DNA of 64,000 nt from Chitinophagaceae bacterium (GTDB lineage: Bacteria > Bacteroidota > Bacteroidia > Chitinophagales > Chitinophagaceae): the NCBI GenBank assembly GCA_013140985.1, contig JABFRU010000017.1, positions 1 to 64,000 on the forward strand. Direction: 5' to 3'. Positions 1 through 64,000 of this stretch are shown here, piece by piece. The first letter of the stretch is position 1. The number at the start of each line of letters is the position of its first letter. The notes below the pieces were generated by a model. It worked only from the letters and a program-made list of their open reading frames with translations, did not search any database and had not been told where the DNA came from. The position numbers and the translations under genes were made by a program.

Positions 1-134
1 CAAATATGCCGTAGCGAAGAGGAAATGCCGAATGTTTTATTCCCGGTTAATAATAATGCCGGGACCATTAATCCAATCAGCGGCCCTGCTACATACCAGG
101 GCCAGGGCTTACTCAGCCATTCAATTATATTCAA
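1..134 (-). CDS. YeeE/YedE family sulfur-compound transporter, N-terminal fragment
   Basis: This is the first 44 codons of a gene that continues past the left edge of the window. The reading frame opens right after the stop of the upstream metallo-beta-lactamase gene and begins with a TTG at 132-134, since no ATG is available in frame. The peptide contains [19 protein letters not shown], which is characteristic of the amino end of YeeE/YedE (DUF395) membrane proteins, followed by [13 protein letters not shown]. Members of this family carry thiosulfate or related sulfur compounds across the inner membrane, and in Bacteroidota usually occur as a half-size pair. The gap to the upstream gene is 21 bases, so it is probably co-transcribed with the persulfide dioxygenase. 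The transported substrate is inferred from the family only. Confidence 0.8.
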
Positions 135-155
135 ATCTCTTTTTCTTTTTAATGA

Positions 156-1577
156 TTAAAGCATAGTGGTAGGGCAAACATAATCAGTCAACCTGAATTT
201 ACCACTTTCCTTAATTGTTTTTATACCGCCTTTTACATCTACTAATTTATCAAAACCTCTTGCTTTCAGTATAGACACAAAGATCATAGAACGATAACCA
301 CCGGCACAATGAACATAACTGGTTTTATTTTTATCAATCATTGCCATACTATCATTAATATAATCAAGCGGGGTGTTTTTTGCGCCTTCAATATGTTCTG
401 AATCAAATTCACTTTTTTTGCGGACATCAAGGATAACGATATCCGGATTTTTTTCCCGGATAGTTGCTAACTCATCTGCTGAAATGGAAGTAATGCTGTC
501 TGTTTCCTTACCGGCATTTTTCCAGCTTTCAAATCCGCCCTGCAAATAACCAATTGCATGATCGTATCCAACCCGGGCCAGCCTTGTAACCACTTCTTCC
601 ACTTTGTCTTCATCCGACACTAATAATATTTCTTGTTTTATATCCGGAATAAGGGTGCCTACCCAGGGAGCAAAACTACCATCAATACCAATATTAATGG
701 AGTTGGGAATATATCCTTTGGCAAAAGTCTGTGCATCCCTTGCATCAAGTATCAATGCACTTGTTTCATTTGCGGCAGTTTCAAATGCATCAGGACTGAG
801 AGCCTGAGTTCCCCGTTTGATGACTTCACCAATGTTGTCATATCCCTGGATATTCATCAGCACATTCAGTGGAAAATATTGTGGCGGCGGAGTTAAGCCT
901 GTCAGAACTTCTTTTTTAAATACATCACGGGTAAGACTGGTACGCAAAGCATAATTGGTTGCTTTTTGATGCCCCAGGGTATCCGATGTTTCTTTACTCA
1001 TATTTTTTCCGCAGGCACTTCCGGAACCATGAGCAGGATAAACAATAATATCGTCAGCCAAAGGCATGATCTTATTTCTTAATGAATCATACAATAAGCC
1101 GGCTAATTTTTCCTGTGTCAATTCAGCTATAACTTTTTGTGCAAGATCAGGACGGCCTACATCACCTATAAAAAGTGTATCGCCGGTAAATAATGCAGTT
1201 TCTTTTCCGTTTTCATCTTTCAATAGAAAACAGGAGGATTCCATGGTGTGTCCCGGTGTATGAATGACCTTCAGACTTATTTTTCCCAGTTTGAACTCTT
1301 GCCCGTCTTCTGCTACAATAGCTTCAAAGCCAGGTTTGGCAGTAGGACCATATACAATTTTTGCATTTGTTGCTTTTGCAAGATCAATATGACCGGAAAC
1401 AAAATCAGCATGAAAATGCGTTTCAAATACGTATTTGATCATCGCATTGTTTAGTTCCGCTTTTTTAAGATAAGGTTCAATTTCCCGTAACGGGTCAATG
1501 ATAGCAGCCTCTCCGTTGCTTTCAATATAATAAGCGCCATGTGCCAGGCAACCAGTGTAGATCTGTTCTATTTTCAT
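156..1577 (-). CDS. Persulfide dioxygenase-rhodanese fusion (MBL-fold hydrolase with two rhodanese domains)
   Basis: A 473-residue cytoplasmic enzyme predicted to oxidise or shuttle persulfide sulfur, related to ETHE1-like/BLH proteins. Residues about 1-240 form a metallo-beta-lactamase fold with the metal motif THFHADFVSGH near residues 53-63; the usual His after the Asp is Phe, as in ETHE1-like single-iron enzymes where the second metal site is not kept. Two rhodanese domains follow. The first (about 265-360) has VSDED where the active-site loop should be and no Cys, so it should be inactive. The second has a normal loop, HCAGGYRS, with the catalytic Cys at about residue 424. The start at 1577 (MKIEQIYTG) is chosen because 21 extra upstream codons in the same frame lie before the conserved fold. 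It sits between a YeeE/YedE gene and a TauE gene on the same strand. A Crp-like box lies about 50 bases upstream of the start. Confidence 0.9.
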   Translation of the reverse strand: MKIEQIYTGCLAHGAYYIESNGEAAIIDPLREIEPYLKKAELNNAMIKYVFETHFHADFVSGHIDLAKATNAKIVYGPTAKPGFEAIVAEDGQEFKLGKISLKVIHTPGHTMESSCFLLKDENGKETALFTGDTLFIGDVGRPDLAQKVIAELTQEKLAGLLYDSLRNKIMPLADDIIVYPAHGSGSACGKNMSKETSDTLGHQKATNYALRTSLTRDVFKKEVLTGLTPPPQYFPLNVLMNIQGYDNIGEVIKRGTQALSPDAFETAANETSALILDARDAQTFAKGYIPNSINIGIDGSFAPWVGTLIPDIKQEILLVSDEDKVEEVVTRLARVGYDHAIGYLQGGFESWKNAGKETDSITSISADELATIREKNPDIVILDVRKKSEFDSEHIEGAKNTPLDYINDSMAMIDKNKTSYVHCAGGYRSMIFVSILKARGFDKLVDVKGGIKTIKESGKFRLTDYVCPTTML

Positions 1578-1625
1578 GATTATTAAGTTTGAGAAGCAAA
1601 TTTCCAGAACAATGATCAACTTATC

Positions 1626-1641
1626 TATGACTTTTGTCACA
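1626..1641 (-). promoter_or_regulatory. Candidate Crp/Fnr-family operator upstream of the persulfide dioxygenase gene
   Basis: On the minus strand this reads TGTGACAAAAGTCATA, which matches TGTGA-N6-TCACA in 9 of 10 fixed positions. It ends about 49 bases before the start codon, a reasonable place for an activator site. A second site of the same type precedes the neighbouring tauE-like gene, and a Crp/Fnr-type regulator is encoded in the same cluster. That this regulator binds here is an inference. Confidence 0.5.
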
Positions 1642-1650
1642 TAAGAGATC

Positions 1651-2448
1651 TTATGATAGCAGTAGCTCTTTTATCAGGATATAAACTCCCATAACAAGCA
1701 CAAACCAGCCAAACCCTTTTTTTAATTTGTTCCCGTCAACTCTTTTACTCAAAGCATCACCGATAAAAATCCCTCCAATAGCTAAACCAGTAACAATCAT
1801 TAATAATTTCCAGTCCATGGAATAATTAGATAGATCACCCGTGAACCCGATCAATGATTTAGCAGCAATTATCAGCAGGGAGGTTCCAATTGCTTGTTTC
1901 ATCGGCAGTTTGCTTAGAATTACAAGCGCCGGAATAATAAGAAAGCCCCCACCTGCTCCAACAAGCCCTGTTAGAGCACCTACTACTGCACCTTCCAGCA
2001 TTATCATCGGGTAATTGAATTGTTGTTTGCCATTTTCAATTTCTGCTTTTTTCTTTTTATCCCGGATCATTGAAACAGAGGCAAAAACCATCAGCACGGC
2101 AAATAATACCATCATCAGGATACTTTTTGTGACAACAAGGCCGCCAATAGCGAGAATCTCATTGGGGATTACAGGAACAATGAACTTGCGGGTCGCAAAT
2201 ACTGCAGCAATGGAGGGTATGCCGAAAATCAAGGCTGTTTTTAGGTTAACCTGCCCCTGTTTGTATTTTGGAATGGTACCAACAAGGCTTGATAAACCAA
2301 CAATAAATAAAGAATAAGCTGTGGCCATAACAGGCTCTACATTGAACAAATAAACCAATACCGGAACAGTAAGTATTGATCCGCCTCCTCCGATCAACCC
2401 AAGAGAAATACCAATCAGCAAAGAAGCGAGATAACCCAGAAGTTCCAT
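1651..2448 (-). CDS. TauE/SafE family sulfite/sulfonate exporter
   Basis: A 265-residue inner-membrane protein of the TauE/SafE (DUF81) family. Two homologous halves are visible: an N-terminal helix set opening with GISLGLIGGGGSILTVPVLV and a second set opening with GALTGLVGAGGGFLIIPALV, the duplicated glycine-rich signature of this family. About seven or eight hydrophobic segments are separated by a charged loop (RDKKKKAEIENGKQQ) near residue 130. Family members export sulfite, sulfoacetate or related anions. Here it lies between a persulfide dioxygenase-rhodanese and a Crp/Fnr regulator, so export of sulfite made by sulfide or persulfide oxidation is the most likely role (inference). It is 73 bases upstream of the dioxygenase start, with an operator-like sequence in that gap, so the two may have separate promoters. 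Confidence 0.88.
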   Translation of the reverse strand: MELLGYLASLLIGISLGLIGGGGSILTVPVLVYLFNVEPVMATAYSLFIVGLSSLVGTIPKYKQGQVNLKTALIFGIPSIAAVFATRKFIVPVIPNEILAIGGLVVTKSILMMVLFAVLMVFASVSMIRDKKKKAEIENGKQQFNYPMIMLEGAVVGALTGLVGAGGGFLIIPALVILSKLPMKQAIGTSLLIIAAKSLIGFTGDLSNYSMDWKLLMIVTGLAIGGIFIGDALSKRVDGNKLKKGFGWFVLVMGVYILIKELLLS

Positions 2449-2490
2449 TTATTTTTTTTTTGCAAGGTTATCAAAAATGAAGTTTTAACC

Positions 2491-2506
2491 GGTGATAAAT
2501 ATCACA
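2491..2506 (-). promoter_or_regulatory. Candidate Crp/Fnr-family operator upstream of the TauE-like gene
   Basis: The minus strand reads TGTGATATTTATCACC, with perfect 6-bp arms GTGATA/TATCAC and 9 of 10 matches to TGTGA-N6-TCACA. It lies 43-58 bases before the tauE-like start codon and directly after the stop of the Crp/Fnr regulator gene. With the box at 1626-1641 it suggests that the neighbouring regulator controls the sulfur genes. Confidence 0.55.
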
Positions 2507-2511
2507 TACGG

Positions 2512-3138
2512 TCATTCAGCTAACCACTCTATCATATTGCGGTTGAGTTTTACCAGGTTTCGCTGTTCCATTTTTTTGAGTAGTCGTGAAATCACTTCAC
2601 GGGAGCTGCTCAGATCATCGGCTATCTGTTGATGGGACAACTCAATTGTTCGTTTTCCTGTTTTGTCAGCATAGCGTTTCAAATAAAACTCCAGCCGTTC
2701 ATCCATGCTGCGAAAAGCGATATTGTCAACAACAATCAGCATTTCTTCAAAACGGTTGCGATAAGTTTGAATGACAAACTGGTTCCAGCTTTTGTATTTA
2801 CTCATCAATTCTTCCACTAACTGCACAGGTATCATCAATACTGTTGTATCTTCTTCAGCCCTGGCCATTACCTCACTTGTTTTAGATTGCATGATGCAGA
2901 TCATTGAAATAGCACATGCCTGGCCCTGCCCGAGATAATACATCAGGAATTCACCTCCTTCTTCATTTTCCCTATACACATTTATACGTCCCTCAAGAAC
3001 CAGAACGGCCGATTTAATATATTGACCAGTTCTCATGATTGTATCGCCGGCTTTGAATTGTTTTTCAGTCGCCTGTTTTTCGATAGTGTCAATCAGCTCC
3101 GGTTCAAACTGAGTAAAAATTTGCTTCCAATGCATCAT
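2512..3138 (-). CDS. Crp/Fnr family transcriptional regulator
   Basis: A protein of about 208 residues with an N-terminal cyclic-nucleotide-binding-like beta barrel (about residues 10-125, including GDTIMRTGQYIKSAVLVLEG) and a C-terminal winged helix in which HQQIADDLSSSREVISRLLK is the recognition region. Few of the cAMP-contact residues can be recognised, so the effector is unknown; regulators at this place in sulfur clusters may sense redox or sulfur state. The start at 3138 (MMHWKQIF) is chosen because the longer frame would run into murF; it begins one base before the murF stop codon, so translational coupling to murF is possible. It probably controls the exporter and dioxygenase genes through the two TGTGA-N6-TCA boxes, but this is inferred from position only. 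Confidence 0.85.
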   Translation of the reverse strand: MMHWKQIFTQFEPELIDTIEKQATEKQFKAGDTIMRTGQYIKSAVLVLEGRINVYRENEEGGEFLMYYLGQGQACAISMICIMQSKTSEVMARAEEDTTVLMIPVQLVEELMSKYKSWNQFVIQTYRNRFEEMLIVVDNIAFRSMDERLEFYLKRYADKTGKRTIELSHQQIADDLSSSREVISRLLKKMEQRNLVKLNRNMIEWLAE

Positions 3139-3139
3139 T

Positions 3140-4423
3140 TTAGTTGTCAAGGATTTTTTCCATTTGGACACTACGGCTGCCTTTTATTAAAATATGAGTA
3201 TTCCTGAGATCCTGTTGTGCAAGCCATTCTCTGGCTTGCACAGAATTTTCAAATTGTATATAAGGATGATCGATCTTTAAAAAATCGCCGCCAACCAAAA
3301 CAACAGCCGTCCATGAGGACTGGGCTATTTGTTTGATGATCGCCTCATGTTCACCCAGGCTTTCTTTTCCCAATTCAGCCATACTTCCCAGCATCATTAC
3401 TTTATTACCATTAAATTTTGCAAAATTTTCAATAGCCAATTTCATACTACTGGGGTTGGCATTGTAGGCATCAAGTATGATCTTGTTACTTTCTTTTTCT
3501 ATTAACTGTGACCGGCTATTGGAAGGAAGATAATTTTCAATAGCAGTTTTTATTTTAGCTGAAGGCACCTTAAAATAGCTACCAACAGTTACAGCAGCTA
3601 AAACATTCGGGAGGTTATATTCTCCCACCAATTGTGTTTTTATTATGCTGTCATCAATACCCTGTATGATCTCAACTTCGAGATAAGGTTCATTTTTTTT
3701 TGCCTTACCGATAACATGTGCATCCGCTGTTGTGCCATATTTAATAATGCCGCTGATGCCCTTGCTCATATCCTGCAGGTAATCATAATCCCACATTACA
3801 AAAGCAAGCCCTTCATTGGTGCTGCGCAAATGATCGTACAATTCGCCTTTTGATTTTCGTACTCCTTCTTCGCTTCCAAAACCTTCTAAATGTGCTTTGC
3901 CGCAATTAGTGATTAATCCATAATTGGGCAATGCATACCTGCAATAAGAAGCAATTTCTCCCGGGTGATTAGCTCCCATTTCAATGACCGCCATTTCGGC
4001 ATCATCCTTTATTTTAAGTATTGTTAGCGGAACACCGATATGATTATTCAGATTGCCTTCTGTTGTATATGTTTTAAATGTGGAAGAAAGAACGGCATGA
4101 ATCAGTTCCTTGGTAGTTGTTTTTCCGTTACTGCCTGTAATAGCCAGCACCGGGATGTTGAATTGCTGCCGGTGGTGTTTGGCTAATTGCTGAAGAGTAG
4201 CAAGAACATCTTCTGTTAAAATAGTTTTGTCTTTAACCTCAAATTCTTTTTCATCAATCACTGCATAAGCAGCCCCATTTTCAATTGCTTGCTTTGCAAA
4301 AGCATTACCATTAAAGTTATCTCCCTTTAACGCAAAAAATATATCGCCTTGTTTCAGCTTCCGGGTATCGGTTTGAACAGAAGGATTTTTTTTATAGAGT
4401 TCGTATAATACTTCGATACGCAT
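3140..4423 (-). CDS. murF: UDP-N-acetylmuramoyl-tripeptide--D-alanyl-D-alanine ligase
   Basis: This cytoplasmic ligase adds D-Ala-D-Ala to UDP-MurNAc-tripeptide, the last soluble step of peptidoglycan precursor synthesis. The 427-residue length is normal for MurF. Residues 16-60 form the UMP-binding N-terminal domain (TDTRKLKQGDIFFALKG), followed by the Mur ligase P-loop ITGSNGKTTTKEL near residues 95-107, the central-domain ENLNNHIG-type segment (TTEGNLNNHIGVPLT), VIEMGANHPGEI, and the C-terminal domain with DAYNANPSSMKLAI. It lies downstream of gldJ on the same strand with about 170 bases of repeat-containing sequence between them. The murF-gldJ-porU-porV neighbourhood is conserved in gliding Bacteroidota. 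A promoter-like sequence lies so close to the ATG that the message may be leaderless. Confidence 0.95.
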   Translation of the reverse strand: MRIEVLYELYKKNPSVQTDTRKLKQGDIFFALKGDNFNGNAFAKQAIENGAAYAVIDEKEFEVKDKTILTEDVLATLQQLAKHHRQQFNIPVLAITGSNGKTTTKELIHAVLSSTFKTYTTEGNLNNHIGVPLTILKIKDDAEMAVIEMGANHPGEIASYCRYALPNYGLITNCGKAHLEGFGSEEGVRKSKGELYDHLRSTNEGLAFVMWDYDYLQDMSKGISGIIKYGTTADAHVIGKAKKNEPYLEVEIIQGIDDSIIKTQLVGEYNLPNVLAAVTVGSYFKVPSAKIKTAIENYLPSNSRSQLIEKESNKIILDAYNANPSSMKLAIENFAKFNGNKVMMLGSMAELGKESLGEHEAIIKQIAQSSWTAVVLVGGDFLKIDHPYIQFENSVQAREWLAQQDLRNTHILIKGSRSVQMEKILDN

Positions 4424-4427
4424 TTGA

Positions 4428-4458
4428 CAAAGTTAAAGCCCCCTAAATCTCCCGCAAG
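4428..4458 (-). promoter_or_regulatory. Candidate Bacteroidota-type promoter of murF, possibly leaderless
   Basis: On the minus strand the -7 box TAACTTTG (4428-4435) fits TAnnTTTG exactly. A CTTG at 4455-4458 lies 19 bases upstream, at the -33 position, with one mismatch to TTTG. The -7 box ends only four bases before the murF ATG, so transcription would begin at or next to the start codon. The -33 element falls inside the repeat at 4437-4475. Confidence 0.45.
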
Positions 4459-4540
4459 GGGGACTTTAGAGTCCCCAATTCAATAAAGTCATTACGCATA
4501 ACGGAATCTGAAACCCCTCCTTCGGAGGGGCTTGGGGAGG
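4437..4540. repeat. Pair of C/G-rich interspersed repeat hairpins between gldJ and murF
   Basis: Two related elements sit side by side. The first (about 4437-4475) has the layout GCCCCCT-AAAT-CTCCC-GCAA-GGGGG and can fold into a stem. The second (about 4512-4540) contains CCCCTCC-TTC-GGAGGGG followed by CTTGGGGAGG. The same layout recurs inside argH near 17371 and a shorter form inside argC near 22907. These look like copies of a short, probably non-autonomous, dispersed element. An open frame across them on the minus strand gives a peptide rich in Pro, Ser and Gly, but I do not regard it as a gene. Confidence 0.65.
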
Positions 4541-4544
4541 TCAT

Positions 4545-4572
4545 AAAAAACCCCGGCGATATTGCCGGGGTT
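4545..4572 (-). terminator. Rho-independent terminator of gldJ
   Basis: A 9-bp perfect stem AACCCCGGC/GCCGGGGTT with a 6-base loop lies 22 bases after the gldJ stop, followed on the minus strand by a run of T. Confidence 0.85.
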
Positions 4573-4593
4573 AAAGAATTTATTAAGAGGGAA

Positions 4594-6168
4594 CTATTTT
4601 TTTGACTTCTTTGTCTTTGCACCTTTGGTATTCTGCCTTCTAGTTTTGTATTGCTGACCGGTTTTAAATCCATTTCCTTCCGGGCTACCCATTCTGTCCA
4701 TAGCGCAACGGAAACCTAGAGTGCTTAGCGCCTGGTCTTCTTCAAGATAACGGCGGCTACCCGGTGTAAGCCAATAAGGACGATCGTTCCAGCTACCACC
4801 TTTATATACCCTTGATTTATCGCTGATCAATGTAGTTACACCATAGCCATAATAAGACTGGGATAAAGAGTCCCCATCAGCAAAGTTGATTACATTACCA
4901 CGCTGATAATTTCTACGGTTTTTAACTTCTTCATCTTTGATATCAACCATTTTCACTTTACCGGTGCTATCTCTTTCATATTCGCCGGCATCGTTCTTAT
5001 AAAGCTTTTGGTATTTATTACCACGGAAAGGAGCAGGCATATCATCAAAATCAAGTGTTGATAAGGGACGATAAACATCCTGTACCCACTCACTCACATT
5101 ACCAGCCATATTGTAAACTCCAAAACCGTTCGGGAAGAAAGATTGAACAGGTGCGGTATAAAATGCCCGGTCGTTCAAACCACCAGCCACACCAGCGTTA
5201 TCACCGGAACCTCTTTTAAAATTGGCCAGGAAAGTACCCTGCCAGCTTCCATGACGGGTGTCACGAAGGCCATTGATATTTTGAGACCAGGGATACATTT
5301 GTTTGTTGGAAGCCAATTCCTCACCTCTCTTTCCTTCTTTTACAGAAGGTCTTGGGTTTTGGTTGATCAAGCCATAGGCTGCATATTCCCACTCTGCTTC
5401 AAAAGGAAGCCTGTAATCGGGTTGCAATACGCCTGATTCCATTGTAGCCGAGGTAACCTTGGGTTCACCTTTTTTGGTTTTGATCTTGCCGGGAGGCGGA
5501 GGATCTAAGCCGAGCAAATAGGTCTTTGTAGTAAAATAATTATCACTTGACTGAGCACCTGGTTTTAAGTTAGCCTTATTGATATAACCTTTGCTCATCA
5601 ACTCAACTTCATTTACCCGGTCAGTTCTCCATACGCAGAAATCATGAGCTTGTCTCCATGACACACCTACTACAGGATAATCGTTAAAACCGGGATGACG
5701 CAGGTAATATTCTACCAGCGGTTCATTATAACTTAACTCACTTCTCCAGCAAAGAGTATCGGGAAGAGCCGCATCAAGTATCTTTTGATTGGCCTCATCC
5801 CCATCTGCGGGAAATACTTTTCCAAGCCAATGGAGATATTCCCTGTAGTGAACGTTAGCTACTTCAGTACGGTCAATGTAAAAGGAGGGAACAGAAACCC
5901 TGCGGGGGATATTGTTCCAATCACCCATTACGTCTTCCTCGGTTTGACCCATTGTGAAGGTACCACCCTGCACAAATATCAAACCCGGACCGGTTTTCTG
6001 GTCTTTGGCTTTTGATATATTGTAACCACCCTGGTTCTTATCATTGTAGTTCCAGCCAGTTACATCAGACTTGTCTTTCTTTTTGGAAAAAAGTCCTTTT
6101 CCTTTACAAGATGCTATCAGCACTGCACAGGATAAGAGGATTACTAAGTTTCTCATTGTTTTTTGCAT
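4594..6168 (-). CDS. gldJ: Gliding motility / T9SS lipoprotein GldJ (SUMF1-like fold)
   Basis: A 524-residue outer-membrane-associated lipoprotein of the formylglycine-generating-enzyme (SUMF1) fold, required for gliding and type IX secretion in Flavobacterium. The signal peptide ends in the lipobox LIASC, giving Cys21 as the lipidated residue. The SUMF1 domain runs from GGTFTMGQTEEDV (about residue 67) to KGGSWNDRPYWLTPG...LGFRCA near the C-terminus, with WEYAAYG and NMAGNVSEWVQD in between. The Cys pair of true formylglycine-generating enzymes is not evident, in keeping with a structural role. The tail is basic (TKGAKTKKSKK). It is divergent from porU, the arrangement seen in other gliding Bacteroidota, which supports GldJ over its paralogue GldK. 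The start at 6168 gives a 21-residue leader including the Cys; an ATG four codons later is possible. Confidence 0.9.
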   Translation of the reverse strand: MQKTMRNLVILLSCAVLIASCKGKGLFSKKKDKSDVTGWNYNDKNQGGYNISKAKDQKTGPGLIFVQGGTFTMGQTEEDVMGDWNNIPRRVSVPSFYIDRTEVANVHYREYLHWLGKVFPADGDEANQKILDAALPDTLCWRSELSYNEPLVEYYLRHPGFNDYPVVGVSWRQAHDFCVWRTDRVNEVELMSKGYINKANLKPGAQSSDNYFTTKTYLLGLDPPPPGKIKTKKGEPKVTSATMESGVLQPDYRLPFEAEWEYAAYGLINQNPRPSVKEGKRGEELASNKQMYPWSQNINGLRDTRHGSWQGTFLANFKRGSGDNAGVAGGLNDRAFYTAPVQSFFPNGFGVYNMAGNVSEWVQDVYRPLSTLDFDDMPAPFRGNKYQKLYKNDAGEYERDSTGKVKMVDIKDEEVKNRRNYQRGNVINFADGDSLSQSYYGYGVTTLISDKSRVYKGGSWNDRPYWLTPGSRRYLEEDQALSTLGFRCAMDRMGSPEGNGFKTGQQYKTRRQNTKGAKTKKSKK

Positions 6169-6334
6169 AAACCTATGAATTGGAATATTTTTAACGCCGG
6201 ATGAGACAAAATATTGCCTCGTTTTCAGGTTTTACCTGCCGGGATTGCGAATATAGTCACTTTCGTAATATTGAGGAACGCAGAAATACTTTTTTTCAGG
6301 GTAAAAATTACCACATCTCATTAGTTATTCAATC

Positions 6335-9300
6335 ATGAAAACTGGCTGTAAAATAGTTTCATTTGTATGGCTCCTGGCCAGTTCATTGCCTGCATCTTCG
6401 CAAAGGAGTTATGCTCAGCATTCTGTGCTTTCTTCAGGTAATTGGTATAAGATCAGTGTAAAGGATCCGGGCATTTATAAAATTGATGTTCCATTCTTAA
6501 ATGCTCTCGGTATAAGTACAAATAATTTGGCTACAAATTCTGTCAGGTTATATGGCAATGGAGGCCAGCTGCTTTCGGAATCCAATGCCGGAGCCTGGAC
6601 AGATGACCTGAAAGAAAATGCAATTATGATCGTTGACGGAGGTGATGGTATCATCAACGGATCAGACCATATTCTTTTTTATGCCGCAGGCCCGGATGAG
6701 TGGATAAAAGATTCTATCAATCAACGATTCTCGCACACAAAAAATATTTACAGCGACAGGTCATATTATTTTTTAAGTGTTGGAGGAAATGGGAAAAGAA
6801 TAATAGACGTACCGCTTGTTTCTTCCCCCAATCTTACTGTTACAAATTTTAGTGAACGATATTTTCATGAATTGGATACTGTCAACTTTTTGGGCAGTGG
6901 AAAAGAATGGTATGGTGAAGAATTGTCTGACCTGCCGGGAAGATCATTAACAAGAAATTTCTCAGTTATTATTCCCAATATCACAACCAATGCACCTGTT
7001 TTTCTGCAAACCAATTGTGTGGCAAGATCAGTAGGAGTTGGTAGCCGGTTTGATGTCAGGATCAACAGTCAGCCGGCCGGTCAGTTGATCATTAACCCGA
7101 CCACTGGTGGACAATACGACCTGTTTGCCCAACAGGCGACGGGGTTTTCAACCGCCGTCGCTGCCGGAAATAATATCGGTATCGGATTCACTTATGTTCC
7201 CGGCAGTTTTAATTCCCAGGGCTGGATCAATTGGTTTGAACTATTTACCCGTCGCAATATTTCATTGAATGGAGTTGATCAATTGTTATTCAGAGATTGG
7301 ACAAGCGTTGGAAATAATATTGCTGAATTTGTGATAAGCAATGCGACTGCAAATACCCAGGTTTGGGATATCACCCATCCATTGAACCCAATGAAAATGC
7401 AGGGAAATTTTTCTTCTAATGAATTCAGGTTTGTAAATAGTACTTTAAGACTCCGGGAGTATGTGGCTTTTAATCCGGCAAACCTTTTACTGCCATCTGC
7501 TGACGGCAGAATTTCAAACCAGGATCTGCATAATGCTGCTCCCGCAGATATGATCATTGTTTCTCATTCAACATTGTTATCTCAGGCACAGAGGTTGTCT
7601 CAACTGCATCAGCAGCAAAATGGTTTACGATCCTTGATAGTAACTACTGAGCAGGTGTATAATGAATTTGGAAGTGGCAGTAGTGACCCGGTTGCCATAA
7701 GGGATCTTGTAAAAATGTATTACGATAAGTTCGGCACTAATGCTGCCGATAAGCCAAAATATTTATTACTCTTTGGGGATGCTTCTTTTGATTACAAGGA
7801 CAGGATCAATGGCAATACAAACTTTGTTCCCGCCTGGGAAAATAATTTCTCCCTTGATCCATTGTCCACCTACACATCGGATGATTTTTTTGGTTTTTTA
7901 GATGATAATGAAGACATCAATTCGGGACTTGTAATGAACCTGCTTGATGTTGGTATTGGAAGAATTCCTGCAAAAAATATTGATGAAGCAAAGAACTTTG
8001 TTGACAAACTGGCTGATTATTTATCTCCGAAAAGCCTGGGAGCGTGGAGAAATACGATGACTTTTTTGGCAGATGATGAGGACAATAACCTGCATTTGCA
8101 GGATGCCGAAATTATTACGGCCACCGGGTCATCGGTATCTCCTGTTTTTAACCAGCAAAAGATATATCTCGATGCATTTCAGCAGGAGACCGGGCCGGGG
8201 GGTGGCAGTTATCCGCAGGCAGTGCAGGCCAGCAACAATCAAATCTATAATGGTACACTTATTTGGAATTTTAATGGACATGGAGGTTCAAACCGGCTGG
8301 CTGAAGAAACTATTCTTGACCAATCGCTGGTAAATAATTGGAATAACAGTAACCGGCTTCCTTTGTTTATTACGGCTACCTGTGATTTTGCACCGTATGA
8401 TAATCCAGCCATCAATTCAATTGGTGAAAATATTCTGATAAGACCAAAAACGGGCGGCATTGCATTGATGACCACCACAAGACCTGTTTTTGCATTCAGC
8501 AACAGGATCATGAATGATAATTATATACGCTTTGCTTTACAGCCTGATGCAAATGGAAAATACCGGTCGCTGGGTGATGCAGTAAAAGATGCTAAGAATT
8601 TTACGTATCAATCTTCCGGGGATATAGCCAATAACAGAAAATTTACTTTGCTTGGCGACCCGGCACTTACACTTGCATTTCCATTATTGAGGGTGAGAGC
8701 AACAAAAGTGAATTCCGTTCCTGCTGCACAAGCTGATACACTGAGTTCAACAGAAAAAATCAGAATAGAGGGCGAAGTGACAGATGTACAAGGCAACCTG
8801 CTGACGAATTTCAATGGCAATGTTTACCCGATCGTATTGGATAAACCACAAACCATTACTACACTTGCCAACGACCCATCAAGCCAGCCAACAGGATTTC
8901 AATCACAGACCAATACTTTGTTCAAAGGAAAAGCTTCGGTTGTTAATGGAAAATTTCAGTTCACTTTTAAAATGCCAAAGGATATTAATTATAATTATGG
9001 CAACGGGAAACTGAGTTTGTATGCTGAAGACGGAACAAAGGATGCCAATGGGTATTTTATCAATTTTATTGTAGGAGGTGCCGGTAATAATGCGGGTGCT
9101 GATAATACCGGGCCAGAGATAAGATTGTTCTTAAATGATGAAAAATTCGCTAATGGGGGCATCACTAATCAAAATCCAATATTAATAGCTAAGCTCTCGG
9201 ATTCTTCCGGCATCAATACGGCGGGTACTGGAATCGATCATGATATTGTGGCTACACTGGATAACGATAACCGGAAATATTTTATCCTGAATAATTTTTA

Positions 9301-9757
9301 CCAGGGAGATCTTAATAGTTACCAGAAAGGGTCAGTTCATTTCCAGTTGCCTGAATTGGCCCCGGGTCCCCATTCCCTTAAGTTAAAAGCATGGGATGTG
9401 TTGAATAATTCCAATGAAGCCATATTGGAATTCACTGTTGCCAATGATGAGGAATTGGCGATCAGCCATGTGCTGAATTATCCCAATCCATTTTCTACAA
9501 GAACGCAATTTTGGTTCGAGCATAATAAACCCGGGCAGTCATTGAAGGTGTCAGTAGAAATAATGACGATAACAGGCCGTACAATAAAATCAATTACGCA
9601 GACCATTTTTTCTGATGGAAATAGGTCTGCCGGCATAGAATGGGATGGCAAAGATGATTTTGGTAACCGCCTTGGGAGGGGTGTATATCTGTATAAATTG
9701 CGGGTTATTGCAGGAAAAGAGAAAAAAGAGGTAATAGAAAAACTGGTCATATTATAA
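6335..9757 (+). CDS. porU: Type IX secretion system sortase PorU (C25 gingipain-type peptidase)
   Basis: PorU sits at the cell surface, cuts off the C-terminal sorting signal of T9SS cargo and attaches the protein to lipopolysaccharide. The 1140-residue length fits the family. A signal peptide (MKTGCKIVSFVWLLASSLPASS) precedes a beta-rich N-terminal part. The C25 peptidase domain covers about residues 395-790 and includes YLLLFGDASFDYKDR. The likely catalytic His is H649 in NFNGHGG and the catalytic Cys is C683 in TATCDFAPYDNP. The end carries YPNPF and GRGVYLYKLRV, which resembles a T9SS C-terminal domain, as is known for PorU itself. It is divergent from gldJ and followed by porV, its shuttle partner. 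Confidence 0.95.
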   Translation: MKTGCKIVSFVWLLASSLPASSQRSYAQHSVLSSGNWYKISVKDPGIYKIDVPFLNALGISTNNLATNSVRLYGNGGQLLSESNAGAWTDDLKENAIMIVDGGDGIINGSDHILFYAAGPDEWIKDSINQRFSHTKNIYSDRSYYFLSVGGNGKRIIDVPLVSSPNLTVTNFSERYFHELDTVNFLGSGKEWYGEELSDLPGRSLTRNFSVIIPNITTNAPVFLQTNCVARSVGVGSRFDVRINSQPAGQLIINPTTGGQYDLFAQQATGFSTAVAAGNNIGIGFTYVPGSFNSQGWINWFELFTRRNISLNGVDQLLFRDWTSVGNNIAEFVISNATANTQVWDITHPLNPMKMQGNFSSNEFRFVNSTLRLREYVAFNPANLLLPSADGRISNQDLHNAAPADMIIVSHSTLLSQAQRLSQLHQQQNGLRSLIVTTEQVYNEFGSGSSDPVAIRDLVKMYYDKFGTNAADKPKYLLLFGDASFDYKDRINGNTNFVPAWENNFSLDPLSTYTSDDFFGFLDDNEDINSGLVMNLLDVGIGRIPAKNIDEAKNFVDKLADYLSPKSLGAWRNTMTFLADDEDNNLHLQDAEIITATGSSVSPVFNQQKIYLDAFQQETGPGGGSYPQAVQASNNQIYNGTLIWNFNGHGGSNRLAEETILDQSLVNNWNNSNRLPLFITATCDFAPYDNPAINSIGENILIRPKTGGIALMTTTRPVFAFSNRIMNDNYIRFALQPDANGKYRSLGDAVKDAKNFTYQSSGDIANNRKFTLLGDPALTLAFPLLRVRATKVNSVPAAQADTLSSTEKIRIEGEVTDVQGNLLTNFNGNVYPIVLDKPQTITTLANDPSSQPTGFQSQTNTLFKGKASVVNGKFQFTFKMPKDINYNYGNGKLSLYAEDGTKDANGYFINFIVGGAGNNAGADNTGPEIRLFLNDEKFANGGITNQNPILIAKLSDSSGINTAGTGIDHDIVATLDNDNRKYFILNNFYQGDLNSYQKGSVHFQLPELAPGPHSLKLKAWDVLNNSNEAILEFTVANDEELAISHVLNYPNPFSTRTQFWFEHNKPGQSLKVSVEIMTITGRTIKSITQTIFSDGNRSAGIEWDGKDDFGNRLGRGVYLYKLRVIAGKEKKEVIEKLVIL

Positions 9758-9959
9758 AAACCCATTTTTTTCTTTCAGATTACTACAAATGTGGTAGCCG
9801 GGATTACGATGAGAGTATTATTTTTGTCTTAACCGGGAGCCGATACAATAAAAAAAACCCGGAGACGTTAGATGGGCCTGAACCGGCAATTCCGGCTCTA
9901 TAATTCAGTACCTTCCGAAGCGATAATTTCCGGAAAAAACCCCTGAAAATTCTTGTTTT

Positions 9960-9993
9960 TTTGTTTCGGATAAATTTCTATACTTTAGTTTTG
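9960..9993 (+). promoter_or_regulatory. Candidate promoter of porV
   Basis: TTTG at 9960-9963 and TAGTTTTG at 9986-9993 (an exact TAnnTTTG) are 22 bases apart, a usable spacing for the Bacteroidota housekeeping sigma factor. Transcription would begin about 40 bases before the porV ATG. The remainder of 9758-9959 shows only a weak CCGG-N5-CCGG hairpin near 9884 and no gene. Confidence 0.55.
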
Positions 9994-10040
9994 TATTTGA
10001 TCAAAAGCTCTATATTTACACCATTATTAAAAACTTACTA

Positions 10041-11204
10041 ATGAGACCAACTGCTTTAAAACTAACTGCCGGAATCCTGCTTTTTTGTGGTTTATCATCT
10101 GCTGTAAAAGCCCAGGTTCAACCAATCAATGTCGTTACAACTGCTGTTCCTTTCCTTCGTATTTCACCTGATGCCCGTTCGGGTGGTATGGGAGATCTTG
10201 GTATTGCCACTTCTCCCGATGCATATGGTGGATTGTGGAATGCCGGTAAAGTTGTATTCAACAAATTAAATGGTGGAGTTGGTGCTACTTATACTCCATG
10301 GCTGAAAGACCTTGTAAATGATGTTTATCTCGCAAGCCTTTCTGGTTTCTACAAATTCCAGGACAACCAGGCTGTATATGGTTCACTTCGTTATTTCAGC
10401 CTCGGTAATATTACATTCACGGATAATCTGGGTAATGACATCTCTAAAGGTCGTCCCCGTGAATTTGGTATCGATGTTGGTTATTCCCGCAAACTGAATT
10501 CAAAAAATGGTATTGGTATTGCTTTAAAGTATATAAATTCTGATCTTGCCAATGGTTTTACACAGGGAAGCACTACTTACAAAACAGGTAACTCTGTTGC
10601 TGCTGACCTCGGTTGGTTCCATAATGGTATCAAAGCTTCCGGAAGCGGCTGGACCTGGGGTGTTGCTTTGACCAACCTCGGTGCCAAGATCGCATACACT
10701 AATAATGCAGATGCAAAAGATTTCATCCCTGCTAACCTTGGTTTCGGCGCTAACTATACAAAAAAGTATAATGACAGGAACCAGATCTCTTTTGGTGTTG
10801 ACATCAACAAGCTGTTAGTTCCTACACCACCTGCTGAAGGTGATATAGCTGGTCTTGCAGAATACAGAAAAACAAGTGTTATCAGCGGTTGGTTCAAATC
10901 ATTTGGCGATGCTCCTGATGGTTTCAGCGAAGAACTGAAAGAATTTGCAGTATCTCTTGGTGCTGAATATACTTACAACAACCAATTCTCACTCCGTGCA
11001 GGTTATTTCTATGAGAATAAAAATAAAGGTAACCGCCGTTATTTCACTGCAGGTTTAGGTATCAAATACAATGTATTCGGTTTCAATTTTGCTTACTTGT
11101 TGCCTACCGGCAATGGTGTTAGCCGCAACCCGTTGTCAAACACACTTCGTTTCTCTGTATTGTTTGACTTAGGTGATGGTTCAAGAGTAAAAGACAAAAA
11201 ATAA
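10041..11204 (+). CDS. porV: Type IX secretion system outer-membrane protein PorV
   Basis: PorV (LptO) is an outer-membrane beta barrel that takes T9SS cargo from the translocon to the PorU sortase. The 387-residue protein has a signal peptide (MRPTALKLTAGILLFCGLSSAVKAQ) and then the hallmark N-terminal segment PFLRISPDARSGGMGDLGIA. The rest alternates short strands and loops rich in aromatic residues, ending in FSVLFDLGDGSR, typical of a barrel of about 14 strands. Codon use is noticeably skewed to favoured codons compared with neighbouring porU, suggesting high expression. It follows porU after 283 bases with its own promoter and is closed by a strong terminator. Confidence 0.95.
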   Translation: MRPTALKLTAGILLFCGLSSAVKAQVQPINVVTTAVPFLRISPDARSGGMGDLGIATSPDAYGGLWNAGKVVFNKLNGGVGATYTPWLKDLVNDVYLASLSGFYKFQDNQAVYGSLRYFSLGNITFTDNLGNDISKGRPREFGIDVGYSRKLNSKNGIGIALKYINSDLANGFTQGSTTYKTGNSVAADLGWFHNGIKASGSGWTWGVALTNLGAKIAYTNNADAKDFIPANLGFGANYTKKYNDRNQISFGVDINKLLVPTPPAEGDIAGLAEYRKTSVISGWFKSFGDAPDGFSEELKEFAVSLGAEYTYNNQFSLRAGYFYENKNKGNRRYFTAGLGIKYNVFGFNFAYLLPTGNGVSRNPLSNTLRFSVLFDLGDGSRVKDKK

Positions 11205-11224
11205 TTAGTAAGCTATTGTTATAT

Positions 11225-11256
11225 AAACGTCCTGCTTCGGCGGGACGTTTTCTTTT
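11225..11256 (+). terminator. Rho-independent terminator of porV
   Basis: An 11-bp stem AAACGTCCTGC/GCGGGACGTTT closes on a TTCG tetraloop (11236-11239) and is followed by TCTTTT. It starts about 20 bases after the porV stop. Confidence 0.9.
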
Positions 11257-11305
11257 ACAACCATTCCGTATCCAGGATAATTATATTTGCTTTTAAAAGT
11301 ATCAT

Positions 11306-11785
11306 ATGCGATACAGGATAGGATCAGGAATTGACTTTCACCAGCTGACAGAAGGCCGGGACCTGTGGATTGGCGGGGTAAAGATCCCGCATCATAAAGG
11401 TGCTTTGGGCCACAGCGATGCCGATGTATTGCTTCATGCTATTTGTGATGCTTTACTTGGGGCTCTTTCGTTGGGAGATATAGGGTTTCATTTTCCGGAT
11501 ACAGAGGCAGCATATAAAAACATTGACAGCAAAATATTACTACAAAAAACAAGATCGCTAATTGAAACAAAAGGATACCGTGTGGTAAATATTGATAGCA
11601 CGGTTTGCCTCCAGGCACCGAAGATCCGGCCCTATATTGACGAAATGAGAAAATCGATCGCAGCCATACTTGGAGTTAGCGACAGTGATATTTCTATAAA
11701 AGCTACAACAACCGAACAATTGGGATTTGCAGGCCGGGAAGAAGGGCTGATGGCCCAGGCAACAGTGTTACTAACAGAGATGTAA
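11306..11785 (+). CDS. ispF: 2-C-methyl-D-erythritol 2,4-cyclodiphosphate synthase
   Basis: IspF catalyses the cyclisation step of the non-mevalonate isoprenoid pathway, forming ME-cPP and CMP. The 159 residues are the full family length. The metal-binding residues are visible in GIDFHQL (D9, H11) and in GHSDADVLLHAICDAL (His near 43), and the product-side signature is GDIGFHFPDT. The end ELGFAGREEGLMAQATVLL matches the family C-terminus. It begins 50 bases after the porV terminator and is followed closely by dut, so it likely starts a new transcription unit. I see no other isoprenoid pathway gene in the window. Confidence 0.97.
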   Translation: MRYRIGSGIDFHQLTEGRDLWIGGVKIPHHKGALGHSDADVLLHAICDALLGALSLGDIGFHFPDTEAAYKNIDSKILLQKTRSLIETKGYRVVNIDSTVCLQAPKIRPYIDEMRKSIAAILGVSDSDISIKATTTEQLGFAGREEGLMAQATVLLTEM

Positions 11786-11818
11786 ACCTAAGGGCATTGC
11801 GGGTTATCTTTGCGGCGA

Positions 11819-12262
11819 ATGACCACCGTTAAAATAAAGATCATCAATCATTCTGCCAACACATTGCCGGAATATGCAACTACCGGATCATCCGGTATGG
11901 ATATAAGGGCCAATCTTAATGAGCCACTCACATTGCAATCGCTCCAGAGATATTTAGTACCAACAGGTCTCTTTATTGAGCTGCCTGCTGGATATGAAGC
12001 GCAGATCAGGCCCCGCAGTGGTCTTGCTATCAAACAGGGCATTACTTGTTTGAATACACCCGGTACCATCGACAGCGATTACCGGGGAGAAATTAAGATC
12101 ATTTTGATCAACCTTTCTGTAGAAGAACAAGTCATTCATCCCGGCGATCGTATCGCACAAATGATCATACAGTCAACGGAGAAAGCAGAATGGTTGCCAG
12201 TAACAGAACTGGAAGTAACACAAAGGAATGCAGGAGGGTTTGGCCATACAGGAAAACAATAA
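11819..12262 (+). CDS. dut: Deoxyuridine 5'-triphosphate nucleotidohydrolase
   Basis: This 147-residue homotrimeric dUTPase hydrolyses dUTP to dUMP and pyrophosphate, keeping uracil out of DNA and feeding thymidylate synthesis. The five family motifs can be seen: [43 protein letters not shown] and the C-terminal P-loop-like NAGGFGHTG. The ATG at 11819 (MTTVKIKI) is preferred; a TTG three codons earlier also opens the frame. It lies 33 bases downstream of ispF and 9 bases upstream of the DUF4292 lipoprotein gene, so these form a probable operon. Confidence 0.97.
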
Positions 12263-12271
12263 ATTATCGGG

Positions 12272-13105
12272 ATGAAAAAAGCAACAGGTTTATTATTTAC
12301 TATTTCAGCAACCATCTCTCTACTGTATTCCTGTCGCTCTACAAAAAAAATACAGACGGTCATCACTCCCAAAAAAGATACGATTGTTGTAGATACACCG
12401 CCGGTAGTCAATCTTCATGATGATTCTGTTGCTTTCATGACAGAGAGTTATAAACGCATCATCGAAAACCGTATCGGCTTCACTGCTTTTTCAGCAAAGA
12501 TCGATGTTGACTATGAAGATGCCGAAGGAAAAAAATACAATGTGAATGCACACCTGCGTATGTACAAAGACAGTATTATATGGATATCAATAACGGGACC
12601 ATTGGGAATTGAAGGGATCAGGGCTTATATAACCCGGGACTCAGTCAAACTTTTGGACAAACAGAATAAAACTTATGTAGCTCGTAGTGTATCTTACCTG
12701 CAGGAGGTTACGGAATTGCCGCTTGATTTGAATTCTTTGCAGGATCTGCTGGTAGGTAATCCTGTTTTTTTTGATTCTAATCTCGTTTCATATAGCAATT
12801 CAGGAGAAATGATCTCGATACTCAGCAATGGAAATTTCTTTAAGCACCTTTTTACTGTTGATGTTGAAAAAAAACTTCCCCGAAGCTCCAAACTGGACGA
12901 CATGGGTGAACTAAAGAACAGGACTTGTTATCTTACTTACGAGGATTATGAGGATAAAAAAGGAATGAACTTTGCCCAGAAAAGAACGATCAATGTAGCA
13001 GAGAAAAAGAAATTGGATATCAAGCTCAAGTTCAAGCAGTATGAGTTTAATGAAACGTTAAGTTTCCCTTTCTCTATTCCCAAAAATTATAAAACAAGTG
13101 AATAA
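12272..13105 (+). CDS. DUF4292 family lipoprotein
   Basis: A 277-residue predicted lipoprotein with the lipobox LLYSC (lipidated Cys21). The mature part is beta-rich with segments such as FTAFSAKIDVDYEDAEGKKY and IWISITGPLGIEGIRAYIT, resembling LolA/LolB-like half-barrels, which is how DUF4292 proteins are generally understood. Bacteroidota commonly carry this gene directly before an EnvC-type peptidoglycan-hydrolase activator, exactly as here (77 bases separate them), which hints at a role at the envelope. No catalytic residues can be named and the precise function is not known. Confidence 0.85.
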   Translation: MKKATGLLFTISATISLLYSCRSTKKIQTVITPKKDTIVVDTPPVVNLHDDSVAFMTESYKRIIENRIGFTAFSAKIDVDYEDAEGKKYNVNAHLRMYKDSIIWISITGPLGIEGIRAYITRDSVKLLDKQNKTYVARSVSYLQEVTELPLDLNSLQDLLVGNPVFFDSNLVSYSNSGEMISILSNGNFFKHLFTVDVEKKLPRSSKLDDMGELKNRTCYLTYEDYEDKKGMNFAQKRTINVAEKKKLDIKLKFKQYEFNETLSFPFSIPKNYKTSE

Positions 13106-13182
13106 AATAAAATTTACTTTGCATATTGTCGTTTGAATAACTGATCCCGCACCCTGTTTTTTAACCCATCCATTTTTTATCT

Positions 13183-14517
13183 ATGAGAAAAAAAGCATTT
13201 TTCAGCCTATTACTTTTATCAGGAATTTTTGCACTTTTGCCGGCCCAACCCGGCACCACAACTGATAAAGCCCAGCTTGAAAAAGAACGAAAAGAGATCC
13301 AGAAAGAATTGCAGGAGATACAGGCTGTTTATAATAAAGTAAAGGGGCAGACTAAGCAGTCATTGGGACAGCTGAGCATACTTAAACGTAAGATAGATGT
13401 CCAGGAAAAATATATCAGTAATATCAATAAGGAACTCAGAAGCATTGATGATGACATATACCTGAGCAACCTGGAAATTTACCGATTGCAAAAACAGGTT
13501 GATACATTAAAGGCGCAATATGCCCGTACGGTTGTATATGCATATAAGAACAGGAGCAGTTACGATTACCTCAACTTTATTTTTTCTGCCAATAGTTTCA
13601 ATGATGCTGTCCGCCGTATTTCTTACCTGAAACGATACAGGGAATACAGGGAGAAGCAGGTAGCTACTATACTGGAAACACAACAATTGATTACTCAGCG
13701 AAAACAGCAACAGGAAGGAAGAAAAGAAAAAAAGAATGAAGCATTGGACAACCAGGTGAAGCAAGTGCAGGAATTAGCTGTCCAGAAAAAAGAAAAAGAT
13801 GCTGTAGTATCAAAATTAAAATCACAGGAGAAGGATCTGAAAAAGCAAATCACAGCCAAACAAAAAAGGGATAAACAACTCCAGGGCTCTATCAATGCAA
13901 TTGTAAAAAAAGAGATTGATGATGCAAGGAAAGCAGCAGAAAAAAAAGCAGCTGATGAGAAAAAGAATAATCCAACGGTAACGACAAATCCAACTACTAA
14001 TCCGGCAACGAACCCGGGTACAACTACTAACCCAACAACACCCCGTGTAAAACCAACAACACCGGCTAAACCAACAGTGGTTTTTAATACAGACGCAGAT
14101 ATAAAATTGAATGCCGGCTTTGAGGGTAACAGGGGACGATTACCCTGGCCGGTTGATAATGGCTATGTCAAGATTCACTTTGGCTCCTATGCCATTGAAG
14201 GAACTCTGTTAAAGGGAGATAATCCCGGCATTACTATTTCAACACAAGTTGGTAATGCGGTAAAATCTGTTTTCGATGGTGAAGTAGTTGCAGTATTTAA
14301 TCTTGGAGATGGAATGGCTGTTACGATCCGGCATGGAAAATATTTTACAACGTATAGTAACCTCACAGGGGTGGGTGTAAGTAAAGGGGCAACAGTAAAA
14401 ACAGGCCAGGCTATTGGCAAAGCAGGCAAAGATGATGATGGTACCAGTGGCCAAATAGATTTTATCTTGATGATAGAAACAAGAAATGTAAACCCAGAGC
14501 CCTGGCTAAGAAAATGA
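13183..14517 (+). CDS. EnvC-like murein hydrolase activator (coiled coil plus degenerate LytM domain)
   Basis: A 444-residue secreted protein with a signal peptide (MRKKAFFSLLLLSGIFALLPAQ), a long charged coiled coil (about residues 25-265), a Thr/Pro/Asn-rich linker with repeated TNPxT units (about 268-300) and a C-terminal LytM/M23 domain (about 325-444). The peptidase metal ligands are not kept: no HxxxD is seen in the FGSYAIEGTLLKGDNPGI region, and the HxH motif is replaced near GQIDFIL. Like E. coli EnvC it therefore probably activates amidases during cell separation and does not cut peptidoglycan itself. Its position after DUF4292 is typical for the phylum. A convergent terminator follows. 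Confidence 0.9.
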   Translation: MRKKAFFSLLLLSGIFALLPAQPGTTTDKAQLEKERKEIQKELQEIQAVYNKVKGQTKQSLGQLSILKRKIDVQEKYISNINKELRSIDDDIYLSNLEIYRLQKQVDTLKAQYARTVVYAYKNRSSYDYLNFIFSANSFNDAVRRISYLKRYREYREKQVATILETQQLITQRKQQQEGRKEKKNEALDNQVKQVQELAVQKKEKDAVVSKLKSQEKDLKKQITAKQKRDKQLQGSINAIVKKEIDDARKAAEKKAADEKKNNPTVTTNPTTNPATNPGTTTNPTTPRVKPTTPAKPTVVFNTDADIKLNAGFEGNRGRLPWPVDNGYVKIHFGSYAIEGTLLKGDNPGITISTQVGNAVKSVFDGEVVAVFNLGDGMAVTIRHGKYFTTYSNLTGVGVSKGATVKTGQAIGKAGKDDDGTSGQIDFILMIETRNVNPEPWLRK

Positions 14518-14528
14518 TTAATAAAAAG

Positions 14529-14547
14529 CCGTCAACGACGGTTTTTT
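14529..14547. terminator. Terminator between the EnvC-like gene and bshA, usable from both sides
   Basis: CCGTC-AAC-GACGG flanked by runs of A and T lies between two convergent genes, 11 bases after the EnvC-like stop. Confidence 0.8.
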
Positions 14548-14548
14548 A

Positions 14549-15667
14549 TTACAAGAATCTCTCGTACAATTTTTCGTAGATCGGAATGATATTACTGATA
14601 TCATATTTGCTGGCATGTTCCGCCGCTTTTTGTTTGAACTGTTTTAGTACAGCATCATCTCTTAAAATTTTGATGGCCTGCTGTCCCATCGCTTTTACAT
14701 CACCCACTTCTCCCATATAGCCAGTCTCGCCGGGAATATTTATTTCAGATAATCCACCGGCGTTGGTAGTTACAACCGGTACACCTGCCGCCATTGCTTC
14801 TAATGCTGCCAAACCGAAGCTCTCATATTCAGAAGGCAGCAAGAACAAGTCAGCAATAGCAAGAATGTCCTCCATCTGTTCTTGTTTACCGACAAAGCGA
14901 ATATCATCGCATAGATTCAATTCACGGCAAAGATCTTCAGCAGCCGGTCTTTCAGGACCATCGCCAACCAGCATTAACTTGCTTGGTATCTTATCATTTA
15001 TTTCTTTGAATATGTTTATTACATCAGGAATCCTTTTTAGTTTCCGGAAATTGGAAGCATGCATGACCACTCTTTCACCATTAGGTGCAATTACTTTTTT
15101 AAAAGCATCGATCCCTTTCCGCTTAAAACGGCTTACATCCACAAAGTTTACAATGACCTCGATTTCTTTTTTGATGTCAAAATGTTTATAGGTCTCAGTG
15201 CGAAGATTCTCGGATACAGCCGTGATGGCATCGCTTTCATTAATAGAAAAAGTAACTACCGGCGCATAGGTCTTATCTCTCCCAACCAGTGTTATATCGG
15301 TACCATGTAAGGTGGTGATAACAGGAATATTTTTCCCCTCTTTCTTTAAAATTTGTTTTGCCATATAGGCTGCCGACGCATGAGGGATAGCATAATGTAC
15401 ATGCAAGAGGTCAAGATTATTATTCTTGATCACATCCACCATCCGGCTGGCCAGCGCCGTTTCATACGGCGGATAATCAAACAAAGGATAAGTGGGTACC
15501 TGCACTTCATGATAAAAAATATTGGGTGTAAAAGAACCCAGTCTTACCGGTTGCTGGTAAGTAATGAAGTGTACCTCGTGGCCATTTTGGGCCAGCGCTT
15601 TTCCTAATTCAGTAGCTAAAACTCCGGAACCTCCGAATGTGGGATAGCAAACAATTCCAATTCTCAT
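14549..15667 (-). CDS. bshA: N-acetyl-alpha-D-glucosaminyl L-malate synthase (bacillithiol biosynthesis)
   Basis: BshA joins UDP-GlcNAc to L-malate, the first step of bacillithiol synthesis. The 372-residue GT4/GT-B enzyme begins with MRIGIVCYPTFGGSGVLATE, the BshA hallmark, and contains LHVHYAIPHASAAYMAK, ITTLHGTDITLVG, the nucleotide-site segment HASNFRKLKRIPDVI and the C-terminal PSEYESFGLAALEAMAAGVPVV. The ATG at 15667 is chosen over a TTG two codons earlier. I do not see bshB or bshC in the window. A bacillithiol pool fits with the persulfide enzymes at the left end of the window, though nothing in the sequence links them directly. Confidence 0.93.
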   Translation of the reverse strand: MRIGIVCYPTFGGSGVLATELGKALAQNGHEVHFITYQQPVRLGSFTPNIFYHEVQVPTYPLFDYPPYETALASRMVDVIKNNNLDLLHVHYAIPHASAAYMAKQILKKEGKNIPVITTLHGTDITLVGRDKTYAPVVTFSINESDAITAVSENLRTETYKHFDIKKEIEVIVNFVDVSRFKRKGIDAFKKVIAPNGERVVMHASNFRKLKRIPDVINIFKEINDKIPSKLMLVGDGPERPAAEDLCRELNLCDDIRFVGKQEQMEDILAIADLFLLPSEYESFGLAALEAMAAGVPVVTTNAGGLSEINIPGETGYMGEVGDVKAMGQQAIKILRDDAVLKQFKQKAAEHASKYDISNIIPIYEKLYERFL

Positions 15668-15785
15668 AAACAACGTTTAAAGGGTTGACTAAGGTAACAG
15701 TTTTGCGACCGCAAAGTTTGCCGTTCATCTTAAATATTTGTGTTCTCTTTTCCTGTTTGCTTTAACTTTATCCAAATTCGGAAAT

Positions 15786-17171
15786 ATGAAGCAGTTTTTT
15801 CTACTGGCATTGATCTTTTCGGCAACAATACAAGGACAGGCGCAAAAGGAAGACTCAATAATGATCAAAAAAATTTCTGATGAAATATTGGTCAATGGAA
15901 AGGCGTATGAAAATCTTCGTTATCTCACTAAACAAATTGGCGGAAGGCTGGCCGGTTCACCGCAAATGGTGAAGTCAGAACAATGGGGATTGAAACTTAT
16001 GCAGGAAAGCGGAGCCGATAAAGCCTGGAAGCAGGAATGTATGGTGCCGCATTGGGTGAGGGGGGGTAAGGATTATGCTTTTGCCATACAGCCATTTGGG
16101 AAATTACAACAATATCCTGTGACACTTAATGTAATTGCATTAGGCAATAGTATTGGCACCGGAAAAGAAGAAGTAAAAGCAGAAGTATTAATGGTAAACT
16201 CTTTTGATGATTTAGAAAAAAATAAGAATTCGGTTAAAGGGAAAATCGTTTTTTACAATTACAAGTTCAATGATACTTATATCAATACATTCAACGCTTA
16301 TAGGGATGCGGGCCAATACAGGGGGCAGGGGGCCAGCCGTGCGGCAAAATATGGAGCTGTTGCTGTAATTGTAAGAAGTTTAAGTCATGCAGTTGATAAT
16401 AATCCGCATACAGGAGCGATGCGATATGATTCAGCCTATCCCAAAATACCGGCAGCCGCTATTGGCTTAAGAGATGCGGATTGGTTAAGTGCTGAATTGG
16501 CAAACCCTAATAGGAAAACGATGGTTTCGCTAAAAACAAACGGACATTTTTTACCGGATACTATCGGCCATAATATCATTGGCGAATTAAAGGGAACAGA
16601 ATTCCCGGATGAAATAATTACAGTGGGAGGACATCTCGACAGCTGGGATAATTGCGAAGGAGCTCATGATGACGGAGCAGGCGTAGTGCAAACAATAGAA
16701 ATTCTAAGAGCATTCAAAGCGATCGGTTATCAACCCAAAAGAACTATACGCTTTGTTTTATTTGCCAATGAAGAAAATGGTTTGCGTGGAGGAAATAAAT
16801 ATGCAGATGAGGCAAAGGCAAAAAATGAAAAGCATGTTTTGGCTATCGAAAGCGATGCCGGCGGTTTTACACCAAGAGCATTGGGCTTTACCGGCAGCGA
16901 AGAACAATACCAGAAATTTTTAAGCTGGAAACCATTGATCGCTCCGTATGGCTGCACTGAATTCAATAAAGGCGGCGGCGGTGCCGACATTGGCCCATTG
17001 AACAGGGCTTTAAAAACTCCGATGGCCAGCCTTAATCCTGATACACAACGTTACTTTGATATCCATCATTCAAAAAGTGATGTGTTTGAAGCAGTGAATA
17101 AAAGGGAACTGGAACTTGGGGCTATTAATATGGCGGCACTGATCTATTTAGTGGATAAATATGGGTTATGA
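15786..17171 (+). CDS. Secreted M28 family zinc aminopeptidase
   Basis: A 461-residue exported peptidase with a signal peptide (MKQFFLLALIFSATIQGQAQ). A protease-associated (PA) domain appears at about residues 130-250 (KGKIVFYNYKFND, GAVAVIVRSLSH) inside or before the M28 domain. Zinc ligands are in GGHLDSWDNCEGAHDDGAG (His and Asp), the catalytic Glu pair in FANEENGLRGG, Asp in AIESDAGGF, and the last His in YFDIHHSKSDV, so the site looks complete. It should release N-terminal residues from peptides in the periplasm or outside the cell. The ATG at 15786 is chosen because it starts the signal peptide; the longer frame adds 16 unlikely residues. It is divergent from bshA. Confidence 0.9.
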   Translation: MKQFFLLALIFSATIQGQAQKEDSIMIKKISDEILVNGKAYENLRYLTKQIGGRLAGSPQMVKSEQWGLKLMQESGADKAWKQECMVPHWVRGGKDYAFAIQPFGKLQQYPVTLNVIALGNSIGTGKEEVKAEVLMVNSFDDLEKNKNSVKGKIVFYNYKFNDTYINTFNAYRDAGQYRGQGASRAAKYGAVAVIVRSLSHAVDNNPHTGAMRYDSAYPKIPAAAIGLRDADWLSAELANPNRKTMVSLKTNGHFLPDTIGHNIIGELKGTEFPDEIITVGGHLDSWDNCEGAHDDGAGVVQTIEILRAFKAIGYQPKRTIRFVLFANEENGLRGGNKYADEAKAKNEKHVLAIESDAGGFTPRALGFTGSEEQYQKFLSWKPLIAPYGCTEFNKGGGGADIGPLNRALKTPMASLNPDTQRYFDIHHSKSDVFEAVNKRELELGAINMAALIYLVDKYGL

Positions 17172-17175
17172 ATTT

Positions 17176-17236
17176 TCTCACAGGTTCCCCGGATTTTCAC
17201 AGAAAAACCAGTGTTCGTCCGTGTAATCCGTGAGAA
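17176..17236. repeat. Interspersed ATCCGTG-type repeat remnant between the M28 peptidase gene and argH
   Basis: The gap contains TTCTCAC...GGATTTTCACAG and GTCCGTGTAATCCGTGAGAA. The ends TTCTCAC/GTGAGAA and the inner GGATT/AATCC pair with each other, so it could fold and serve as a terminator for convergent genes. The CCGTGTAATCCGTGAG wording resembles a short repeat spread through many bacterial genomes; that comparison is from memory. Confidence 0.45.
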
Positions 17237-17248
17237 TAACAATCTACT

Positions 17249-18592
17249 TTAATTTTCAAGTAGTTTGTTAATCGCAGCATTCACCCTGTCAAAAGGGAAA
17301 GAAGTGACTACCTGCTGCATTTGTTTTTTTATTTCTTCAGTACAAAGATTGCCAATACTACCTTCATGAAGCCCCCTCTCAACCTCCCCCAAAGGAGGAG
17401 GAGAATAAGAACCGCCTTCAACTTTCTGACCAACTATTTTATATGCGTCACGAAATGGAATTCCCTGCATTACCAGCTTGTTCACTTCATCGACAGTGAA
17501 AAGGTATTTATATTTTTCATCCGCCAGTATATCTTTTTTGATCTCAACATTACTCAGCATCAGTCCTGCCATTTCAATACAATCTTTCAGTATGCTGAAA
17601 GCGGGGAATAAATGTTCTTTTAATAATTGAAGATCCCGGTGATAGCCTGAAGGAAGGTTGGCCGTCATCATCATGATCTCATTGGGCAATGCTTTGATGC
17701 GGTTACAATGGCTACGGATCAGTTCAAATACATCCGGGTTTTTTTTATGCGGCATGATACTGCTGCCGGTGGTGAGTTCTGCAGGAAAAGAAATGAAGCC
17801 AAAATTCTGGTTCAGGTATAAGCAGGCATCCATGCTGAGTTTGCTCAATGTATCAGCCACATTCGCCAATGATTGGGCCACTATTCTCTCCGCTTTCCCT
17901 CTTCCCATTTGTGCATACACAACATTATAATTGAGGTCTTCAAAGCCAAGCAATGTTGTTGTCAGTCTCCTGTTGATGGGAAAGGAAGAGCCATAGCCTG
18001 CTGCAGAACCCAGCGGGTTTTTATTTATGACAGAGTAAGCTCCTTTTAATGTGATAGTATCATCAACAAGACTCTCTGCATAAGCGCCGAACCATAAGCC
18101 AAAAGAGGAAGGCATCGCTAATTGCAGGTGCGTATAGCCCGGCAATAAATGATCTTTATACTTTTCGCTTTGCGTTTGTAAAAGATCAAAGAAAGAATGG
18201 ATTGTTTTTGTCAACCCCTCCAATTCATTTCTTAGAAATAGTTTTATATCTACCAGCACCTGGTCATTTCGGCTGCGGGCGGAATGAATTTTTTTGCCAA
18301 TATCCCCCAGCTTTTGTGTCAGCAATAATTCTATTTGTGAATGGATGTCCTCGACGTCATCCTGTAATTTGAATTCGCCTTTCTTTACCTGGAAATAAAT
18401 GCTCTTTAATTCTTTTTGTAATTGAGACAATTCATCTTTCGTCAGCAATCCAACTGATTCCAGCATTTCTATATGCGCCAATGAACCGATCACATCAAAA
18501 GCAGCGAGATACATATCCATTTCCCTGTCTTTGCCAACAGTAAAAGTTTCTACTTCTTTGAGTGAGAGTGTATCTTTTTGCCACAACTTCAT
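17249..18592 (-). CDS. argH: Argininosuccinate lyase with a repeat-derived insert
   Basis: ArgH splits argininosuccinate into arginine and fumarate, the last step of arginine synthesis. The 447-residue protein has the superfamily signature GSSIMPHKKNPDVFELIRSH, plus SARSRNDQV and HLQLAMPSSFGLWFGAYAE. Near residues 393-408 the chain reads GGSYSPPPLGEVERGLHEGS where other ArgH proteins have a variable loop before the conserved HEGSIGNL; these residues are encoded by a C/G-rich dispersed repeat. The frame stays open and the catalytic regions are intact, so the enzyme is probably active. It is the last gene of the arginine operon and overlaps argE by four bases. Confidence 0.95.
   Translation of the reverse strand: MKLWQKDTLSLKEVETFTVGKDREMDMYLAAFDVIGSLAHIEMLESVGLLTKDELSQLQKELKSIYFQVKKGEFKLQDDVEDIHSQIELLLTQKLGDIGKKIHSARSRNDQVLVDIKLFLRNELEGLTKTIHSFFDLLQTQSEKYKDHLLPGYTHLQLAMPSSFGLWFGAYAESLVDDTITLKGAYSVINKNPLGSAAGYGSSFPINRRLTTTLLGFEDLNYNVVYAQMGRGKAERIVAQSLANVADTLSKLSMDACLYLNQNFGFISFPAELTTGSSIMPHKKNPDVFELIRSHCNRIKALPNEIMMMTANLPSGYHRDLQLLKEHLFPAFSILKDCIEMAGLMLSNVEIKKDILADEKYKYLFTVDEVNKLVMQGIPFRDAYKIVGQKVEGGSYSPPPLGEVERGLHEGSIGNLCTEEIKKQMQQVVTSFPFDRVNAAINKLLEN
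17366..17406. repeat. C/G-rich dispersed repeat embedded in argH
   Basis: The plus strand shows GCCCCCT-CTCAAC-CTCCC-CCAAA-GGAGG, the same layout and orientation as the intergenic copy near 4437 (GCCCCCT-AAAT-CTCCC-GCAA-GGGGG). It is read in frame by argH and encodes the SPPPLGEVERGL segment. Length and edges are approximate. Confidence 0.65.
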
Positions 18593-19659
18593 ACAAGCTG
18601 GTTTAATAACTGAATATACAATTCAATTCCCTTTTTTATTTCATCAGTATAAATATACTCATCCGCCGTGTGACTTCTTGCACTGTCGCCCGGGCCTATC
18701 TTCAATGAAGGAAAATTCATTAATGCTTTATCCGAAGTAGTAGGAGAGCCGTAACTGATCATCCCGAGTGTTGTTCCTGCCACCACTAATGGATGATCGG
18801 TAGCAATAGAGCTGGAACGTAATCTCGTACTTCTTGGTTTTACCTCGCACTGCACATTTGATTTGATGATATCCAGCATCTCTTCAAATGTGTATAATTC
18901 ATTTACCCGGCAGTCAACAACAAATTTGCATTGGGCAGGAACAACATTATGTGCTTTATTATCTGTTTCAATAACTGTCACACTCATTTTATTAGGCCCC
19001 AACAGGTCAGAAACTTTATCAAACCTGTAAGAAGAAAACCAATTGATATCTTTCATTGCTTTGTAAACAGCATTGTCACCTTCTTCTCTTGCTGCATGAC
19101 CGGCACGACCGGTGCTGATACAATCCAGCACCATCAGCCCTTTTTCAGCAACAGCCATTTGCATTTGAGTGGGCTCACCAACTATGGCAAAATCGATTTT
19201 ACCTAATTGCGGAAGCAAGGCTTCTATTCCATTGTGACCGGATATTTCCTCTTCGGCAGTGGCAGCTAATATAAAATTGTATTTGAGGGTTTCTTTATTA
19301 TAGAAATAAAGAAAAACTGCGATCAATGAAACAAGACTCCCGCCAGCATCATTACTGCCAAGACCAAAAAGTTTTCCATCTTTTTCTATGGCCAAAAAAG
19401 GATCGAGAGTATATCCTTTATTGGGTTTAACGGTGTCATGGTGAGAATTCAGTAAAATAGTAGGCTTGTTTGCGTCAAAGAATTTATTCTTTGCCCAAAC
19501 ATTGTATAAGTTTTGTTCCGTCTTTACTTTTTGTTTCTCTAAAAAGTTCCGGATAAGTTCAGCGCTGTTGTCTTCTTCTTTGCTGAATGAAGGGGTAGCA
19601 ATTAATTGTTTGAGCAGTTCAATAGCATTGGCCTGTAATATGGAAATATTGTTACTCAT
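18589..19659 (-). CDS. argE: M20 family N-acyl-ornithine/citrulline deacylase (ArgE-like)
   Basis: A 356-residue M20 metallopeptidase-fold enzyme that removes the acyl group late in arginine synthesis. The metal-site motifs are LLNSHHDTVKP (first His and Asp), GLGSNDAGGSL (bridging Asp), AATAEEEISGHNG (catalytic Glu pair) and a C-terminal SARSHTADEYIY (last His). Because the operon has an acyl-ornithine transcarbamylase, the natural substrate is likely N-succinyl- or N-acetylcitrulline and not N-acetylornithine (inference from family knowledge). The start MSNNISILQ at 19659 overlaps the argB end by 8 bases; an upstream in-frame extension runs through argB and is rejected. Confidence 0.88.
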   Translation of the reverse strand: MSNNISILQANAIELLKQLIATPSFSKEEDNSAELIRNFLEKQKVKTEQNLYNVWAKNKFFDANKPTILLNSHHDTVKPNKGYTLDPFLAIEKDGKLFGLGSNDAGGSLVSLIAVFLYFYNKETLKYNFILAATAEEEISGHNGIEALLPQLGKIDFAIVGEPTQMQMAVAEKGLMVLDCISTGRAGHAAREEGDNAVYKAMKDINWFSSYRFDKVSDLLGPNKMSVTVIETDNKAHNVVPAQCKFVVDCRVNELYTFEEMLDIIKSNVQCEVKPRSTRLRSSSIATDHPLVVAGTTLGMISYGSPTTSDKALMNFPSLKIGPGDSARSHTADEYIYTDEIKKGIELYIQLLNQLV

Positions 19660-20437
19660 TAACGATAGTTGTTCCGGCAGTTCCCTGGACAAGCTTTGAT
19701 AATTCCTGTGCATTCCCGATGATCACTTTATTGACCCCTGCATCGAGGGCAGCAAAAGCATTATCCATTTTCGGTATCATCCCGGCAATAATTTTTTCTT
19801 TAGATCTCAATTCCCGGTAGTAAAGGGGATCGATCTTACTGATAACGCTTTTTTCGTTGTTAATATCTAGCAAAACACCACTTTTTTCAAAAGAGTAAAC
19901 CAATGTCACTTCATACTGATCGCTTAATCCTTTCGCCAACTCCTGTGCAATGGTATCTGCATTTGTATTCAGCAATTGTCCCTGTTGATCATGTGTGATA
20001 GGGGCAAATACAAGTGTAATGTTCTTCTCAAGTAAGTTAGTTGCAAGATCCGTATTGATAGCATCCACATCACCCACAAATCCGTAATCCATCACTGCAT
20101 GCTTTCTTTTGTGTGCCAGAATGGAATCGCCATCTGCGCCGCAAAGACCAATCGCATTACAATTGTTTGCCTGCAATTGTGCCACAATATTTTTATTGAT
20201 ATAACCGGCATAGACCATCGTAACGATCTTCAACGTTTCTGCATCGGTGATCCTTCGCCCTTCCACTACCTGCTGCGGGATATTTAATTGTTCAGCAAGT
20301 CTTGTTGCTAATTTACCCCCGCCATGTACTAATATTTTTTTGTCATGGATCGCTGCAAATGCTTTTAAGAATGAAGAAAGTTTTTTCTCATCATCAATAA
20401 TGTTGCCCCCGATCTTTATGACATAGAGTTTAGCCAT
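19652..20437 (-). CDS. argB: N-acetylglutamate kinase (or N-succinylglutamate kinase)
   Basis: ArgB phosphorylates the acylated glutamate at the second step of arginine synthesis. The 261-residue amino-acid-kinase fold begins KLYVIKIGGNIIDDEKKL, followed by VHGGGKLATRLAEQL, the glycine-rich acyl-glutamate site; NTNADTIAQELAKGL and GMIPKMDNAFAALDAGV are further family motifs. There is no long N-terminal helix of the arginine-inhibited type, so feedback inhibition cannot be inferred. It overlaps argF' upstream and argE downstream by 8 bases each, so translation of the three is probably coupled. In phyla using the succinylated route the kinase acts on N-succinylglutamate; this cannot be told from sequence alone. 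Confidence 0.93.
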   Translation of the reverse strand: MAKLYVIKIGGNIIDDEKKLSSFLKAFAAIHDKKILVHGGGKLATRLAEQLNIPQQVVEGRRITDAETLKIVTMVYAGYINKNIVAQLQANNCNAIGLCGADGDSILAHKRKHAVMDYGFVGDVDAINTDLATNLLEKNITLVFAPITHDQQGQLLNTNADTIAQELAKGLSDQYEVTLVYSFEKSGVLLDINNEKSVISKIDPLYYRELRSKEKIIAGMIPKMDNAFAALDAGVNKVIIGNAQELSKLVQGTAGTTIVNE

Positions 20438-21401
20438 TATGTTTAAGGATTTCAGAGAGTACAGCCTGTGCTGCCCACACCCTGTTGCCCGCCTGTTGTG
20501 TAATAATGCTCATGGGGCCGTCCAATATCTCATCACTCAGCTCAACATTTCGTCTTACCGGTAAGCAATGCATCACTTTGGCATTATTTGTCCATTGCAT
20601 TTTTTTGTTCGTCAGCATCCATTTGGGATCGCTTTCATAGAGTTTTCCGTAATCTTTAAAAGTGCTCCAATTCTTTACATAAACAAAATCAGCATCCTTC
20701 AACGCTTCATCCTGGTTATGAGTAATGGTAGCACCTTTTGTAAATTCTTCGCTCAGTTCATAATCTTCGGGGTGAGTAATGACAAAATCGGCTTTGCCCC
20801 ATGCATTGATCCATTGGGAAAAACTATTGGCTACACATTGCGGTAATGGTTTTACATGCGGGGCCCATGTCAGCACAATTTTGGCTTTGCCACCTGTTCT
20901 CAAAGGAAATTCTGTAAGATCTTCCTGTATGGTAATTATATCTGTTAGCGATTGTAAAGGATGAAGTGTGGCGCTTTCTAAACTTACTACCGGTATGCCG
21001 GCGTATTTGATGAATTGTTTTATGTACAACTCACTGTAATCGTCTTCACGGTTCTTTAATGAGGGAAATGTCCTGATGGCCAAAATGTCGAAATATTTTC
21101 CAAAAATTGGGGCGGCATCTTTTACATGTTCAACAGTATTGCCACTCATGATGGCTTCATCTTCGAATTCTAATGCCCATCCTTCCTGCCCAACATTGAA
21201 AATGATTGCTTCCATGCCAAGGTTCTGAGCAGCGATCTGAGTGCTTAGCCTTGTACGCATACTTGGATTGAGAAATAAACATCCGATGCGTTTGTTTGCT
21301 CCCAACGTTTTATCAGAAAACGGATCAGCCTTATAAGCCAGTGCCTTTTTAACTAAAGCATCGATATTCTTCACATCATGTACTGAAACAAAATTTTTCA
21401 T
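20430..21401 (-). CDS. argF': N-succinylornithine (acyl-ornithine) carbamoyltransferase
   Basis: A 323-residue transcarbamylase that transfers the carbamoyl group to an acylated ornithine, as found in Bacteroidota and Xanthomonas in place of ordinary OTCase. The carbamoyl-phosphate motif appears as FLNPSMRTRLSTQ (about 44-56) and the second-domain motif as HPLQSLTDIIT; HCLPVRRNVELSDEI closes the active site. The residue at position 90, in GNTVEHVK, is Val. As I recall from published work, this position is Pro in the Bacteroides succinyl enzyme and Glu in the Xanthomonas acetyl enzyme, and small residues favour succinylornithine. That points to a succinyl preference here. It starts one base after argD ends. 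Confidence 0.9.
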   Translation of the reverse strand: MKNFVSVHDVKNIDALVKKALAYKADPFSDKTLGANKRIGCLFLNPSMRTRLSTQIAAQNLGMEAIIFNVGQEGWALEFEDEAIMSGNTVEHVKDAAPIFGKYFDILAIRTFPSLKNREDDYSELYIKQFIKYAGIPVVSLESATLHPLQSLTDIITIQEDLTEFPLRTGGKAKIVLTWAPHVKPLPQCVANSFSQWINAWGKADFVITHPEDYELSEEFTKGATITHNQDEALKDADFVYVKNWSTFKDYGKLYESDPKWMLTNKKMQWTNNAKVMHCLPVRRNVELSDEILDGPMSIITQQAGNRVWAAQAVLSEILKHNG

Positions 21402-21402
21402 A

Positions 21403-22557
21403 TTAACTCGCGGGGGTTGAAACTAAATTCTCTATTTCTTCTTTTATTGAATCAATGAATTGTTCAGCATCTCTTTTCTTTAGTGCCAGGGATGGCAATA
21501 AGCGGATCACATTGGGTTTTGCCTCACCGGTAAACACTTTTTGATTCCAGAGCAAATTCTTTTTCAGGTCTTTTAATCCCTCCGGTACATCGAAACCGAT
21601 CATCAGGCCACGGCCACGGACATTCTCCAGTTGAGGAATGCTTTCCAATTCATCTCTTAAATATTTACCGATCATTGTTGCATTGCCCATCAGTTTTTCT
21701 TCTTCGATAACTTCCAGCACGGCTAATGCTGCAGCGCAGGCTAAATGATTGCCGCCGAATGTGGTGCCTAATTGAAAATGTTTGGGTTTAATATGCGGGG
21801 CAATAATGATACCGGCAACTGGAAAACCATTTCCCATTCCCTTGGCCATTGTATAAATATCCGCATTCACTCCCGCAAAATCATGACTGAAGAATTTGCC
21901 GCTTCTGCCATAGCCGCATTGTACACTGTCAGCAATATAAACAGCGGCATACTCATCACATAAGCTGCGTATCTTTTTTAAGAAAGAAGAATCGGCAACG
22001 TTGATGCCACCAACTCCCTGTATGCCTTCAATGATCACAGAGGAAATTTTCTTTCCATTCTTTTCAAAACACTCTTCGAGTGCTGCTTCATCATTCAACG
22101 GAAGAAATATGACATTGTCGGTCTCGTTGACCGGTGCGATATAATTCTTATTATCTGTTGCTGAAACAGCCAATGATGTTCTGCCATGAAAAGCCTTACT
22201 GAAAGCAATTATCTTTTTTCTTCCATTATGGAAAGAAGCCATCTTCAAAGCATTTTCGTTGGCTTCAGCGCCGCTATTACAAAGAAAGAGCTGGTAATCT
22301 TCTTTGCCGGAGACCTTACCGAGTTTTTTTGCCAACTCTTGCTGCAGTGGTATCCTGATAGAGTTGGAATAGAATGCGATCTTTTCTAATTGCTCTTCAA
22401 TTCTTTTCACCCAATGAGGATGTGTGTGACCAATACTGATCACTGCATGCCCGCCATAGAGGTCAAGGTATTGTTCGCCTTTATCATCCCACACATAAGA
22501 GCCTTTTGCTTTTACAATTGTGATCTCGTTCAAAGGATATACATCAAATAAATTCAT
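21403..22557 (-). CDS. argD: Acyl-ornithine aminotransferase (class III, PLP)
   Basis: A 384-residue cytoplasmic PLP enzyme that makes acyl-ornithine from the acyl-glutamate semialdehyde, using glutamate as amino donor. Class III motifs are present: YLDLYGGHAVISIGHTHP near the start, FLCNSGAEANENALKMA, IIEGIQGVGGI, YIADSVQCGYGRSGKF, the PLP lysine in MAKGMGNGFPVAGI, and GTTFGGNHLACAAALA. It lies 9 bases after argC and one base before argF'. The operon context makes arginine synthesis its main role; such enzymes can also act on succinyldiaminopimelate. Confidence 0.93.
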   Translation of the reverse strand: MNLFDVYPLNEITIVKAKGSYVWDDKGEQYLDLYGGHAVISIGHTHPHWVKRIEEQLEKIAFYSNSIRIPLQQELAKKLGKVSGKEDYQLFLCNSGAEANENALKMASFHNGRKKIIAFSKAFHGRTSLAVSATDNKNYIAPVNETDNVIFLPLNDEAALEECFEKNGKKISSVIIEGIQGVGGINVADSSFLKKIRSLCDEYAAVYIADSVQCGYGRSGKFFSHDFAGVNADIYTMAKGMGNGFPVAGIIIAPHIKPKHFQLGTTFGGNHLACAAALAVLEVIEEEKLMGNATMIGKYLRDELESIPQLENVRGRGLMIGFDVPEGLKDLKKNLLWNQKVFTGEAKPNVIRLLPSLALKKRDAEQFIDSIKEEIENLVSTPAS

Positions 22558-22566
22558 GTCAATGTT

Positions 22567-23565
22567 TTAGAAATAATTTGCTTTAAGTTTTAAGCCGGCA
22601 GTCTCATCAAGCCCAAACATCAAATTCATATTCTGCACCGCCTGCCCGCTGGCGCCTTTTAATAAATTGTCAGCTACAGAATGAACAACAAGCATGCTGC
22701 CAACTTTTTCTAACTGGATAATACATTTATTGGTGTTCACCACTTGTTTTAAAAAAACAGGCTCTTTGGTGATATGGGTGAACGGATGACCAGAATAAAA
22801 ATCTTCATAGAGCTTATTAAGTTCTATCAAACTGAGATCACAGGGGACTTGGGAGCTTATGAATATGCCTCTTGCAAAATCTCCTCTCCACGGAACAAAG
22901 TTTACACCCCCAACCCCTGAAGGGGAGCCAGGAAAGCTTTCCTGCAATTGATGAAGCGACTGATGTATCTCTCCCAAATGTTGATGCGTTAAAGTTTTAT
23001 AAGCCTGGATATTATTTGATCTCCAGCTGAAATGAGAAGTGGCAGCCAGGGACTGACCTGCACCGGTGCTGCCTGTAATGCCTGTTGTATAAATATCTTT
23101 TAATAAACCTGCTTTTGCCAATGGTAAAAGTCCTAATTGAATTGTTGTTGCAAAACAACCGGGATTGGCAATGTTGTTGGCAGTTTTTATTTCATCCCTG
23201 TTCAATTCGGGAAGACCATAAGTGAATTTTCGATTTTCAATTTTCGATTTTTGATTTAAACGAAAGTCGTTTGCCAGGTCTATGACTTTGATCTTATCAG
23301 CGATCTTATTTTGAGTAAGAAAGTTCTCAGATTCACCGTGACCTAAGCAAAGAAACAGTACATCAATATCATCATTCAGTTCACCGGTGAATTGCAGATC
23401 AGCTTCTCCGACCAGATCCTGGTGAACAGAAGCTACCGGCTGCCCTGCATTGCTTCGGCTATGAATAAAAGAAACAGCTACATCCGGATGGTGGATCAAC
23501 AAGCGAATGAGCTCACCACCCGTATAACCTGCTCCGCCGATTATACCGACTTTAATTGCCATCAT
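22567..23565 (-). CDS. argC: N-acetyl-gamma-glutamyl-phosphate reductase with two repeat-derived segments
   Basis: ArgC reduces the acylated glutamyl phosphate to its semialdehyde with NADPH. The 332-residue protein has the Rossmann motif VGIIGGAGYTGGELIRLL, the catalytic Cys137 in ANPGCFATTIQLGLLPL, and HQHLGEIHQ with FVPWRGDFARGIF. Two surface segments look foreign: residues 104-112 (NQKSKIENR), encoded by an A/T-rich repeat, and 213-220 (GSPSGVGG), encoded by a C/G-rich repeat. Both keep the frame. The start is MMAIKVG; either Met may be used, and it overlaps the argG end by 11-14 bases. Confidence 0.94.
   Translation of the reverse strand: MMAIKVGIIGGAGYTGGELIRLLIHHPDVAVSFIHSRSNAGQPVASVHQDLVGEADLQFTGELNDDIDVLFLCLGHGESENFLTQNKIADKIKVIDLANDFRLNQKSKIENRKFTYGLPELNRDEIKTANNIANPGCFATTIQLGLLPLAKAGLLKDIYTTGITGSTGAGQSLAATSHFSWRSNNIQAYKTLTHQHLGEIHQSLHQLQESFPGSPSGVGGVNFVPWRGDFARGIFISSQVPCDLSLIELNKLYEDFYSGHPFTHITKEPVFLKQVVNTNKCIIQLEKVGSMLVVHSVADNLLKGASGQAVQNMNLMFGLDETAGLKLKANYF
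22904..22930. repeat. Short C/G-rich dispersed repeat inside argC
   Basis: The plus strand has ACCCCCAACCCCTGAAGGGG with the hairpin CCCCT-GA-AGGGG (22914-22925). It encodes the GSPSGVGG segment of ArgC and resembles a shorter relative of the repeats near 4437 and 17371. Confidence 0.5.
23224..23262. repeat. A/T-rich short-unit repeat inside argC
   Basis: Units of the type (A)TTTTCGATTTTCAATTTTCG and GATTTTTGATTT are strung together on the plus strand. The minus strand reads them as QKSKIENRKF. Similar GATTTTTGATT units make up most of the upp-anmK intergenic region at 31316-31433. Confidence 0.6.
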
Positions 23566-24754
23566 TTTCTTTTTGAACTGCTTTATAAATAGATGTCTGG
23601 TTGCCGAATATTTTACTAAAACCTCTTACATCATCACCGGTAAACCCGGTATTCATCTCACCGTATTTTCCAAATTTGCTGCTCATCAAATCGTACTTGC
23701 TTTCGATGCCGGTTATTTGGAAACGATAGGGCATCAATTGCACAAATACATCGCCGCTTACATTTTGCTGGCTGTTCTCTAAAAATGCTTCGATATCTCT
23801 CATCACCGGGTCTAGTATTTGCCCTTCATGCATCCAGTTGCCGTAGAATTGTGCCAAAGTATCTTTCCATTGCAATTGCCATTTGGTCAGCACATGTTTT
23901 TCCAATGCATGATGTGATTTCAGGATGATCATCGGAGCCGCTGCTTCAAAACCCACTCTTCCTTTTATACCAATGATCGTATCACCGACATGAATATCTC
24001 TGCCGATGCCATAGGCGCCTGCAATAGACTGTAAGTATTGAATGGCTTCTGAAGGATGAGAAAACTTTTTGTCATCAACGGCAACCAACTCCCCTTTAGT
24101 AAAACTTAGACGGACTTCCTGGCTTCCAGACTTGCTGACTTGCGTCGGCCATGCTTCTTCCGGCAATATTCCTTTTGATGAAAGTGTTTCTTTTCCTCCC
24201 ACACTTGTTCCCCACAACCCTTTATTTATAGAATACATTGCTTTGTCAAAATTCATTTCTACTCCCTTGCTTCTTAAATAAGCAATTTCTTCTTCACGAC
24301 TCAACTTTAAGTCACGGATAGGAGTGATGATCTCCACACCGGGGATCATAATATGAAAGATCATATCAAATCTCACCTGGTCATTACCTGCGCCTGTGCT
24401 TCCATGCGCTACGGCTTTCGCATCCAATTTTTTTACATGCTCCGCAATATGTAATGCCTGGCTTAATCTTTCTGCAGATACAGAAAGGGGATAGGTATTA
24501 TTCTTTAAACAATTTCCGAAAATGAGATATTTAATGATGCGGTCATAATATCCTTTTACCGCATCAATGGTGGTATGTGTTTTTACTCCCAGTTTATAAG
24601 CATGTGCTTCTATTTTTTTTAATTCATCATCACTAAAGCCACCGGTATTGACAATGATGCTGTGTACGTCATAGCCTTTTTCTTCACTGAGATATTTTAC
24701 ACAGTAAGTGGTGTCAAGTCCGCCGCTGAATCCCAAAACTATTTTTTTACTCAT
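23552..24754 (-). CDS. argG: Argininosuccinate synthase
   Basis: ArgG joins citrulline and aspartate using ATP to give argininosuccinate. The 400-residue protein starts with the PP-loop ATP motif VLGFSGGLDTTYCVKYL and contains AHGSTGAGNDQVRFDM and GLWGTSVGGKE, both typical of the family. In Bacteroidota operons argG often comes second, after a GNAT gene, as here with a 5-base gap. The downstream end overlaps argC. Nothing unusual was seen in the active-site segments. Confidence 0.97.
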   Translation of the reverse strand: MSKKIVLGFSGGLDTTYCVKYLSEEKGYDVHSIIVNTGGFSDDELKKIEAHAYKLGVKTHTTIDAVKGYYDRIIKYLIFGNCLKNNTYPLSVSAERLSQALHIAEHVKKLDAKAVAHGSTGAGNDQVRFDMIFHIMIPGVEIITPIRDLKLSREEEIAYLRSKGVEMNFDKAMYSINKGLWGTSVGGKETLSSKGILPEEAWPTQVSKSGSQEVRLSFTKGELVAVDDKKFSHPSEAIQYLQSIAGAYGIGRDIHVGDTIIGIKGRVGFEAAAPMIILKSHHALEKHVLTKWQLQWKDTLAQFYGNWMHEGQILDPVMRDIEAFLENSQQNVSGDVFVQLMPYRFQITGIESKYDLMSSKFGKYGEMNTGFTGDDVRGFSKIFGNQTSIYKAVQKENDGN

Positions 24755-24759
24755 GCCCG

Positions 24760-25467
24760 TCAGAGATTAAAGAGGTGATGAAAAAAAGATTTCGGCTTGC
24801 CGCCGTTGTTGTTCTTATCTTTTTTCATAAATGGTCTTAGTAATTTCCATTGTTTAAACCGGAGCAAACGTTCAAAGCCTTTTACATTTTCTTTGAAATA
24901 TTGTTTTGTTTCTTCCGGCTCATAATGATCTTTCGGATCATAAAGCATTGCTGTGCACATACAGTTCTTTCTTTCTTTACTCATCAGTATCTCATAGTTC
25001 ACACAGCTTTTGCACCCGGCCCAGAAAGCCTCATCCTGTGTAAGCTCAGAATAAGTGACAGGTTCATAACCGAGATCACTGTTGATCTTCATCACAGCCA
25101 ACCCAGTCGTTAATCCAAAAATTTTAGCTTCAGGATACTTTTCTCTTGATAAAGCGAATATTCTTTGCTTGATTGCTTTTGCCACGCCGCTTTTTCTAAA
25201 TGCAGGAGCAACGATCAATCCGCTGTTTGCTACATATTCACCATGGCTCCATGTTTCGATATAACAAAAGCCCACCCATTCATTTTGATCAGTGATGGCG
25301 ATGACAGCTTTACCTTCATCAATTTTTGATTCTATGTACTCAGGAGAACGTTTGGCGATACCGGTACCCCTTGCTGCCGCAGATGCTTCCATTTCATCTG
25401 TGATAGTTTTGGAGTAAACCTTATCGGCGGTTGTAGCCACCCTGATGATTATGTTTTGATCTTCCAA
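24760..25467 (-). CDS. GNAT family N-acyltransferase, first gene of the arginine operon
   Basis: A 235-residue protein with a GNAT fold (about residues 6-165): EWVGFCYIETW is strand 4 and LIVAPAFRKSGVAKAIKQRIF contains the acyl-CoA pyrophosphate loop. Its place at the head of the operon, with no other argA or argJ in sight, makes it the likely enzyme acylating glutamate (N-acetyl- or N-succinylglutamate synthase); this is inference. A cysteine set C152-x2-C155...C169-x-C171 looks able to bind a metal, which is unusual for the fold. A tail of about 60 residues rich in Lys and aromatic residues follows. Upstream lies a leader with an Arg-rich peptide, so arginine control of this gene is likely. 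Confidence 0.8.
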   Translation of the reverse strand: MEDQNIIIRVATTADKVYSKTITDEMEASAAARGTGIAKRSPEYIESKIDEGKAVIAITDQNEWVGFCYIETWSHGEYVANSGLIVAPAFRKSGVAKAIKQRIFALSREKYPEAKIFGLTTGLAVMKINSDLGYEPVTYSELTQDEAFWAGCKSCVNYEILMSKERKNCMCTAMLYDPKDHYEPEETKQYFKENVKGFERLLRFKQWKLLRPFMKKDKNNNGGKPKSFFHHLFNL

Positions 25468-25491
25468 GTTGTGATAATTGTTATGTAGGGG

Positions 25492-25566
25492 TTCACCAGT
25501 CCAAAAAATATTTTTTTTCGGGGTAATTCACTGACAGGGACCATGGTGAAGGGCTCGTCCTGTCAG
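25492..25566 (-). promoter_or_regulatory. Interlocking leader hairpins before the arginine operon
   Basis: Reading the minus strand, hairpin A pairs CTGACAGG (25559-25566) with CCTGTCAG (25531-25538), 8 bp perfect, its 5' arm containing the stop codon of the leader peptide. Hairpin B pairs TTCACCA (25544-25550, in the loop of A) with TGGTGAA (25492-25498). The order A5'-B5'-A3'-B3' means that the two either compete or form a pseudoknot. B ends 24 bases before the GNAT start codon. A run AAAAAAAATATTTTTT lies between A and B but does not follow a stem directly, so a standard terminator is not evident. Confidence 0.55.
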
Positions 25567-25685
25567 AACAGACGGGTACGTCGTGGACGGGAAAAAGTGA
25601 ACACATCAAAGCCAACAGAATAAACACCGCTGGTGATGGAGCCGTGGAAGGCTAACTGTTTAGTATGTGTCAAAATGTTCGGCAT
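25563..25685 (-). CDS. Candidate arginine leader peptide (40 codons, Arg-rich end)
   Basis: A short ORF starting with ATG at 25685, MPNILTHTKQLAFHGS..., and ending FSRPRRTRLF then TGA. Four of the last eight codons are Arg (CGT CCA CGA CGT ACC CGT CTG TTC). It begins about 6-8 bases after the expected transcription start, so it would be the first thing translated on the arginine mRNA, and its stop codon lies in the 5' arm of a hairpin. These features are what is expected of a ribosome-sensing leader for arginine: either pausing at Arg codons or a nascent-chain arrest would change the downstream fold. I do not recognise the peptide. A longer in-frame start at 25757 lies upstream of the promoter and is unlikely. 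No homologue search could be made, so the gene call is tentative. Confidence 0.6.
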   Translation of the reverse strand: MPNILTHTKQLAFHGSITSGVYSVGFDVFTFSRPRRTRLF

Positions 25686-25697
25686 GTAAATCGGGTA

Positions 25698-25727
25698 CAA
25701 ATGTATAATAATAATTGGTTTTGCAAC
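25698..25727 (-). promoter_or_regulatory. Promoter of the arginine operon
   Basis: On the minus strand TACATTTG (25698-25705) is an exact TAnnTTTG box. GTTG at 25724-25727 lies 18 bases upstream at the -33 position (one mismatch to TTTG). Transcription should begin near 25690-25693, just before the leader ATG. No clear ArgR-type palindrome overlaps it. The sequence between 25728 and 25802 is A/T-rich with no gene seen. Confidence 0.65.
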
Positions 25728-25802
25728 CTCATTTTTTGTTATAAAATTGACTCCCAAATTTGGGTGTTAAAATGTGTATGGATAGTTGTTTTGTTACGGG
25801 GT

Positions 25803-26504
25803 TTAATCAGCAGAAGAATACAACAAGAAAATAGCAGGTCGTTTATGAATATCGGTTTTTTCTTTGTTCCACTCAACGATCGTTTTTGTTTTGATCCATT
25901 CATTCTTACCGGTAATATTAACAGCTAAACAAAGTTTTGTTGAAGGGGCACAATTCTTTAATATAGCCTCCAGCAATTGATTATTCCGGTAAGGGGTTTC
26001 AATAAAAATTTGTGTACAGCTCTTTTTAAAGGATTCGGTTTCCAAAGCTTTGATCGTTTTAATTCTTTGCTGGTTGTCTATAGGCAGGTAACCAACAAAC
26101 TGGAATTGCTGTCCGTTCATTCCACTTGCCATCAGGGCTAATAGTATAGAACTCGGACCAACTAATGGTTTTATTGTATAATTCATTTCCTGCGCAATGG
26201 CTGCTAATGGCTGCCCCGGATCAGCTACTCCCGGGCAACCGGCTTCGCTGATGATGCCAATATTCTTTTTTCCTTTTATTGCTTTTTTAAATGATTGCGC
26301 CGCTGTAGCGGCGTCATCCATATTATGCCACTCATAATTATCGATCACCATTTCTTTCCAAAGCTGTTTAAAAAAACGACGGGTGGTTCTTTCATTTTCT
26401 GCAAAAAAAACCTGGCAATCTTTGATGGCTGCAATGATGTAAGTCGGAATTGCATCAAGGCCTTCTTCATCCAGCAATGACGGTATGAGGTAAACAGCTG
26501 ACAT
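25803..26504 (-). CDS. RsmI-like SAM-dependent methyltransferase (tetrapyrrole methylase fold)
   Basis: A 233-residue protein of the tetrapyrrole-methylase superfamily, closest in motifs to RsmI, which 2'-O-methylates C1402 of 16S rRNA. The signatures are VFFAENERTTRRFF near the start, IISEAGCPGVADPGQPLAAIA (the SAM-binding loop) and LVGPSSILLALMASGMNG. It is shorter than E. coli RsmI (286) and lacks the usual N-terminal GNLxD start, reading instead YLIPSLLDEEGLDAIP, so it may be the Bacteroidota paralogue of RsmI and its exact RNA target is not certain. It follows the EI24 gene with a 1-base gap. Confidence 0.85.
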   Translation of the reverse strand: MSAVYLIPSLLDEEGLDAIPTYIIAAIKDCQVFFAENERTTRRFFKQLWKEMVIDNYEWHNMDDAATAAQSFKKAIKGKKNIGIISEAGCPGVADPGQPLAAIAQEMNYTIKPLVGPSSILLALMASGMNGQQFQFVGYLPIDNQQRIKTIKALETESFKKSCTQIFIETPYRNNQLLEAILKNCAPSTKLCLAVNITGKNEWIKTKTIVEWNKEKTDIHKRPAIFLLYSSAD

Positions 26505-26505
26505 G

Positions 26506-27252
26506 TCAACTTGTTTTTACTTTTTGAATAGTAAGTGTGGCAGCGATCACTGCATAGGCAGGAGCAAAAATTATAACGATATGTGCCAGGTAAAACAAAA
26601 CACCATTACCGATTGCCAATCCTTTGTGCCTGCCAATAAGCTGAATGCTTTTTGAAGGAGTGAAACCATTTCTTGCCAAACTATAATCAAGCATGGAGAA
26701 ACCAAAATAATAGCATTCCATCAGCAATGCGATCAGCGGGGTGATCCATCCTGCCAATGGTATCAAAGAGAGAAGAACCAATGCAACCAGATAAACTATT
26801 TGCCATCCGCAGCTTCGCAATGCTAATTTGATGCTCCGGGTACAATCTTTCTTCAGTTCAGACCAGTTAAATGAATGTTCCTTGCCTTCGATGATAGCTT
26901 CCGTTTTTTCACTCAGGTAAGCAAATAGCGGTGAGCCAATTATTAAAATAAAATATTTGAATAATGAGAAGTAAAATAGAAAAAGCATCAGCCGCATCAT
27001 CATGCCCATCATTACAAAAAAGAAACTAAGCCATTCACTTCTTTCTTTCTGAAGCCATGCTTCAACACCCAGTTGACTGCTGACCCATGATATCACACCA
27101 TCAGATGACCGCCAAAAAAAGATCATACCCACAATAAAGAGCAGGGTATAAATAATACCGGGAATAATGATCCACCGGAATAATTTATGTTGTTGAATGA
27201 ACCGGTGAGCTTCTCCCCAGGATTGGACCGCTATGACGATTTCTTTCAGCAA
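26506..27252 (-). CDS. EI24 domain-containing membrane protein (CysZ-like)
   Basis: A 248-residue inner-membrane protein with four or more hydrophobic segments (about 30-50, 70-105, 150-185, 210-240). Features of the EI24/CysZ family include the N-terminal GEAHRFIQQHKLFRWIIIPG, the ILIIGSPLFAYLSEKTEAI motif after the second helix pair, and ALMECYYFGFSMLDYSLARNG. CysZ is a sulfate permease in some bacteria, but the family is broad, and no sulfate-assimilation gene is nearby; transport is likely but the substrate is unknown. It is divergent from the glycosylase gene. Confidence 0.8.
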   Translation of the reverse strand: MLKEIVIAVQSWGEAHRFIQQHKLFRWIIIPGIIYTLLFIVGMIFFWRSSDGVISWVSSQLGVEAWLQKERSEWLSFFFVMMGMMMRLMLFLFYFSLFKYFILIIGSPLFAYLSEKTEAIIEGKEHSFNWSELKKDCTRSIKLALRSCGWQIVYLVALVLLSLIPLAGWITPLIALLMECYYFGFSMLDYSLARNGFTPSKSIQLIGRHKGLAIGNGVLFYLAHIVIIFAPAYAVIAATLTIQKVKTS

Positions 27253-27309
27253 TGCGTTAATTTGAGCAATAAATATAGTTAAGAACCACGACTAAAAAAC
27301 GTTTGAGGG

Positions 27310-27915
27310 ATGAAGAAGCTGGATAAAGATTTTTATTTGCGAAAGGATGTATTATTAATTGCAAAAAAATTGCTGGGAAAAATACTGGTAACGAAATTTG
27401 ACAACGTTGAAACTTCAGGGCGCATTGTTGAAGTAGAAGCTTATGCCGGCACTGTTGACAAAGCTTCTCATGCCTGGAGTGGGAAAAGAACGGCAAGGAA
27501 TGAAGTGATGTACGCAGATGGGGGAGTAGCTTATGTTTATCTCTGCTATGGCATTCATCATTTATTCAATGTGGTTACTAATTACAAGGAAATACCCCAT
27601 GCTGTTTTAATAAGGGGATTGGAGCCTGTAAAAGGTATTGAAGCAATGATCGAACGTACAGGTAAAAAAATCTTTGATTCTACATTGACAAGAGGCCCGG
27701 GTAATTTATCAAAAGCATTGGGAATATTCACCCGGCACAGCGGAACATCTCTGCAAAGCAAAGAGCTGTTTATTGCAGGCGACGATTTTACTTTTCCAAA
27801 AAAGCAAATAGGTGCTTCACCCCGCATTGGTGTTGAGTATGCTGCCGAGCATGCAATATGGCCTTACCGGTTTTATATAAAAGGAAATCTTTTTGTGAGC
27901 GGCAAACCGAAATAG
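27310..27915 (+). CDS. DNA-3-methyladenine glycosylase (AAG/MPG type)
   Basis: A 201-residue base-excision enzyme that removes alkylated and deaminated purines. It contains the family segments LLGKILVTKF, GRIVEVEAYAG with the general-base Glu, DKASHAWSGKRTARNEVMYADGG, AYVYLCYGIHHLFNVVTN and VLIRGLEPVKG, and ends with the RGPGNLSKALGI and IGVEYAAEHAIWPYRF regions. Length fits the family (about 200). It starts 57 bases from the divergent EI24 gene and is followed after one base by the SLC13 carrier, so both may share a transcript. The gene name is not fixed across the phylum, so none is given. Confidence 0.95.
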   Translation: MKKLDKDFYLRKDVLLIAKKLLGKILVTKFDNVETSGRIVEVEAYAGTVDKASHAWSGKRTARNEVMYADGGVAYVYLCYGIHHLFNVVTNYKEIPHAVLIRGLEPVKGIEAMIERTGKKIFDSTLTRGPGNLSKALGIFTRHSGTSLQSKELFIAGDDFTFPKKQIGASPRIGVEYAAEHAIWPYRFYIKGNLFVSGKPK

Positions 27916-27916
27916 G

Positions 27917-29389
27917 TTGTATTTTCAACTCAAATCTGGTTGCTTGAGCAAACAACAATTCAAATTCATTTCTCTTTTTGCCGGAATCAGCGTTTCCCTT
28001 TTGCTTTATTTTCTCAATCCTTTCGGCGTAAGTGATAAAGCAGCATTGGTGCTGGCTGTTGCCGGGTTAATGATCACCTGGTGGGTTACAGAAGCTTTAC
28101 CAATGCCTGTTGTTGCTTTGCTGCCATTGATCCTTTTTCCTTTACTAAGAATAAATGATATTAAATCCACCGCCACTGCATATAGTAATGAAGTGATCTT
28201 TTTATTCATGGGGGGGTTTATGCTGGGACTCGCTATCGAAAAATGGAACCTGCACCGTCGCATTGCATTAAATATTGTGAGGCTTACAGGAACAAGCGGC
28301 GATAGAATTATACTGGGTTTTATCCTTGCAACAGGAGCATTGAGTATGTGGCTGAGTAATACAGCTACTACAATGATGATGTTCCCGATAGCACTATCCG
28401 TTATTCATGTAATGAAGGAGAATAACAAAGGAGAAGGAAATATCCGCAATTTTTCTTTAACCATCATGCTGGCCATTGCGTATGCTTCCAATATCGGGGG
28501 CATAGGCACCATTATTGGCACACCGCCGAATGTAGCTTACAAGACTCATATCAAAGAAACGTTCAATTATGAGATCGGCTTCGGCGATTGGATGCTAATA
28601 GGTACGCCGCTGGCAATACTATTATTGGTAGTACTTTATTGGGTAATGGTAAAATGGCTTTTCCCTAACCGCATTCGCTCAGATAACAACACAAAACAAT
28701 TGATAAAAAATGAGATCGATCAATTAGGTCCTGTATCTGTTGCAGAAAAAAGGGTGCTGATCATTTTTATTTGCACTGCTTTGCTGTGGATATTTCGCCA
28801 GCTTATCAATGAAGCACAAAATTTATTTACACTGGATGATAATATCATAGCCATTGCCTGTGCAGTTGCTTTATTCATTTGTCCATCCGGTAGTAAAGAG
28901 GAGACTAAAGATTCTCTTTTGGAATGGAGCGATACCAGCAAAATGGCCTGGGGCATTTTATTATTATTTGGCGGAGGTATTGCACTGGCCAAAGCATTGG
29001 AAGGGGCTGGCCTGATGGAACAATTGGGTACATGGTTGGCACAGTTCTCAGGCAACGGGTTTGCTCTTCTGCTTATAATCGTTACTGTTTCTCTTTTTAT
29101 CAGCGAAGTAATGAGCAATGTGGCACAGGTTATCATCTTTGCACCGGTAGTATCATCACTGGCCAGTGCGATGGGTATGGATCCGCTTTTGTTAGGTATT
29201 CCGATGACATTAGCTGCCAGTTGCGCCAGTATGTTGCCAATGGGCACACCGCCAAATGCAATAGTGTTCTCCAGCGGTCAAATAAAATTGAAACAAATGC
29301 TGAAAGCGGGTTTTGTGATGAACATCGTTTCAATCATATTGATAACATTGTTCTGTTGGTTCCTGCTTCCGTTGCTGATGAAAATGTAA
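27917..29389 (+). CDS. SLC13/DASS family sodium:anion symporter
   Basis: A 490-residue inner-membrane carrier of the divalent anion:sodium symporter family, which imports dicarboxylates, sulfate or phosphate with Na+. About 11-12 hydrophobic segments are present. The two characteristic substrate/sodium loops are SNTATTMMMFPIALSVI with NIGGIGTIIGTPPNVAYK in the first half and SEVMSNVAQVIIFAPV with SCASMLPMGTPPNAIVFSSG in the second. No ATG precedes the first helix: the frame starts with TTG at 27917, or TTG at 27944 (LSKQQFKF), so the start is uncertain. It follows the glycosylase after one base. The SNT signatures favour a dicarboxylate, but this is not firm. Confidence 0.9.
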   Translation: MYFQLKSGCLSKQQFKFISLFAGISVSLLLYFLNPFGVSDKAALVLAVAGLMITWWVTEALPMPVVALLPLILFPLLRINDIKSTATAYSNEVIFLFMGGFMLGLAIEKWNLHRRIALNIVRLTGTSGDRIILGFILATGALSMWLSNTATTMMMFPIALSVIHVMKENNKGEGNIRNFSLTIMLAIAYASNIGGIGTIIGTPPNVAYKTHIKETFNYEIGFGDWMLIGTPLAILLLVVLYWVMVKWLFPNRIRSDNNTKQLIKNEIDQLGPVSVAEKRVLIIFICTALLWIFRQLINEAQNLFTLDDNIIAIACAVALFICPSGSKEETKDSLLEWSDTSKMAWGILLLFGGGIALAKALEGAGLMEQLGTWLAQFSGNGFALLLIIVTVSLFISEVMSNVAQVIIFAPVVSSLASAMGMDPLLLGIPMTLAASCASMLPMGTPPNAIVFSSGQIKLKQMLKAGFVMNIVSIILITLFCWFLLPLLMKM

Positions 29390-29400
29390 GACCAATCTTA

Positions 29401-29431
29401 AAAAAAGCTTCGGAGACCCGAAGCTTTTTTT
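29401..29431. terminator. Bidirectional terminator between the SLC13 carrier and porP-like genes
   Basis: AGCTTCGG (29406-29413), loop AGAC, CCGAAGCT (29418-29425), flanked by A6 and T7, sits between two convergent genes. Confidence 0.92.
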
Positions 29432-29451
29432 AGAGAAGTTTTGATTCAGGA

Positions 29452-30465
29452 TTAGAACCTCGGGCAGTTCAATTTTTTGGCATCAGGATCTCCCGGTTTC
29501 TTAATAAAGATAAGAGAGATCTCCATACCACCTCTTGTATTGGATGCCGGTTTAAGACTTGAAGTATTTGCATCATAAGAAGCGCCGATCAATACCCCTT
29601 TGAATTCTAAACCGATATAAGGAATAACCGCATCATTAAAACGATACCAGGATCCCAGGTAAATATTTACCGGGTCCACTTCATTCTGGTTTACATTATA
29701 AGAGAAAGCACCACCCACTATAGTGTTGTGAGCTTTGCCCTGCATGCTATGATTGGCGGCAATATGGAAAAAGTTATAAGATCCTACTGGTATCTTTCCT
29801 CCTGCCTGCAGCGTTGTTCTTGCTGACAATAAATATTCACCCCCTTTAAAAGTTTCTTTGGGGCGGTTGATATGATACATGGAAGCGCCGAGATAAAAAT
29901 TATTATAGCCATTGGTACTTCCGTTATAGAATATACCGGCATTGATATCTACATAATTTACGCTTACCTGTTTGTTAGTGAATATCTCGCTGGTAACACC
30001 TGTAAAACCAAGTGGTGTCAGCTGGTCTTCAAATAATACTTTTGTTACATCAAGACGTTTACTTACAAATGTGCCCTGGAAACCAGCGCCTATCTGGTGA
30101 TAACCATTCTCGTCAAGTCCTTTGTGATAGGCAAGAGATAAACCTCCATAATTAGTTACCAGCACCCCATCGCCTGCATTATCACTCACACCCAAAAGAC
30201 CAACACCCATTTGATCAATTTCTGCCAGCCGGTTTTTCAATACACCAAAATCAACAGAGGCTGTTTTGGTAACAAATGCATTATTGATAGTAGGCCATTG
30301 GTTACGATAGTTGCCGGCCACACGGAATGTTCCGTCAAACTTGCCTGTCAATGCAGGGTTCATTGTAAGCGGCGAGGCAAAGAATTGGGAAAAATTAGGG
30401 TCCTGGGCTGATGTCACACTCACCAAAGCCGCACCTGTTATCAGGGTAAAAAGAATTTTTTTCAT
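29452..30465 (-). CDS. PorP/SprF family type IX secretion outer-membrane protein
   Basis: A 337-residue predicted outer-membrane barrel. The signal peptide MKKILFTLITGAALVSVTSAQ is followed by the family hallmark DPNFSQFFASPLTMNPALTG. The body is made of alternating strands (for example YGGLSLAYHKGLDENGYHQIGAGFQGTF, described here only by family) and ends with the GLEFKGVLIGASYDANTSSLKPAS motif typical of PorP/SprF. SprF assists secretion or attachment of a partner such as SprB; PorP anchors the T9SS motor. No large adhesin or porKLMN genes are next to it, so this is a solitary member and the partner is unknown. The ATG at 30465 begins the signal peptide; a start 7 codons earlier is possible. 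Confidence 0.9.
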   Translation of the reverse strand: MKKILFTLITGAALVSVTSAQDPNFSQFFASPLTMNPALTGKFDGTFRVAGNYRNQWPTINNAFVTKTASVDFGVLKNRLAEIDQMGVGLLGVSDNAGDGVLVTNYGGLSLAYHKGLDENGYHQIGAGFQGTFVSKRLDVTKVLFEDQLTPLGFTGVTSEIFTNKQVSVNYVDINAGIFYNGSTNGYNNFYLGASMYHINRPKETFKGGEYLLSARTTLQAGGKIPVGSYNFFHIAANHSMQGKAHNTIVGGAFSYNVNQNEVDPVNIYLGSWYRFNDAVIPYIGLEFKGVLIGASYDANTSSLKPASNTRGGMEISLIFIKKPGDPDAKKLNCPRF

Positions 30466-30664
30466 CACAGCATTAAATTTTTTCACTGGTCAGACGGTAG
30501 TGTAAGCCAAACGGAAAATATCCAGATAAATGATAGAACGTCCTGAATCCTGTTGAAATTGCCTTAGCCTGCCTATCCGCCCGGTACGAAACGGAAAAAT
30601 ACAACAATTTTAGACCCGATTTGTAGAATTAATGCTGCTTTTTACGGGAAATTGATTGGTATTA

Positions 30665-31315
30665 TCACATCTGTACCTTGGTTCCAAAAGCAAGGTCGCC
30701 CGCATCGCCAAGACCGGGAACTATATAGCCTTTGGCAGTCAATTCATCATCAATATCCCCGCACCAGATCGTTACCGAAGGTTCTTCCCTCAGCACATAT
30801 TCGATACCAACGGTACAGGCAATAGCGGCTACGATATGTATAGAACTTGGTTTACCTTCTTCTTTCAAAAAATGAATAGTTTTTACGAGGGATGAACCCG
30901 TTGCCAGCATAGGATCAGATATAATGACCACTTTTCCTTCAAGATCAGGACAGGCTACATAGTCAAGGCTGATCTCAAAACTGCCATCTTTATTGTGTTT
31001 GCGATAAGCAGAAATGAAGGCGTTATCGGCTTTGTCAAAATAATTCAACAGTCCCTGGTGCAGGGGCAAACCTGCCCGCAGAATAGTAGCCAGTACCGGC
31101 TGTTCTTTCATCATTTTATGTTCGGCAATTCCAAGCTGGGTTTGAATTTCTGTTTCTGTAAAAGGCAATACTTTACTGATCTCATAAGCCGCTACCTCAC
31201 CAATGCGCTCAAGATTACGGCGAAACCGCATCCGGTCAGTTTGAACGGTCACATCTCTGAGTTCACCGACCCAATTGCTGACCAAAGAATGTTGCTGGCT
31301 GAGATTGACTATCAT
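30665..31315 (-). CDS. upp: Uracil phosphoribosyltransferase
   Basis: Upp makes UMP from uracil and PRPP in pyrimidine salvage. The 216-residue protein has the PRPP-binding motif DPMLATGSSLVKTI and the uracil-site end motif GYIVPGLGDAGDLAFGT. ILRAGLPLHQGLLNYFDKADNAFI is another family segment. It is divergent from anmK across a 118-base region filled with A/T-rich repeats. No regulatory element other than these repeats was seen. Confidence 0.96.
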   Translation of the reverse strand: MIVNLSQQHSLVSNWVGELRDVTVQTDRMRFRRNLERIGEVAAYEISKVLPFTETEIQTQLGIAEHKMMKEQPVLATILRAGLPLHQGLLNYFDKADNAFISAYRKHNKDGSFEISLDYVACPDLEGKVVIISDPMLATGSSLVKTIHFLKEEGKPSSIHIVAAIACTVGIEYVLREEPSVTIWCGDIDDELTAKGYIVPGLGDAGDLAFGTKVQM

Positions 31316-31433
31316 TTTTGATTTTTGGTTTTAGATTTTTGATTGTCCTCAGATCAAAAATCACCAATGGATTTGCAGTACATTTGAACTGAAGCAAATC
31401 TAAAATCAAAAATCGGCAATCAAAAATAAGATT
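31316..31433. repeat. A/T-rich short-unit repeats in inverted arrangement between upp and anmK
   Basis: The left part reads GATTTTTGGTTTTAGATTTTTGATT and the right part, on the other strand, GATTTTTGATTTTAGATTTG, about 40-50 bases apart (motifs abbreviated). The arms are imperfectly complementary. The same units occur inside argC at 23224-23262. Both divergent genes must find their promoters in or beside these repeats. Confidence 0.6.
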
Positions 31434-32531
31434 ATGGTTTATCGTGCTATCGGCATCATGAGCGGCAGTTCACTGGACGGGCTGGATATTGCATTTGCTG
31501 AGTTTCATGAGAATGCCGGTAAGTGGACTTACGAACTAAAATCAACAGCATGTTATCCTTATGACGAAGAATGGACAGGCCGGCTAAAAAGTGCAACAAA
31601 ATTATCCGCAATGGATTACCTGTTGCTTCATGCCGATTATGGTCATTATACCGGGCAAAAAGTAAATGAATTTATTGAAGAACACCAGCTGCATTACCAG
31701 GTATCATTGATCGCTTCGCATGGGCATACTGTTTTTCATGTGCCGGCAAAAAAAATGACATCCCAGTTAGGAGATGGTGCTGCCATTGCTGCTGAAACAG
31801 GGTTGCCTGTTGTAACAGATCTGCGGGCAATGGATGTAGCATTGGGCGGACAGGGCGCACCGATCGTACCTATTGGAGAAAAGATATTATTAAAAGAGCA
31901 TGATTATTTCCTCAATCTCGGCGGTATCGCCAATGTGTCGGTAAAGGCAGACCCCTATATCGCTTTTGATATTTGTCCTGCCAACAGGGTATTGAATATG
32001 CTGGCCAATGATGCAGGAAAAAATTATGATGATGGAGGAGCAATGGCGGCAAGCGGCGCTGTCAACACAGCATTGCTTGAAGAATTGAATCGGCTTGACT
32101 ATTATAAACAATCCTATCCAAAATCACTGGCAAATGATTTTGGAACAGATATCGTTTACCCATTAATAAAAAATAAAGCAATAGAGGTAAAAGATGCATT
32201 AAGAACCTATGTTGAGCATATTGTTTTCCAAATACAAAAAGCAATTCCCGGTTTGGAAAACTTCAAACCTCAAACTTCAAACCTCAAACTTTTAGCTACC
32301 GGCGGCGGCGCTTTCAATACATTTCTGGTGGAAAGGCTCAGAGAAAATTTAAAAGAACATAGTATAGAAGTAGTTATTCCGGAAGCAAACCTTGTCAGTT
32401 ATAAGGAAGCATTAATTATGGCATTTATCGGCGTATTGCGTTGGCGGCAGGAGTATAATGTCTTATCTTCCGTAACCGGGTCTTCAAGAAATAGTATTGG
32501 CGGGGCGTTATGGACAGGGCAGGAGGCCTGA
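31434..32531 (+). CDS. anmK: Anhydro-N-acetylmuramic acid kinase with a repeat-derived insert
   Basis: AnmK converts anhydro-MurNAc released from old cell wall to MurNAc-6-phosphate, allowing murein recycling. The 365-residue sugar-kinase fold begins GIMSGSSLDGLDIAF, with ASHGHTVFHVP, FLNLGGIANVSV, DICPANRVLN and the C-terminal LLATGGGAFNTFL as family motifs. Just before that last motif, residues NFKPQTSNLK are encoded by a perfect 14-bp tandem repeat and lie in a region that is usually variable in length. The frame stays open. The next gene begins 26 bases downstream. Confidence 0.94.
   Translation: MVYRAIGIMSGSSLDGLDIAFAEFHENAGKWTYELKSTACYPYDEEWTGRLKSATKLSAMDYLLLHADYGHYTGQKVNEFIEEHQLHYQVSLIASHGHTVFHVPAKKMTSQLGDGAAIAAETGLPVVTDLRAMDVALGGQGAPIVPIGEKILLKEHDYFLNLGGIANVSVKADPYIAFDICPANRVLNMLANDAGKNYDDGGAMAASGAVNTALLEELNRLDYYKQSYPKSLANDFGTDIVYPLIKNKAIEVKDALRTYVEHIVFQIQKAIPGLENFKPQTSNLKLLATGGGAFNTFLVERLRENLKEHSIEVVIPEANLVSYKEALIMAFIGVLRWRQEYNVLSSVTGSSRNSIGGALWTGQEA
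32260..32291. repeat. 14-bp tandem repeat inside anmK
   Basis: ACTTCAAACCTCAA occurs twice in a row (32260-32273, 32274-32287) and then ACTT. Fourteen is not a multiple of three, so the two copies are read in different frames, giving FKPQTSNLK. The unit resembles the TTTAAACC units of the inverted repeats at 58796 and 59321. Confidence 0.75.
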
Positions 32532-32557
32532 TAGTTAAACCAACTAAAAGCTTAGTA

Positions 32558-34117
32558 ATGGAAGAGGTCAGGAAAGCTTCATCATCAACAAATGGTCATT
32601 CCCATATACCTGAAATGGGATCAGTATCAGAAGTATTGCAATTCAAAAAATTACAGGAAAGATTCCTGCAGCAATTCGAACATATTTTCCCGGATAAATT
32701 AGCGCCACGAACTGTTATCATCATTCCTTCCATTACAATGGATGAAGAGATCTTGTCCAAGATAAGCGGCATCAATCATTATGAAGAAAGAATGTTGTGC
32801 ATGCTGATGCTGTTGCGTATGCCCCGCACCAATGTGATCTATGTTACCAGTCAGCCGATCGACCCTGTTATCATAGATTATTACCTGCATATGTTGCCGG
32901 GCATCACAGGTTATCATGCATTGAAAAGACTAACGTTGCTTAATTGTCATGATCATTCTTCAAAGCCACTAACACAAAAAATATTAGAAAGACCAAGACT
33001 TATCCAGCGTATCAAAGATTTTCTTCCACAAGATCATGAAGCACATATGTCCTGCTTCAATGTAACCCCGTTGGAAAGATCGCTGGCTGTGCAGTTGCAG
33101 GTTCCCATTTATGGTTGTGATCCTGATCTTTATGAGTTGGGAAGTAAAAGCAATGGCCGCAAACTTTTCCGGGAATGTGGATTGAATGTACCTCCGGGGT
33201 TTGAAGACCTGAAGACAGAAGATGATATCATCAATGCATTGACAAAGCTGAAAGAACAAAACCCCGCATTGAAAAAAGCAGTGGTAAAAGTGAATGATGG
33301 CTTTTCCGGAGATGGCAATGCTATATTTTCTTATAAAGGTTGTGATGAGGCTACTGACCTGAAGCAGTGGATAAAAGATAACCTTCAACCAGCATTGAAA
33401 TTTGTTGCTCCTGATATTTCTTATGAAGTATTCATGGCAAAATACAAAAGCATGAAGGGCATTGTGGAAGAGTTTTTAGAAGGGGAGATCAAAGAATCAC
33501 CATCGGTGCAATGCCGGGTTACACCCACTGGTCATTTTGATGTGATCTCAACACATGACCAGGAATTAGGTGGAGAAAGCGGGCAGGTTTATCTCGGTGC
33601 TCATTTTCCTGCATCCAATGAATATGCAGTTGAATTAGGTATTATGGGCAGAAAAGTAGCCGAAGTATTGAAAGAAAAAGGAGTGCTGGGCCGCTTCGCT
33701 GTTGATTTTATTTCTATCAAGGAAAAAGGCCAGTGGAAGCATTACCCGATCGAGATCAACTTACGTAAAGGAGGTACCACACATCCATTCCTGATGCTGC
33801 AATTCCTTACAGACGGAATGTATGATGAAGAACAGGGATTGTATTATACATCCAAAGGGCATTTAATACGTTATTATTTCTGTTCTGATAATTTGAGAAG
33901 TGATAAATACAAAGGTCTTAGCCCGCATGACCTGATTGATATTGCCATGGTAAATGATCTGCATTACGATGGCAGTTCGCAGGAAGGGGTGATGTTTCAC
34001 CTGATCGGTGCCTTATCACAATATGGAAAGCTCGGCGTGGTTTGTATTGGTAGTACGCCACAACGGGCAAGAGAATTTTATGCAAAGATCGTGTCGGTAT
34101 TGGAGAAAGAATGCTGA
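32558..34117 (+). CDS. PGM1-type ATP-grasp peptide ligase
   Basis: A 519-residue protein resembling the pre-ATP-grasp plus ATP-grasp ligases of the PGM1 type, described for peptide natural products. The N-terminal third contains VIIIPSITMDEEILSKI and RMLCMLMLLRMPRTNVIYVTS, typical of the pre-ATP-grasp part. The ATP-grasp portion includes KLFRECGLNVPPGFE, KAVVKVNDGFSGDGNA (glycine-rich loop) and the metal-binding YPIEINLRKGGTTHPF. It should join a carboxylate to an amine using ATP, but the substrates are unknown and no biosynthetic cluster is nearby. The ATG at 32558 (MEEVRKASSS) is preferred; the longer frame overlaps anmK. It is 9 bases upstream of the cyclase-like gene, so the two are likely co-transcribed. 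Confidence 0.8.
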   Translation: MEEVRKASSSTNGHSHIPEMGSVSEVLQFKKLQERFLQQFEHIFPDKLAPRTVIIIPSITMDEEILSKISGINHYEERMLCMLMLLRMPRTNVIYVTSQPIDPVIIDYYLHMLPGITGYHALKRLTLLNCHDHSSKPLTQKILERPRLIQRIKDFLPQDHEAHMSCFNVTPLERSLAVQLQVPIYGCDPDLYELGSKSNGRKLFRECGLNVPPGFEDLKTEDDIINALTKLKEQNPALKKAVVKVNDGFSGDGNAIFSYKGCDEATDLKQWIKDNLQPALKFVAPDISYEVFMAKYKSMKGIVEEFLEGEIKESPSVQCRVTPTGHFDVISTHDQELGGESGQVYLGAHFPASNEYAVELGIMGRKVAEVLKEKGVLGRFAVDFISIKEKGQWKHYPIEINLRKGGTTHPFLMLQFLTDGMYDEEQGLYYTSKGHLIRYYFCSDNLRSDKYKGLSPHDLIDIAMVNDLHYDGSSQEGVMFHLIGALSQYGKLGVVCIGSTPQRAREFYAKIVSVLEKEC

Positions 34118-34126
34118 CCTTACCCT

Positions 34127-34630
34127 ATGAGTAGTGATAAAACCATACGCCAAAAAGAAAAACCTGATACCGTTGTAAAATTACTGAACCAGTATTTTGA
34201 TGTAATGGTAAAGGAGATCATTGCACAAAGTGGATTAGTAGATAAATTCATGGGGGATTGTGTAATGGCCGTATTCAAGGGAGAGTATCATTTGGACAAG
34301 GCTATTGATGCCAGTCTTGCCATTAGAAATAAAATAACAGCTTTGCCAGCCATAGGAGATTTTTCACCCAAGGTTACAATCGGCATCAACAGCGGTGAAA
34401 TGATATCCGGTAATATCGGATCGGCTGCATTAAAGCGATTGGACTATACAGCAATTGGTGATACGGTGAATACAGCACAACGATTAGAAAGTGTTGCGGA
34501 AGAAGGGCAGATCGTTATTGCCGAATCCTGCTATGAAAAAATAAAACAATCATTCCGGTGCAAAAGGGTAGGAGAAAAAAGTTTAAAGAATAAATCAATT
34601 GACCTGGTAGTGTACGAAGTGCTGGATTGA
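34127..34630 (+). CDS. Class III nucleotide cyclase domain, N-terminally truncated
   Basis: A 167-residue protein made of most of a class III adenylate/guanylate cyclase catalytic domain. The second metal-binding Asp is present in VDKFMGDCVMAVF (D44), and the substrate/transition-state region KRLDYTAIGDTVNTAQRLES is intact. The domain normally opens with an FxDIRGFT-type strand holding the first metal-binding Asp, about 20-30 residues before NQYFDVMVKEI. Here the gene starts just short of it with MSSDKTIRQKEKPDTVV. The preceding gene ends 9 bases upstream, so nothing is hidden by a long extension. It may be inactive, act with a partner, or be a decaying copy. Neighbours are an ATP-grasp ligase and an HD-YitT fusion, 19 bases downstream. 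Confidence 0.8.
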   Translation: MSSDKTIRQKEKPDTVVKLLNQYFDVMVKEIIAQSGLVDKFMGDCVMAVFKGEYHLDKAIDASLAIRNKITALPAIGDFSPKVTIGINSGEMISGNIGSAALKRLDYTAIGDTVNTAQRLESVAEEGQIVIAESCYEKIKQSFRCKRVGEKSLKNKSIDLVVYEVLD

Positions 34631-34649
34631 TCCCTTTCAATGATCTACT

Positions 34650-36110
34650 ATGCAGTACGATAAAGTGTATAATTTTTTAATGGCAAAGTTGGAAAATGAG
34701 TTGCCGGCTCATTTAACTTATCATACCGCCTCACATACGGAAGATGTATTAAAGGCTGTTGACATTTTGGCTGCCAGCGAAGGCATTACCGGCAATGCAC
34801 TTACTTTATTAAGAACAGCAGCGCTGTTTCATGATGCCGGTTTCCTGCAGCAGTCCGAAGACCATGAAGAAATATCCTGCATTCTTGCCAGGGATCATCT
34901 TCCCGATTATGAATATTCACCTGCGCAGATCGAACATATTTGCAAGATCATTATTGCTACAAGGTTGCCACAGTCTCCAACTGATATTTTTAGTCAACTA
35001 CTTTGCGATGCGGATCTTTATTATCTCGGCACTGGTGAGTACACTGATAAAGCAGCGAAATTATTCAATGAGCTTACCGTTACCGGTCCTTTTTATACCG
35101 AATCGGAATGGCAGATCAAACAGATCGAATTCCTTTCTACACACAAATATTTTACAAGGTCAGCGGCCAACATGCTTGAAGCAAACAAGCAAAAAAAGTT
35201 GGAAGAACTGAGTTTACATCTTGAGAAAACACTTGCCCCACATACTGAGGACTCAGCCGCCAGTATTTTGCAGGATTCATTGCTGACCATCATTGGTGTT
35301 ACCATTGCTGCAGTAGCATTGAAATTGTTTTTAGTTCCAAATCATTTTTTTGATGGAGGCATCACCGGAATTTCATTGCTGGTGCATGAAGTGTATGATT
35401 TCAACCTGGGCCTGGTGATCGTTGTGCTAAACCTGCCGCTTATCCTCATCAGTTACTTTTCTATCGGTAAACGATTTGCTTTCCGTACACTTATCAGTGT
35501 TATACTGCTGGGAATTTGTCTCTTATTGATACCCAATGAACCGGTAACTGCAGATAAATTGTTGATCAGTGTTTTCGGTGGCGCTTTTTTGGGAATTGGT
35601 ATTGGATTGATCATGCGGACAGGTGCAGCATTGGACGGAATTGAAGTGCTGGCTGTTTATACATTGAGAAAAACATCGTTCACTATCACCGAGATCATCC
35701 TTGGTATCAATATCATCATTTTTACTATTGCAGGTTTTCGGTTCGGTATTGAAACAGCGCTATATTCTATCCTCACTTATTTTACAGCCACCCGTTGCAT
35801 TGATTATGTAGTAGAAGGGTTGCAGGCCTATACAGGTGTTACCATAGTGTCCGGAAAAAGCGAGGAGATCAAATACCAATTGGTAAATAAATTGGGCAGA
35901 GGCATTACTGTTTATAAAGGAGAAAGAGGATTCTTACCCGGCAAATTTGAAGTAAGCTCTGAATGCGATATCATTTTTACAGTCATCACCCGTCTTGAGT
36001 TGCGCAAGCTGAAAAATTTAGTGTATGATGTAGATCCAAAAGCTTTTGTATTTGCGAATACGATCAAAGAAGCATCAGGCGGTATCATCAAAAGAAGGCA
36101 TTCGCATTAA
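34650..36110 (+). CDS. HD phosphohydrolase - YitT membrane - DUF2179 fusion protein
   Basis: A 486-residue protein with three parts. Residues 1-190 form an HD domain: H25 and H29 in HTASHTEDVL, H61-D62 in ALFHDAGFL, H72 in DHEEIS and an Asp in LLCDADLYYLG, the full metal set. Residues about 205-380 are a YitT (DUF161) membrane domain with LVPNHFFDGGITGISLLVHE and RTGAALDGIEVLAVYTLRK. Residues about 395-480 are a DUF2179 domain (KLGRGITVYKGERGFLPGK...KAFVFANTIKEASGG). YitT proteins usually lack the HD part. HD domains often degrade nucleotide second messengers, and a cyclase-like gene lies 19 bases upstream, so a signalling link is possible but unproven. The 3' end overlaps the convergent response-regulator gene by 4 bases. 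Confidence 0.85.
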   Translation: MQYDKVYNFLMAKLENELPAHLTYHTASHTEDVLKAVDILAASEGITGNALTLLRTAALFHDAGFLQQSEDHEEISCILARDHLPDYEYSPAQIEHICKIIIATRLPQSPTDIFSQLLCDADLYYLGTGEYTDKAAKLFNELTVTGPFYTESEWQIKQIEFLSTHKYFTRSAANMLEANKQKKLEELSLHLEKTLAPHTEDSAASILQDSLLTIIGVTIAAVALKLFLVPNHFFDGGITGISLLVHEVYDFNLGLVIVVLNLPLILISYFSIGKRFAFRTLISVILLGICLLLIPNEPVTADKLLISVFGGAFLGIGIGLIMRTGAALDGIEVLAVYTLRKTSFTITEIILGINIIIFTIAGFRFGIETALYSILTYFTATRCIDYVVEGLQAYTGVTIVSGKSEEIKYQLVNKLGRGITVYKGERGFLPGKFEVSSECDIIFTVITRLELRKLKNLVYDVDPKAFVFANTIKEASGGIIKRRHSH

Positions 36111-36847
36111 AGCCCCAGCACTTCTCTCAATCTTCCATAACCACTCCGGCTCACCGGCACTTTTATTCCTGAACGGAGAACGGCCACATGATTATCTTTT
36201 TCGTAAGGGTCTATTCTTGTTATTTGCTGGACATTGACAATATATGAACGATGACTGCGGACAAATTGCTGTTTGTCCAATGACTGTTCAAAGTGATTCA
36301 TCGTTTTGTTCTTTAAAAAATATCCATCCCTGGTGTGGATCTTCACATAATCATCCGCTGCTTCAAGATATAGTACATCATGCACGGGAATGATCTTGAT
36401 CTTGCTGCCATCTTTAATAACAATACGCTGACTTTGTGATGGAGATTGAGAAGCCGTTTCTAAAAGATCCTGTGTTGCTTTTTCAGGATGGGTAGCTTTT
36501 TGTTCCTGCCATTTCAGCAAGGCTTTATCAAAACGCTGCTGGTCGAATGGTTTTAATAAATAATCAATGGCATGTGCTTCGAATGCTTTGATCGCATATT
36601 CATCAAACGCTGTAGTGAAAATAACTGCCGGCGGATCATCCACCAGCTCCAGCATTTCAAATCCATTGATCTTCGGCATTTGAATATCGAGGAAGATCAG
36701 GTCGGGCTGATGCTGCTGAATAGCTTTTACTCCTTCAAAGCCATCACCGCATTCTGCGGTCAATTGTAATTGCGGATGTTTTTGTAAATATTCTCTTACA
36801 ATACTTCTTGCCAATGGCTCATCATCTATGATAACTATTTTACTCAT
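36107..36847 (-). CDS. LytTR family response regulator
   Basis: A 246-residue regulator with a receiver domain (1-120; acidic pair in IIDDEP, phospho-acceptor D54 in LDIQMPKINGF, Lys in LLKPFDQQRF) and a LytTR DNA-binding domain (about 145-246; IIPVHDVLYLEAADDYVKIHT and QFVRSHRSYIVNV). A Gln/Ser-rich linker lies between (ETASQSPSQSQ). It overlaps the histidine kinase gene by 4 bases, so the two make a standard pair. LytTR regulators bind pairs of short direct repeats, often at genes for envelope or exported products; targets here cannot be named. Confidence 0.94.
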   Translation of the reverse strand: MSKIVIIDDEPLARSIVREYLQKHPQLQLTAECGDGFEGVKAIQQHQPDLIFLDIQMPKINGFEMLELVDDPPAVIFTTAFDEYAIKAFEAHAIDYLLKPFDQQRFDKALLKWQEQKATHPEKATQDLLETASQSPSQSQRIVIKDGSKIKIIPVHDVLYLEAADDYVKIHTRDGYFLKNKTMNHFEQSLDKQQFVRSHRSYIVNVQQITRIDPYEKDNHVAVLRSGIKVPVSRSGYGRLREVLGL

Positions 36848-37887
36848 GATTGTGTTTGCGGGATTTTAACTGTTGTTGTAAAGATATTTTCTTTTGCCTG
36901 TGTACTAAGCAGGTCATTTCTTGCGAATAATAAATATAATCTTCGTTGTACTGATTTTAATCCAAACCCTGTTCCTTGTTGCGGCGAAGATGTTTCGGGG
37001 TCAAAAGGATTTATTACCCTTATGACAAGATTATTTTCTTCATGGGCTGCATATAACCGGATGATCGTTTCGCCTGTCGTATCATATAAACCAAATTTGA
37101 TCGCATTCTCAACGATCGGCTGCAACAATAGCGCTGGTAGTTTCAAAACCGGTGTATTTTCATCAATATTTACTTCGGTGGCTAAGCGGTTGCCAAATCT
37201 TACTTTTTCAATATCAAGATACAGCTGCAGGTATTGCAATTCCTCCTGCAGTGTCACCCATTGGGTTTCTTCTTTTTTAAGGGTGCCCCGCAAAAAATCA
37301 GATAGCTGCTGTACCATTTTTCTTGCTTCTTCCGGTCTTGCGCCGATCAGCGCATTGATCGAGTTTAAACTATTGAATAAAAAATGCGGTTGTAATTGCT
37401 GGCGTAGTTTGAACAATTCAGCTTCTTTTGTCAATTTCTCAGCATCCTGGTTTCTTTTATCCAGTTCGTTTTTTTCCTGTTGATTGTACCAAAGAATGCT
37501 GATCATGGTAATAAAACCCAATAATAAAAAACCAATACTGAAACGTACAGATAAAGAGTGATGTAAGAAATCAGTATAGCCTGCATAATCTGCTAATGTT
37601 AATTTTAAAATCCACTTGGTAAGAAGGAACCATATACCTGTCAGGAAAATACAGATAAAAAAAATATTCATGTACTGTCTTCCTCTTGGTAAATAGAACC
37701 GTAATATCTGGATAACGGCCAGGCAGGACAGCATCAATAATAAATTACTGATGAGACTGTCAAATATGGCTACCTCTGTTTTTAATCCAAGAAAATAAAG
37801 TATGAGAGCATGATCACAAATGATAGCAAGCCACCAAATGCTGAAATTGATCCTGAACCGGTTTATAGGGAATGGTGATGAGTTCAT
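36844..37887 (-). CDS. LytS/YehU-type membrane sensor histidine kinase
   Basis: A 347-residue kinase with four predicted membrane helices (about 15-35, 44-65, 72-92, 112-135), a coiled segment and the His_kinase (PF06580) domain: the phospho-acceptor His168 in LRQQLQPHFLFNSLNSI, then an ATPase part with LPALLLQPIVENAIKFGL (N box) and GTGFGLKSVQRRL (G box). No extracellular sensor domain is present, so the signal is probably felt in the membrane. It is 3 bases downstream of the DUF4288 gene and overlaps the response regulator. Confidence 0.93.
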   Translation of the reverse strand: MNSSPFPINRFRINFSIWWLAIICDHALILYFLGLKTEVAIFDSLISNLLLMLSCLAVIQILRFYLPRGRQYMNIFFICIFLTGIWFLLTKWILKLTLADYAGYTDFLHHSLSVRFSIGFLLLGFITMISILWYNQQEKNELDKRNQDAEKLTKEAELFKLRQQLQPHFLFNSLNSINALIGARPEEARKMVQQLSDFLRGTLKKEETQWVTLQEELQYLQLYLDIEKVRFGNRLATEVNIDENTPVLKLPALLLQPIVENAIKFGLYDTTGETIIRLYAAHEENNLVIRVINPFDPETSSPQQGTGFGLKSVQRRLYLLFARNDLLSTQAKENIFTTTVKIPQTQS

Positions 37888-37890
37888 GTG

Positions 37891-38250
37891 TCAGGCAGGT
37901 TTCAGTAGTTGGGCAGGTTCTTCGGCAAAAAACTGTTCCGCTTTTTTATAAATGATATCAATGTAGGCAGCAGCATTCTCTTTTTCTTCTATCCGGCTAT
38001 ACAATTCAGCACCATCAATCAATTCATCTAATTGGTATAACTCACTTACGTTCACAAATTTCCATTGAACCAATTGTAGTTCCCGGTTATAAAAGGTTTC
38101 CTCTTCCCGTATTCCCATCAATTGTCCTTTGGCAAATGCTTCTTTGATAGTAGAAGCGCTGATCAGCCGCAGTTGCTCATCAAACTGTGCGGTATGTTTT
38201 CCATCGCCGCAGATGATGCGAAAAACGATTTTAGCAAGATACCAGTTCAT
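37891..38250 (-). CDS. DUF4288 domain-containing protein
   Basis: A 119-residue soluble protein. WYLAKIVFRIICGDGKHTAQFDEQLRLISASTIKEAFAKG and EETFYNRELQLVQWKFVNVSELYQL (parts) fit the DUF4288 family, whose function is unknown. No signal peptide or membrane segment is seen. It precedes the histidine kinase by 3 bases and so is probably part of the two-component transcription unit; a terminator separates it from the LiaF-like gene upstream. Confidence 0.8.
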   Translation of the reverse strand: MNWYLAKIVFRIICGDGKHTAQFDEQLRLISASTIKEAFAKGQLMGIREEETFYNRELQLVQWKFVNVSELYQLDELIDGAELYSRIEEKENAAAYIDIIYKKAEQFFAEEPAQLLKPA

Positions 38251-38273
38251 AGTTGGTTATGGTTTATGCAGAA

Positions 38274-38295
38274 AAAGACAGCAATGGCTGTCTTT
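38274..38295 (-). terminator. Terminator after the LiaF-like gene
   Basis: A 9-bp stem AAAGACAGC/GCTGTCTTT with a 4-base loop lies just after the LiaF-like stop codon and is followed by T residues on the minus strand. It separates that gene from DUF4288 and the kinase genes. Confidence 0.75.
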
Positions 38296-38298
38296 CTT

Positions 38299-39150
38299 TT
38301 AATAACTTTTTATATCAATGCCGCCAAACAGGATCGTTCCTTTCAACACTAATCTTTTTGGGGCGCCTTCGGGAGAAGCAGTCATGGTTCTTTTGTCTTC
38401 AACGCCACCAAAAATTACGGCGGCCTCAGATTTTACTTCCCAATGAGAAGGAACAACCAGTTTGGTGCCGCCGAAGATCGTAGTAAGATCAATGATGGCT
38501 GTTCCATTGAAATCGGCACGGGTCAGGTCCACTTCAGTGCCGCCGAAAATACTTACCAGGTTACCACCCCTGAAATTTTTTGAAAGAACATTCTTTTTTG
38601 TGCCTCCGAAAACAGAGGTGGCCTGTATAAAATCTTCTTTGCTGTCAAATGTCTCATCAATGACCGTAGCATCTTCTATTCCACTGTTGGGTTGATTTTT
38701 TTTTTCATCCCTCCCTGCGTTGCTGAGACGGATATGTCTTAAAATAAAATAAAGACCAATAATAATGAGCACTACCGGCCATACATAGCGCTTTATAGTG
38801 ATGTCAGGATCTATTTCAGGAACAAGAAATGCACCACCTACAAGCATGAGCACCAATGGTGCAAACAATGATCCATTGGTAAAAATTTGTTTGATCGCAA
38901 GAAAGAAGCCTAATGCTATAAGCAACATTTGCCATGTAAATACCCAATGAGGGATATCTGTTACAGTTGCTTTTAATAAAAAGGCAACACCAACCAGCAG
39001 GATAAAAAGACCTGTCCATATACCACTGCTGCTATTCGTATGACGGCTGCCCATATGTACATTCCACTCCGCCCTGCATTGGTCCCTTCTTTTTCTTTTT
39101 TCTTCTTTCCATTTTCTTCGCTTCTCTTCGAAGCTTTCCTGATCTGACAT
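38299..39150 (-). CDS. LiaF-like membrane protein (LiaI/LiaF transmembrane region plus cell-wall-stress domain)
   Basis: A 283-residue protein. A strongly charged N-terminus (SDQESFEEKRRKWKEEKRKRRDQ) is followed by four hydrophobic segments (about 38-135) typical of the LiaF transmembrane region, and a C-terminal beta-helix-like domain (about 170-283) with repeating FGGT units (SVFGGTKKNV, SIFGGTEVDLT, TIFGGTKLVVP, VIFGGVEDKRT, ILFGGIDIKSY). In Firmicutes LiaF inhibits the LiaSR two-component system during cell-envelope stress. Here it neighbours a two-component pair, so a similar inhibitory role is plausible but not shown. The ATG at 39150 is chosen over an extension that lacks family similarity. 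Confidence 0.85.
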   Translation of the reverse strand: MSDQESFEEKRRKWKEEKRKRRDQCRAEWNVHMGSRHTNSSSGIWTGLFILLVGVAFLLKATVTDIPHWVFTWQMLLIALGFFLAIKQIFTNGSLFAPLVLMLVGGAFLVPEIDPDITIKRYVWPVVLIIIGLYFILRHIRLSNAGRDEKKNQPNSGIEDATVIDETFDSKEDFIQATSVFGGTKKNVLSKNFRGGNLVSIFGGTEVDLTRADFNGTAIIDLTTIFGGTKLVVPSHWEVKSEAAVIFGGVEDKRTMTASPEGAPKRLVLKGTILFGGIDIKSY

Positions 39151-39291
39151 ATTCTGAATTTTCGTCAAAACTATGCAGGCATTGGATGACAGGCAATAGT
39201 CAATGGGCAATATAAAGGCAGGGGTCGGTGAATGGCAGAAAAGAGCAGGTGAAAGGGGTACATATATACCAAGGGGTGGATCAAAAACGGG

Positions 39292-39585
39292 TCAGGATAA
39301 AGATGAACTCCAGATCAACTGATAAGGCTCACTTTTACCTTTGATACAGGTAAATAAAAAGCTGGTGATAAAAGGCATATTGATATGTTCGCCGTCATTA
39401 GTTTCAATGGCCATGGTACCGCTTACATAAGTTTCTGTTGAAGAAGTTTCAATAGCTTTCAACCCTTTTGGCATAGCCTGGTTACCATAACCCAATTCAT
39501 TGCGGCGGTAAGCCAGTCTTTCTACAAGGTTTTGAACAAATTCAGGCTCATCGAAAAATGCGGAGATGTGTAAATGTTGTTTCAT
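39292..39585 (-). CDS. Small protein of unknown function
   Basis: A 97-residue ORF starting MKQHLHISAFFDEPEFVQNL. It has no signal peptide or membrane segment and no motif that I recognise. The region TSSTETYVSGTMAIETNDGEH looks like paired beta strands. It stands alone: 141 bases from the LiaF-like gene start and 155 bases from the next gene. Codon use fits the neighbourhood, and no ORF on the other strand competes, so I accept it as a likely gene. Confidence 0.5.
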   Translation of the reverse strand: MKQHLHISAFFDEPEFVQNLVERLAYRRNELGYGNQAMPKGLKAIETSSTETYVSGTMAIETNDGEHINMPFITSFLFTCIKGKSEPYQLIWSSSLS

Positions 39586-39740
39586 AACAAAGGGTTTTAA
39601 CTGATAGGACCCTTTTCATTTACACTATATCTGACCTGCTGAGGGTCTTGTAATCTTAGTTACGATAATAAGATGCAATTAGCCCTGAATTGCTTATTAA
39701 GGGAATGTGAAAGTCTTTACCAGGAATGAAAGATGTTGAT

Positions 39741-40388
39741 CTACGGCGTCCATTCATTATGTATAATGCCGACGAGGTAAGGTTTGCCCTGGTATAGTCT
39801 ATACACAAGCTTGAGACCCCGGAAATCCAGACCATCATATTTTTTTTCAAAGCCATCAAAAAAATAATGTACTGTGTTTGCACCCGGGTAGAAATCTTGT
39901 GAGTTGTCAATATCGGTACCAGCATTTGTATATTGGTTGAAACTGTGCGGCGCTTTGAGAAAATCTACATCATACACATAACGGTTAAAATACTGTTTAA
40001 CTGTCAGGATAGAATCAGGGTCCTCTTCATCAAGCCAACCTAAACCCCAGGAGATTTTTTTATTACTCTTTGCGAGGGCCTTAAATTCTTCTCCATGTAA
40101 GATACGGGCTGAAGAATCCGTGAATGTATAAGGAGCAAACCGCACTCCTTCTGTAGGATGAAAATAAGTAGCCAGCGAATCGTAGTTTTTATTCTTAATG
40201 AGTGTCAGTATCGTTGTTGAGGTAGTAAATAATAAATTACTGTCAATACGTTTTTCTTCTGGTGGAATATTAACAACAGGGTCTTTGATGTTGCCACTAC
40301 TTTCCTTGCCAGGTATGGTTGTCTTTTTATCATGATGTTTACAGGCGAAAAACGCAATGGTGAAAAGAAAGAAGATGTTTTTTCTCAT
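39741..40388 (-). CDS. Predicted lipoprotein of unknown function
   Basis: A 215-residue protein with a short signal peptide and lipobox (MRKNIFFLFTIAFFACKHHDKK; Cys16). The mature part has FTTSTTILTLIKNKNYDSLATYFHPTEGV (in part), a helix-then-strand pattern often seen in NTF2-like or 'START-of-domain' lipoproteins of this phylum, and ends KLVYRLYQGKPYLVGIIHNEW. I cannot assign a family. It is 6 bases downstream of the adenine deaminase gene, suggesting co-transcription, although a shared function is not obvious. Confidence 0.75.
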   Translation of the reverse strand: MRKNIFFLFTIAFFACKHHDKKTTIPGKESSGNIKDPVVNIPPEEKRIDSNLLFTTSTTILTLIKNKNYDSLATYFHPTEGVRFAPYTFTDSSARILHGEEFKALAKSNKKISWGLGWLDEEDPDSILTVKQYFNRYVYDVDFLKAPHSFNQYTNAGTDIDNSQDFYPGANTVHYFFDGFEKKYDGLDFRGLKLVYRLYQGKPYLVGIIHNEWTP

Positions 40389-40394
40389 GTGTAA

Positions 40395-42056
40395 TTATTT
40401 TATAAAAGTAAAACTATCGCCGTCAAATAAACCAAGATCACTCAATTTAAGATGTGGGATAACCAATAATGCCATAAAAGAAAGTGTCATGAACGGAGAG
40501 GCAAGCGTAGAGCCTAATTCTTCCTTGGCCATTTTGTCGAGTTGTTCATAATGGGCTGCTATCATATAACCATCTTCATTGCTCATCAATCCGGCCACAG
40601 GTAATGGGAGGGCCATTTCTGTCCAGCTCCCTTCAGGTTCAACAGGGCAAACACAACTGATGCCGCCTTTATTTTGAATTACAAGGTTCACTGCATGGCA
40701 AATACTTTTGTTGTCTGCGCCAACAGCAACTATATTATGGCTATCATGTGCAACAGAAGATGCGATCGCTCCTTTCTTTAAACCAAAATTTTTAATAAAT
40801 GACACTGCAATTTTTGCATCATGATACCGGTTTACAACAGCGATCTTTAATATATCCTGAGAAGGAACAGGAAAAATGTAGGATCCGTCATCCCATGATT
40901 CTTTAATGATCTTATTGGTGATCAGTTGACCGTCTAAAGCTTCTATAACAAGGATCGTTTTTTTACCACGATAATGAACCATGTAATCATTAGTAGATGT
41001 TGGCGAGCAGCCAAACTTGTTTATAGTGCCGGCCTGTGTTGTTTTAATTTTAGAAATGCCTTCTTCGGCCACCATCTCACCAGCTATAAATGTTTTAAGA
41101 ACTTCAAAGTTCTTCAAATCTCTTACAATAATAAAATCAGCAGCATCGCCTTCTTTTAATAGACCAACATCTAATTTATAATGCAGTACAGGATTAACAC
41201 AAGCTGCTTTTAATATTTTAAAAATGTCAATGCCTTTGGCAACGGCTCTTGCACATAATTGGTTGATATGTCCCAACACTAAACTGTCAGGATGTTTATC
41301 ATCACTGCAGAACATCATCATATCGGGCCATTCATTCAACAGTTCAATTAATGCTTCAAAATTCTTGGCTGCACTGCCTTCCCGGATAATAACCTTCATT
41401 CCATATTGCAGTTTGTCCAATGCTTCTTCTTTGGTAAAACACTCATGATCGGTATAAATGCCGGCATCAATATATTGTTTGGCTTTTTCTCCTCTTAATC
41501 CCGGTGCATGGCCATCTACTGGTTTATTTAATCTATGTGCTGCTGCAATTTTCTTCATCACTTCTTCATCCTTGAATAATACACCCGGGAAATTCATCAT
41601 CTCACTCAGGTATTTTATTTCAGGACGTTGCAATAATTTTTCTACATCGTTAGAATCAAGAACTGCCCCTGCTGTTTCAAAAGTAGTTGCCGGTACACAG
41701 CTCGGCGCACCAAAATTGAATTTGAAAGGAACTGTTTTCCCATTTTCTATCATGAACTCAACGCCTTCCATCCCGCACACATTGGCTATTTCATGCGGAT
41801 CGCTGACTGTGGCAACCGTTCCATGCACCACAGCCAGTCTTGCAAACTCAGAAGGGACCAGCATAGAACTTTCAATGTGAACATGACTGTCAATAAAGCC
41901 TGGAAGGATATAGCCGGGTGTCTGGAGTTGAGAGTCAGGAGTTTCTTTGATTGAAATGATCCTTCCGTTCTCAACCGTAACTATGGCAGGGTAAATTTTT
42001 TGCTGGTGAATATCAACAAGATTGCTGCTTATTGAAAATGATGACATAGCTTTCAT
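40395..42056 (-). CDS. ade: Adenine deaminase
   Basis: A 553-residue amidohydrolase-superfamily enzyme that deaminates adenine to hypoxanthine in purine salvage. Motifs of bacterial adenine deaminases are present: [25 protein letters not shown] (metal HxH), [52 protein letters not shown] (metal Asp) and [16 protein letters not shown] near the end. The length fits the family. The start may be M1 or M4 (MSSFSISS). It is divergent from the BNR-repeat gene. Confidence 0.94.
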
Positions 42057-42119
42057 TTAGCTAAAGGTAAATCAGTATCTTCAATACCCCTATTTATCGG
42101 ACACCAAACACTAAGGCTC

Positions 42120-45100
42120 ATGAAAAATTTTTTACTGCTGTTGATCATTTTCAGCATTGCACTGGCTCTGCCTGCACAAAGAATGACACATACTCCTGTT
42201 ATCGAATCTGCGAATAACGAAGAGTTGTTATTAAAAGGCCCCAAGTACAGGATGATCGGCCCCTTCCGTGGTGGACGCAGTGCAGCAGTAGCCGGTAGTT
42301 ATAAAAACAGGAATACTTTTTATTTCGGTGCTACCGGTGGCGGTGTATGGAAAACAAATGATGGAGGAAGCAACTGGAAAAATATATCTGATAAATATTT
42401 TGGTGGCTCCATAGGGGCAGTGGCTGTTGCTCCGTCTGATGAAACAATACTCTATGTAGGTGAAGGTGAAAATACCATGCGGGGAAATGTAAGTGAAGGC
42501 CTGGGTGGCATGTGGCGAAGCGATGATGGAGGAAGGTCATGGAAAAATATAGGATTGAAGGATGGAAGACATATCCTGCGAATTATCATCCATCCAAAAA
42601 ATCCGGATATAGTTTGGGTGGCTGTGATGGGGCACTTATTTGGGCCCAATGAGGAAAGGGGAGTTTATAAAACGACAGATGGTGGCAAGACATGGAAGAA
42701 AACTTTATTCATTAATAACCAAACAGGTTGCAGCGACCTGGTAATGGAACCAGGAAATGCAAATGTTTTTTATGCCGGTATGTGGCGATTGATAAGAACG
42801 CCTTACTCATTAGAAAGCGGTGGCGATGGAAGTGGTCTTTGGAAAAGCACTGATGGCGGAGAAACATGGACCAATATTTCTGTCAATAAAGGATTACCTA
42901 AAGGAGCCTGGGGAATTGTAGGGGTGGCTGTAGCCCCATCCAACACAGATAAGATTTATTCCATTATAGAAAATAAAGACGGCGGATTATACATGAGTGC
43001 TGATGGGGGCGAAACATGGACACTTAGTTCCAGTGATAATAATATCCGCCAGCGGGCATGGTATTACACCAAAGTATTTGTTGATCCTAAAAATGAGAAC
43101 CGGGTGTATTGTCCGAATGTAAATTTTATGCGCAGCAATGATGGAGGAAGAACTTTTCAATCCATTAATACACCGCATGGCGATCATCATGATCTTTGGA
43201 TAGACCCGGAAGACGGGAATCGCATGATCGTTGCAGATGATGGAGGAGCACAAGTTTCATTTGATGGGGGCAGCAACTGGAGTACTTATTTGAATCAACC
43301 TACTGTTCAGATATATAGGGTTAGTACCGACAATGCATTCCCTTATCGCATTATGGGCGGTCAACAGGATAATAGTGCATTCAGAATAAAAAGCAGGACT
43401 TATGGAGCAGCAATAACTGCTGCCGATATGGAAAATACAGCAGGTAGTGAAAGTGGTTATGTGGTGGCCGATCCGTTGAATCCTGAAATTACTTACGGAG
43501 GAAATTATATGGGCTTGTTGCAACGATTAGATCATCGTACCGGTGAAAGCCGTGCAATAAATGTTTGGCCGATTGATAATATGGGTGCCGGTGCAGAAGC
43601 TGCGAAATATCGTTTTCAATGGAATTACCCGATCTTTTTTTCTCCCAACAACCCCCAAAAATTATATGTAGCAGCTAATCATTTATTCGCAACAGAAGAT
43701 GAAGGGAAAACATGGCAAATGATATCTCCTGATCTTACTACGAATGATAAAAAGAAACAGGCTTCCAGCGGCGGGCCAATAACACAGGACAATACGAGTG
43801 TTGAATATTATTGTACCATTTTTACTGCAACAGAAAGTTGGGTGGAAAAAGACCTGTTATGGACAGGCAGCGATGATGGATTGGTTCATGTAAGTAAAGA
43901 CGGAGGTCAGCATTGGGAAAATGTAACGCCTAAGGGTTGTCCGCCATGGATCATGTGGAATTGTATAGATGTTGATCCTTTTAAAAAAGGAGCAGCTTAT
44001 ATAGTTGGAACAAGATACAAGCTGGATGATTTCAGATCATATATATACAAAACAGAAGATTACGGAAAATCATGGAGACTGATCACCAACGGAATTAACC
44101 CATTACATTTTGCAAGAGCTTTAAGAGCAGATAGAAAAAAATCAGGTTTGTTGTATGCCGGTACAGAATACGGTATGTATGTTTCTTATGATGACGGTGC
44201 TAACTGGAAGTCATTTCAATTGAATATGCCGGTAGTTCCGATTACTGATCTGACTATCAAAAACAATGACCTGGTGGTTGGCACACAAGGCAGAAGTATT
44301 TATATATTGGACGATCTTACTGTTATCCAGGAGAAGAACGCTGATATACTTAATAAGAACCTGCATGTGTTTAGCGTAAATCCGGCTTACAGAATGCCGG
44401 GTGGCGGTGGCCGTCGTGGAGGAGGGGGTGCGACGGTAACTGCAATGCCTAATACAGGAATGAATCCACCGAATGGAGTTCTATTTAACTATTACATGAA
44501 AAATGTAAATGACTCTACTAAATTATCCATTGTGGTGATGGATAAAAGTAAAAAGATGATCAAAACTTATTCTACTACATCAAAAGATAATAAGATAGAA
44601 GTGAATAAAGGAATGAACCAGTTTGAATGGGATATGAATTATCCTGAAGCGGAAAGAGTGGAGGGGTTGATCTTGTGGAACGGATTCGTCCGTGGACCAA
44701 AGGCGGCGCCGGGAAATTATTTTGCCAAATTCAAATCAGGCAATGATTCAACGGAAGTTCCATTTACCATTTTAGCTGATCCCAATTACAAAACATCTCA
44801 GGCTGAGTACGATGAACAGTTCAACCACCTTATTACTATCCGGGATAAATCGTCGGAGATCATGAAGGCAATAAAAAATATCCGGGAAATGCGGCAGCAG
44901 ATGACTGATTTCAGTGCAAGAGTAGGGAAGGATCTGCCTAAAGAAGTTAAACAGCAAATTGATACTGTAAACAAACAAATGACTGCTGTGGAAGATGCGT
45001 TGCATCAAACCAAAGCAAAAAGCGGCCAGGATGTATTGAACTACCCGATCAAACTGGATGATAAGTTGTCAAGCATCTACAATGCATCGGCTGCAGGCCA

Positions 45101-45272
45101 GTCGGGATTAAGCCGCCAGGCAAAAGAAGCGTATGCTGAACTGGTAGTATTAATTGATGAGCAACTGAACAAACTAAAGAAGATCATGAATGAAGATGTG
45201 GTAAAGCTGAATCAACTGATCCATGAAAAAACATTACCGGTGATCGGTGTAAAGAAAGAAACAAAAGAATAA
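42120..45272 (+). CDS. Secreted BNR/sortilin-like beta-propeller protein
   Basis: A 1050-residue exported protein: signal peptide MKNFLLLLIIFSIALALPAQ, then many BNR/VPS10-like Asp-box units (VWKTNDGGSNWKNIS, MWRSDDGGRSWKNIG, VYKTTDGGKTWKKT, LWKSTDGGETWTNIS, LYMSADGGETWTLS and others) over residues about 40-740, predicted to form one or two beta propellers. A Gly/Arg-rich spot (GGGGRRGGGG) near 765 leads to a C-terminal part with a beta sandwich and a helical region (about 900-1050). No T9SS sorting tail is seen. Proteins of this architecture are frequent in Bacteroidota and are often called glycosyl hydrolases, but catalytic residues are not evident. A terminator follows. Confidence 0.85.
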   Translation: MKNFLLLLIIFSIALALPAQRMTHTPVIESANNEELLLKGPKYRMIGPFRGGRSAAVAGSYKNRNTFYFGATGGGVWKTNDGGSNWKNISDKYFGGSIGAVAVAPSDETILYVGEGENTMRGNVSEGLGGMWRSDDGGRSWKNIGLKDGRHILRIIIHPKNPDIVWVAVMGHLFGPNEERGVYKTTDGGKTWKKTLFINNQTGCSDLVMEPGNANVFYAGMWRLIRTPYSLESGGDGSGLWKSTDGGETWTNISVNKGLPKGAWGIVGVAVAPSNTDKIYSIIENKDGGLYMSADGGETWTLSSSDNNIRQRAWYYTKVFVDPKNENRVYCPNVNFMRSNDGGRTFQSINTPHGDHHDLWIDPEDGNRMIVADDGGAQVSFDGGSNWSTYLNQPTVQIYRVSTDNAFPYRIMGGQQDNSAFRIKSRTYGAAITAADMENTAGSESGYVVADPLNPEITYGGNYMGLLQRLDHRTGESRAINVWPIDNMGAGAEAAKYRFQWNYPIFFSPNNPQKLYVAANHLFATEDEGKTWQMISPDLTTNDKKKQASSGGPITQDNTSVEYYCTIFTATESWVEKDLLWTGSDDGLVHVSKDGGQHWENVTPKGCPPWIMWNCIDVDPFKKGAAYIVGTRYKLDDFRSYIYKTEDYGKSWRLITNGINPLHFARALRADRKKSGLLYAGTEYGMYVSYDDGANWKSFQLNMPVVPITDLTIKNNDLVVGTQGRSIYILDDLTVIQEKNADILNKNLHVFSVNPAYRMPGGGGRRGGGGATVTAMPNTGMNPPNGVLFNYYMKNVNDSTKLSIVVMDKSKKMIKTYSTTSKDNKIEVNKGMNQFEWDMNYPEAERVEGLILWNGFVRGPKAAPGNYFAKFKSGNDSTEVPFTILADPNYKTSQAEYDEQFNHLITIRDKSSEIMKAIKNIREMRQQMTDFSARVGKDLPKEVKQQIDTVNKQMTAVEDALHQTKAKSGQDVLNYPIKLDDKLSSIYNASAAGQSGLSRQAKEAYAELVVLIDEQLNKLKKIMNEDVVKLNQLIHEKTLPVIGVKKETKE

Positions 45273-45292
45273 GAGCTGATGGATCCAATATA

Positions 45293-45317
45293 AAAGGGCT
45301 TCTTTTGGAAGCCCTTT
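45293..45317. terminator. Terminator between the BNR-repeat and desaturase genes
   Basis: AAAGGGCTTC, loop TTTTG, GAAGCCCTTT: a 10-bp stem between convergent genes, with T-rich flank on the plus strand. Confidence 0.88.
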
Positions 45318-45319
45318 AT

Positions 45320-46366
45320 TTATTCAGGAAGGATTTTTTTTGTTCGTTCTTTCATCAATGCAATAGCTTCTTCCTTGCTGGAAAAAGTATTATCAATATT
45401 GACAAGGTTGTCTGCCAGTTTATCATATCGTTTGGTCATCAGCCAGATAAAGATGTGCAGGTAATGAATGCCGTCAAATATTAATGATTTTTTTTGTGCA
45501 AACTCATCTTTTAGTTTTAAAAACTCTCCGGGTATCTCTGTATAATGCATAGCTGGCCGAAGATGATGCACAGTATGATAACCATCATTCCAGCACATTT
45601 TGTTGTATTTGGTATTGATACAATTGATGGCGCTGGTGAAATTATCTTCAGGATTTTTCTTGTCAATAAAAGAATGTTGTGCCCAGTTGCCGAGCATCAT
45701 TACTATGCGTGCAAAGATCAGCGGGACAATAAATATCATCAGGGTGGCCTTGAAATTTACAAAGCACATAGCCACGCAGAAAATATAAAAAGATACTTCG
45801 CCGACACCAAGGCGCATGTATAACTTCTTTCTTTTACGGTTAAAAAGGTATAAAAAAGTTTCAGTGGGCCCGATCAGTAAAAACCTTCCTACATATTTCA
45901 TAAAATGCCAAAGACTATCCCTTTTATATTTCAACGTACTGCTGGCATCATCTTCCTGGTTGTTCTCCACATGATGCATAGCCATATGATGTACAAAATA
46001 GGTTTCAGGAGTATGACCGAAGAAAGGACAAACGATCCAGATGATATAATCGTAGATCCCCATGTATCCTTTTTTAAATGGCTTGCGATGACTGATACAA
46101 TGCAACATCAAACCAAAACGGCCCTTGAAATACATTTGTGAGACATAGAAATAAGGAATATAAGCCAGCCACCAATACCAACCTGATAAAACGGGGGTAT
46201 ATAAAAGAATAGCAACGGGAATTACCAATATATGAATGGCAGTAAGCAGGTGAATAAAAGGAAGATCTCTTTTATCATTCAAATATTTCAACCAAAATTT
46301 TTCATATCCGCTGAATTTTTTTGGTTCAACATAAACGGGGTCTGTAAGTGTTGTCAGGGCCTTCAT
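45320..46366 (-). CDS. Membrane fatty acid desaturase
   Basis: A 348-residue integral membrane di-iron enzyme of the fatty acid desaturase family. Three His clusters are visible: HCISH (about residue 90), HHMAMHH (about 127) and YHTVHH near 260, plus an extra His in WAQHSFID. Hydrophobic stretches near 45-80, 105-118 and 190-235 fit the usual two pairs of helices. It should insert a double bond or a hydroxyl into acyl chains; the position cannot be told. It is separated by 260 bases from trmD, with a possible -7 box at 46466-46473. Confidence 0.88.
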   Translation of the reverse strand: MKALTTLTDPVYVEPKKFSGYEKFWLKYLNDKRDLPFIHLLTAIHILVIPVAILLYTPVLSGWYWWLAYIPYFYVSQMYFKGRFGLMLHCISHRKPFKKGYMGIYDYIIWIVCPFFGHTPETYFVHHMAMHHVENNQEDDASSTLKYKRDSLWHFMKYVGRFLLIGPTETFLYLFNRKRKKLYMRLGVGEVSFYIFCVAMCFVNFKATLMIFIVPLIFARIVMMLGNWAQHSFIDKKNPEDNFTSAINCINTKYNKMCWNDGYHTVHHLRPAMHYTEIPGEFLKLKDEFAQKKSLIFDGIHYLHIFIWLMTKRYDKLADNLVNIDNTFSSKEEAIALMKERTKKILPE

Positions 46367-46626
46367 TAAAGTAATTATACGTTAAACTACCATCAATGTT
46401 ACTCCTGATGATAGTCTCAAAGATTTTGATTTTGTTTCTAAAGGAAAACGGCTGCTTGCGAGGCCCAAAAGTAAGACATTCTGCCTATAGTTTTTTCATT
46501 TGTTTTATTACATTTCAATCATTTGCACATGATTTTCGTCATAAAAAATTGCATTTTCAAATCAAGACTGGCATTTACCTGATGATTTGGCAAAGGACAC
46601 ACAAATCAAATAAATAATGGAAGCAG
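46367..46626. other. Intergenic region between trmD and the desaturase gene
   Basis: This 260-base stretch is A/T-rich. On the minus strand TACTTTTG at 46466-46473 fits the TAnnTTTG -7 box and could drive the desaturase gene with a leader of about 90 bases; no convincing -33 partner is seen. No ORF on either strand looks real and no stable hairpin with a T run was found. Confidence 0.35.
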
Positions 46627-47304
46627 TTATTCAGTTGAAAGACCAGGTCGTCTTTCTTTGGTACGCAGCAAAGATTGTTCATGTCGCCAGTCCTCAATCT
46701 TTTTATGATCGCCACTCATTAAAACATCGGGTACTTTCCAGCCACGAAAATCAACAGGTCTTGTGTAAACGGGAGGAGCCAGTAAGTTGTCCTGGAAAGA
46801 ATCGGTCAATGCAGATGTTTCATCATTCAATACCCCGGGTAATAATCTCCCGATAGCATCTACCAAAACAGCAGCCGGTAATTCTCCGCCACTGAGTACA
46901 TAATCGCCGATTGAAATTTCTTTTGTCACAAAATGTTCTCTAATCCTCTCGTCAATTCCTTTGTAATGCCCGCAGATGAGCAATAAGTTTTTCTTTAATG
47001 AAAGCTGGTTGGAGATTTTTTGATCCAATGTTGTTCCGTCAGGTGTCAGGTAGATGATCTCATCATATTTCCTGTCAACTGATAATTCTTCGATTGCTTT
47101 TATGAGCGGTTCGCACATCATTACCATACCAGCTCCTCCGCCATATTGGTAGTCATCAATCTGTCCGTATTCATTCACTGCCCATTTTCGTAAAGGATGA
47201 ACCTTTACTATAAGCAAACCTTTTTCCTGTGCCCTTTTCATGATGCTGTGTTGCAAAGGGCTTTCCAATAATTCAGGTAAAACGGTGAGGATGTCGATAT
47301 GCAT
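46627..47304 (-). CDS. trmD: tRNA (guanine-N1)-methyltransferase
   Basis: TrmD methylates G37 of tRNAs with a G36, preventing frameshifts. The 225-residue SPOUT protein begins [21 protein letters not shown] and has [18 protein letters not shown], the trefoil-knot SAM site [38 protein letters not shown] and [27 protein letters not shown] in outline. The ATG at 47304 is chosen; the frame is open 8 codons further but those residues are not part of the family. It is not next to rplS/rimM as in many bacteria. Confidence 0.96.
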
Positions 47305-47324
47305 GCAGCAAAGATAGCAGCCAA

Positions 47325-47696
47325 TCAATTACAGGAAACATCAACAGTTGATCTTGCTTCATTCACTTCCCTGTCCTTGGCAATCACCTGTATCTTGTAG
47401 TTGATCCCTGCGGCAGCGGTAAGAGACTGATTAAAAATGGTTGTATTAGCCCCGGGATATAAATGAACATCCATCAGTAATGCGCCGGTGTTGATATTGG
47501 TAACATGAATATGGATCTCTGCAATATATTGATCATCTGTAATTGTTCCGCTGATCGGTATCGTTTGCCCGGCAGTAAAAACCTGTCCATTAACAGGGCT
47601 CGTGATCGTAATTACAGGCAGGATAGTATCTTCTACAGAAGAATTTTTTGAACAACCTGCAAGCATCATAAGGAGAAAGATGATCCCTGTTCGCAT
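47325..47696 (-). CDS. Predicted lipoprotein with one Ig-like domain
   Basis: A 123-residue protein with a lipoprotein signal ([20 protein letters not shown]; Cys15) and a single Ig-like or Big-type domain: [29 protein letters not shown] and [21 protein letters not shown] are the characteristic opening and closing strands (quoted in part by residues). It is probably attached to the outer or inner membrane. The start M7 of the longer frame fits the signal peptide. Function unknown. It is 20 bases upstream of trmD on the same strand and divergent from the large S8 peptidase gene. Confidence 0.75.
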
Positions 47697-47828
47697 AATT
47701 TCAAAATTAAGCAATGAAAAAGAAAGTTTGGGGCATCTTAACGCAACTAAATTCCGTTTATATTATTGCGGCCAACAGCTGGCATTTGTCACTTATTTAT
47801 ACTAATTTTAAATCTCTTAAACCCTGCT

Positions 47829-50800
47829 ATGAAGCCCAATCCAATTCCCTTGATAGCTGCTTTTCTTTTGATGTCATTTTCATTGGCGGCTCAGGAGAGT
47901 TCCTCATATAGTTTATTGCTGAGAAGCGGTCCATTTACACCGGAAAAAAATATTACTGCCGAACGACTGGATCAGTTCAATAATAAAGCTTCAAGACTGG
48001 CCGGAAAAACATTTGCCATTATTCAATTCGAACAGATCCCATCAACAATCCAAAGAGAGGAACTGAGTCAATCGGGAATTGAATTACTCGATTATATTCC
48101 CAACAATGCTTACACAGTTACTATTTCCGGGTCATTGAGCATCGATCTTCTTACGCAGGTAAAAGCAAGAGCTGTTATTGAACTTTTGGCTGAACAAAAA
48201 ATGCAGCCGGAACTGGCCATAGGAATTTATCCTTCATGGGCCACTAAAACTGCTGGCACCATTGATGTATGGATAAGTTTTCCAAAAACATTTTCTTTTG
48301 AGTTAGTGCAACAGGAATTGCGAAATAAAAATTTTGGGATCATTGCTGATCAGTATAAAAACTACAGCATCATTGCTGTAAGGATTGCCGTTCACCGGCT
48401 AAGTGAACTGGCTTTATTGCCCTGTATTGAATTTGTGCAGGCAGCGCCGGCAGAGGATAAAGTGTTTAACTACAACAGCATGTTTGCTGCAAGGGCCAAT
48501 ACATTGAAAGCATCGTTGGCCAATGGAGGAAGAGATCTCAATGGACAGGGAGTTGTTGTAGGTGTAGGAGATGATGGAGATATACAGACACATCTTGATT
48601 TTACCAATCGCATCATTAACAGGACAGGCGAAATACCCAGGGCGCATGCCAGCCATGTGGCAGGTACAATTGGCGGAGCCGGCATCATACAGGAATTGTT
48701 TGCCGGTTATGCACCCAAGACAACTTTGATCGGGCAGGTTTCTTCGCAGATTCTTGCATATACTCCGACTTATGTGCAGGATCATGGAATGGTGATCACC
48801 AATAATTCGTATGGTTCGGTGGTAAATGACTGCGCCTTTAATGGTCTTTATGACCTTACTTCCAGAATACTGGACCTGCAGGCATTCGACTGGCCGGAAT
48901 TGCAACATGTGTTTGCCGCCGGCAATGACGGAGGCAGAACCTGTCCTCCTTATGCTATAGGATTTAAAAATGTGCTGGGCGGGTACCAAAGTGCAAAAAA
49001 TATTATCTGTGTCGGCAGTACCGATTATAAAAGAGATCTCAGTGCTTTTTCAAGTAAAGGACCGGTAAGAGATGGACGTTTGAAGCCTGATATCATGTCA
49101 ATGGGGCAATTTGAAGCTTCCACATGGGTAAATAATTTATACAGCTATAATAACGGAACAAGTATGGCAGCACCGGGAGTATCCGGCGGTCTTGCATTGC
49201 TGGTGCAACGGTATCGTCAATTGTATCCGGGTAATAATCCAAAGAACGGTTTGTTGAAAGCTTTGATCTGTAATGGCGGTTATGACAGAAACAATAACGG
49301 CCCGGATTTCAGTTATGGATTTGGCAGCATGGATCTTTTACGTTCTTTAAAGATGATGGAGGGAGTCACTTATTTCAATACTTCTATTACACAGGGAGCA
49401 ACTATAAGTCAAACAATAAATATTCCTGCTAATACGGCACAACTGAAAGTTTTATTGTATTGGAATGACCCGGCTGCATCCGTAATGGCGACTAAAACAT
49501 TGGTGAATGATCTTGATTTGCAGGTTGATTCTTCCGGAACCAACATCCTTCCTTTTACATTGGATACGCTTCCGGCTAATGTAAATCTTCCTGCTGTCCG
49601 TAACCCGGATCATTATAATAATATTGAGCAGGTGGTGATCAAAAATCCTGCCGCCGGTGATTATCATTTGAAAGTGCTGGGCACTCTGATCGCTCAAAAT
49701 CCTTCACAAGAATATTTTTTGGTGTATGATATCATTCCGCAGGGTTTGGTGCTCACCAATCCTGTTGGAGGAGAAAAACTATTGCCGAATGCTGTGCTGG
49801 CCGATCCATTTTATATTCAATGGGATTCTTACAGTGATGAGATCAATACATTCACCCTGGAATTTTCCAGCGATAATGGCAGCAATTGGACCACTCTGAG
49901 CAATACCATACCGGCTTCATCAAGGTTTTATACATGGTCGGTGCCGAATACTCCTACAGATGTAGCGAGAATAAGACTGACCAAGAATAATACAGCGTAC
50001 ACTCAAACAAGTTTTCCATTTGTTATTAGCGGATGGCCCACTGTTTCATTAGATCCTGTGCAGTGTGAAGGATATATCAAGATAAACTGGACTGCTATAC
50101 CCGGTGCTACCGATTATGAAGTAATGATGCTCCAGGGAGATGAAATGGTTCCTGTTGCTACAACAGCCCTGCTGACCTATACTTTCAGCGGTCTATCAAA
50201 AGATTCGACTTATTGGGTAACCGTAAGGCCAAGAATAAATAGCAATCCCGGCAGAAGGGCCATAGCTATTTCAAGGCAACCCAACAGTGGTACCTGTGCC
50301 GGAACTATTTCTGATAATGATCTGAAAGTTGACCTGATCGTTTCTCCGGCAGCTTCAGGGCGATTGTTAACATCAACGGCTTTGAGCAATAGCATTCCGG
50401 TAACTATCAGGATAAAAAATTTGGATGATGTTGTTTCCAGCGGTGATATTAATGTCAGTTATTCTATTAATGGGGGAGGACCGGTCAATCAAACCATCAC
50501 GACACCCATTGCAGATATTGCAGCCGGAGCATTCATTGATCATACATTTGGTAATGTTGACCTTTCCGCTGCAGGAACATACAGTATTCAAGTAACAGCT
50601 ACTAAAGGATCTGATCCTGTTATTGCAAATAATAGCATTACCAAAGTAGTTAAACAACTTATCAATCAACCCATAAATAACGATAGCATACCATGGCTGG
50701 ATAATTTGGAAACAGCAACTGTTCAGACTGTCAATACGGCTCAAATGGGGTTGACCGGAAGAGATCGTTATGATTTTGTAAACAGCACTGCGGATGGAAG

Positions 50801-53237
50801 AGTAAGAACTTTCTTTAACAGCGGTATTGCTTATTCGGGCAGCAAGGCGCTTACATTAGATATGAGCCGCTATGTTTTGGCTGGTAACACAGATTCGCTG
50901 ACCGGAACATTTAATCTTGGCGCTTTTGGTGCAGCAGATGAGATACGACTTGATTTTCGGTATAAAAATCACAATCAAAAAGTGAATGCGGCTAACCAGG
51001 TATGGATAAGAGGAAGCGATGCCGGCACATGGATTCCAATGTATGACCTGTTTGCCAATCAACTGGCCAATGATGGCTCATATAAATTATCAGGCAGTTT
51101 GGAGTTGAATGATTCATTGACAGCACATGGACAAACGTTTACTTCCAGTTTCCAGGTGAGGTGGGGTCAATGGGGACAATACATGGCAGCAGATAATGAA
51201 AGCGGGGCCGGTTACAGCTTTGATGATATAAGGATCTACCGTGCCGTTGATGATATTCAAATGATAAGTATTGACGATCCGTCTGGCTTATCATGCAGCT
51301 TCGGCAGCGCTGAAGAGGTAACAGTAACGCTTCGCAATACTTCAAATACTTCGATCAATAATATTCCAATTGTATTAAGAGTGGATGGTGTTATCGCAGA
51401 TAGCAAGATCATTACTACCCCTCTTCTTGCCAATAGTTCTGATCAATATACTTTTACTCCCGGGACAGCTAATCTTTCAGCACCCGGCAATCATACTGTC
51501 GAAGTATGGGTGGAGTATGCGACTGATAATGTAAGAACTAATGATACTGCAAGAATAACAGTCAACAGCCTTCCTTTTATCAATACTTTCCCTTACCTGC
51601 AAAATTTTGAAACAAATAATGGTTATTGGTACACTAACCCAACCGGCAGCAGTTGGCAATACGGAGCACCTAATTCACCCAAAGTAAGAAGAGCGGCAAG
51701 TGGAACCAAAGCATGGAAAACAAACCTGACCGGTTATTATGGTGACGGAGAATTATCATACTTGTATTCGCCCTGCTTTGATCTTTCCGGCATGACAACT
51801 CCAACATTGAGTTTCAGTCTTGCATTGGATATGGAAGATTGCGGAGCTGATACATGTGATATAGCCTGGGTGGATTATTCCAATGACGGCGGATCAACCT
51901 GGAACAGGTTAGGAGCTTTTGGGCAAGGCACTAACTGGTACAATAAGAATTATATAAACAATAATGTGTGGAGCCAGCAGGATTATACCCGCTGGCATGT
52001 GGCCACTACGGCACTGCCAACTTCCAATAACAGTAATATCCGTTTCCGGTTTGCGATCAATTCTGATGGCAGTGTAAGAAAAGATGGGATGGGAGTAGAT
52101 GATATTCACATCTATGATAATGTAAATGGGATCTATGATGGTGTCACAATGGGATCGCCGGTAATGCAAACGATTAATGGTGGTGAAGGCTGGGTGAATT
52201 TTATTCAGTCAGGCAAACTGGTCGCCTCTGTTAATTCACCGGTATCAATGGGCAATACTGATGCACAGGCCTATATCAATGCTGGCCCGGTTCGTATCAA
52301 CAGTGATCAATACTATCACGACAGGAACATCACTATCAAACCAGCTACAGTAAATTTATCTGATTCTGCTTTGGTACGTTTTTATTTCCTCGATACAGAA
52401 ACAGAAGCGCTGATCAATGCGACAGGATGCAGCTATTGCTTTAAACCATCCATGGCTTATGAATTAGGGGTAACCAAATACAGCGACCCGGTAGATGCCA
52501 GCGAGAACGGAACACTGGCCGATAATACACCGGGACTTTACCAGTTCATCACATCTGCCAATACAGCAAAAGTTCCTTTTGATAAAGGTTATTATGCTGA
52601 ATTCAAAGTGAAAGATTTTTCAGAGTTCTGGTTGAACAATGGCGGGTTCAATAATGCAACGCCACTTCCATTACAATTACTCAGCTTCACAGCCCGCAAA
52701 CAAAATAATAAAGATGTATTGGCTGAATGGGCAACAACGAATGAGGTCAACGTACATCATTTCGATATTGAATTGGCCAAAGGCAATAGCGCTTACCAGC
52801 AAAACCTCTTTGTAAAAATAGGAGAGGTGAGAGCTACAGGTAACGGCGCAACAGTATCGCATTATACATTTACGGACATTGAGAATAATAAAAACGGCGT
52901 TCGTTATTACCGTTTGAAAATAATTGATAACGATGGCCGCATTACTTATTCTGCTATTCGCCCTGTTATCTTTAGCAATGATGTGGTATGGCAGGTATAT
53001 CCCAACCCGTCAAATGGCTTGTTCAATTTCGTTTACCAGGCCAATGATGGTGAAGCGGTAAACATTAAGGTCTATGATGTTACCGGAAGAGTGGTTAAGC
53101 AACAACAAACTATTGCTACCGGCTTTGAGCAAAAGATCAATATTGATCTGCAAGGATCTTCATTCAGTTCAGGGTTGTATTTGATGGAAGTGTCAGGGGG
53201 GGATAAGAAACAATCTTTCCGTTTGATAAAGCAATAA
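47829..53237 (+). CDS. Large secreted subtilisin-like (S8) peptidase with T9SS sorting tail
   Basis: An 1802-residue exported protein. Signal peptide MKPNPIPLIAAFLLMSFSLAAQ; an inhibitor-like N-terminal part; the S8 domain about 220-530 with the catalytic triad Asp248/249 (GVGDDGD), His276 (HASHVAGTIGG) and Ser445 (NNGTSMAAPGVSGG), and the oxyanion Asn in VFAAGNDGG. C-terminal to it are a P-like beta domain, an FN3 unit (about 735-825), two CARDB-like domains (DLIVSPAASG..., FGSAEEVTVTLRNTS...), a MAM/jelly-roll-like part with YWYTNPTGSSWQYGAP, and at the end a type A T9SS C-terminal domain (VYPNPSNGLFNFVY to SFRLIKQ). It should be secreted by the T9SS and processed by PorU. The ATG at 47829 starts the signal peptide. 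Confidence 0.93.
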   Translation: MKPNPIPLIAAFLLMSFSLAAQESSSYSLLLRSGPFTPEKNITAERLDQFNNKASRLAGKTFAIIQFEQIPSTIQREELSQSGIELLDYIPNNAYTVTISGSLSIDLLTQVKARAVIELLAEQKMQPELAIGIYPSWATKTAGTIDVWISFPKTFSFELVQQELRNKNFGIIADQYKNYSIIAVRIAVHRLSELALLPCIEFVQAAPAEDKVFNYNSMFAARANTLKASLANGGRDLNGQGVVVGVGDDGDIQTHLDFTNRIINRTGEIPRAHASHVAGTIGGAGIIQELFAGYAPKTTLIGQVSSQILAYTPTYVQDHGMVITNNSYGSVVNDCAFNGLYDLTSRILDLQAFDWPELQHVFAAGNDGGRTCPPYAIGFKNVLGGYQSAKNIICVGSTDYKRDLSAFSSKGPVRDGRLKPDIMSMGQFEASTWVNNLYSYNNGTSMAAPGVSGGLALLVQRYRQLYPGNNPKNGLLKALICNGGYDRNNNGPDFSYGFGSMDLLRSLKMMEGVTYFNTSITQGATISQTINIPANTAQLKVLLYWNDPAASVMATKTLVNDLDLQVDSSGTNILPFTLDTLPANVNLPAVRNPDHYNNIEQVVIKNPAAGDYHLKVLGTLIAQNPSQEYFLVYDIIPQGLVLTNPVGGEKLLPNAVLADPFYIQWDSYSDEINTFTLEFSSDNGSNWTTLSNTIPASSRFYTWSVPNTPTDVARIRLTKNNTAYTQTSFPFVISGWPTVSLDPVQCEGYIKINWTAIPGATDYEVMMLQGDEMVPVATTALLTYTFSGLSKDSTYWVTVRPRINSNPGRRAIAISRQPNSGTCAGTISDNDLKVDLIVSPAASGRLLTSTALSNSIPVTIRIKNLDDVVSSGDINVSYSINGGGPVNQTITTPIADIAAGAFIDHTFGNVDLSAAGTYSIQVTATKGSDPVIANNSITKVVKQLINQPINNDSIPWLDNLETATVQTVNTAQMGLTGRDRYDFVNSTADGRVRTFFNSGIAYSGSKALTLDMSRYVLAGNTDSLTGTFNLGAFGAADEIRLDFRYKNHNQKVNAANQVWIRGSDAGTWIPMYDLFANQLANDGSYKLSGSLELNDSLTAHGQTFTSSFQVRWGQWGQYMAADNESGAGYSFDDIRIYRAVDDIQMISIDDPSGLSCSFGSAEEVTVTLRNTSNTSINNIPIVLRVDGVIADSKIITTPLLANSSDQYTFTPGTANLSAPGNHTVEVWVEYATDNVRTNDTARITVNSLPFINTFPYLQNFETNNGYWYTNPTGSSWQYGAPNSPKVRRAASGTKAWKTNLTGYYGDGELSYLYSPCFDLSGMTTPTLSFSLALDMEDCGADTCDIAWVDYSNDGGSTWNRLGAFGQGTNWYNKNYINNNVWSQQDYTRWHVATTALPTSNNSNIRFRFAINSDGSVRKDGMGVDDIHIYDNVNGIYDGVTMGSPVMQTINGGEGWVNFIQSGKLVASVNSPVSMGNTDAQAYINAGPVRINSDQYYHDRNITIKPATVNLSDSALVRFYFLDTETEALINATGCSYCFKPSMAYELGVTKYSDPVDASENGTLADNTPGLYQFITSANTAKVPFDKGYYAEFKVKDFSEFWLNNGGFNNATPLPLQLLSFTARKQNNKDVLAEWATTNEVNVHHFDIELAKGNSAYQQNLFVKIGEVRATGNGATVSHYTFTDIENNKNGVRYYRLKIIDNDGRITYSAIRPVIFSNDVVWQVYPNPSNGLFNFVYQANDGEAVNIKVYDVTGRVVKQQQTIATGFEQKINIDLQGSSFSSGLYLMEVSGGDKKQSFRLIKQ

Positions 53238-53238
53238 G

Positions 53239-53394
53239 ATGATGCCTGATAAATTTTATTTCTTACATGGTGGCATGGGAGAGTTGTTGCTTTTTGTGGG
53301 TCTCCCGATTCTTCTTATTATTGGATTCATATCATTTACAGGGTATCATATATCCAATGCGAGGAAACAAAAGAAGAACAAAACAAACAAATAA
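53239..53394 (+). CDS. Small single-pass membrane protein (51 residues)
   Basis: A short ORF beginning ATGATG one base after the S8 peptidase stop. It encodes MMPDKFYFLHGGMGELLL and one hydrophobic helix (about residues 15-37, LLLFVGLPILLIIGFISF), then a very basic tail (ARKQKKNKTNK). This positive-inside arrangement fits a type III or N-out membrane protein. The tight spacing suggests translation coupled to the S8 gene. No family is recognised; such tiny basic-tail membrane proteins are common in the phylum. Confidence 0.6.
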   Translation: MMPDKFYFLHGGMGELLLFVGLPILLIIGFISFTGYHISNARKQKKNKTNK

Positions 53395-53424
53395 AAAAAC
53401 CGCCCCGGTACTTGACCGGGACGG
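53393..53424 (-). terminator. Terminator of the 67-residue protein gene
   Basis: CCG-C-CCCGGT, loop ACTTG, ACCGGG-A-CGG (one mismatch), 25 bases after the stop codon, followed on the minus strand by seven T. It lies just after the stop of the plus-strand small membrane protein gene too. Confidence 0.75.
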
Positions 53425-53448
53425 CTATATCATTTGCATTATTTCTTT

Positions 53449-53652
53449 TTACCAGCCCTGTTTGGCTATACCAGCCTTAATAGCGGCCATAGCTTTTTCT
53501 TCGTTCATCAGGGTAGTTAACTTATTTCCTTTGCCGTCATGGCCCTGGGCCATATAAGCGCCTTTAGCTGTTTTAGTAATAACAGCATCCAGCATTTCAA
53601 CCCCTTTCTCTTTCGTTTTTACGTTGTAAGCTGTAATTTTTACGTCTGACAT
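53449..53652 (-). CDS. Small conserved-looking soluble protein of unknown function
   Basis: A 67-residue ORF, MSDVKITAYNVKTKEKGVEM..., with a strand-helix pattern and the segment AKGAYMAQGHDGKGNKLTTLM. It is rich in Lys, Ala and Gly. It stands alone, with a perfect -7 box (TATTTTTG on the minus strand at 53682-53689) upstream and a terminator downstream, which supports it being a real, independently expressed gene. No family is recognised. Confidence 0.65.
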   Translation of the reverse strand: MSDVKITAYNVKTKEKGVEMLDAVITKTAKGAYMAQGHDGKGNKLTTLMNEEKAMAAIKAGIAKQGW

Positions 53653-53732
53653 GGTCTTTAGGTTTTTGAGTTAGTAATAGCCAAAAATACCGGTTTTAGG
53701 CGGGAGGGGCTGTGAAAATTTCAAACAGCATT

Positions 53733-53757
53733 AAAAAAGCCCCAAATTGATGGGGCT
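53733..53757 (-). terminator. Terminator of gyrB
   Basis: AGCCCCA, loop AATTGA, TGGGGCT, followed on the minus strand by six T, 28 bases after the gyrB stop codon. Confidence 0.9.
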
Positions 53758-53784
53758 AAATCATTTATTTTAAGGAGGTTATAT

Positions 53785-55806
<2,022 letters not shown>

Positions 55807-55809
55807 TCA

Positions 55810-55817
55810 CAAATGTA
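55810..55817 (-). promoter_or_regulatory. Candidate -7 box of the gyrB promoter
   Basis: The minus strand reads TACATTTG, an exact TAnnTTTG match, giving a leader of about 40 bases. No clear -33 element is seen 17-23 bases upstream. Confidence 0.4.
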
Positions 55818-55918
55818 CAGAAATAAGGTGGGCCGGCATGGATTTTTACCCCCTTTTTTAAGCCTTATTTCGGTCATTTTTTCTCAATGAAAAATGAATT
55901 TTTTAAGAGGCTAAGGGA

Positions 55919-57298
55919 TTAAAAAAGATCCTGCCCCGGTTGCCACTCTTTTTCCTCTTCATAAGAGAGATAACTAAAGGCACTGAAATGAAAAGCGGGA
56001 TAAATAAGAACAAGTTGTACCGTATTCATTAAAAGCAGCGGGAATAGCAGGTATATATCCGAACTGGCCTCGTTGAGGAATATCAGCAGCAGTATCAATA
56101 CAACAAGGAACAGGTTCAAATAAAGGTTCACATAATAGCCGGTACGGGACCTTACAAGCCATACAAATAAACCTATTGATACGAGAGTAGAAATAATGAA
56201 CTCTGCAGGTAAGTTGTAGGTAAATGCAAGGCTGAAGCGAAGCACCATGAGGATGATAAACACCACGATGATACCATCCGGCTTACTTGCCGCAAAACTT
56301 TGTATGCTCCTTTCCCGTTCAGCAAAATTTTCCTGCTTGCGACTTTCGGCCAGCATGACCAGCCATGCAAAAAAACCAATGACGGGTAAAAGAAGGAACC
56401 AATAAAGAAAACGGGATGTAAAATTATAAGTGGCAAAATACTCGAGCATGAATTTGCGCAAGTACCAGGCTATTGCAAGCATGGTGAAAATGAGAAAGAA
56501 CAGGGTAAGGAAATATTGCAGTTTTATTCCGGCGTTGCCTGAACCATACCTGTCCCCTAAAAACTCATCATAATTCTTCAGATAACTGATACAACCCAAC
56601 AGGCAAAAATAGATGCCGCATTTAAGTACCCAAAACAGGACGGTCGCATTTACTTTACTGTATTCATTTCCCGGATTTATAATATGCAAACTCCATCCTC
56701 TGTTCCTATTTTCTCCAAAGTTGAGCAGTTCGCAAAATGCTACCAAAGAAATTACAGAGACAATAATTGATACTAATACGTTAAATATGTATGATGGTAT
56801 ATTCAACCCCATACGAAAAACTTCATCCAGGAAATTAAACCCTTCTGCAGACCGGTATGTTGTATTATAGCTTAATTGTAATATCAACAGAACAAAAAGA
56901 ATAAGGGGTAGCTTTTTTGCCGGTGTTTTGGCTATTATAAAAAAAACTATGCTCGGTAGTAAATAGGCTATTCGTATAAAAAGAAAATACAGGTTATCAG
57001 TTATGTTTACCTGTATTTTTTCTTCTTCAAATAGAAAATATTGCAGCGTCTGGATAATTACAAAAGCGATAAGACCTCCAATCGCTGCTGTCCATTTTTT
57101 AGTAGCCACTCCTAATGTTATATAGAATACGATAGCAGAAACAGAATATACTGCATACACCCATGCCATATTTTCGGAATAAAAAGCGAGATCATCCCGA
57201 AAAATTTGTTCTACTACGATCTCTACTGCAACCGCACTGAGAAACGTAATAAGAAAGATAATCCCCAATTGCCGCAGATAACCTTTATTATTTTCCAT
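55919..57298 (-). CDS. Polytopic membrane protein of unknown function
   Basis: A 459-residue protein with about twelve hydrophobic segments spread over its length and short charged connecting loops (for example KTPAKK, ESRKQENFAERERSIQ). The ends are cytoplasmic by the positive-inside rule. No signal for a transporter, O-antigen ligase or flippase family was recognised, though the general appearance (long run of helices with aromatic residues) resembles membrane proteins of the cell surface. It lies 28 bases downstream of lpxC-fabZ on the same strand, so a part in lipopolysaccharide or envelope work is conceivable only on the basis of position. Confidence 0.75.
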   Translation of the reverse strand: MENNKGYLRQLGIIFLITFLSAVAVEIVVEQIFRDDLAFYSENMAWVYAVYSVSAIVFYITLGVATKKWTAAIGGLIAFVIIQTLQYFLFEEEKIQVNITDNLYFLFIRIAYLLPSIVFFIIAKTPAKKLPLILFVLLILQLSYNTTYRSAEGFNFLDEVFRMGLNIPSYIFNVLVSIIVSVISLVAFCELLNFGENRNRGWSLHIINPGNEYSKVNATVLFWVLKCGIYFCLLGCISYLKNYDEFLGDRYGSGNAGIKLQYFLTLFFLIFTMLAIAWYLRKFMLEYFATYNFTSRFLYWFLLLPVIGFFAWLVMLAESRKQENFAERERSIQSFAASKPDGIIVVFIILMVLRFSLAFTYNLPAEFIISTLVSIGLFVWLVRSRTGYYVNLYLNLFLVVLILLLIFLNEASSDIYLLFPLLLMNTVQLVLIYPAFHFSAFSYLSYEEEKEWQPGQDLF

Positions 57299-57326
57299 GA
57301 AAAGGCAAGACAGTTAAGAGTAGTAT

Positions 57327-58730
57327 TTATTTTTTTATGATTTGTGCTACGAGGTCGCCTTCAGCGCAAACTTTATTGCCGACATAAGCAGTGCCCTTCA
57401 TTTCACAAATTCCCCTGCGGATAGGCGCTGAAAGCTCCATTTTCAGAATAAGCGTATCGCCCGGCCTTACCATGTTCTTGAATTTACAATTATCTATTTT
57501 GATAAAGTAAGTATCATATTGCCCGCCACCACTGAGGTTGATGGCAAGGATACCTCCGCATTGTGCCAGCGCTTCTATCTGGAGCACACCGGGCATTACC
57601 GGGTTACCGGGAAAATGTCCCTGGAAGAACCATTCGTTATATGTAACATTCTTGATGCCGATGATATGTGTGTCGGTCAGTTCAATGATCTTATCTACTA
57701 ATGCAAAAGGATAACGATGCGGTAGTGTTTTTTCAATATACTGCTGATCATACACCGGAGGTTGGTTAGGATTATAAACCGGGATGCCTTTGGTATGTTT
57801 ATTCTTTTTGATGTATTGCTTTATTTTTTTTGCAAACTCAACATTGGTACTATGACCGGGACGGTTGGCAATGATACGGCTTTTAATAGGGGAACCCACC
57901 AGGGCCAGGTCACCGATCACATCCAGCAGTTTATGTCTTGCCGGTTCATTGGGAAAACGCAGTTCAAGGTTATTCAAATAGCCTTCGCTTTTTACTTCGA
58001 TCTTATCTTTGCGGAAGATCTTTGTCAGTCTCTCCATTTCTTTATCATCAACCGGCTTGTCAACAATAACAATAGCATTATTGATATCACCGCCTTTGAT
58101 CAGGTTGTTATCCAGTAACATTTCCAGTTCATGTAAAAAACAAAAAGTGCGGCAGGGTGCGATCTCTTCTTTAAAATCCCGGATATGTTTAAGCCCCGCA
58201 TGTTGTGTTCCTAATACCGGCGAATTAAAATCAATTAATGTGGTGACCTGGTATTCCATTGATGGCATGGCTACCATTTCCACTCTTTTGGTCTCATCAT
58301 AGTGATAAATATTCTCATCAATGCTGTACCAGACTTTTGCAGCATCCTGTTCCACCACTCCCGATTCTTCAATGATCTCTACAAAAGGTTCTGAACTGCC
58401 GTCCATGATCGGCATTTCGGGGCCATTGATCTCGATAAGACAATTGTCAACCCCCATTCCAACCAGCGCTGCCAATACATGTTCTACTGTGCTTACTTTG
58501 GCGCCATTATTTTCTAATGTTGTACCCCGGCTTACATCCGTTACAAGATCACAATCTGCTTTGATGATCGGCTGATTAGGCAGGTCAATTCTCTGGAACT
58601 GAAAGCCAAAACCGGAAGCGGCCGGCTTTAATGTAAGGTCAGCCATTACACCAGTATGCAAACCAGTACCTGAAATGCTGACAGCGGTTTTCAGTGTATG
58701 TTGTTTATCCGGATTGAAATTTGGAGCCAT
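57327..58730 (-). CDS. lpxC/fabZ: Bifunctional UDP-3-O-acyl-GlcNAc deacetylase / 3-hydroxyacyl-ACP dehydratase
   Basis: A fused 467-residue enzyme. Residues 1-300 are LpxC, the committed deacetylase of lipid A synthesis, with VSTVEHVLAALVGM (zinc His) and FPNEPARHKLLDVIGDLAL (zinc His and Asp) and NRPGHSTNVEFA. Residues about 325-467 are FabZ, with LPHRYPFALVDKI and NEWFFQGHFPGNPVMPGVLQIEALAQ (catalytic His and Glu). The fusion is standard in Bacteroidota and ties the supply of hydroxyacyl chains for lipid A to fatty acid elongation. lpxD lies in the same region, 2.5 kb away, separated by the four-helix-bundle element and two other genes. Confidence 0.96.
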   Translation of the reverse strand: MAPNFNPDKQHTLKTAVSISGTGLHTGVMADLTLKPAASGFGFQFQRIDLPNQPIIKADCDLVTDVSRGTTLENNGAKVSTVEHVLAALVGMGVDNCLIEINGPEMPIMDGSSEPFVEIIEESGVVEQDAAKVWYSIDENIYHYDETKRVEMVAMPSMEYQVTTLIDFNSPVLGTQHAGLKHIRDFKEEIAPCRTFCFLHELEMLLDNNLIKGGDINNAIVIVDKPVDDKEMERLTKIFRKDKIEVKSEGYLNNLELRFPNEPARHKLLDVIGDLALVGSPIKSRIIANRPGHSTNVEFAKKIKQYIKKNKHTKGIPVYNPNQPPVYDQQYIEKTLPHRYPFALVDKIIELTDTHIIGIKNVTYNEWFFQGHFPGNPVMPGVLQIEALAQCGGILAINLSGGGQYDTYFIKIDNCKFKNMVRPGDTLILKMELSAPIRRGICEMKGTAYVGNKVCAEGDLVAQIIKK

Positions 58731-58795
58731 GCAGTTTTATTAAGACGGGCAAAGATAGCTATTACGAAACATTCTTAACCGGGGTGGTCTTGTTG

Positions 58796-58831
58796 GTTTA
58801 AAGGTTTAATAGTTTAAGGGTTTAAAGGTTT
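58796..58831 (+). repeat. Left 36-bp inverted repeat framing the four-helix-bundle gene
   Basis: It begins GTTTAAAGGTTTAATAGTTT and continues AAGGGTTTAAAGGTTT. It matches the right repeat (59321-59356, opposite strand) at 35 of 36 positions. Inside, a 7-8-base unit of the form (A/G)GTTTAA(A/T) recurs four or five times. It lies 65 bases upstream of the lpxC-fabZ start. Confidence 0.9.
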
Positions 58832-58896
58832 GAGAGCTCAAAGGTTAAAAAACGTTTTGAAAAAGTTTTTTCCCCATGGTATGTCCTTTAAGATTT

Positions 58897-59292
58897 ATGA
58901 AAATTGGGGGAATGGCAAGTATTGAAAAATTTGAAGAGATCGCTTCCTGGCGGGAAGCAAGAGAACTTAATAAAGTGATAGGCAACCTGATTGATATCGG
59001 AAGATTTAAAAGAAGCTATCGGCTGATCAATCAGCTTGAAGGTTCAGCAGGTTCGATAATGGATAATATAGCTGAAGGCTTTGAACGTGGAGGAAATAAT
59101 GAGTTTAAACAGTTCCTGTATATAGCAAAAGGTTCCTGCGGGGAACTGAGATCACAATTGTACAGAGCCGTTGATAGGAATTATATAACACTGGAGGAAT
59201 TTGAAAAGTATTTCAATCATGCAAAGAGGATAAGCGGCACGTTACAAAACGTTTATAAACTACCTGGAAAATTCCGAAATAAAAGGGATTAA
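58897..59292 (+). CDS. Four-helix-bundle protein (23S rRNA intervening-sequence protein family)
   Basis: A 131-residue protein with MASIEKFEEIASWREARELN, SYRLINQLEGSAGSIMDNIAEGFERG, NEFKQFLYIAKGSCGELRSQL and a final helix YITLEEFEKYFNHAKRISGTL, the layout of the TIGR02436/IVP four-helix-bundle family. Relatives are encoded inside intervening sequences of 23S rRNA genes and as Avd accessory proteins of diversity-generating retroelements; here no rRNA or reverse transcriptase is near. The start is 58897 (MKIGGMAS); 58912 (MASIEKF) or 58876 are also possible. It is the only gene between the 36-bp inverted repeats and lies on the opposite strand to all neighbours. The biochemical role is not known. 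Confidence 0.88.
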   Translation: MKIGGMASIEKFEEIASWREARELNKVIGNLIDIGRFKRSYRLINQLEGSAGSIMDNIAEGFERGGNNEFKQFLYIAKGSCGELRSQLYRAVDRNYITLEEFEKYFNHAKRISGTLQNVYKLPGKFRNKRD

Positions 59293-59320
59293 ATACAAGA
59301 AGAAAAATTCGAAATAGAGA

Positions 59321-59356
59321 AAACTTTTAAACCCTTAAACTATTAAACCTTTAAAC
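59321..59356 (-). repeat. Right 36-bp inverted repeat framing the four-helix-bundle gene
   Basis: Read on the minus strand it begins GTTTAAAGGTTTAATAGTTT, identical to the left copy except for one base near its inner end. It ends three bases from the stop codon of the glycosyltransferase gene (59360). The whole element, 58796-59356, is 561 bp. Confidence 0.9.
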
Positions 59357-59359
59357 ATT

Positions 59360-60235
59360 TTAAACCTTGGTGTAATTCCGAAACCGGAACAATCTCTTTC
59401 CCGTTAATCGCTCTAACCGGTACAATATCTTATCCTTCAGGGAAAATTTCTTCTTGCTGACATCAAGATCAAGATGCCAGTTCTTTTCTACAATTCTTTT
59501 TTGCATCACTGCCGGGTGCTGTCCTTTAAAAAGTGAGACGGAATCAACATTTTTAAAAAAATCAAACTGGTCTTTTTCACTAAGAGCCGGTGCATTATAA
59601 CCTTCGCCATTCCACAAGCCGTAAAAATTGCTCAGCTTTTCCAGCTGCTTATGCGGGTGCCGCACCCATCCATAATGATAGATGGAAGCATGTGCATGCT
59701 TAACAAATAATTTTCTGTCTTTACCGGTACGGAAGCCTTGCCCGTCACGATAAGAGTAAAATTCTTTATTGTTCTTTATCATTCTGATCTCGTAAGCATA
59801 CCAGCGGCGGGAGTCGCCGATATAATCATAGGTGCCGTAGAAATGTTTGTATTCAAATATCAACCCTTCCACCTTTTTATGGTGAAGATGTTGCTGCGCT
59901 GCTTTCACAATTTTAGGCAGATCTTTTTCATGCACTACTTCATCGGCCTGTAAATAAAAGGCCCAATCGGCATCAGGACTTATTTGAGCAAAGACTTTAT
60001 CAGTTTCTACCGCCAGCACTTTACCGCCTTCTTTCAATGAATCATCCCAAACAGAATGGACAATTTTTATTTTAGGAGAATTAATGGATTGAATTAACTC
60101 TAATGTCCCATCATCACAATTCCCAACACTTACAATAAATTCATCAACGATAGGAAGAATAGAATTAATAGATTCAATAACCGGGTAATCGAATTTAACA
60201 GCATTGCGGACAAAAGTGAAGCCGGAGATTTTCAT
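59360..60235 (-). CDS. Family 2-like glycosyltransferase
   Basis: A 291-residue cytoplasmic glycosyltransferase with a GT-A fold. The N-terminal part FTFVRNAVKFDYPVIESI, then VDEFIVSVGNCDDGTLELI (nucleotide-binding region) and the metal motif in WAFYLQADEVVHEKDLP (DxD-like, QADE). The second half is rich in aromatic and His residues (HKHAHASIYHYGWVRHP in outline) and ends RLTGKRLFRFRNYTKV. It likely adds a sugar to a surface glycan or lipid A core; the sugar is unknown. The end lies against the right inverted repeat, so the element's insertion may have set or changed the last codons. Confidence 0.85.
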   Translation of the reverse strand: MKISGFTFVRNAVKFDYPVIESINSILPIVDEFIVSVGNCDDGTLELIQSINSPKIKIVHSVWDDSLKEGGKVLAVETDKVFAQISPDADWAFYLQADEVVHEKDLPKIVKAAQQHLHHKKVEGLIFEYKHFYGTYDYIGDSRRWYAYEIRMIKNNKEFYSYRDGQGFRTGKDRKLFVKHAHASIYHYGWVRHPHKQLEKLSNFYGLWNGEGYNAPALSEKDQFDFFKNVDSVSLFKGQHPAVMQKRIVEKNWHLDLDVSKKKFSLKDKILYRLERLTGKRLFRFRNYTKV

Positions 60236-60286
60236 AATTGGAATTGCAAAAATAGTATTTGCTTACTATCAGAAGCTGCCGGTTTT

Positions 60287-61186
60287 TTATTTTGACTTTG
60301 TTATTAGGGGCTTTTGATCCGAAGGTGGTTTGTCATAGTATTCATAAACCAGGGAGTAATGAGATTGATTATAGTTGGTCTTCCTTTGTACCCTTGTGAT
60401 CCGGCTGAATAAATTGCTTCCCGAGCTGAGTCTTGTGAGTGTTGTCAGGAAATCATCTTTTTCAATGATCCTGTCTTTATTCCTGTTAACAAATACATTG
60501 AATTTTGTTTCCATTTTATTTGTTAATGAATCATAAAGCCTGACGGTAAAATGATTCTGGTGGTGTTCATAAGTAACATATTTACGCCAATACATATCCC
60601 TGAAATAAATTAACCGGTCTTTTTCATCGTATCTGTATTCATTATTAAAAGTGATACCTGTACCGCAAAAATTAATTTTATGGAAGTCCTCTGTTCCATT
60701 CATTTTATAAGAGATCATCCGGCCTTTTTCGTCATAGGTAATTTTTTTGATGTGGCCAGTATCCTGCTCTTCTGTTGGCCAGTTGAAAGCCCACACATAG
60801 TATTTTGTAACAACCCTCTTATTTTCTGACAACTCAACTGTACTGTCTATCCTATTGAAATAACTTTTTTCCGAACGGCGTCCATAGATCGTATCTCTAT
60901 GGGCCATATACCCATTATAGAACTTGACCTCTCTTTCTATGTTTCCATCCTTGTCAAAATTGAAAATGTAAAGAGTATCAACCCTGCTATCATACCTGTT
61001 TTCTACGATCATGCAAGAACTGATAGATCTTGTTTTGATCTCTTCTTTATTAAAAAGCGGTGTTTGACGAATAGAGAGGCGGTCATAAAGGTGATTGTTT
61101 ATGGCCAGAACATCGGAAACTTCCTGGCTATTGATATTGCTGTTGGCAATGATCAATAAAAGAAATATGAAAAAAAGCTTTTTCAT
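60287..61186 (-). CDS. Secreted protein of unknown function
   Basis: A 299-residue protein with a signal peptide (MKKLFFIFLLLIIANSNINSQ). The mature part has beta-strand repeats resembling toxin-antidote MORN or RHS-like variants: FNFDKDGNIEREVKFYNG, ITYDEKGRMISYKMNG, YRYDEKDRLIYFRDM, with the pattern Y-D-x-x-G-R-x-x-x-Y. These are typical of beta-rich repeat proteins in Bacteroidota, but I cannot assign a family. Its start overlaps the lpxD stop by 4 bases (ATGA), so the two are translated together. Confidence 0.75.
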   Translation of the reverse strand: MKKLFFIFLLLIIANSNINSQEVSDVLAINNHLYDRLSIRQTPLFNKEEIKTRSISSCMIVENRYDSRVDTLYIFNFDKDGNIEREVKFYNGYMAHRDTIYGRRSEKSYFNRIDSTVELSENKRVVTKYYVWAFNWPTEEQDTGHIKKITYDEKGRMISYKMNGTEDFHKINFCGTGITFNNEYRYDEKDRLIYFRDMYWRKYVTYEHHQNHFTVRLYDSLTNKMETKFNVFVNRNKDRIIEKDDFLTTLTRLSSGSNLFSRITRVQRKTNYNQSHYSLVYEYYDKPPSDQKPLITKSK

Positions 61187-62235
61187 TTGTTGACATTCTC
61201 TGCCATCAATTGCTTTACCAGCTCTTCTAATTCTTTTATTCTTTTTTCCATCTCCGGAAGATTGCGGGCAGTGGCCTGGCTGCGGATGGCCTGGCTATAG
61301 TCGTAAGCCGGAGAACCGGTAACAGATGTGCCGGGAGTTTTTAATGATTTACCCAGTCCTGCCTGCGCATTGATCTTTGATCCGTCTGCTATATGTAAAT
61401 GACCGGCCAATCCTGCCTGCCCACCGATCAAAACACTATTGCCGATCTTAGTGCTGCCGCTTACACCTGCCTGCGCAGCTATCACAGTGCAGTTACCTAC
61501 TTCAACATTATGTGCGATCTGTATCAGGTTATCGAGTTTAGCGCCACTTTTTATCAGTGTTGAACCCATCGTAGCTCTGTCTATTGCTGCATTAGCGCCT
61601 ATTTCTACATTGTCTTCGATAACCACATTGCCGATCTGCGGAACTTTCTTTAAAGTGCCATCAGCCTGCGGAGCAAAACCAAAACCATCGCTGCCGATCA
61701 CGGTGCCTGCATGAATAATAACATGGCTGCCTACTTTGCAATCATGATAGATTTTTACGCCGGGATGAATGGTGCTGTTGTCGCCAATAACAACATTGTC
61801 GCCGATATAGGCATTCGGGAATATCTTGGTATTGTTTCCCAGTTTTACATTTTCACCGAGATAAGCAAAGGCGCCGATAAAAACGTTATTTCCATAACTG
61901 GCAGTCTTTGCAATATAACTCGGCTCCTGGATGCCGGTTAGTTGTTGTTGAACGATCTCCTGGTATTTACTCAACAGGGTAGCAAAAGCAGTATAAGCAT
62001 CCGGAACCCGGATCAATGTAGCCGTAACGGGTTGTTTTAACTCATACCCTTCATTGATGATAATAACGGAAGCTGCCGTACTGTATAAAAAATCTTCGTA
62101 TTTGGGATTAGCGAAAAAAGTAAGCTGTCCTTTTTGCGCTTCTTCGATCTTTCCAAAAGAAGCAACGGCAGTAGTCGGGTCACCTTCTATCTTGCCATTG
62201 ACCAGGAGTGCTATTTGTGCAGCAGGGAATTGCAT
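61183..62235 (-). CDS. lpxD: UDP-3-O-(3-hydroxyacyl)glucosamine N-acyltransferase
   Basis: LpxD adds the second acyl chain to UDP-3-acyl-GlcN, the third step of lipid A synthesis. The 350-residue protein has an N-terminal uridine-binding domain (about 1-105; LTFFANPKYEDFLYSTAA), a left-handed beta helix of hexapeptide repeats (about 110-320) and a C-terminal coil (EMEKRIKELEELVKQLM). The catalytic His is H242 in LIQIAHNVEVGN. It lies one base after the HD phosphohydrolase gene and overlaps the next gene. Confidence 0.96.
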   Translation of the reverse strand: MQFPAAQIALLVNGKIEGDPTTAVASFGKIEEAQKGQLTFFANPKYEDFLYSTAASVIIINEGYELKQPVTATLIRVPDAYTAFATLLSKYQEIVQQQLTGIQEPSYIAKTASYGNNVFIGAFAYLGENVKLGNNTKIFPNAYIGDNVVIGDNSTIHPGVKIYHDCKVGSHVIIHAGTVIGSDGFGFAPQADGTLKKVPQIGNVVIEDNVEIGANAAIDRATMGSTLIKSGAKLDNLIQIAHNVEVGNCTVIAAQAGVSGSTKIGNSVLIGGQAGLAGHLHIADGSKINAQAGLGKSLKTPGTSVTGSPAYDYSQAIRSQATARNLPEMEKRIKELEELVKQLMAENVNK

Positions 62236-62236
62236 G

Positions 62237-63469
62237 TTATCTCATATAACAAATGTAATATTTTTTTACAGCGCCGCTAAGATTGTGCTGTATGAGCGCA
62301 TTATCCACTTTCGAAATATCTTTTATCGTTCCGTCTTTGAACAAAATATTGATCCTCTCGTCTGACAGATCGTAAGTGGTGTTGCTGGTCTCACCGGTAA
62401 AAACAAAATAGTTCGCTTCCTTTTCACTAATGCCCAGTTTTTGACAGGCCTCATTTGTTTTTTCTTTTACAACAGCTTCGCCGAAAGGTTCGGCCTGTAG
62501 TTTCACCTTCAGCAATTTCCGTTCCACTAAAGAACGACAAAGCACCGATAATATTTTGTCGGAATGGTCGCACCAGTTCTTGATCGTCGCCATGACATCA
62601 TAATCGTCGAGCTTGCAAAAAATGTCAAGATCGTTTTTAATATTATATTCTTCCCCGGAGCCATAGCCACCCTGGTTATGAAGAAAAAAATTAAAAGTAG
62701 CGGTGGCGCCCCATATATCGTTTCGTTTCATCTCTACCAGTTCTTTTGCCCTTCGGATAATTTTTACCAGCATCATTTCTGCACTCAATACAGTTTTATG
62801 CAGATAGACCTGCCAGTACATCAATCGCCTTGATACCAAAAATTTTTCAATGGAATAAATGGCTTTTTCTTCAACCATCAGTTCACCATCTTTTACCGTC
62901 AGCATTTTGATGATACGGTCATAACCGATCACACCTTCGGCCACACCGGTAAAAAAACTATCCCGGTTCAGGTAGTCCATCCGGTCAACATCCAATTGAC
63001 CGGATACCAATTGCCGTAAAAATCTCTTTGGATGTTTATCAGTGAAAATATCAATAGCTGTTTGCAGTTGTCCTTTGAATTCTTCATTCAGTTTTTGCAT
63101 CAATAAAATGGAGATGGCTTCGTGATGTATGTCTTTTACCAATTCATTTTCCAGTGCATGAGAAAAAGGGCCATGACCAATATCATGTAAGAGAATGGCC
63201 ACTTTTGCACCCAATTCTTCATCAGCCGTGATATCAACTCCTTTGCGTATTAATTCCGGCAATGCCATGCTCATTAAATGATAAGCGCCGAGAGAATGAT
63301 GTAATCTTGAATGTACAGCTCCCGGATAGACCAAATGCGCAAAAGCCATTTGATGGATATTGCGCAGCCGCTGATAGACAGGATGCGAAATGATATCGAG
63401 TATCAACGGGTGATCGATAGTAATAAAACCATAGACCGGGTCGTTGATGATCTTGCGGACTGGCGTCAT
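62237..63469 (-). CDS. HD domain phosphohydrolase, dGTPase-like
   Basis: A 410-residue HD-superfamily protein. The domain begins INDPVYGFITIDHPLILDII and holds the metal motifs in HSRLHHSLGAYHL (His) and ILLHDIGHGPFSHALE (His-Asp), followed by SGQLDVDRMDYLNRDSFFTGV (Asp). This outline matches the SAMHD1/dGTPase-like group that hydrolyses dNTPs; the substrate cannot be told. The ATG at 63469 is chosen, as the extra 13 codons in the longer frame are not conserved in the family. It is divergent from porX and one base from lpxD. A -7 box TACTTTTG (63498-63505, minus) lies upstream. Confidence 0.92.
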   Translation of the reverse strand: MTPVRKIINDPVYGFITIDHPLILDIISHPVYQRLRNIHQMAFAHLVYPGAVHSRLHHSLGAYHLMSMALPELIRKGVDITADEELGAKVAILLHDIGHGPFSHALENELVKDIHHEAISILLMQKLNEEFKGQLQTAIDIFTDKHPKRFLRQLVSGQLDVDRMDYLNRDSFFTGVAEGVIGYDRIIKMLTVKDGELMVEEKAIYSIEKFLVSRRLMYWQVYLHKTVLSAEMMLVKIIRRAKELVEMKRNDIWGATATFNFFLHNQGGYGSGEEYNIKNDLDIFCKLDDYDVMATIKNWCDHSDKILSVLCRSLVERKLLKVKLQAEPFGEAVVKEKTNEACQKLGISEKEANYFVFTGETSNTTYDLSDERINILFKDGTIKDISKVDNALIQHNLSGAVKKYYICYMR

Positions 63470-63573
63470 TGTTGCTGTTTTGTTAAAGGCGAGCCGCCAA
63501 AAGTACAAAGGGAGAATTTAATAAGCTATTTTTACTGGCTTCGTATCTTCAAAACATAGTTTAAATTTAAAGA

Positions 63574-64000
63574 ATGGCCACAGCAAAAATAATCTGGGTA
63601 GATGACGAAATAGAAAGCCTGCAGTCGCAAAAGCTTTTCCTGGAAAATAAAGGATACGAGGTACAAACTTTTACCAATGGATTTGATGCCATTGACTATG
63701 TAAAAGAGAACCCGGTGGATGTGGTATTGATAGATGAAACGATGCCTGGCATAACAGGATTGGAAACCCTCACCAAGATCAAAGAGTTCAACCAATCACT
63801 TCCTGTTGTTTTGATCACAAAAAACGAAACAGAGAACCTGATGAATGAGGCCATCGGGTCGCAGATCAGTGATTACCTGATCAAGCCGGTCAATCCTAAC
63901 CAGGTTTGGCTCAGTTTAAAAAAGATCATTGATAACAGGAGACTGGTGGCGGAGAAAACAACGACCGCATACCAGCAGCAGTTCCGTAATTTATTTATGG
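63574..64000 (+). CDS. porX: T9SS two-component regulator PorX, N-terminal part
   Basis: The window ends inside this gene after 142 codons. The visible part is a receiver domain (residues 1-125): acidic pair in IIWVDDEIESL, phospho-acceptor D54 in VLIDETMPGITGLETL, Thr in PVVLITKNETE, Lys in DYLIKPVNPNQVWLSLKK. The wording is close to that of PorX, which has a C-terminal alkaline-phosphatase-like (PglZ) domain and controls T9SS genes with the PorY kinase. The PglZ part lies beyond the window, so the call rests on the N-terminus. The ATG at 63574 is near a TATTTTTA box about 45 bases upstream. Confidence 0.88.
   Translation, partial: MATAKIIWVDDEIESLQSQKLFLENKGYEVQTFTNGFDAIDYVKENPVDVVLIDETMPGITGLETLTKIKEFNQSLPVVLITKNETENLMNEAIGSQISDYLIKPVNPNQVWLSLKKIIDNRRLVAEKTTTAYQQQFRNLFM

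Follow-up and report, generated by a model that had tools for sequence, protein, structure and literature searches.

How might arginine biosynthesis be controlled in Bacteroidota that carry no ArgR? The question is raised here by a short Arg-rich open reading frame at the head of an arginine operon in a Chitinophagaceae bacterium, on the minus strand of the window (the whole 64,000-nucleotide stretch of DNA that was analysed). The original prediction had read this ORF as a leader through which the ribosome senses arginine or arginyl-tRNA, with arrest by the nascent chain kept as a second option. The leader precedes a GNAT gene followed by seven genes consistent with the arginine pathway, and from gene order and strand these eight would form one operon:

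24760..25467, minus strand: GNAT-family acetyltransferase, first gene of the operon (Pfam PF00583 over cut-off; no NCBIfam match)
23552..24754, minus strand: argG, argininosuccinate synthase (TIGR00032 over cut-off; PF00764, PF20979)
22567..23565, minus strand: argC (TIGR01850 over cut-off)
21403..22557, minus strand: argD-like class-III aminotransferase (PF00202 over cut-off; best NCBIfam match, TIGR00707, below cut-off)
20430..21401, minus strand: carbamoyltransferase of the N-acetylornithine type (PF02729 and PF00185 over cut-off; best NCBIfam match, NF003384, just below cut-off at 280.1 of 288)
19652..20437, minus strand: argB, acetylglutamate kinase (TIGR00761 over cut-off)
18589..19713, minus strand: ArgE/DapE-like M20 deacylase (PF01546 over cut-off; TIGR01910 below cut-off)
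17249..18592, minus strand: argH, argininosuccinate lyase (TIGR00838 over cut-off)

Upstream of these genes the following elements are distinguished:

25698..25705, minus strand: Bacteroidota -7 promoter box TACATTTG, an exact TAnnTTTG (from the sequence)
25563..25685, minus strand: leader ORF, 40 codons plus the stop TGA (translated frame; homologues in genomes of the family)
25590..25679, minus strand: conserved peptide body, codons 3-32 (invariant residues, pN/pS)
25578..25583, minus strand: Arg-Arg codon pair CGA-CGT, peptide R35-R36, the proposed stall site (CGA bias)
25531..25566, minus strand: P1 hairpin, with an 8-bp outer stem of CTGACAGG (25566-25559) and CCTGTCAG (25538-25531) (RNAalifold of 76 sequences)
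25555-25558, minus strand: ACGA bulge of P1, beside the inner stem of 25552-25554 with 25540-25542
25545..25548, minus strand: CACC in the P1 loop, proposed partner of GGUG in the P2 loop (flanking-pair covariation; ACC/TGGT co-occurrence)
25490..25502, minus strand: P2 hairpin GGAC-UGGUG-AACC, with GGUG of its loop at 25494-25497 (weak)

The layout originally described for the head of the operon is borne out. The 40-codon ORF encodes MPNILTHTKQLAFHGSITSGVYSVGFDVFTFSRPRRTRLF and then the stop, with Arg at four of the last eight residues; the promoter box at 25705-25698 is the exact TAnnTTTG that had been claimed; and the stop codon TGA (25565-25563) lies, as had been noted, inside the 5′ arm of the 8-bp P1 hairpin. 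The ATG follows the box at 12 nt to its 3′ side. With the box placed at -12 to -5 relative to the transcription start, as given in the accessible part of PMC9723704, +1 is predicted near 25693, 8 nt 5′ of the ATG, in line with the distance of about 8 bases originally expected. An exact TAnnTTTG at most 70 nt upstream of the leader start was found for 60 of 62 HTK-type leaders (window included), compared with 1 of 62 when a control stretch was scanned. Among the outcomes named in advance as speaking against the leader was transcription starting downstream of 25685; it was not seen, the promoter box lying upstream of the ORF and the start itself being a prediction. No Pfam (E<=0.001) or NCBIfam family matched the leader peptide, and at the same Pfam threshold it showed no match to the SpeFL family DUF2618. 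A search of 25300-26000 against Rfam gave no family at gathering score, with two snoRNA matches far below gathering as the only returns.

Is such a leader kept in relatives? At E<=0.1 a protein search with the leader peptide hit 54 of the family's 294 genomes, with some weaker hits lying inside frames of about 900-1040 codons and looking like chance; at E<=3.5e-6 homologues are present in 39 of the 294, own genome included. By profile, a homologue of the window's leader is present at 40 of 80 named GNAT loci; at 39 of the other 40 an unlike ORF, read by eye, occupies about the same place and also ends in Arg (examples are SPRPRRVF-stop, PRPRRGC-stop, PFWVRR-stop and RRPRI-stop), and the last locus (L034) is masked there by Ns. 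For a wider count, 271 regions and the window were reduced to 226 by dropping identical, short or N-rich ones, and to 187 by a 90-mer filter; 12 of the 187, the window and 11 loci from the peptide search, are in the set because of the leader, and kin sequences are counted repeatedly except in cluster counts. Of these 187 deduplicated GNAT-upstream regions, 150 contain an ORF whose last 12 residues include at least three Arg; the reverse strand gives 8 such regions, and ten dinucleotide shuffles give 5.5 on average (range 1-10). For at least four Arg the counts are 60 of 187, 3 and 0.9, respectively. Clustering of codons for the operon's own amino acid within a leader ORF, a feature of attenuators, is found here. 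The observation of an Arg-rich leader ORF is thereby confirmed, and is stronger than the original prediction could know; loss of the ORF or of its Arg codons in relatives, the other outcome that had been named against it, was not seen, both being kept. As for the C-terminal SRPRRTR, whose conservation had been proposed as a check, the residues themselves are not invariant, and what recurs is an F-x-P-R-P-R-R-like tail with CGA-CGN, after which the endings vary between leaders.

Beyond the family, Arg-ended leaders were seen by eye at GNAT loci of four other families of the phylum (f2, f3, f8 and f23), in one f24 genome and, with a TIRR-stop ending, in one f22 genome. No clear Arg-ended leader was seen by eye in four f5, two f24 and two f10 genomes, nor in the genomes read from f25, f29, f37, f39, f41, f44 and f47; some of these genomes have ORFs with two or three scattered Arg. 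Eighteen of the 20 loci L142-L161 lie outside the 187-region set and were read separately. By eye, a similar hairpin around CCTAYGYGG stands 3′ of the leader in some distant families (L127, L131, L136, L140, L141, L148), and it is present in L141 and L148 too, where no clear Arg-rich leader was seen.

Control of the operon by ArgR is not indicated, as ArgR (PF02863) was not found encoded in the own genome by a search that was positive in 8 of 14 controls, including Bacteroides ihuae. Across a sample of 296 genomes of the phylum, ArgR is present in 109, the GNAT gene in 124 and both in 3, that is, ArgR in 3 of 124 GNAT-positive versus 106 of 172 GNAT-negative genomes, a near-exclusion that may reflect phylogeny only. 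Among the three genomes with both, G004 has a weak match with an internal stop; in the others, G516 and G524, the ArgR gene immediately precedes the GNAT gene, at the place taken by the leader in other genomes.

The choice of codon within the Arg cluster is strongly biased. CGA is the rarest Arg codon, accounting for 7.0% of the 4384 Arg codons counted over 387 long operon-strand frames, and it stands first in the terminal Arg-Arg pair in 92 of the 102 type-A leaders with such a pair, in 47 of 58 other leaders having it, and in 48 of 59 clusters represented by one sequence per 50%-identity cluster. Type A was picked by a pattern that fixes the arms of P1, and outside type A the leader was taken as the ORF richest in Arg near its end, which biases the counts there towards Arg. 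Where CGACG occurs close to the leader end it is always in frame, in 95 of 95 type-A cases and in 52 of 52 others; the type-A count is free of selection for Arg, because P1 set the frame, and the other count is not. Of 55 rows from the window's clade, 48 have Arg at this position, every one encoded by CGA, and most other third positions vary. The tRNA-Arg anticodons found in the own genome are ACG, CCG, TCT and CCT. With an anticodon called for 48 of 50 tRNA matches (two weak ones had none), no TCG anticodon was found, and CGA therefore should be read by the ACG tRNA-Arg, whose wobble base is modified to inosine. On another contig of the same genome (C47, L321, 281-1591), a cluster of ten tRNA genes in about 1.3 kb contains an extra Arg-ACG and an extra Arg-TCT; it may be of phage or plasmid origin. 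The residues before the Arg-Arg pair are also uneven: of 57 cluster representatives, 27 have Pro at -1 and 26 have it at -3, against a background of 4.9% in bodies, and 19 have Phe at -5, versus 5.8% in bodies.

The reading that we judge probable is a ribosome-mediated arginine attenuator, which would stall on CGA-CGN, possibly with the aid of the nascent chain, and whose output would not be a classical terminator. Of the readings weighed, the one originally proposed, that the ribosome senses arginine or Arg-tRNA, has the strongest comparative support, from conservation, from the choice of codons, from the position in the genome and from the lack of ArgR. A ribosome would load on the leader soon after transcription starts and read to the terminal Arg cluster, where CGA would depend on a single decoder, the ACG (inosine) tRNA-Arg, and be read slowly. 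With charged tRNA-Arg in short supply, the ribosome would stall on CGA-CGN; with ample arginine, it would reach the UGA in the P1 5′ arm and leave. Depending on its position, P1 would or would not fold and dock with P2 through its loop, and the P1/P2 fold would in turn set expression of the arg operon.

One point against this account comes from the peptide itself. Seven residues (N3, H7, K9, F13, H14, V24 and D27) are invariant in 55 of 55 non-redundant homologues with varying third positions, mean pN/pS over the body is 0.139 (48 of 55 rows used), and in 34 loci (561 pairs) the body stands at 0.134 versus 0.117 for the GNAT gene of those loci. RNA structure was rejected as a cause of this conservation, as 33 sequences gave no consensus fold in the body, at about 0 kcal/mol. 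A low pN/pS where no consensus RNA fold is found shows that the peptide itself is selected, and the body is constrained as an enzyme would be, which a pure codon sensor does not need. Amino-acid selection on a leader peptide is what ligand-dependent arrest peptides such as TnaC, SpeFL and AAP display; their ligands are tryptophan for TnaC, ornithine for SpeFL and arginine for AAP, the fungal arginine attenuator peptide. By analogy, the peptide in the exit tunnel together with L-arginine or Arg-tRNA could be the primary sensor, stalling the ribosome at the Arg cluster or the stop, and the recurrence of a tail F-x-P-x-P-R-R across otherwise unlike leaders would suit this. We nevertheless consider arrest as the primary sensor unlikely, since the Arg codons are kept across clades whose bodies are very unlike each other, some leaders have just 22-23 residues, and the CGA preference acts at the level of the codon and is not required by a pure peptide sensor. 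The original caveat on nascent-chain arrest stays in play for the window's clade, with its body conserved at the protein level, and within the codon-based attenuator the conserved body probably strengthens or tunes the stall.

Two early codons differ from most of the body in being near-fixed even at third positions, T6 (ACA in 43 of 44 Thr rows) and H7 (CAT in 55 of 55). The motif CTGACA/TTGACA over leader codons 5-7 (25673-25665, minus strand) is complementary to the 3′ arm of P1; it is present in only 37 of 63 loci, and was set aside as a partner of that arm.

The RNA that follows the Arg codons is conserved as structure. The alignment includes 76 of the 85 loci of type A1, the window's type, and the 100% pairing of the P1 outer helix in type A follows by construction from the pattern that picked it. 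In these 76 sequences RNAalifold found P1 and the inner stem; P2 and the loop pairing were not predicted, the latter because the tool predicts no pseudoknots. Changes that keep pairing occur within P1: columns 29:56 read CG in 61, UA in 11 and UG in 4 with no mismatch, and an inner pair reads AU in 39, GC in 22, GU in 5 and CG in 2, with 8 unpaired. The P2 helix is paired in 77.9% of cells with four pairs changed on both sides, and in the window only its outer two pairs form. Taken as a whole, the window's leader RNA shows no unusual stability (z -0.96, equalled by 39 of 200 shuffles), and the P1/P2 fold has 93.2% of its cells paired versus 26-42% when slid.

Docking of the two loops is suggested by covariation between them. 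Of 115 type-A loci, 85 have both ACC in the P1 loop and GGU in P2, 9 have the loop motif only, none GGU only and 21 neither (Fisher 2.7e-16, relatedness ignored). The position flanking the loop core, which was not selected by the pattern, forms a standard pair in 52 of 76 sequences, 27 of them with both sides changed, and is unpaired in 24; its pairs cover all four Watson-Crick combinations (CG, GC, UA and AU) and GU, and in 83 loci it is paired in 65.1% versus 35.6% when shuffled. A tree-based test of kissing covariation, covering 66 of 83 A1 loci, gave just 1-2 supported independent pairs per test. In L114 and L261, read by eye, the loop core ACC has become GCC together with a downstream change of GGU to GGC, and the P2 stem has changed to GGG/CCC. 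An extended pairing of ACCAnGGYCC with GGAYTGGT was discarded, as by eye the GGTC/GGCC and GGAC/GGAT variants do not co-vary. A candidate for an alternative helix, upstream of P1 (CCTGT with ACAGG), is paired in 76.8% of cells versus 76.1% in shuffles, 9 of 500 of which reach it, and has one pair with double changes. Five leaders ending in VRR-stop (L060, L064, L073, L076 and L116) can form, by eye, a small CCC-GGG hairpin immediately 5′ of CGACGT, despite variation in some of the encoded residues, and have a different hairpin after the leader stop.

Could P1/P2 be a metabolite- or protein-binding RNA, with the leader ORF merely keeping the region translated? Under strict filters the P1/P2 model gave one match per genome in 45 of 147 genomes, 40 of the 45 just upstream of the GNAT gene at the arg operon, one at the leader match and three not comparable, with the weakest (G102, E 0.009) located elsewhere; unpaired letters are also conserved, in the ACGA bulge and in GTGAA after P1. 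These points would fit a binding RNA, which we hold to be very unlikely all the same, as the Arg cluster and the CGA preference are also found in leaders that have no P1, and 25300-26000 gave no Rfam family at gathering score. It is highly improbable that the ORF encodes a small protein acting in trans, for which protein-level selection would speak, given that the type-A stop is buried in P1, that the peptide has no Pfam or NCBIfam match and that unlike peptides stand at the same place in other clades. Equally improbable is the inverted repeat as a DNA operator with incidental Arg codons, despite the strongly conserved P1 arm sequences: the arms are 20 nt apart in the window, the inner stem covaries, and the Arg codons are in frame with third positions free.

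If a stalled ribosome sets the P1/P2 fold, what would the fold control? The comparison with his and trp leaders in the original prediction holds for the Arg codons in the leader and fails for the terminator, so the output would be unlike that of trp and his. A scan of 183 regions with an assigned leader found a terminator-like site in 0 of 85 A1 regions (window included; shuffles 0-6), and an intrinsic terminator after P1 or P2 is rejected as the common output. Elsewhere such sites exceed the shuffles, at 2 of 30 in A2 (0-1) and 11 of 68 in the others (0-3), and some relatives outside A1 may use an intrinsic terminator. A looser scan of 25300-25900 in the window gave one terminator-like site, at 25633-25612 inside the leader body, with 0.4 expected. 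With no terminator-like site in the window's type, the fold would probably act through Rho-dependent termination, through translation initiation or through mRNA stability. In 61 of 85 A1 loci, 21-28 nt separate the 3′ end of P2 from the predicted GNAT start downstream.

The spacing between the Arg codons and P1 takes two main values: of 95 type-A occurrences, 51 have the first base of CGACG 12 nt from the stop and 41 have it 18 nt away. The leading edge of the ribosome is near +13 from the A-site codon by the toeprint position in the part of PMC13009471 that was available. On this model and at the shorter spacing, about two letters of P1 would lie under a ribosome that has CGA in its A site, and about five of eight under one that has advanced by a codon; coverage of P1 hinges on which codon stalls, and the geometry is therefore compatible with either sign of the switch. 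Frameshifting into downstream frames was dropped, as by eye the stops differ between loci.

More tentatively, and at somewhat less than an even chance, the leaders may belong to an attenuator family that spans several Bacteroidota families and combines an inosine-decoded CGA-CGN stall, a lineage-specific nascent chain constrained much as an enzyme is, and docked hairpins with an output other than an intrinsic terminator, seated where at least two relatives carry ArgR. If the attenuator is real, it would offer an explanation of arginine control in ArgR-less Bacteroidota, extend amino-acid leader peptides in the phylum with a testable codon rule, and be a case in which natural selection picks a slow, rare Arg codon as the sensor. 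No description of an arginine leader peptide before argG in Bacteroidota was found among titles and abstract openings, with subscription papers and preprints outside that search, and the main text of PMC2965389, in its accessible part, has no occurrence of Bacteroid-, arginine or argG. Leader-peptide candidates have been put forward in the same phylum: for Flavobacterium psychrophilum, leader-peptide attenuation of amino-acid operons was suggested from transcript data, and the available portion of that report names no arginine operon, peptide or codon rule for them (PMC9723704).

How, then, does the leader compare with known systems? In attenuators of the trp/his type, a short ORF heads a biosynthetic operon and contains control codons for its own amino acid (codon data from the accessible part of PMC4046918). 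The present leader is like them in both respects, and unlike them in having no terminator-like site in 85 A1 regions, a rare codon fixed in the control pair, a conserved peptide body and loop-loop pairing between two hairpins. In Salmonella, according to the part of PMC6386406 available, two consecutive Arg codons in the speF leader orf34/SpeFL sense arginine and change mRNA folding; the peptide is conserved, and termination within the leader is by Rho, with no rho-independent terminator found there. The Arg-Arg pair, the conserved peptide and, in the window's type, the lack of a rho-independent terminator are shared with our leader. The same part of that report describes a leader that precedes an inducible ornithine decarboxylase of gammaproteobacteria and in which regulation worked with rare as well as with frequent Arg codons; here, by contrast, CGA is strongly favoured, the peptide has no Pfam match and the operon is one of arginine biosynthesis. 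The rbfL leader of Staphylococcus aureus is also short and reads arginine supply via rare Arg codons; it controls a biofilm regulator by covering its ribosome-binding site, as stated in the accessible text of PMC13009471, whereas our leader heads a biosynthetic operon. With TnaC (PMC8429421, in the part available), and also with the fungal arginine attenuator peptide as generally known, it shares a conserved short leader peptide beside genes of the sensed amino acid. Those two systems depend on a ligand and the nascent chain, whereas here clades with unlike bodies keep the Arg cluster; with the Arg codons kept while bodies are replaced between clades, codon-based and nascent-chain stalling become separable.
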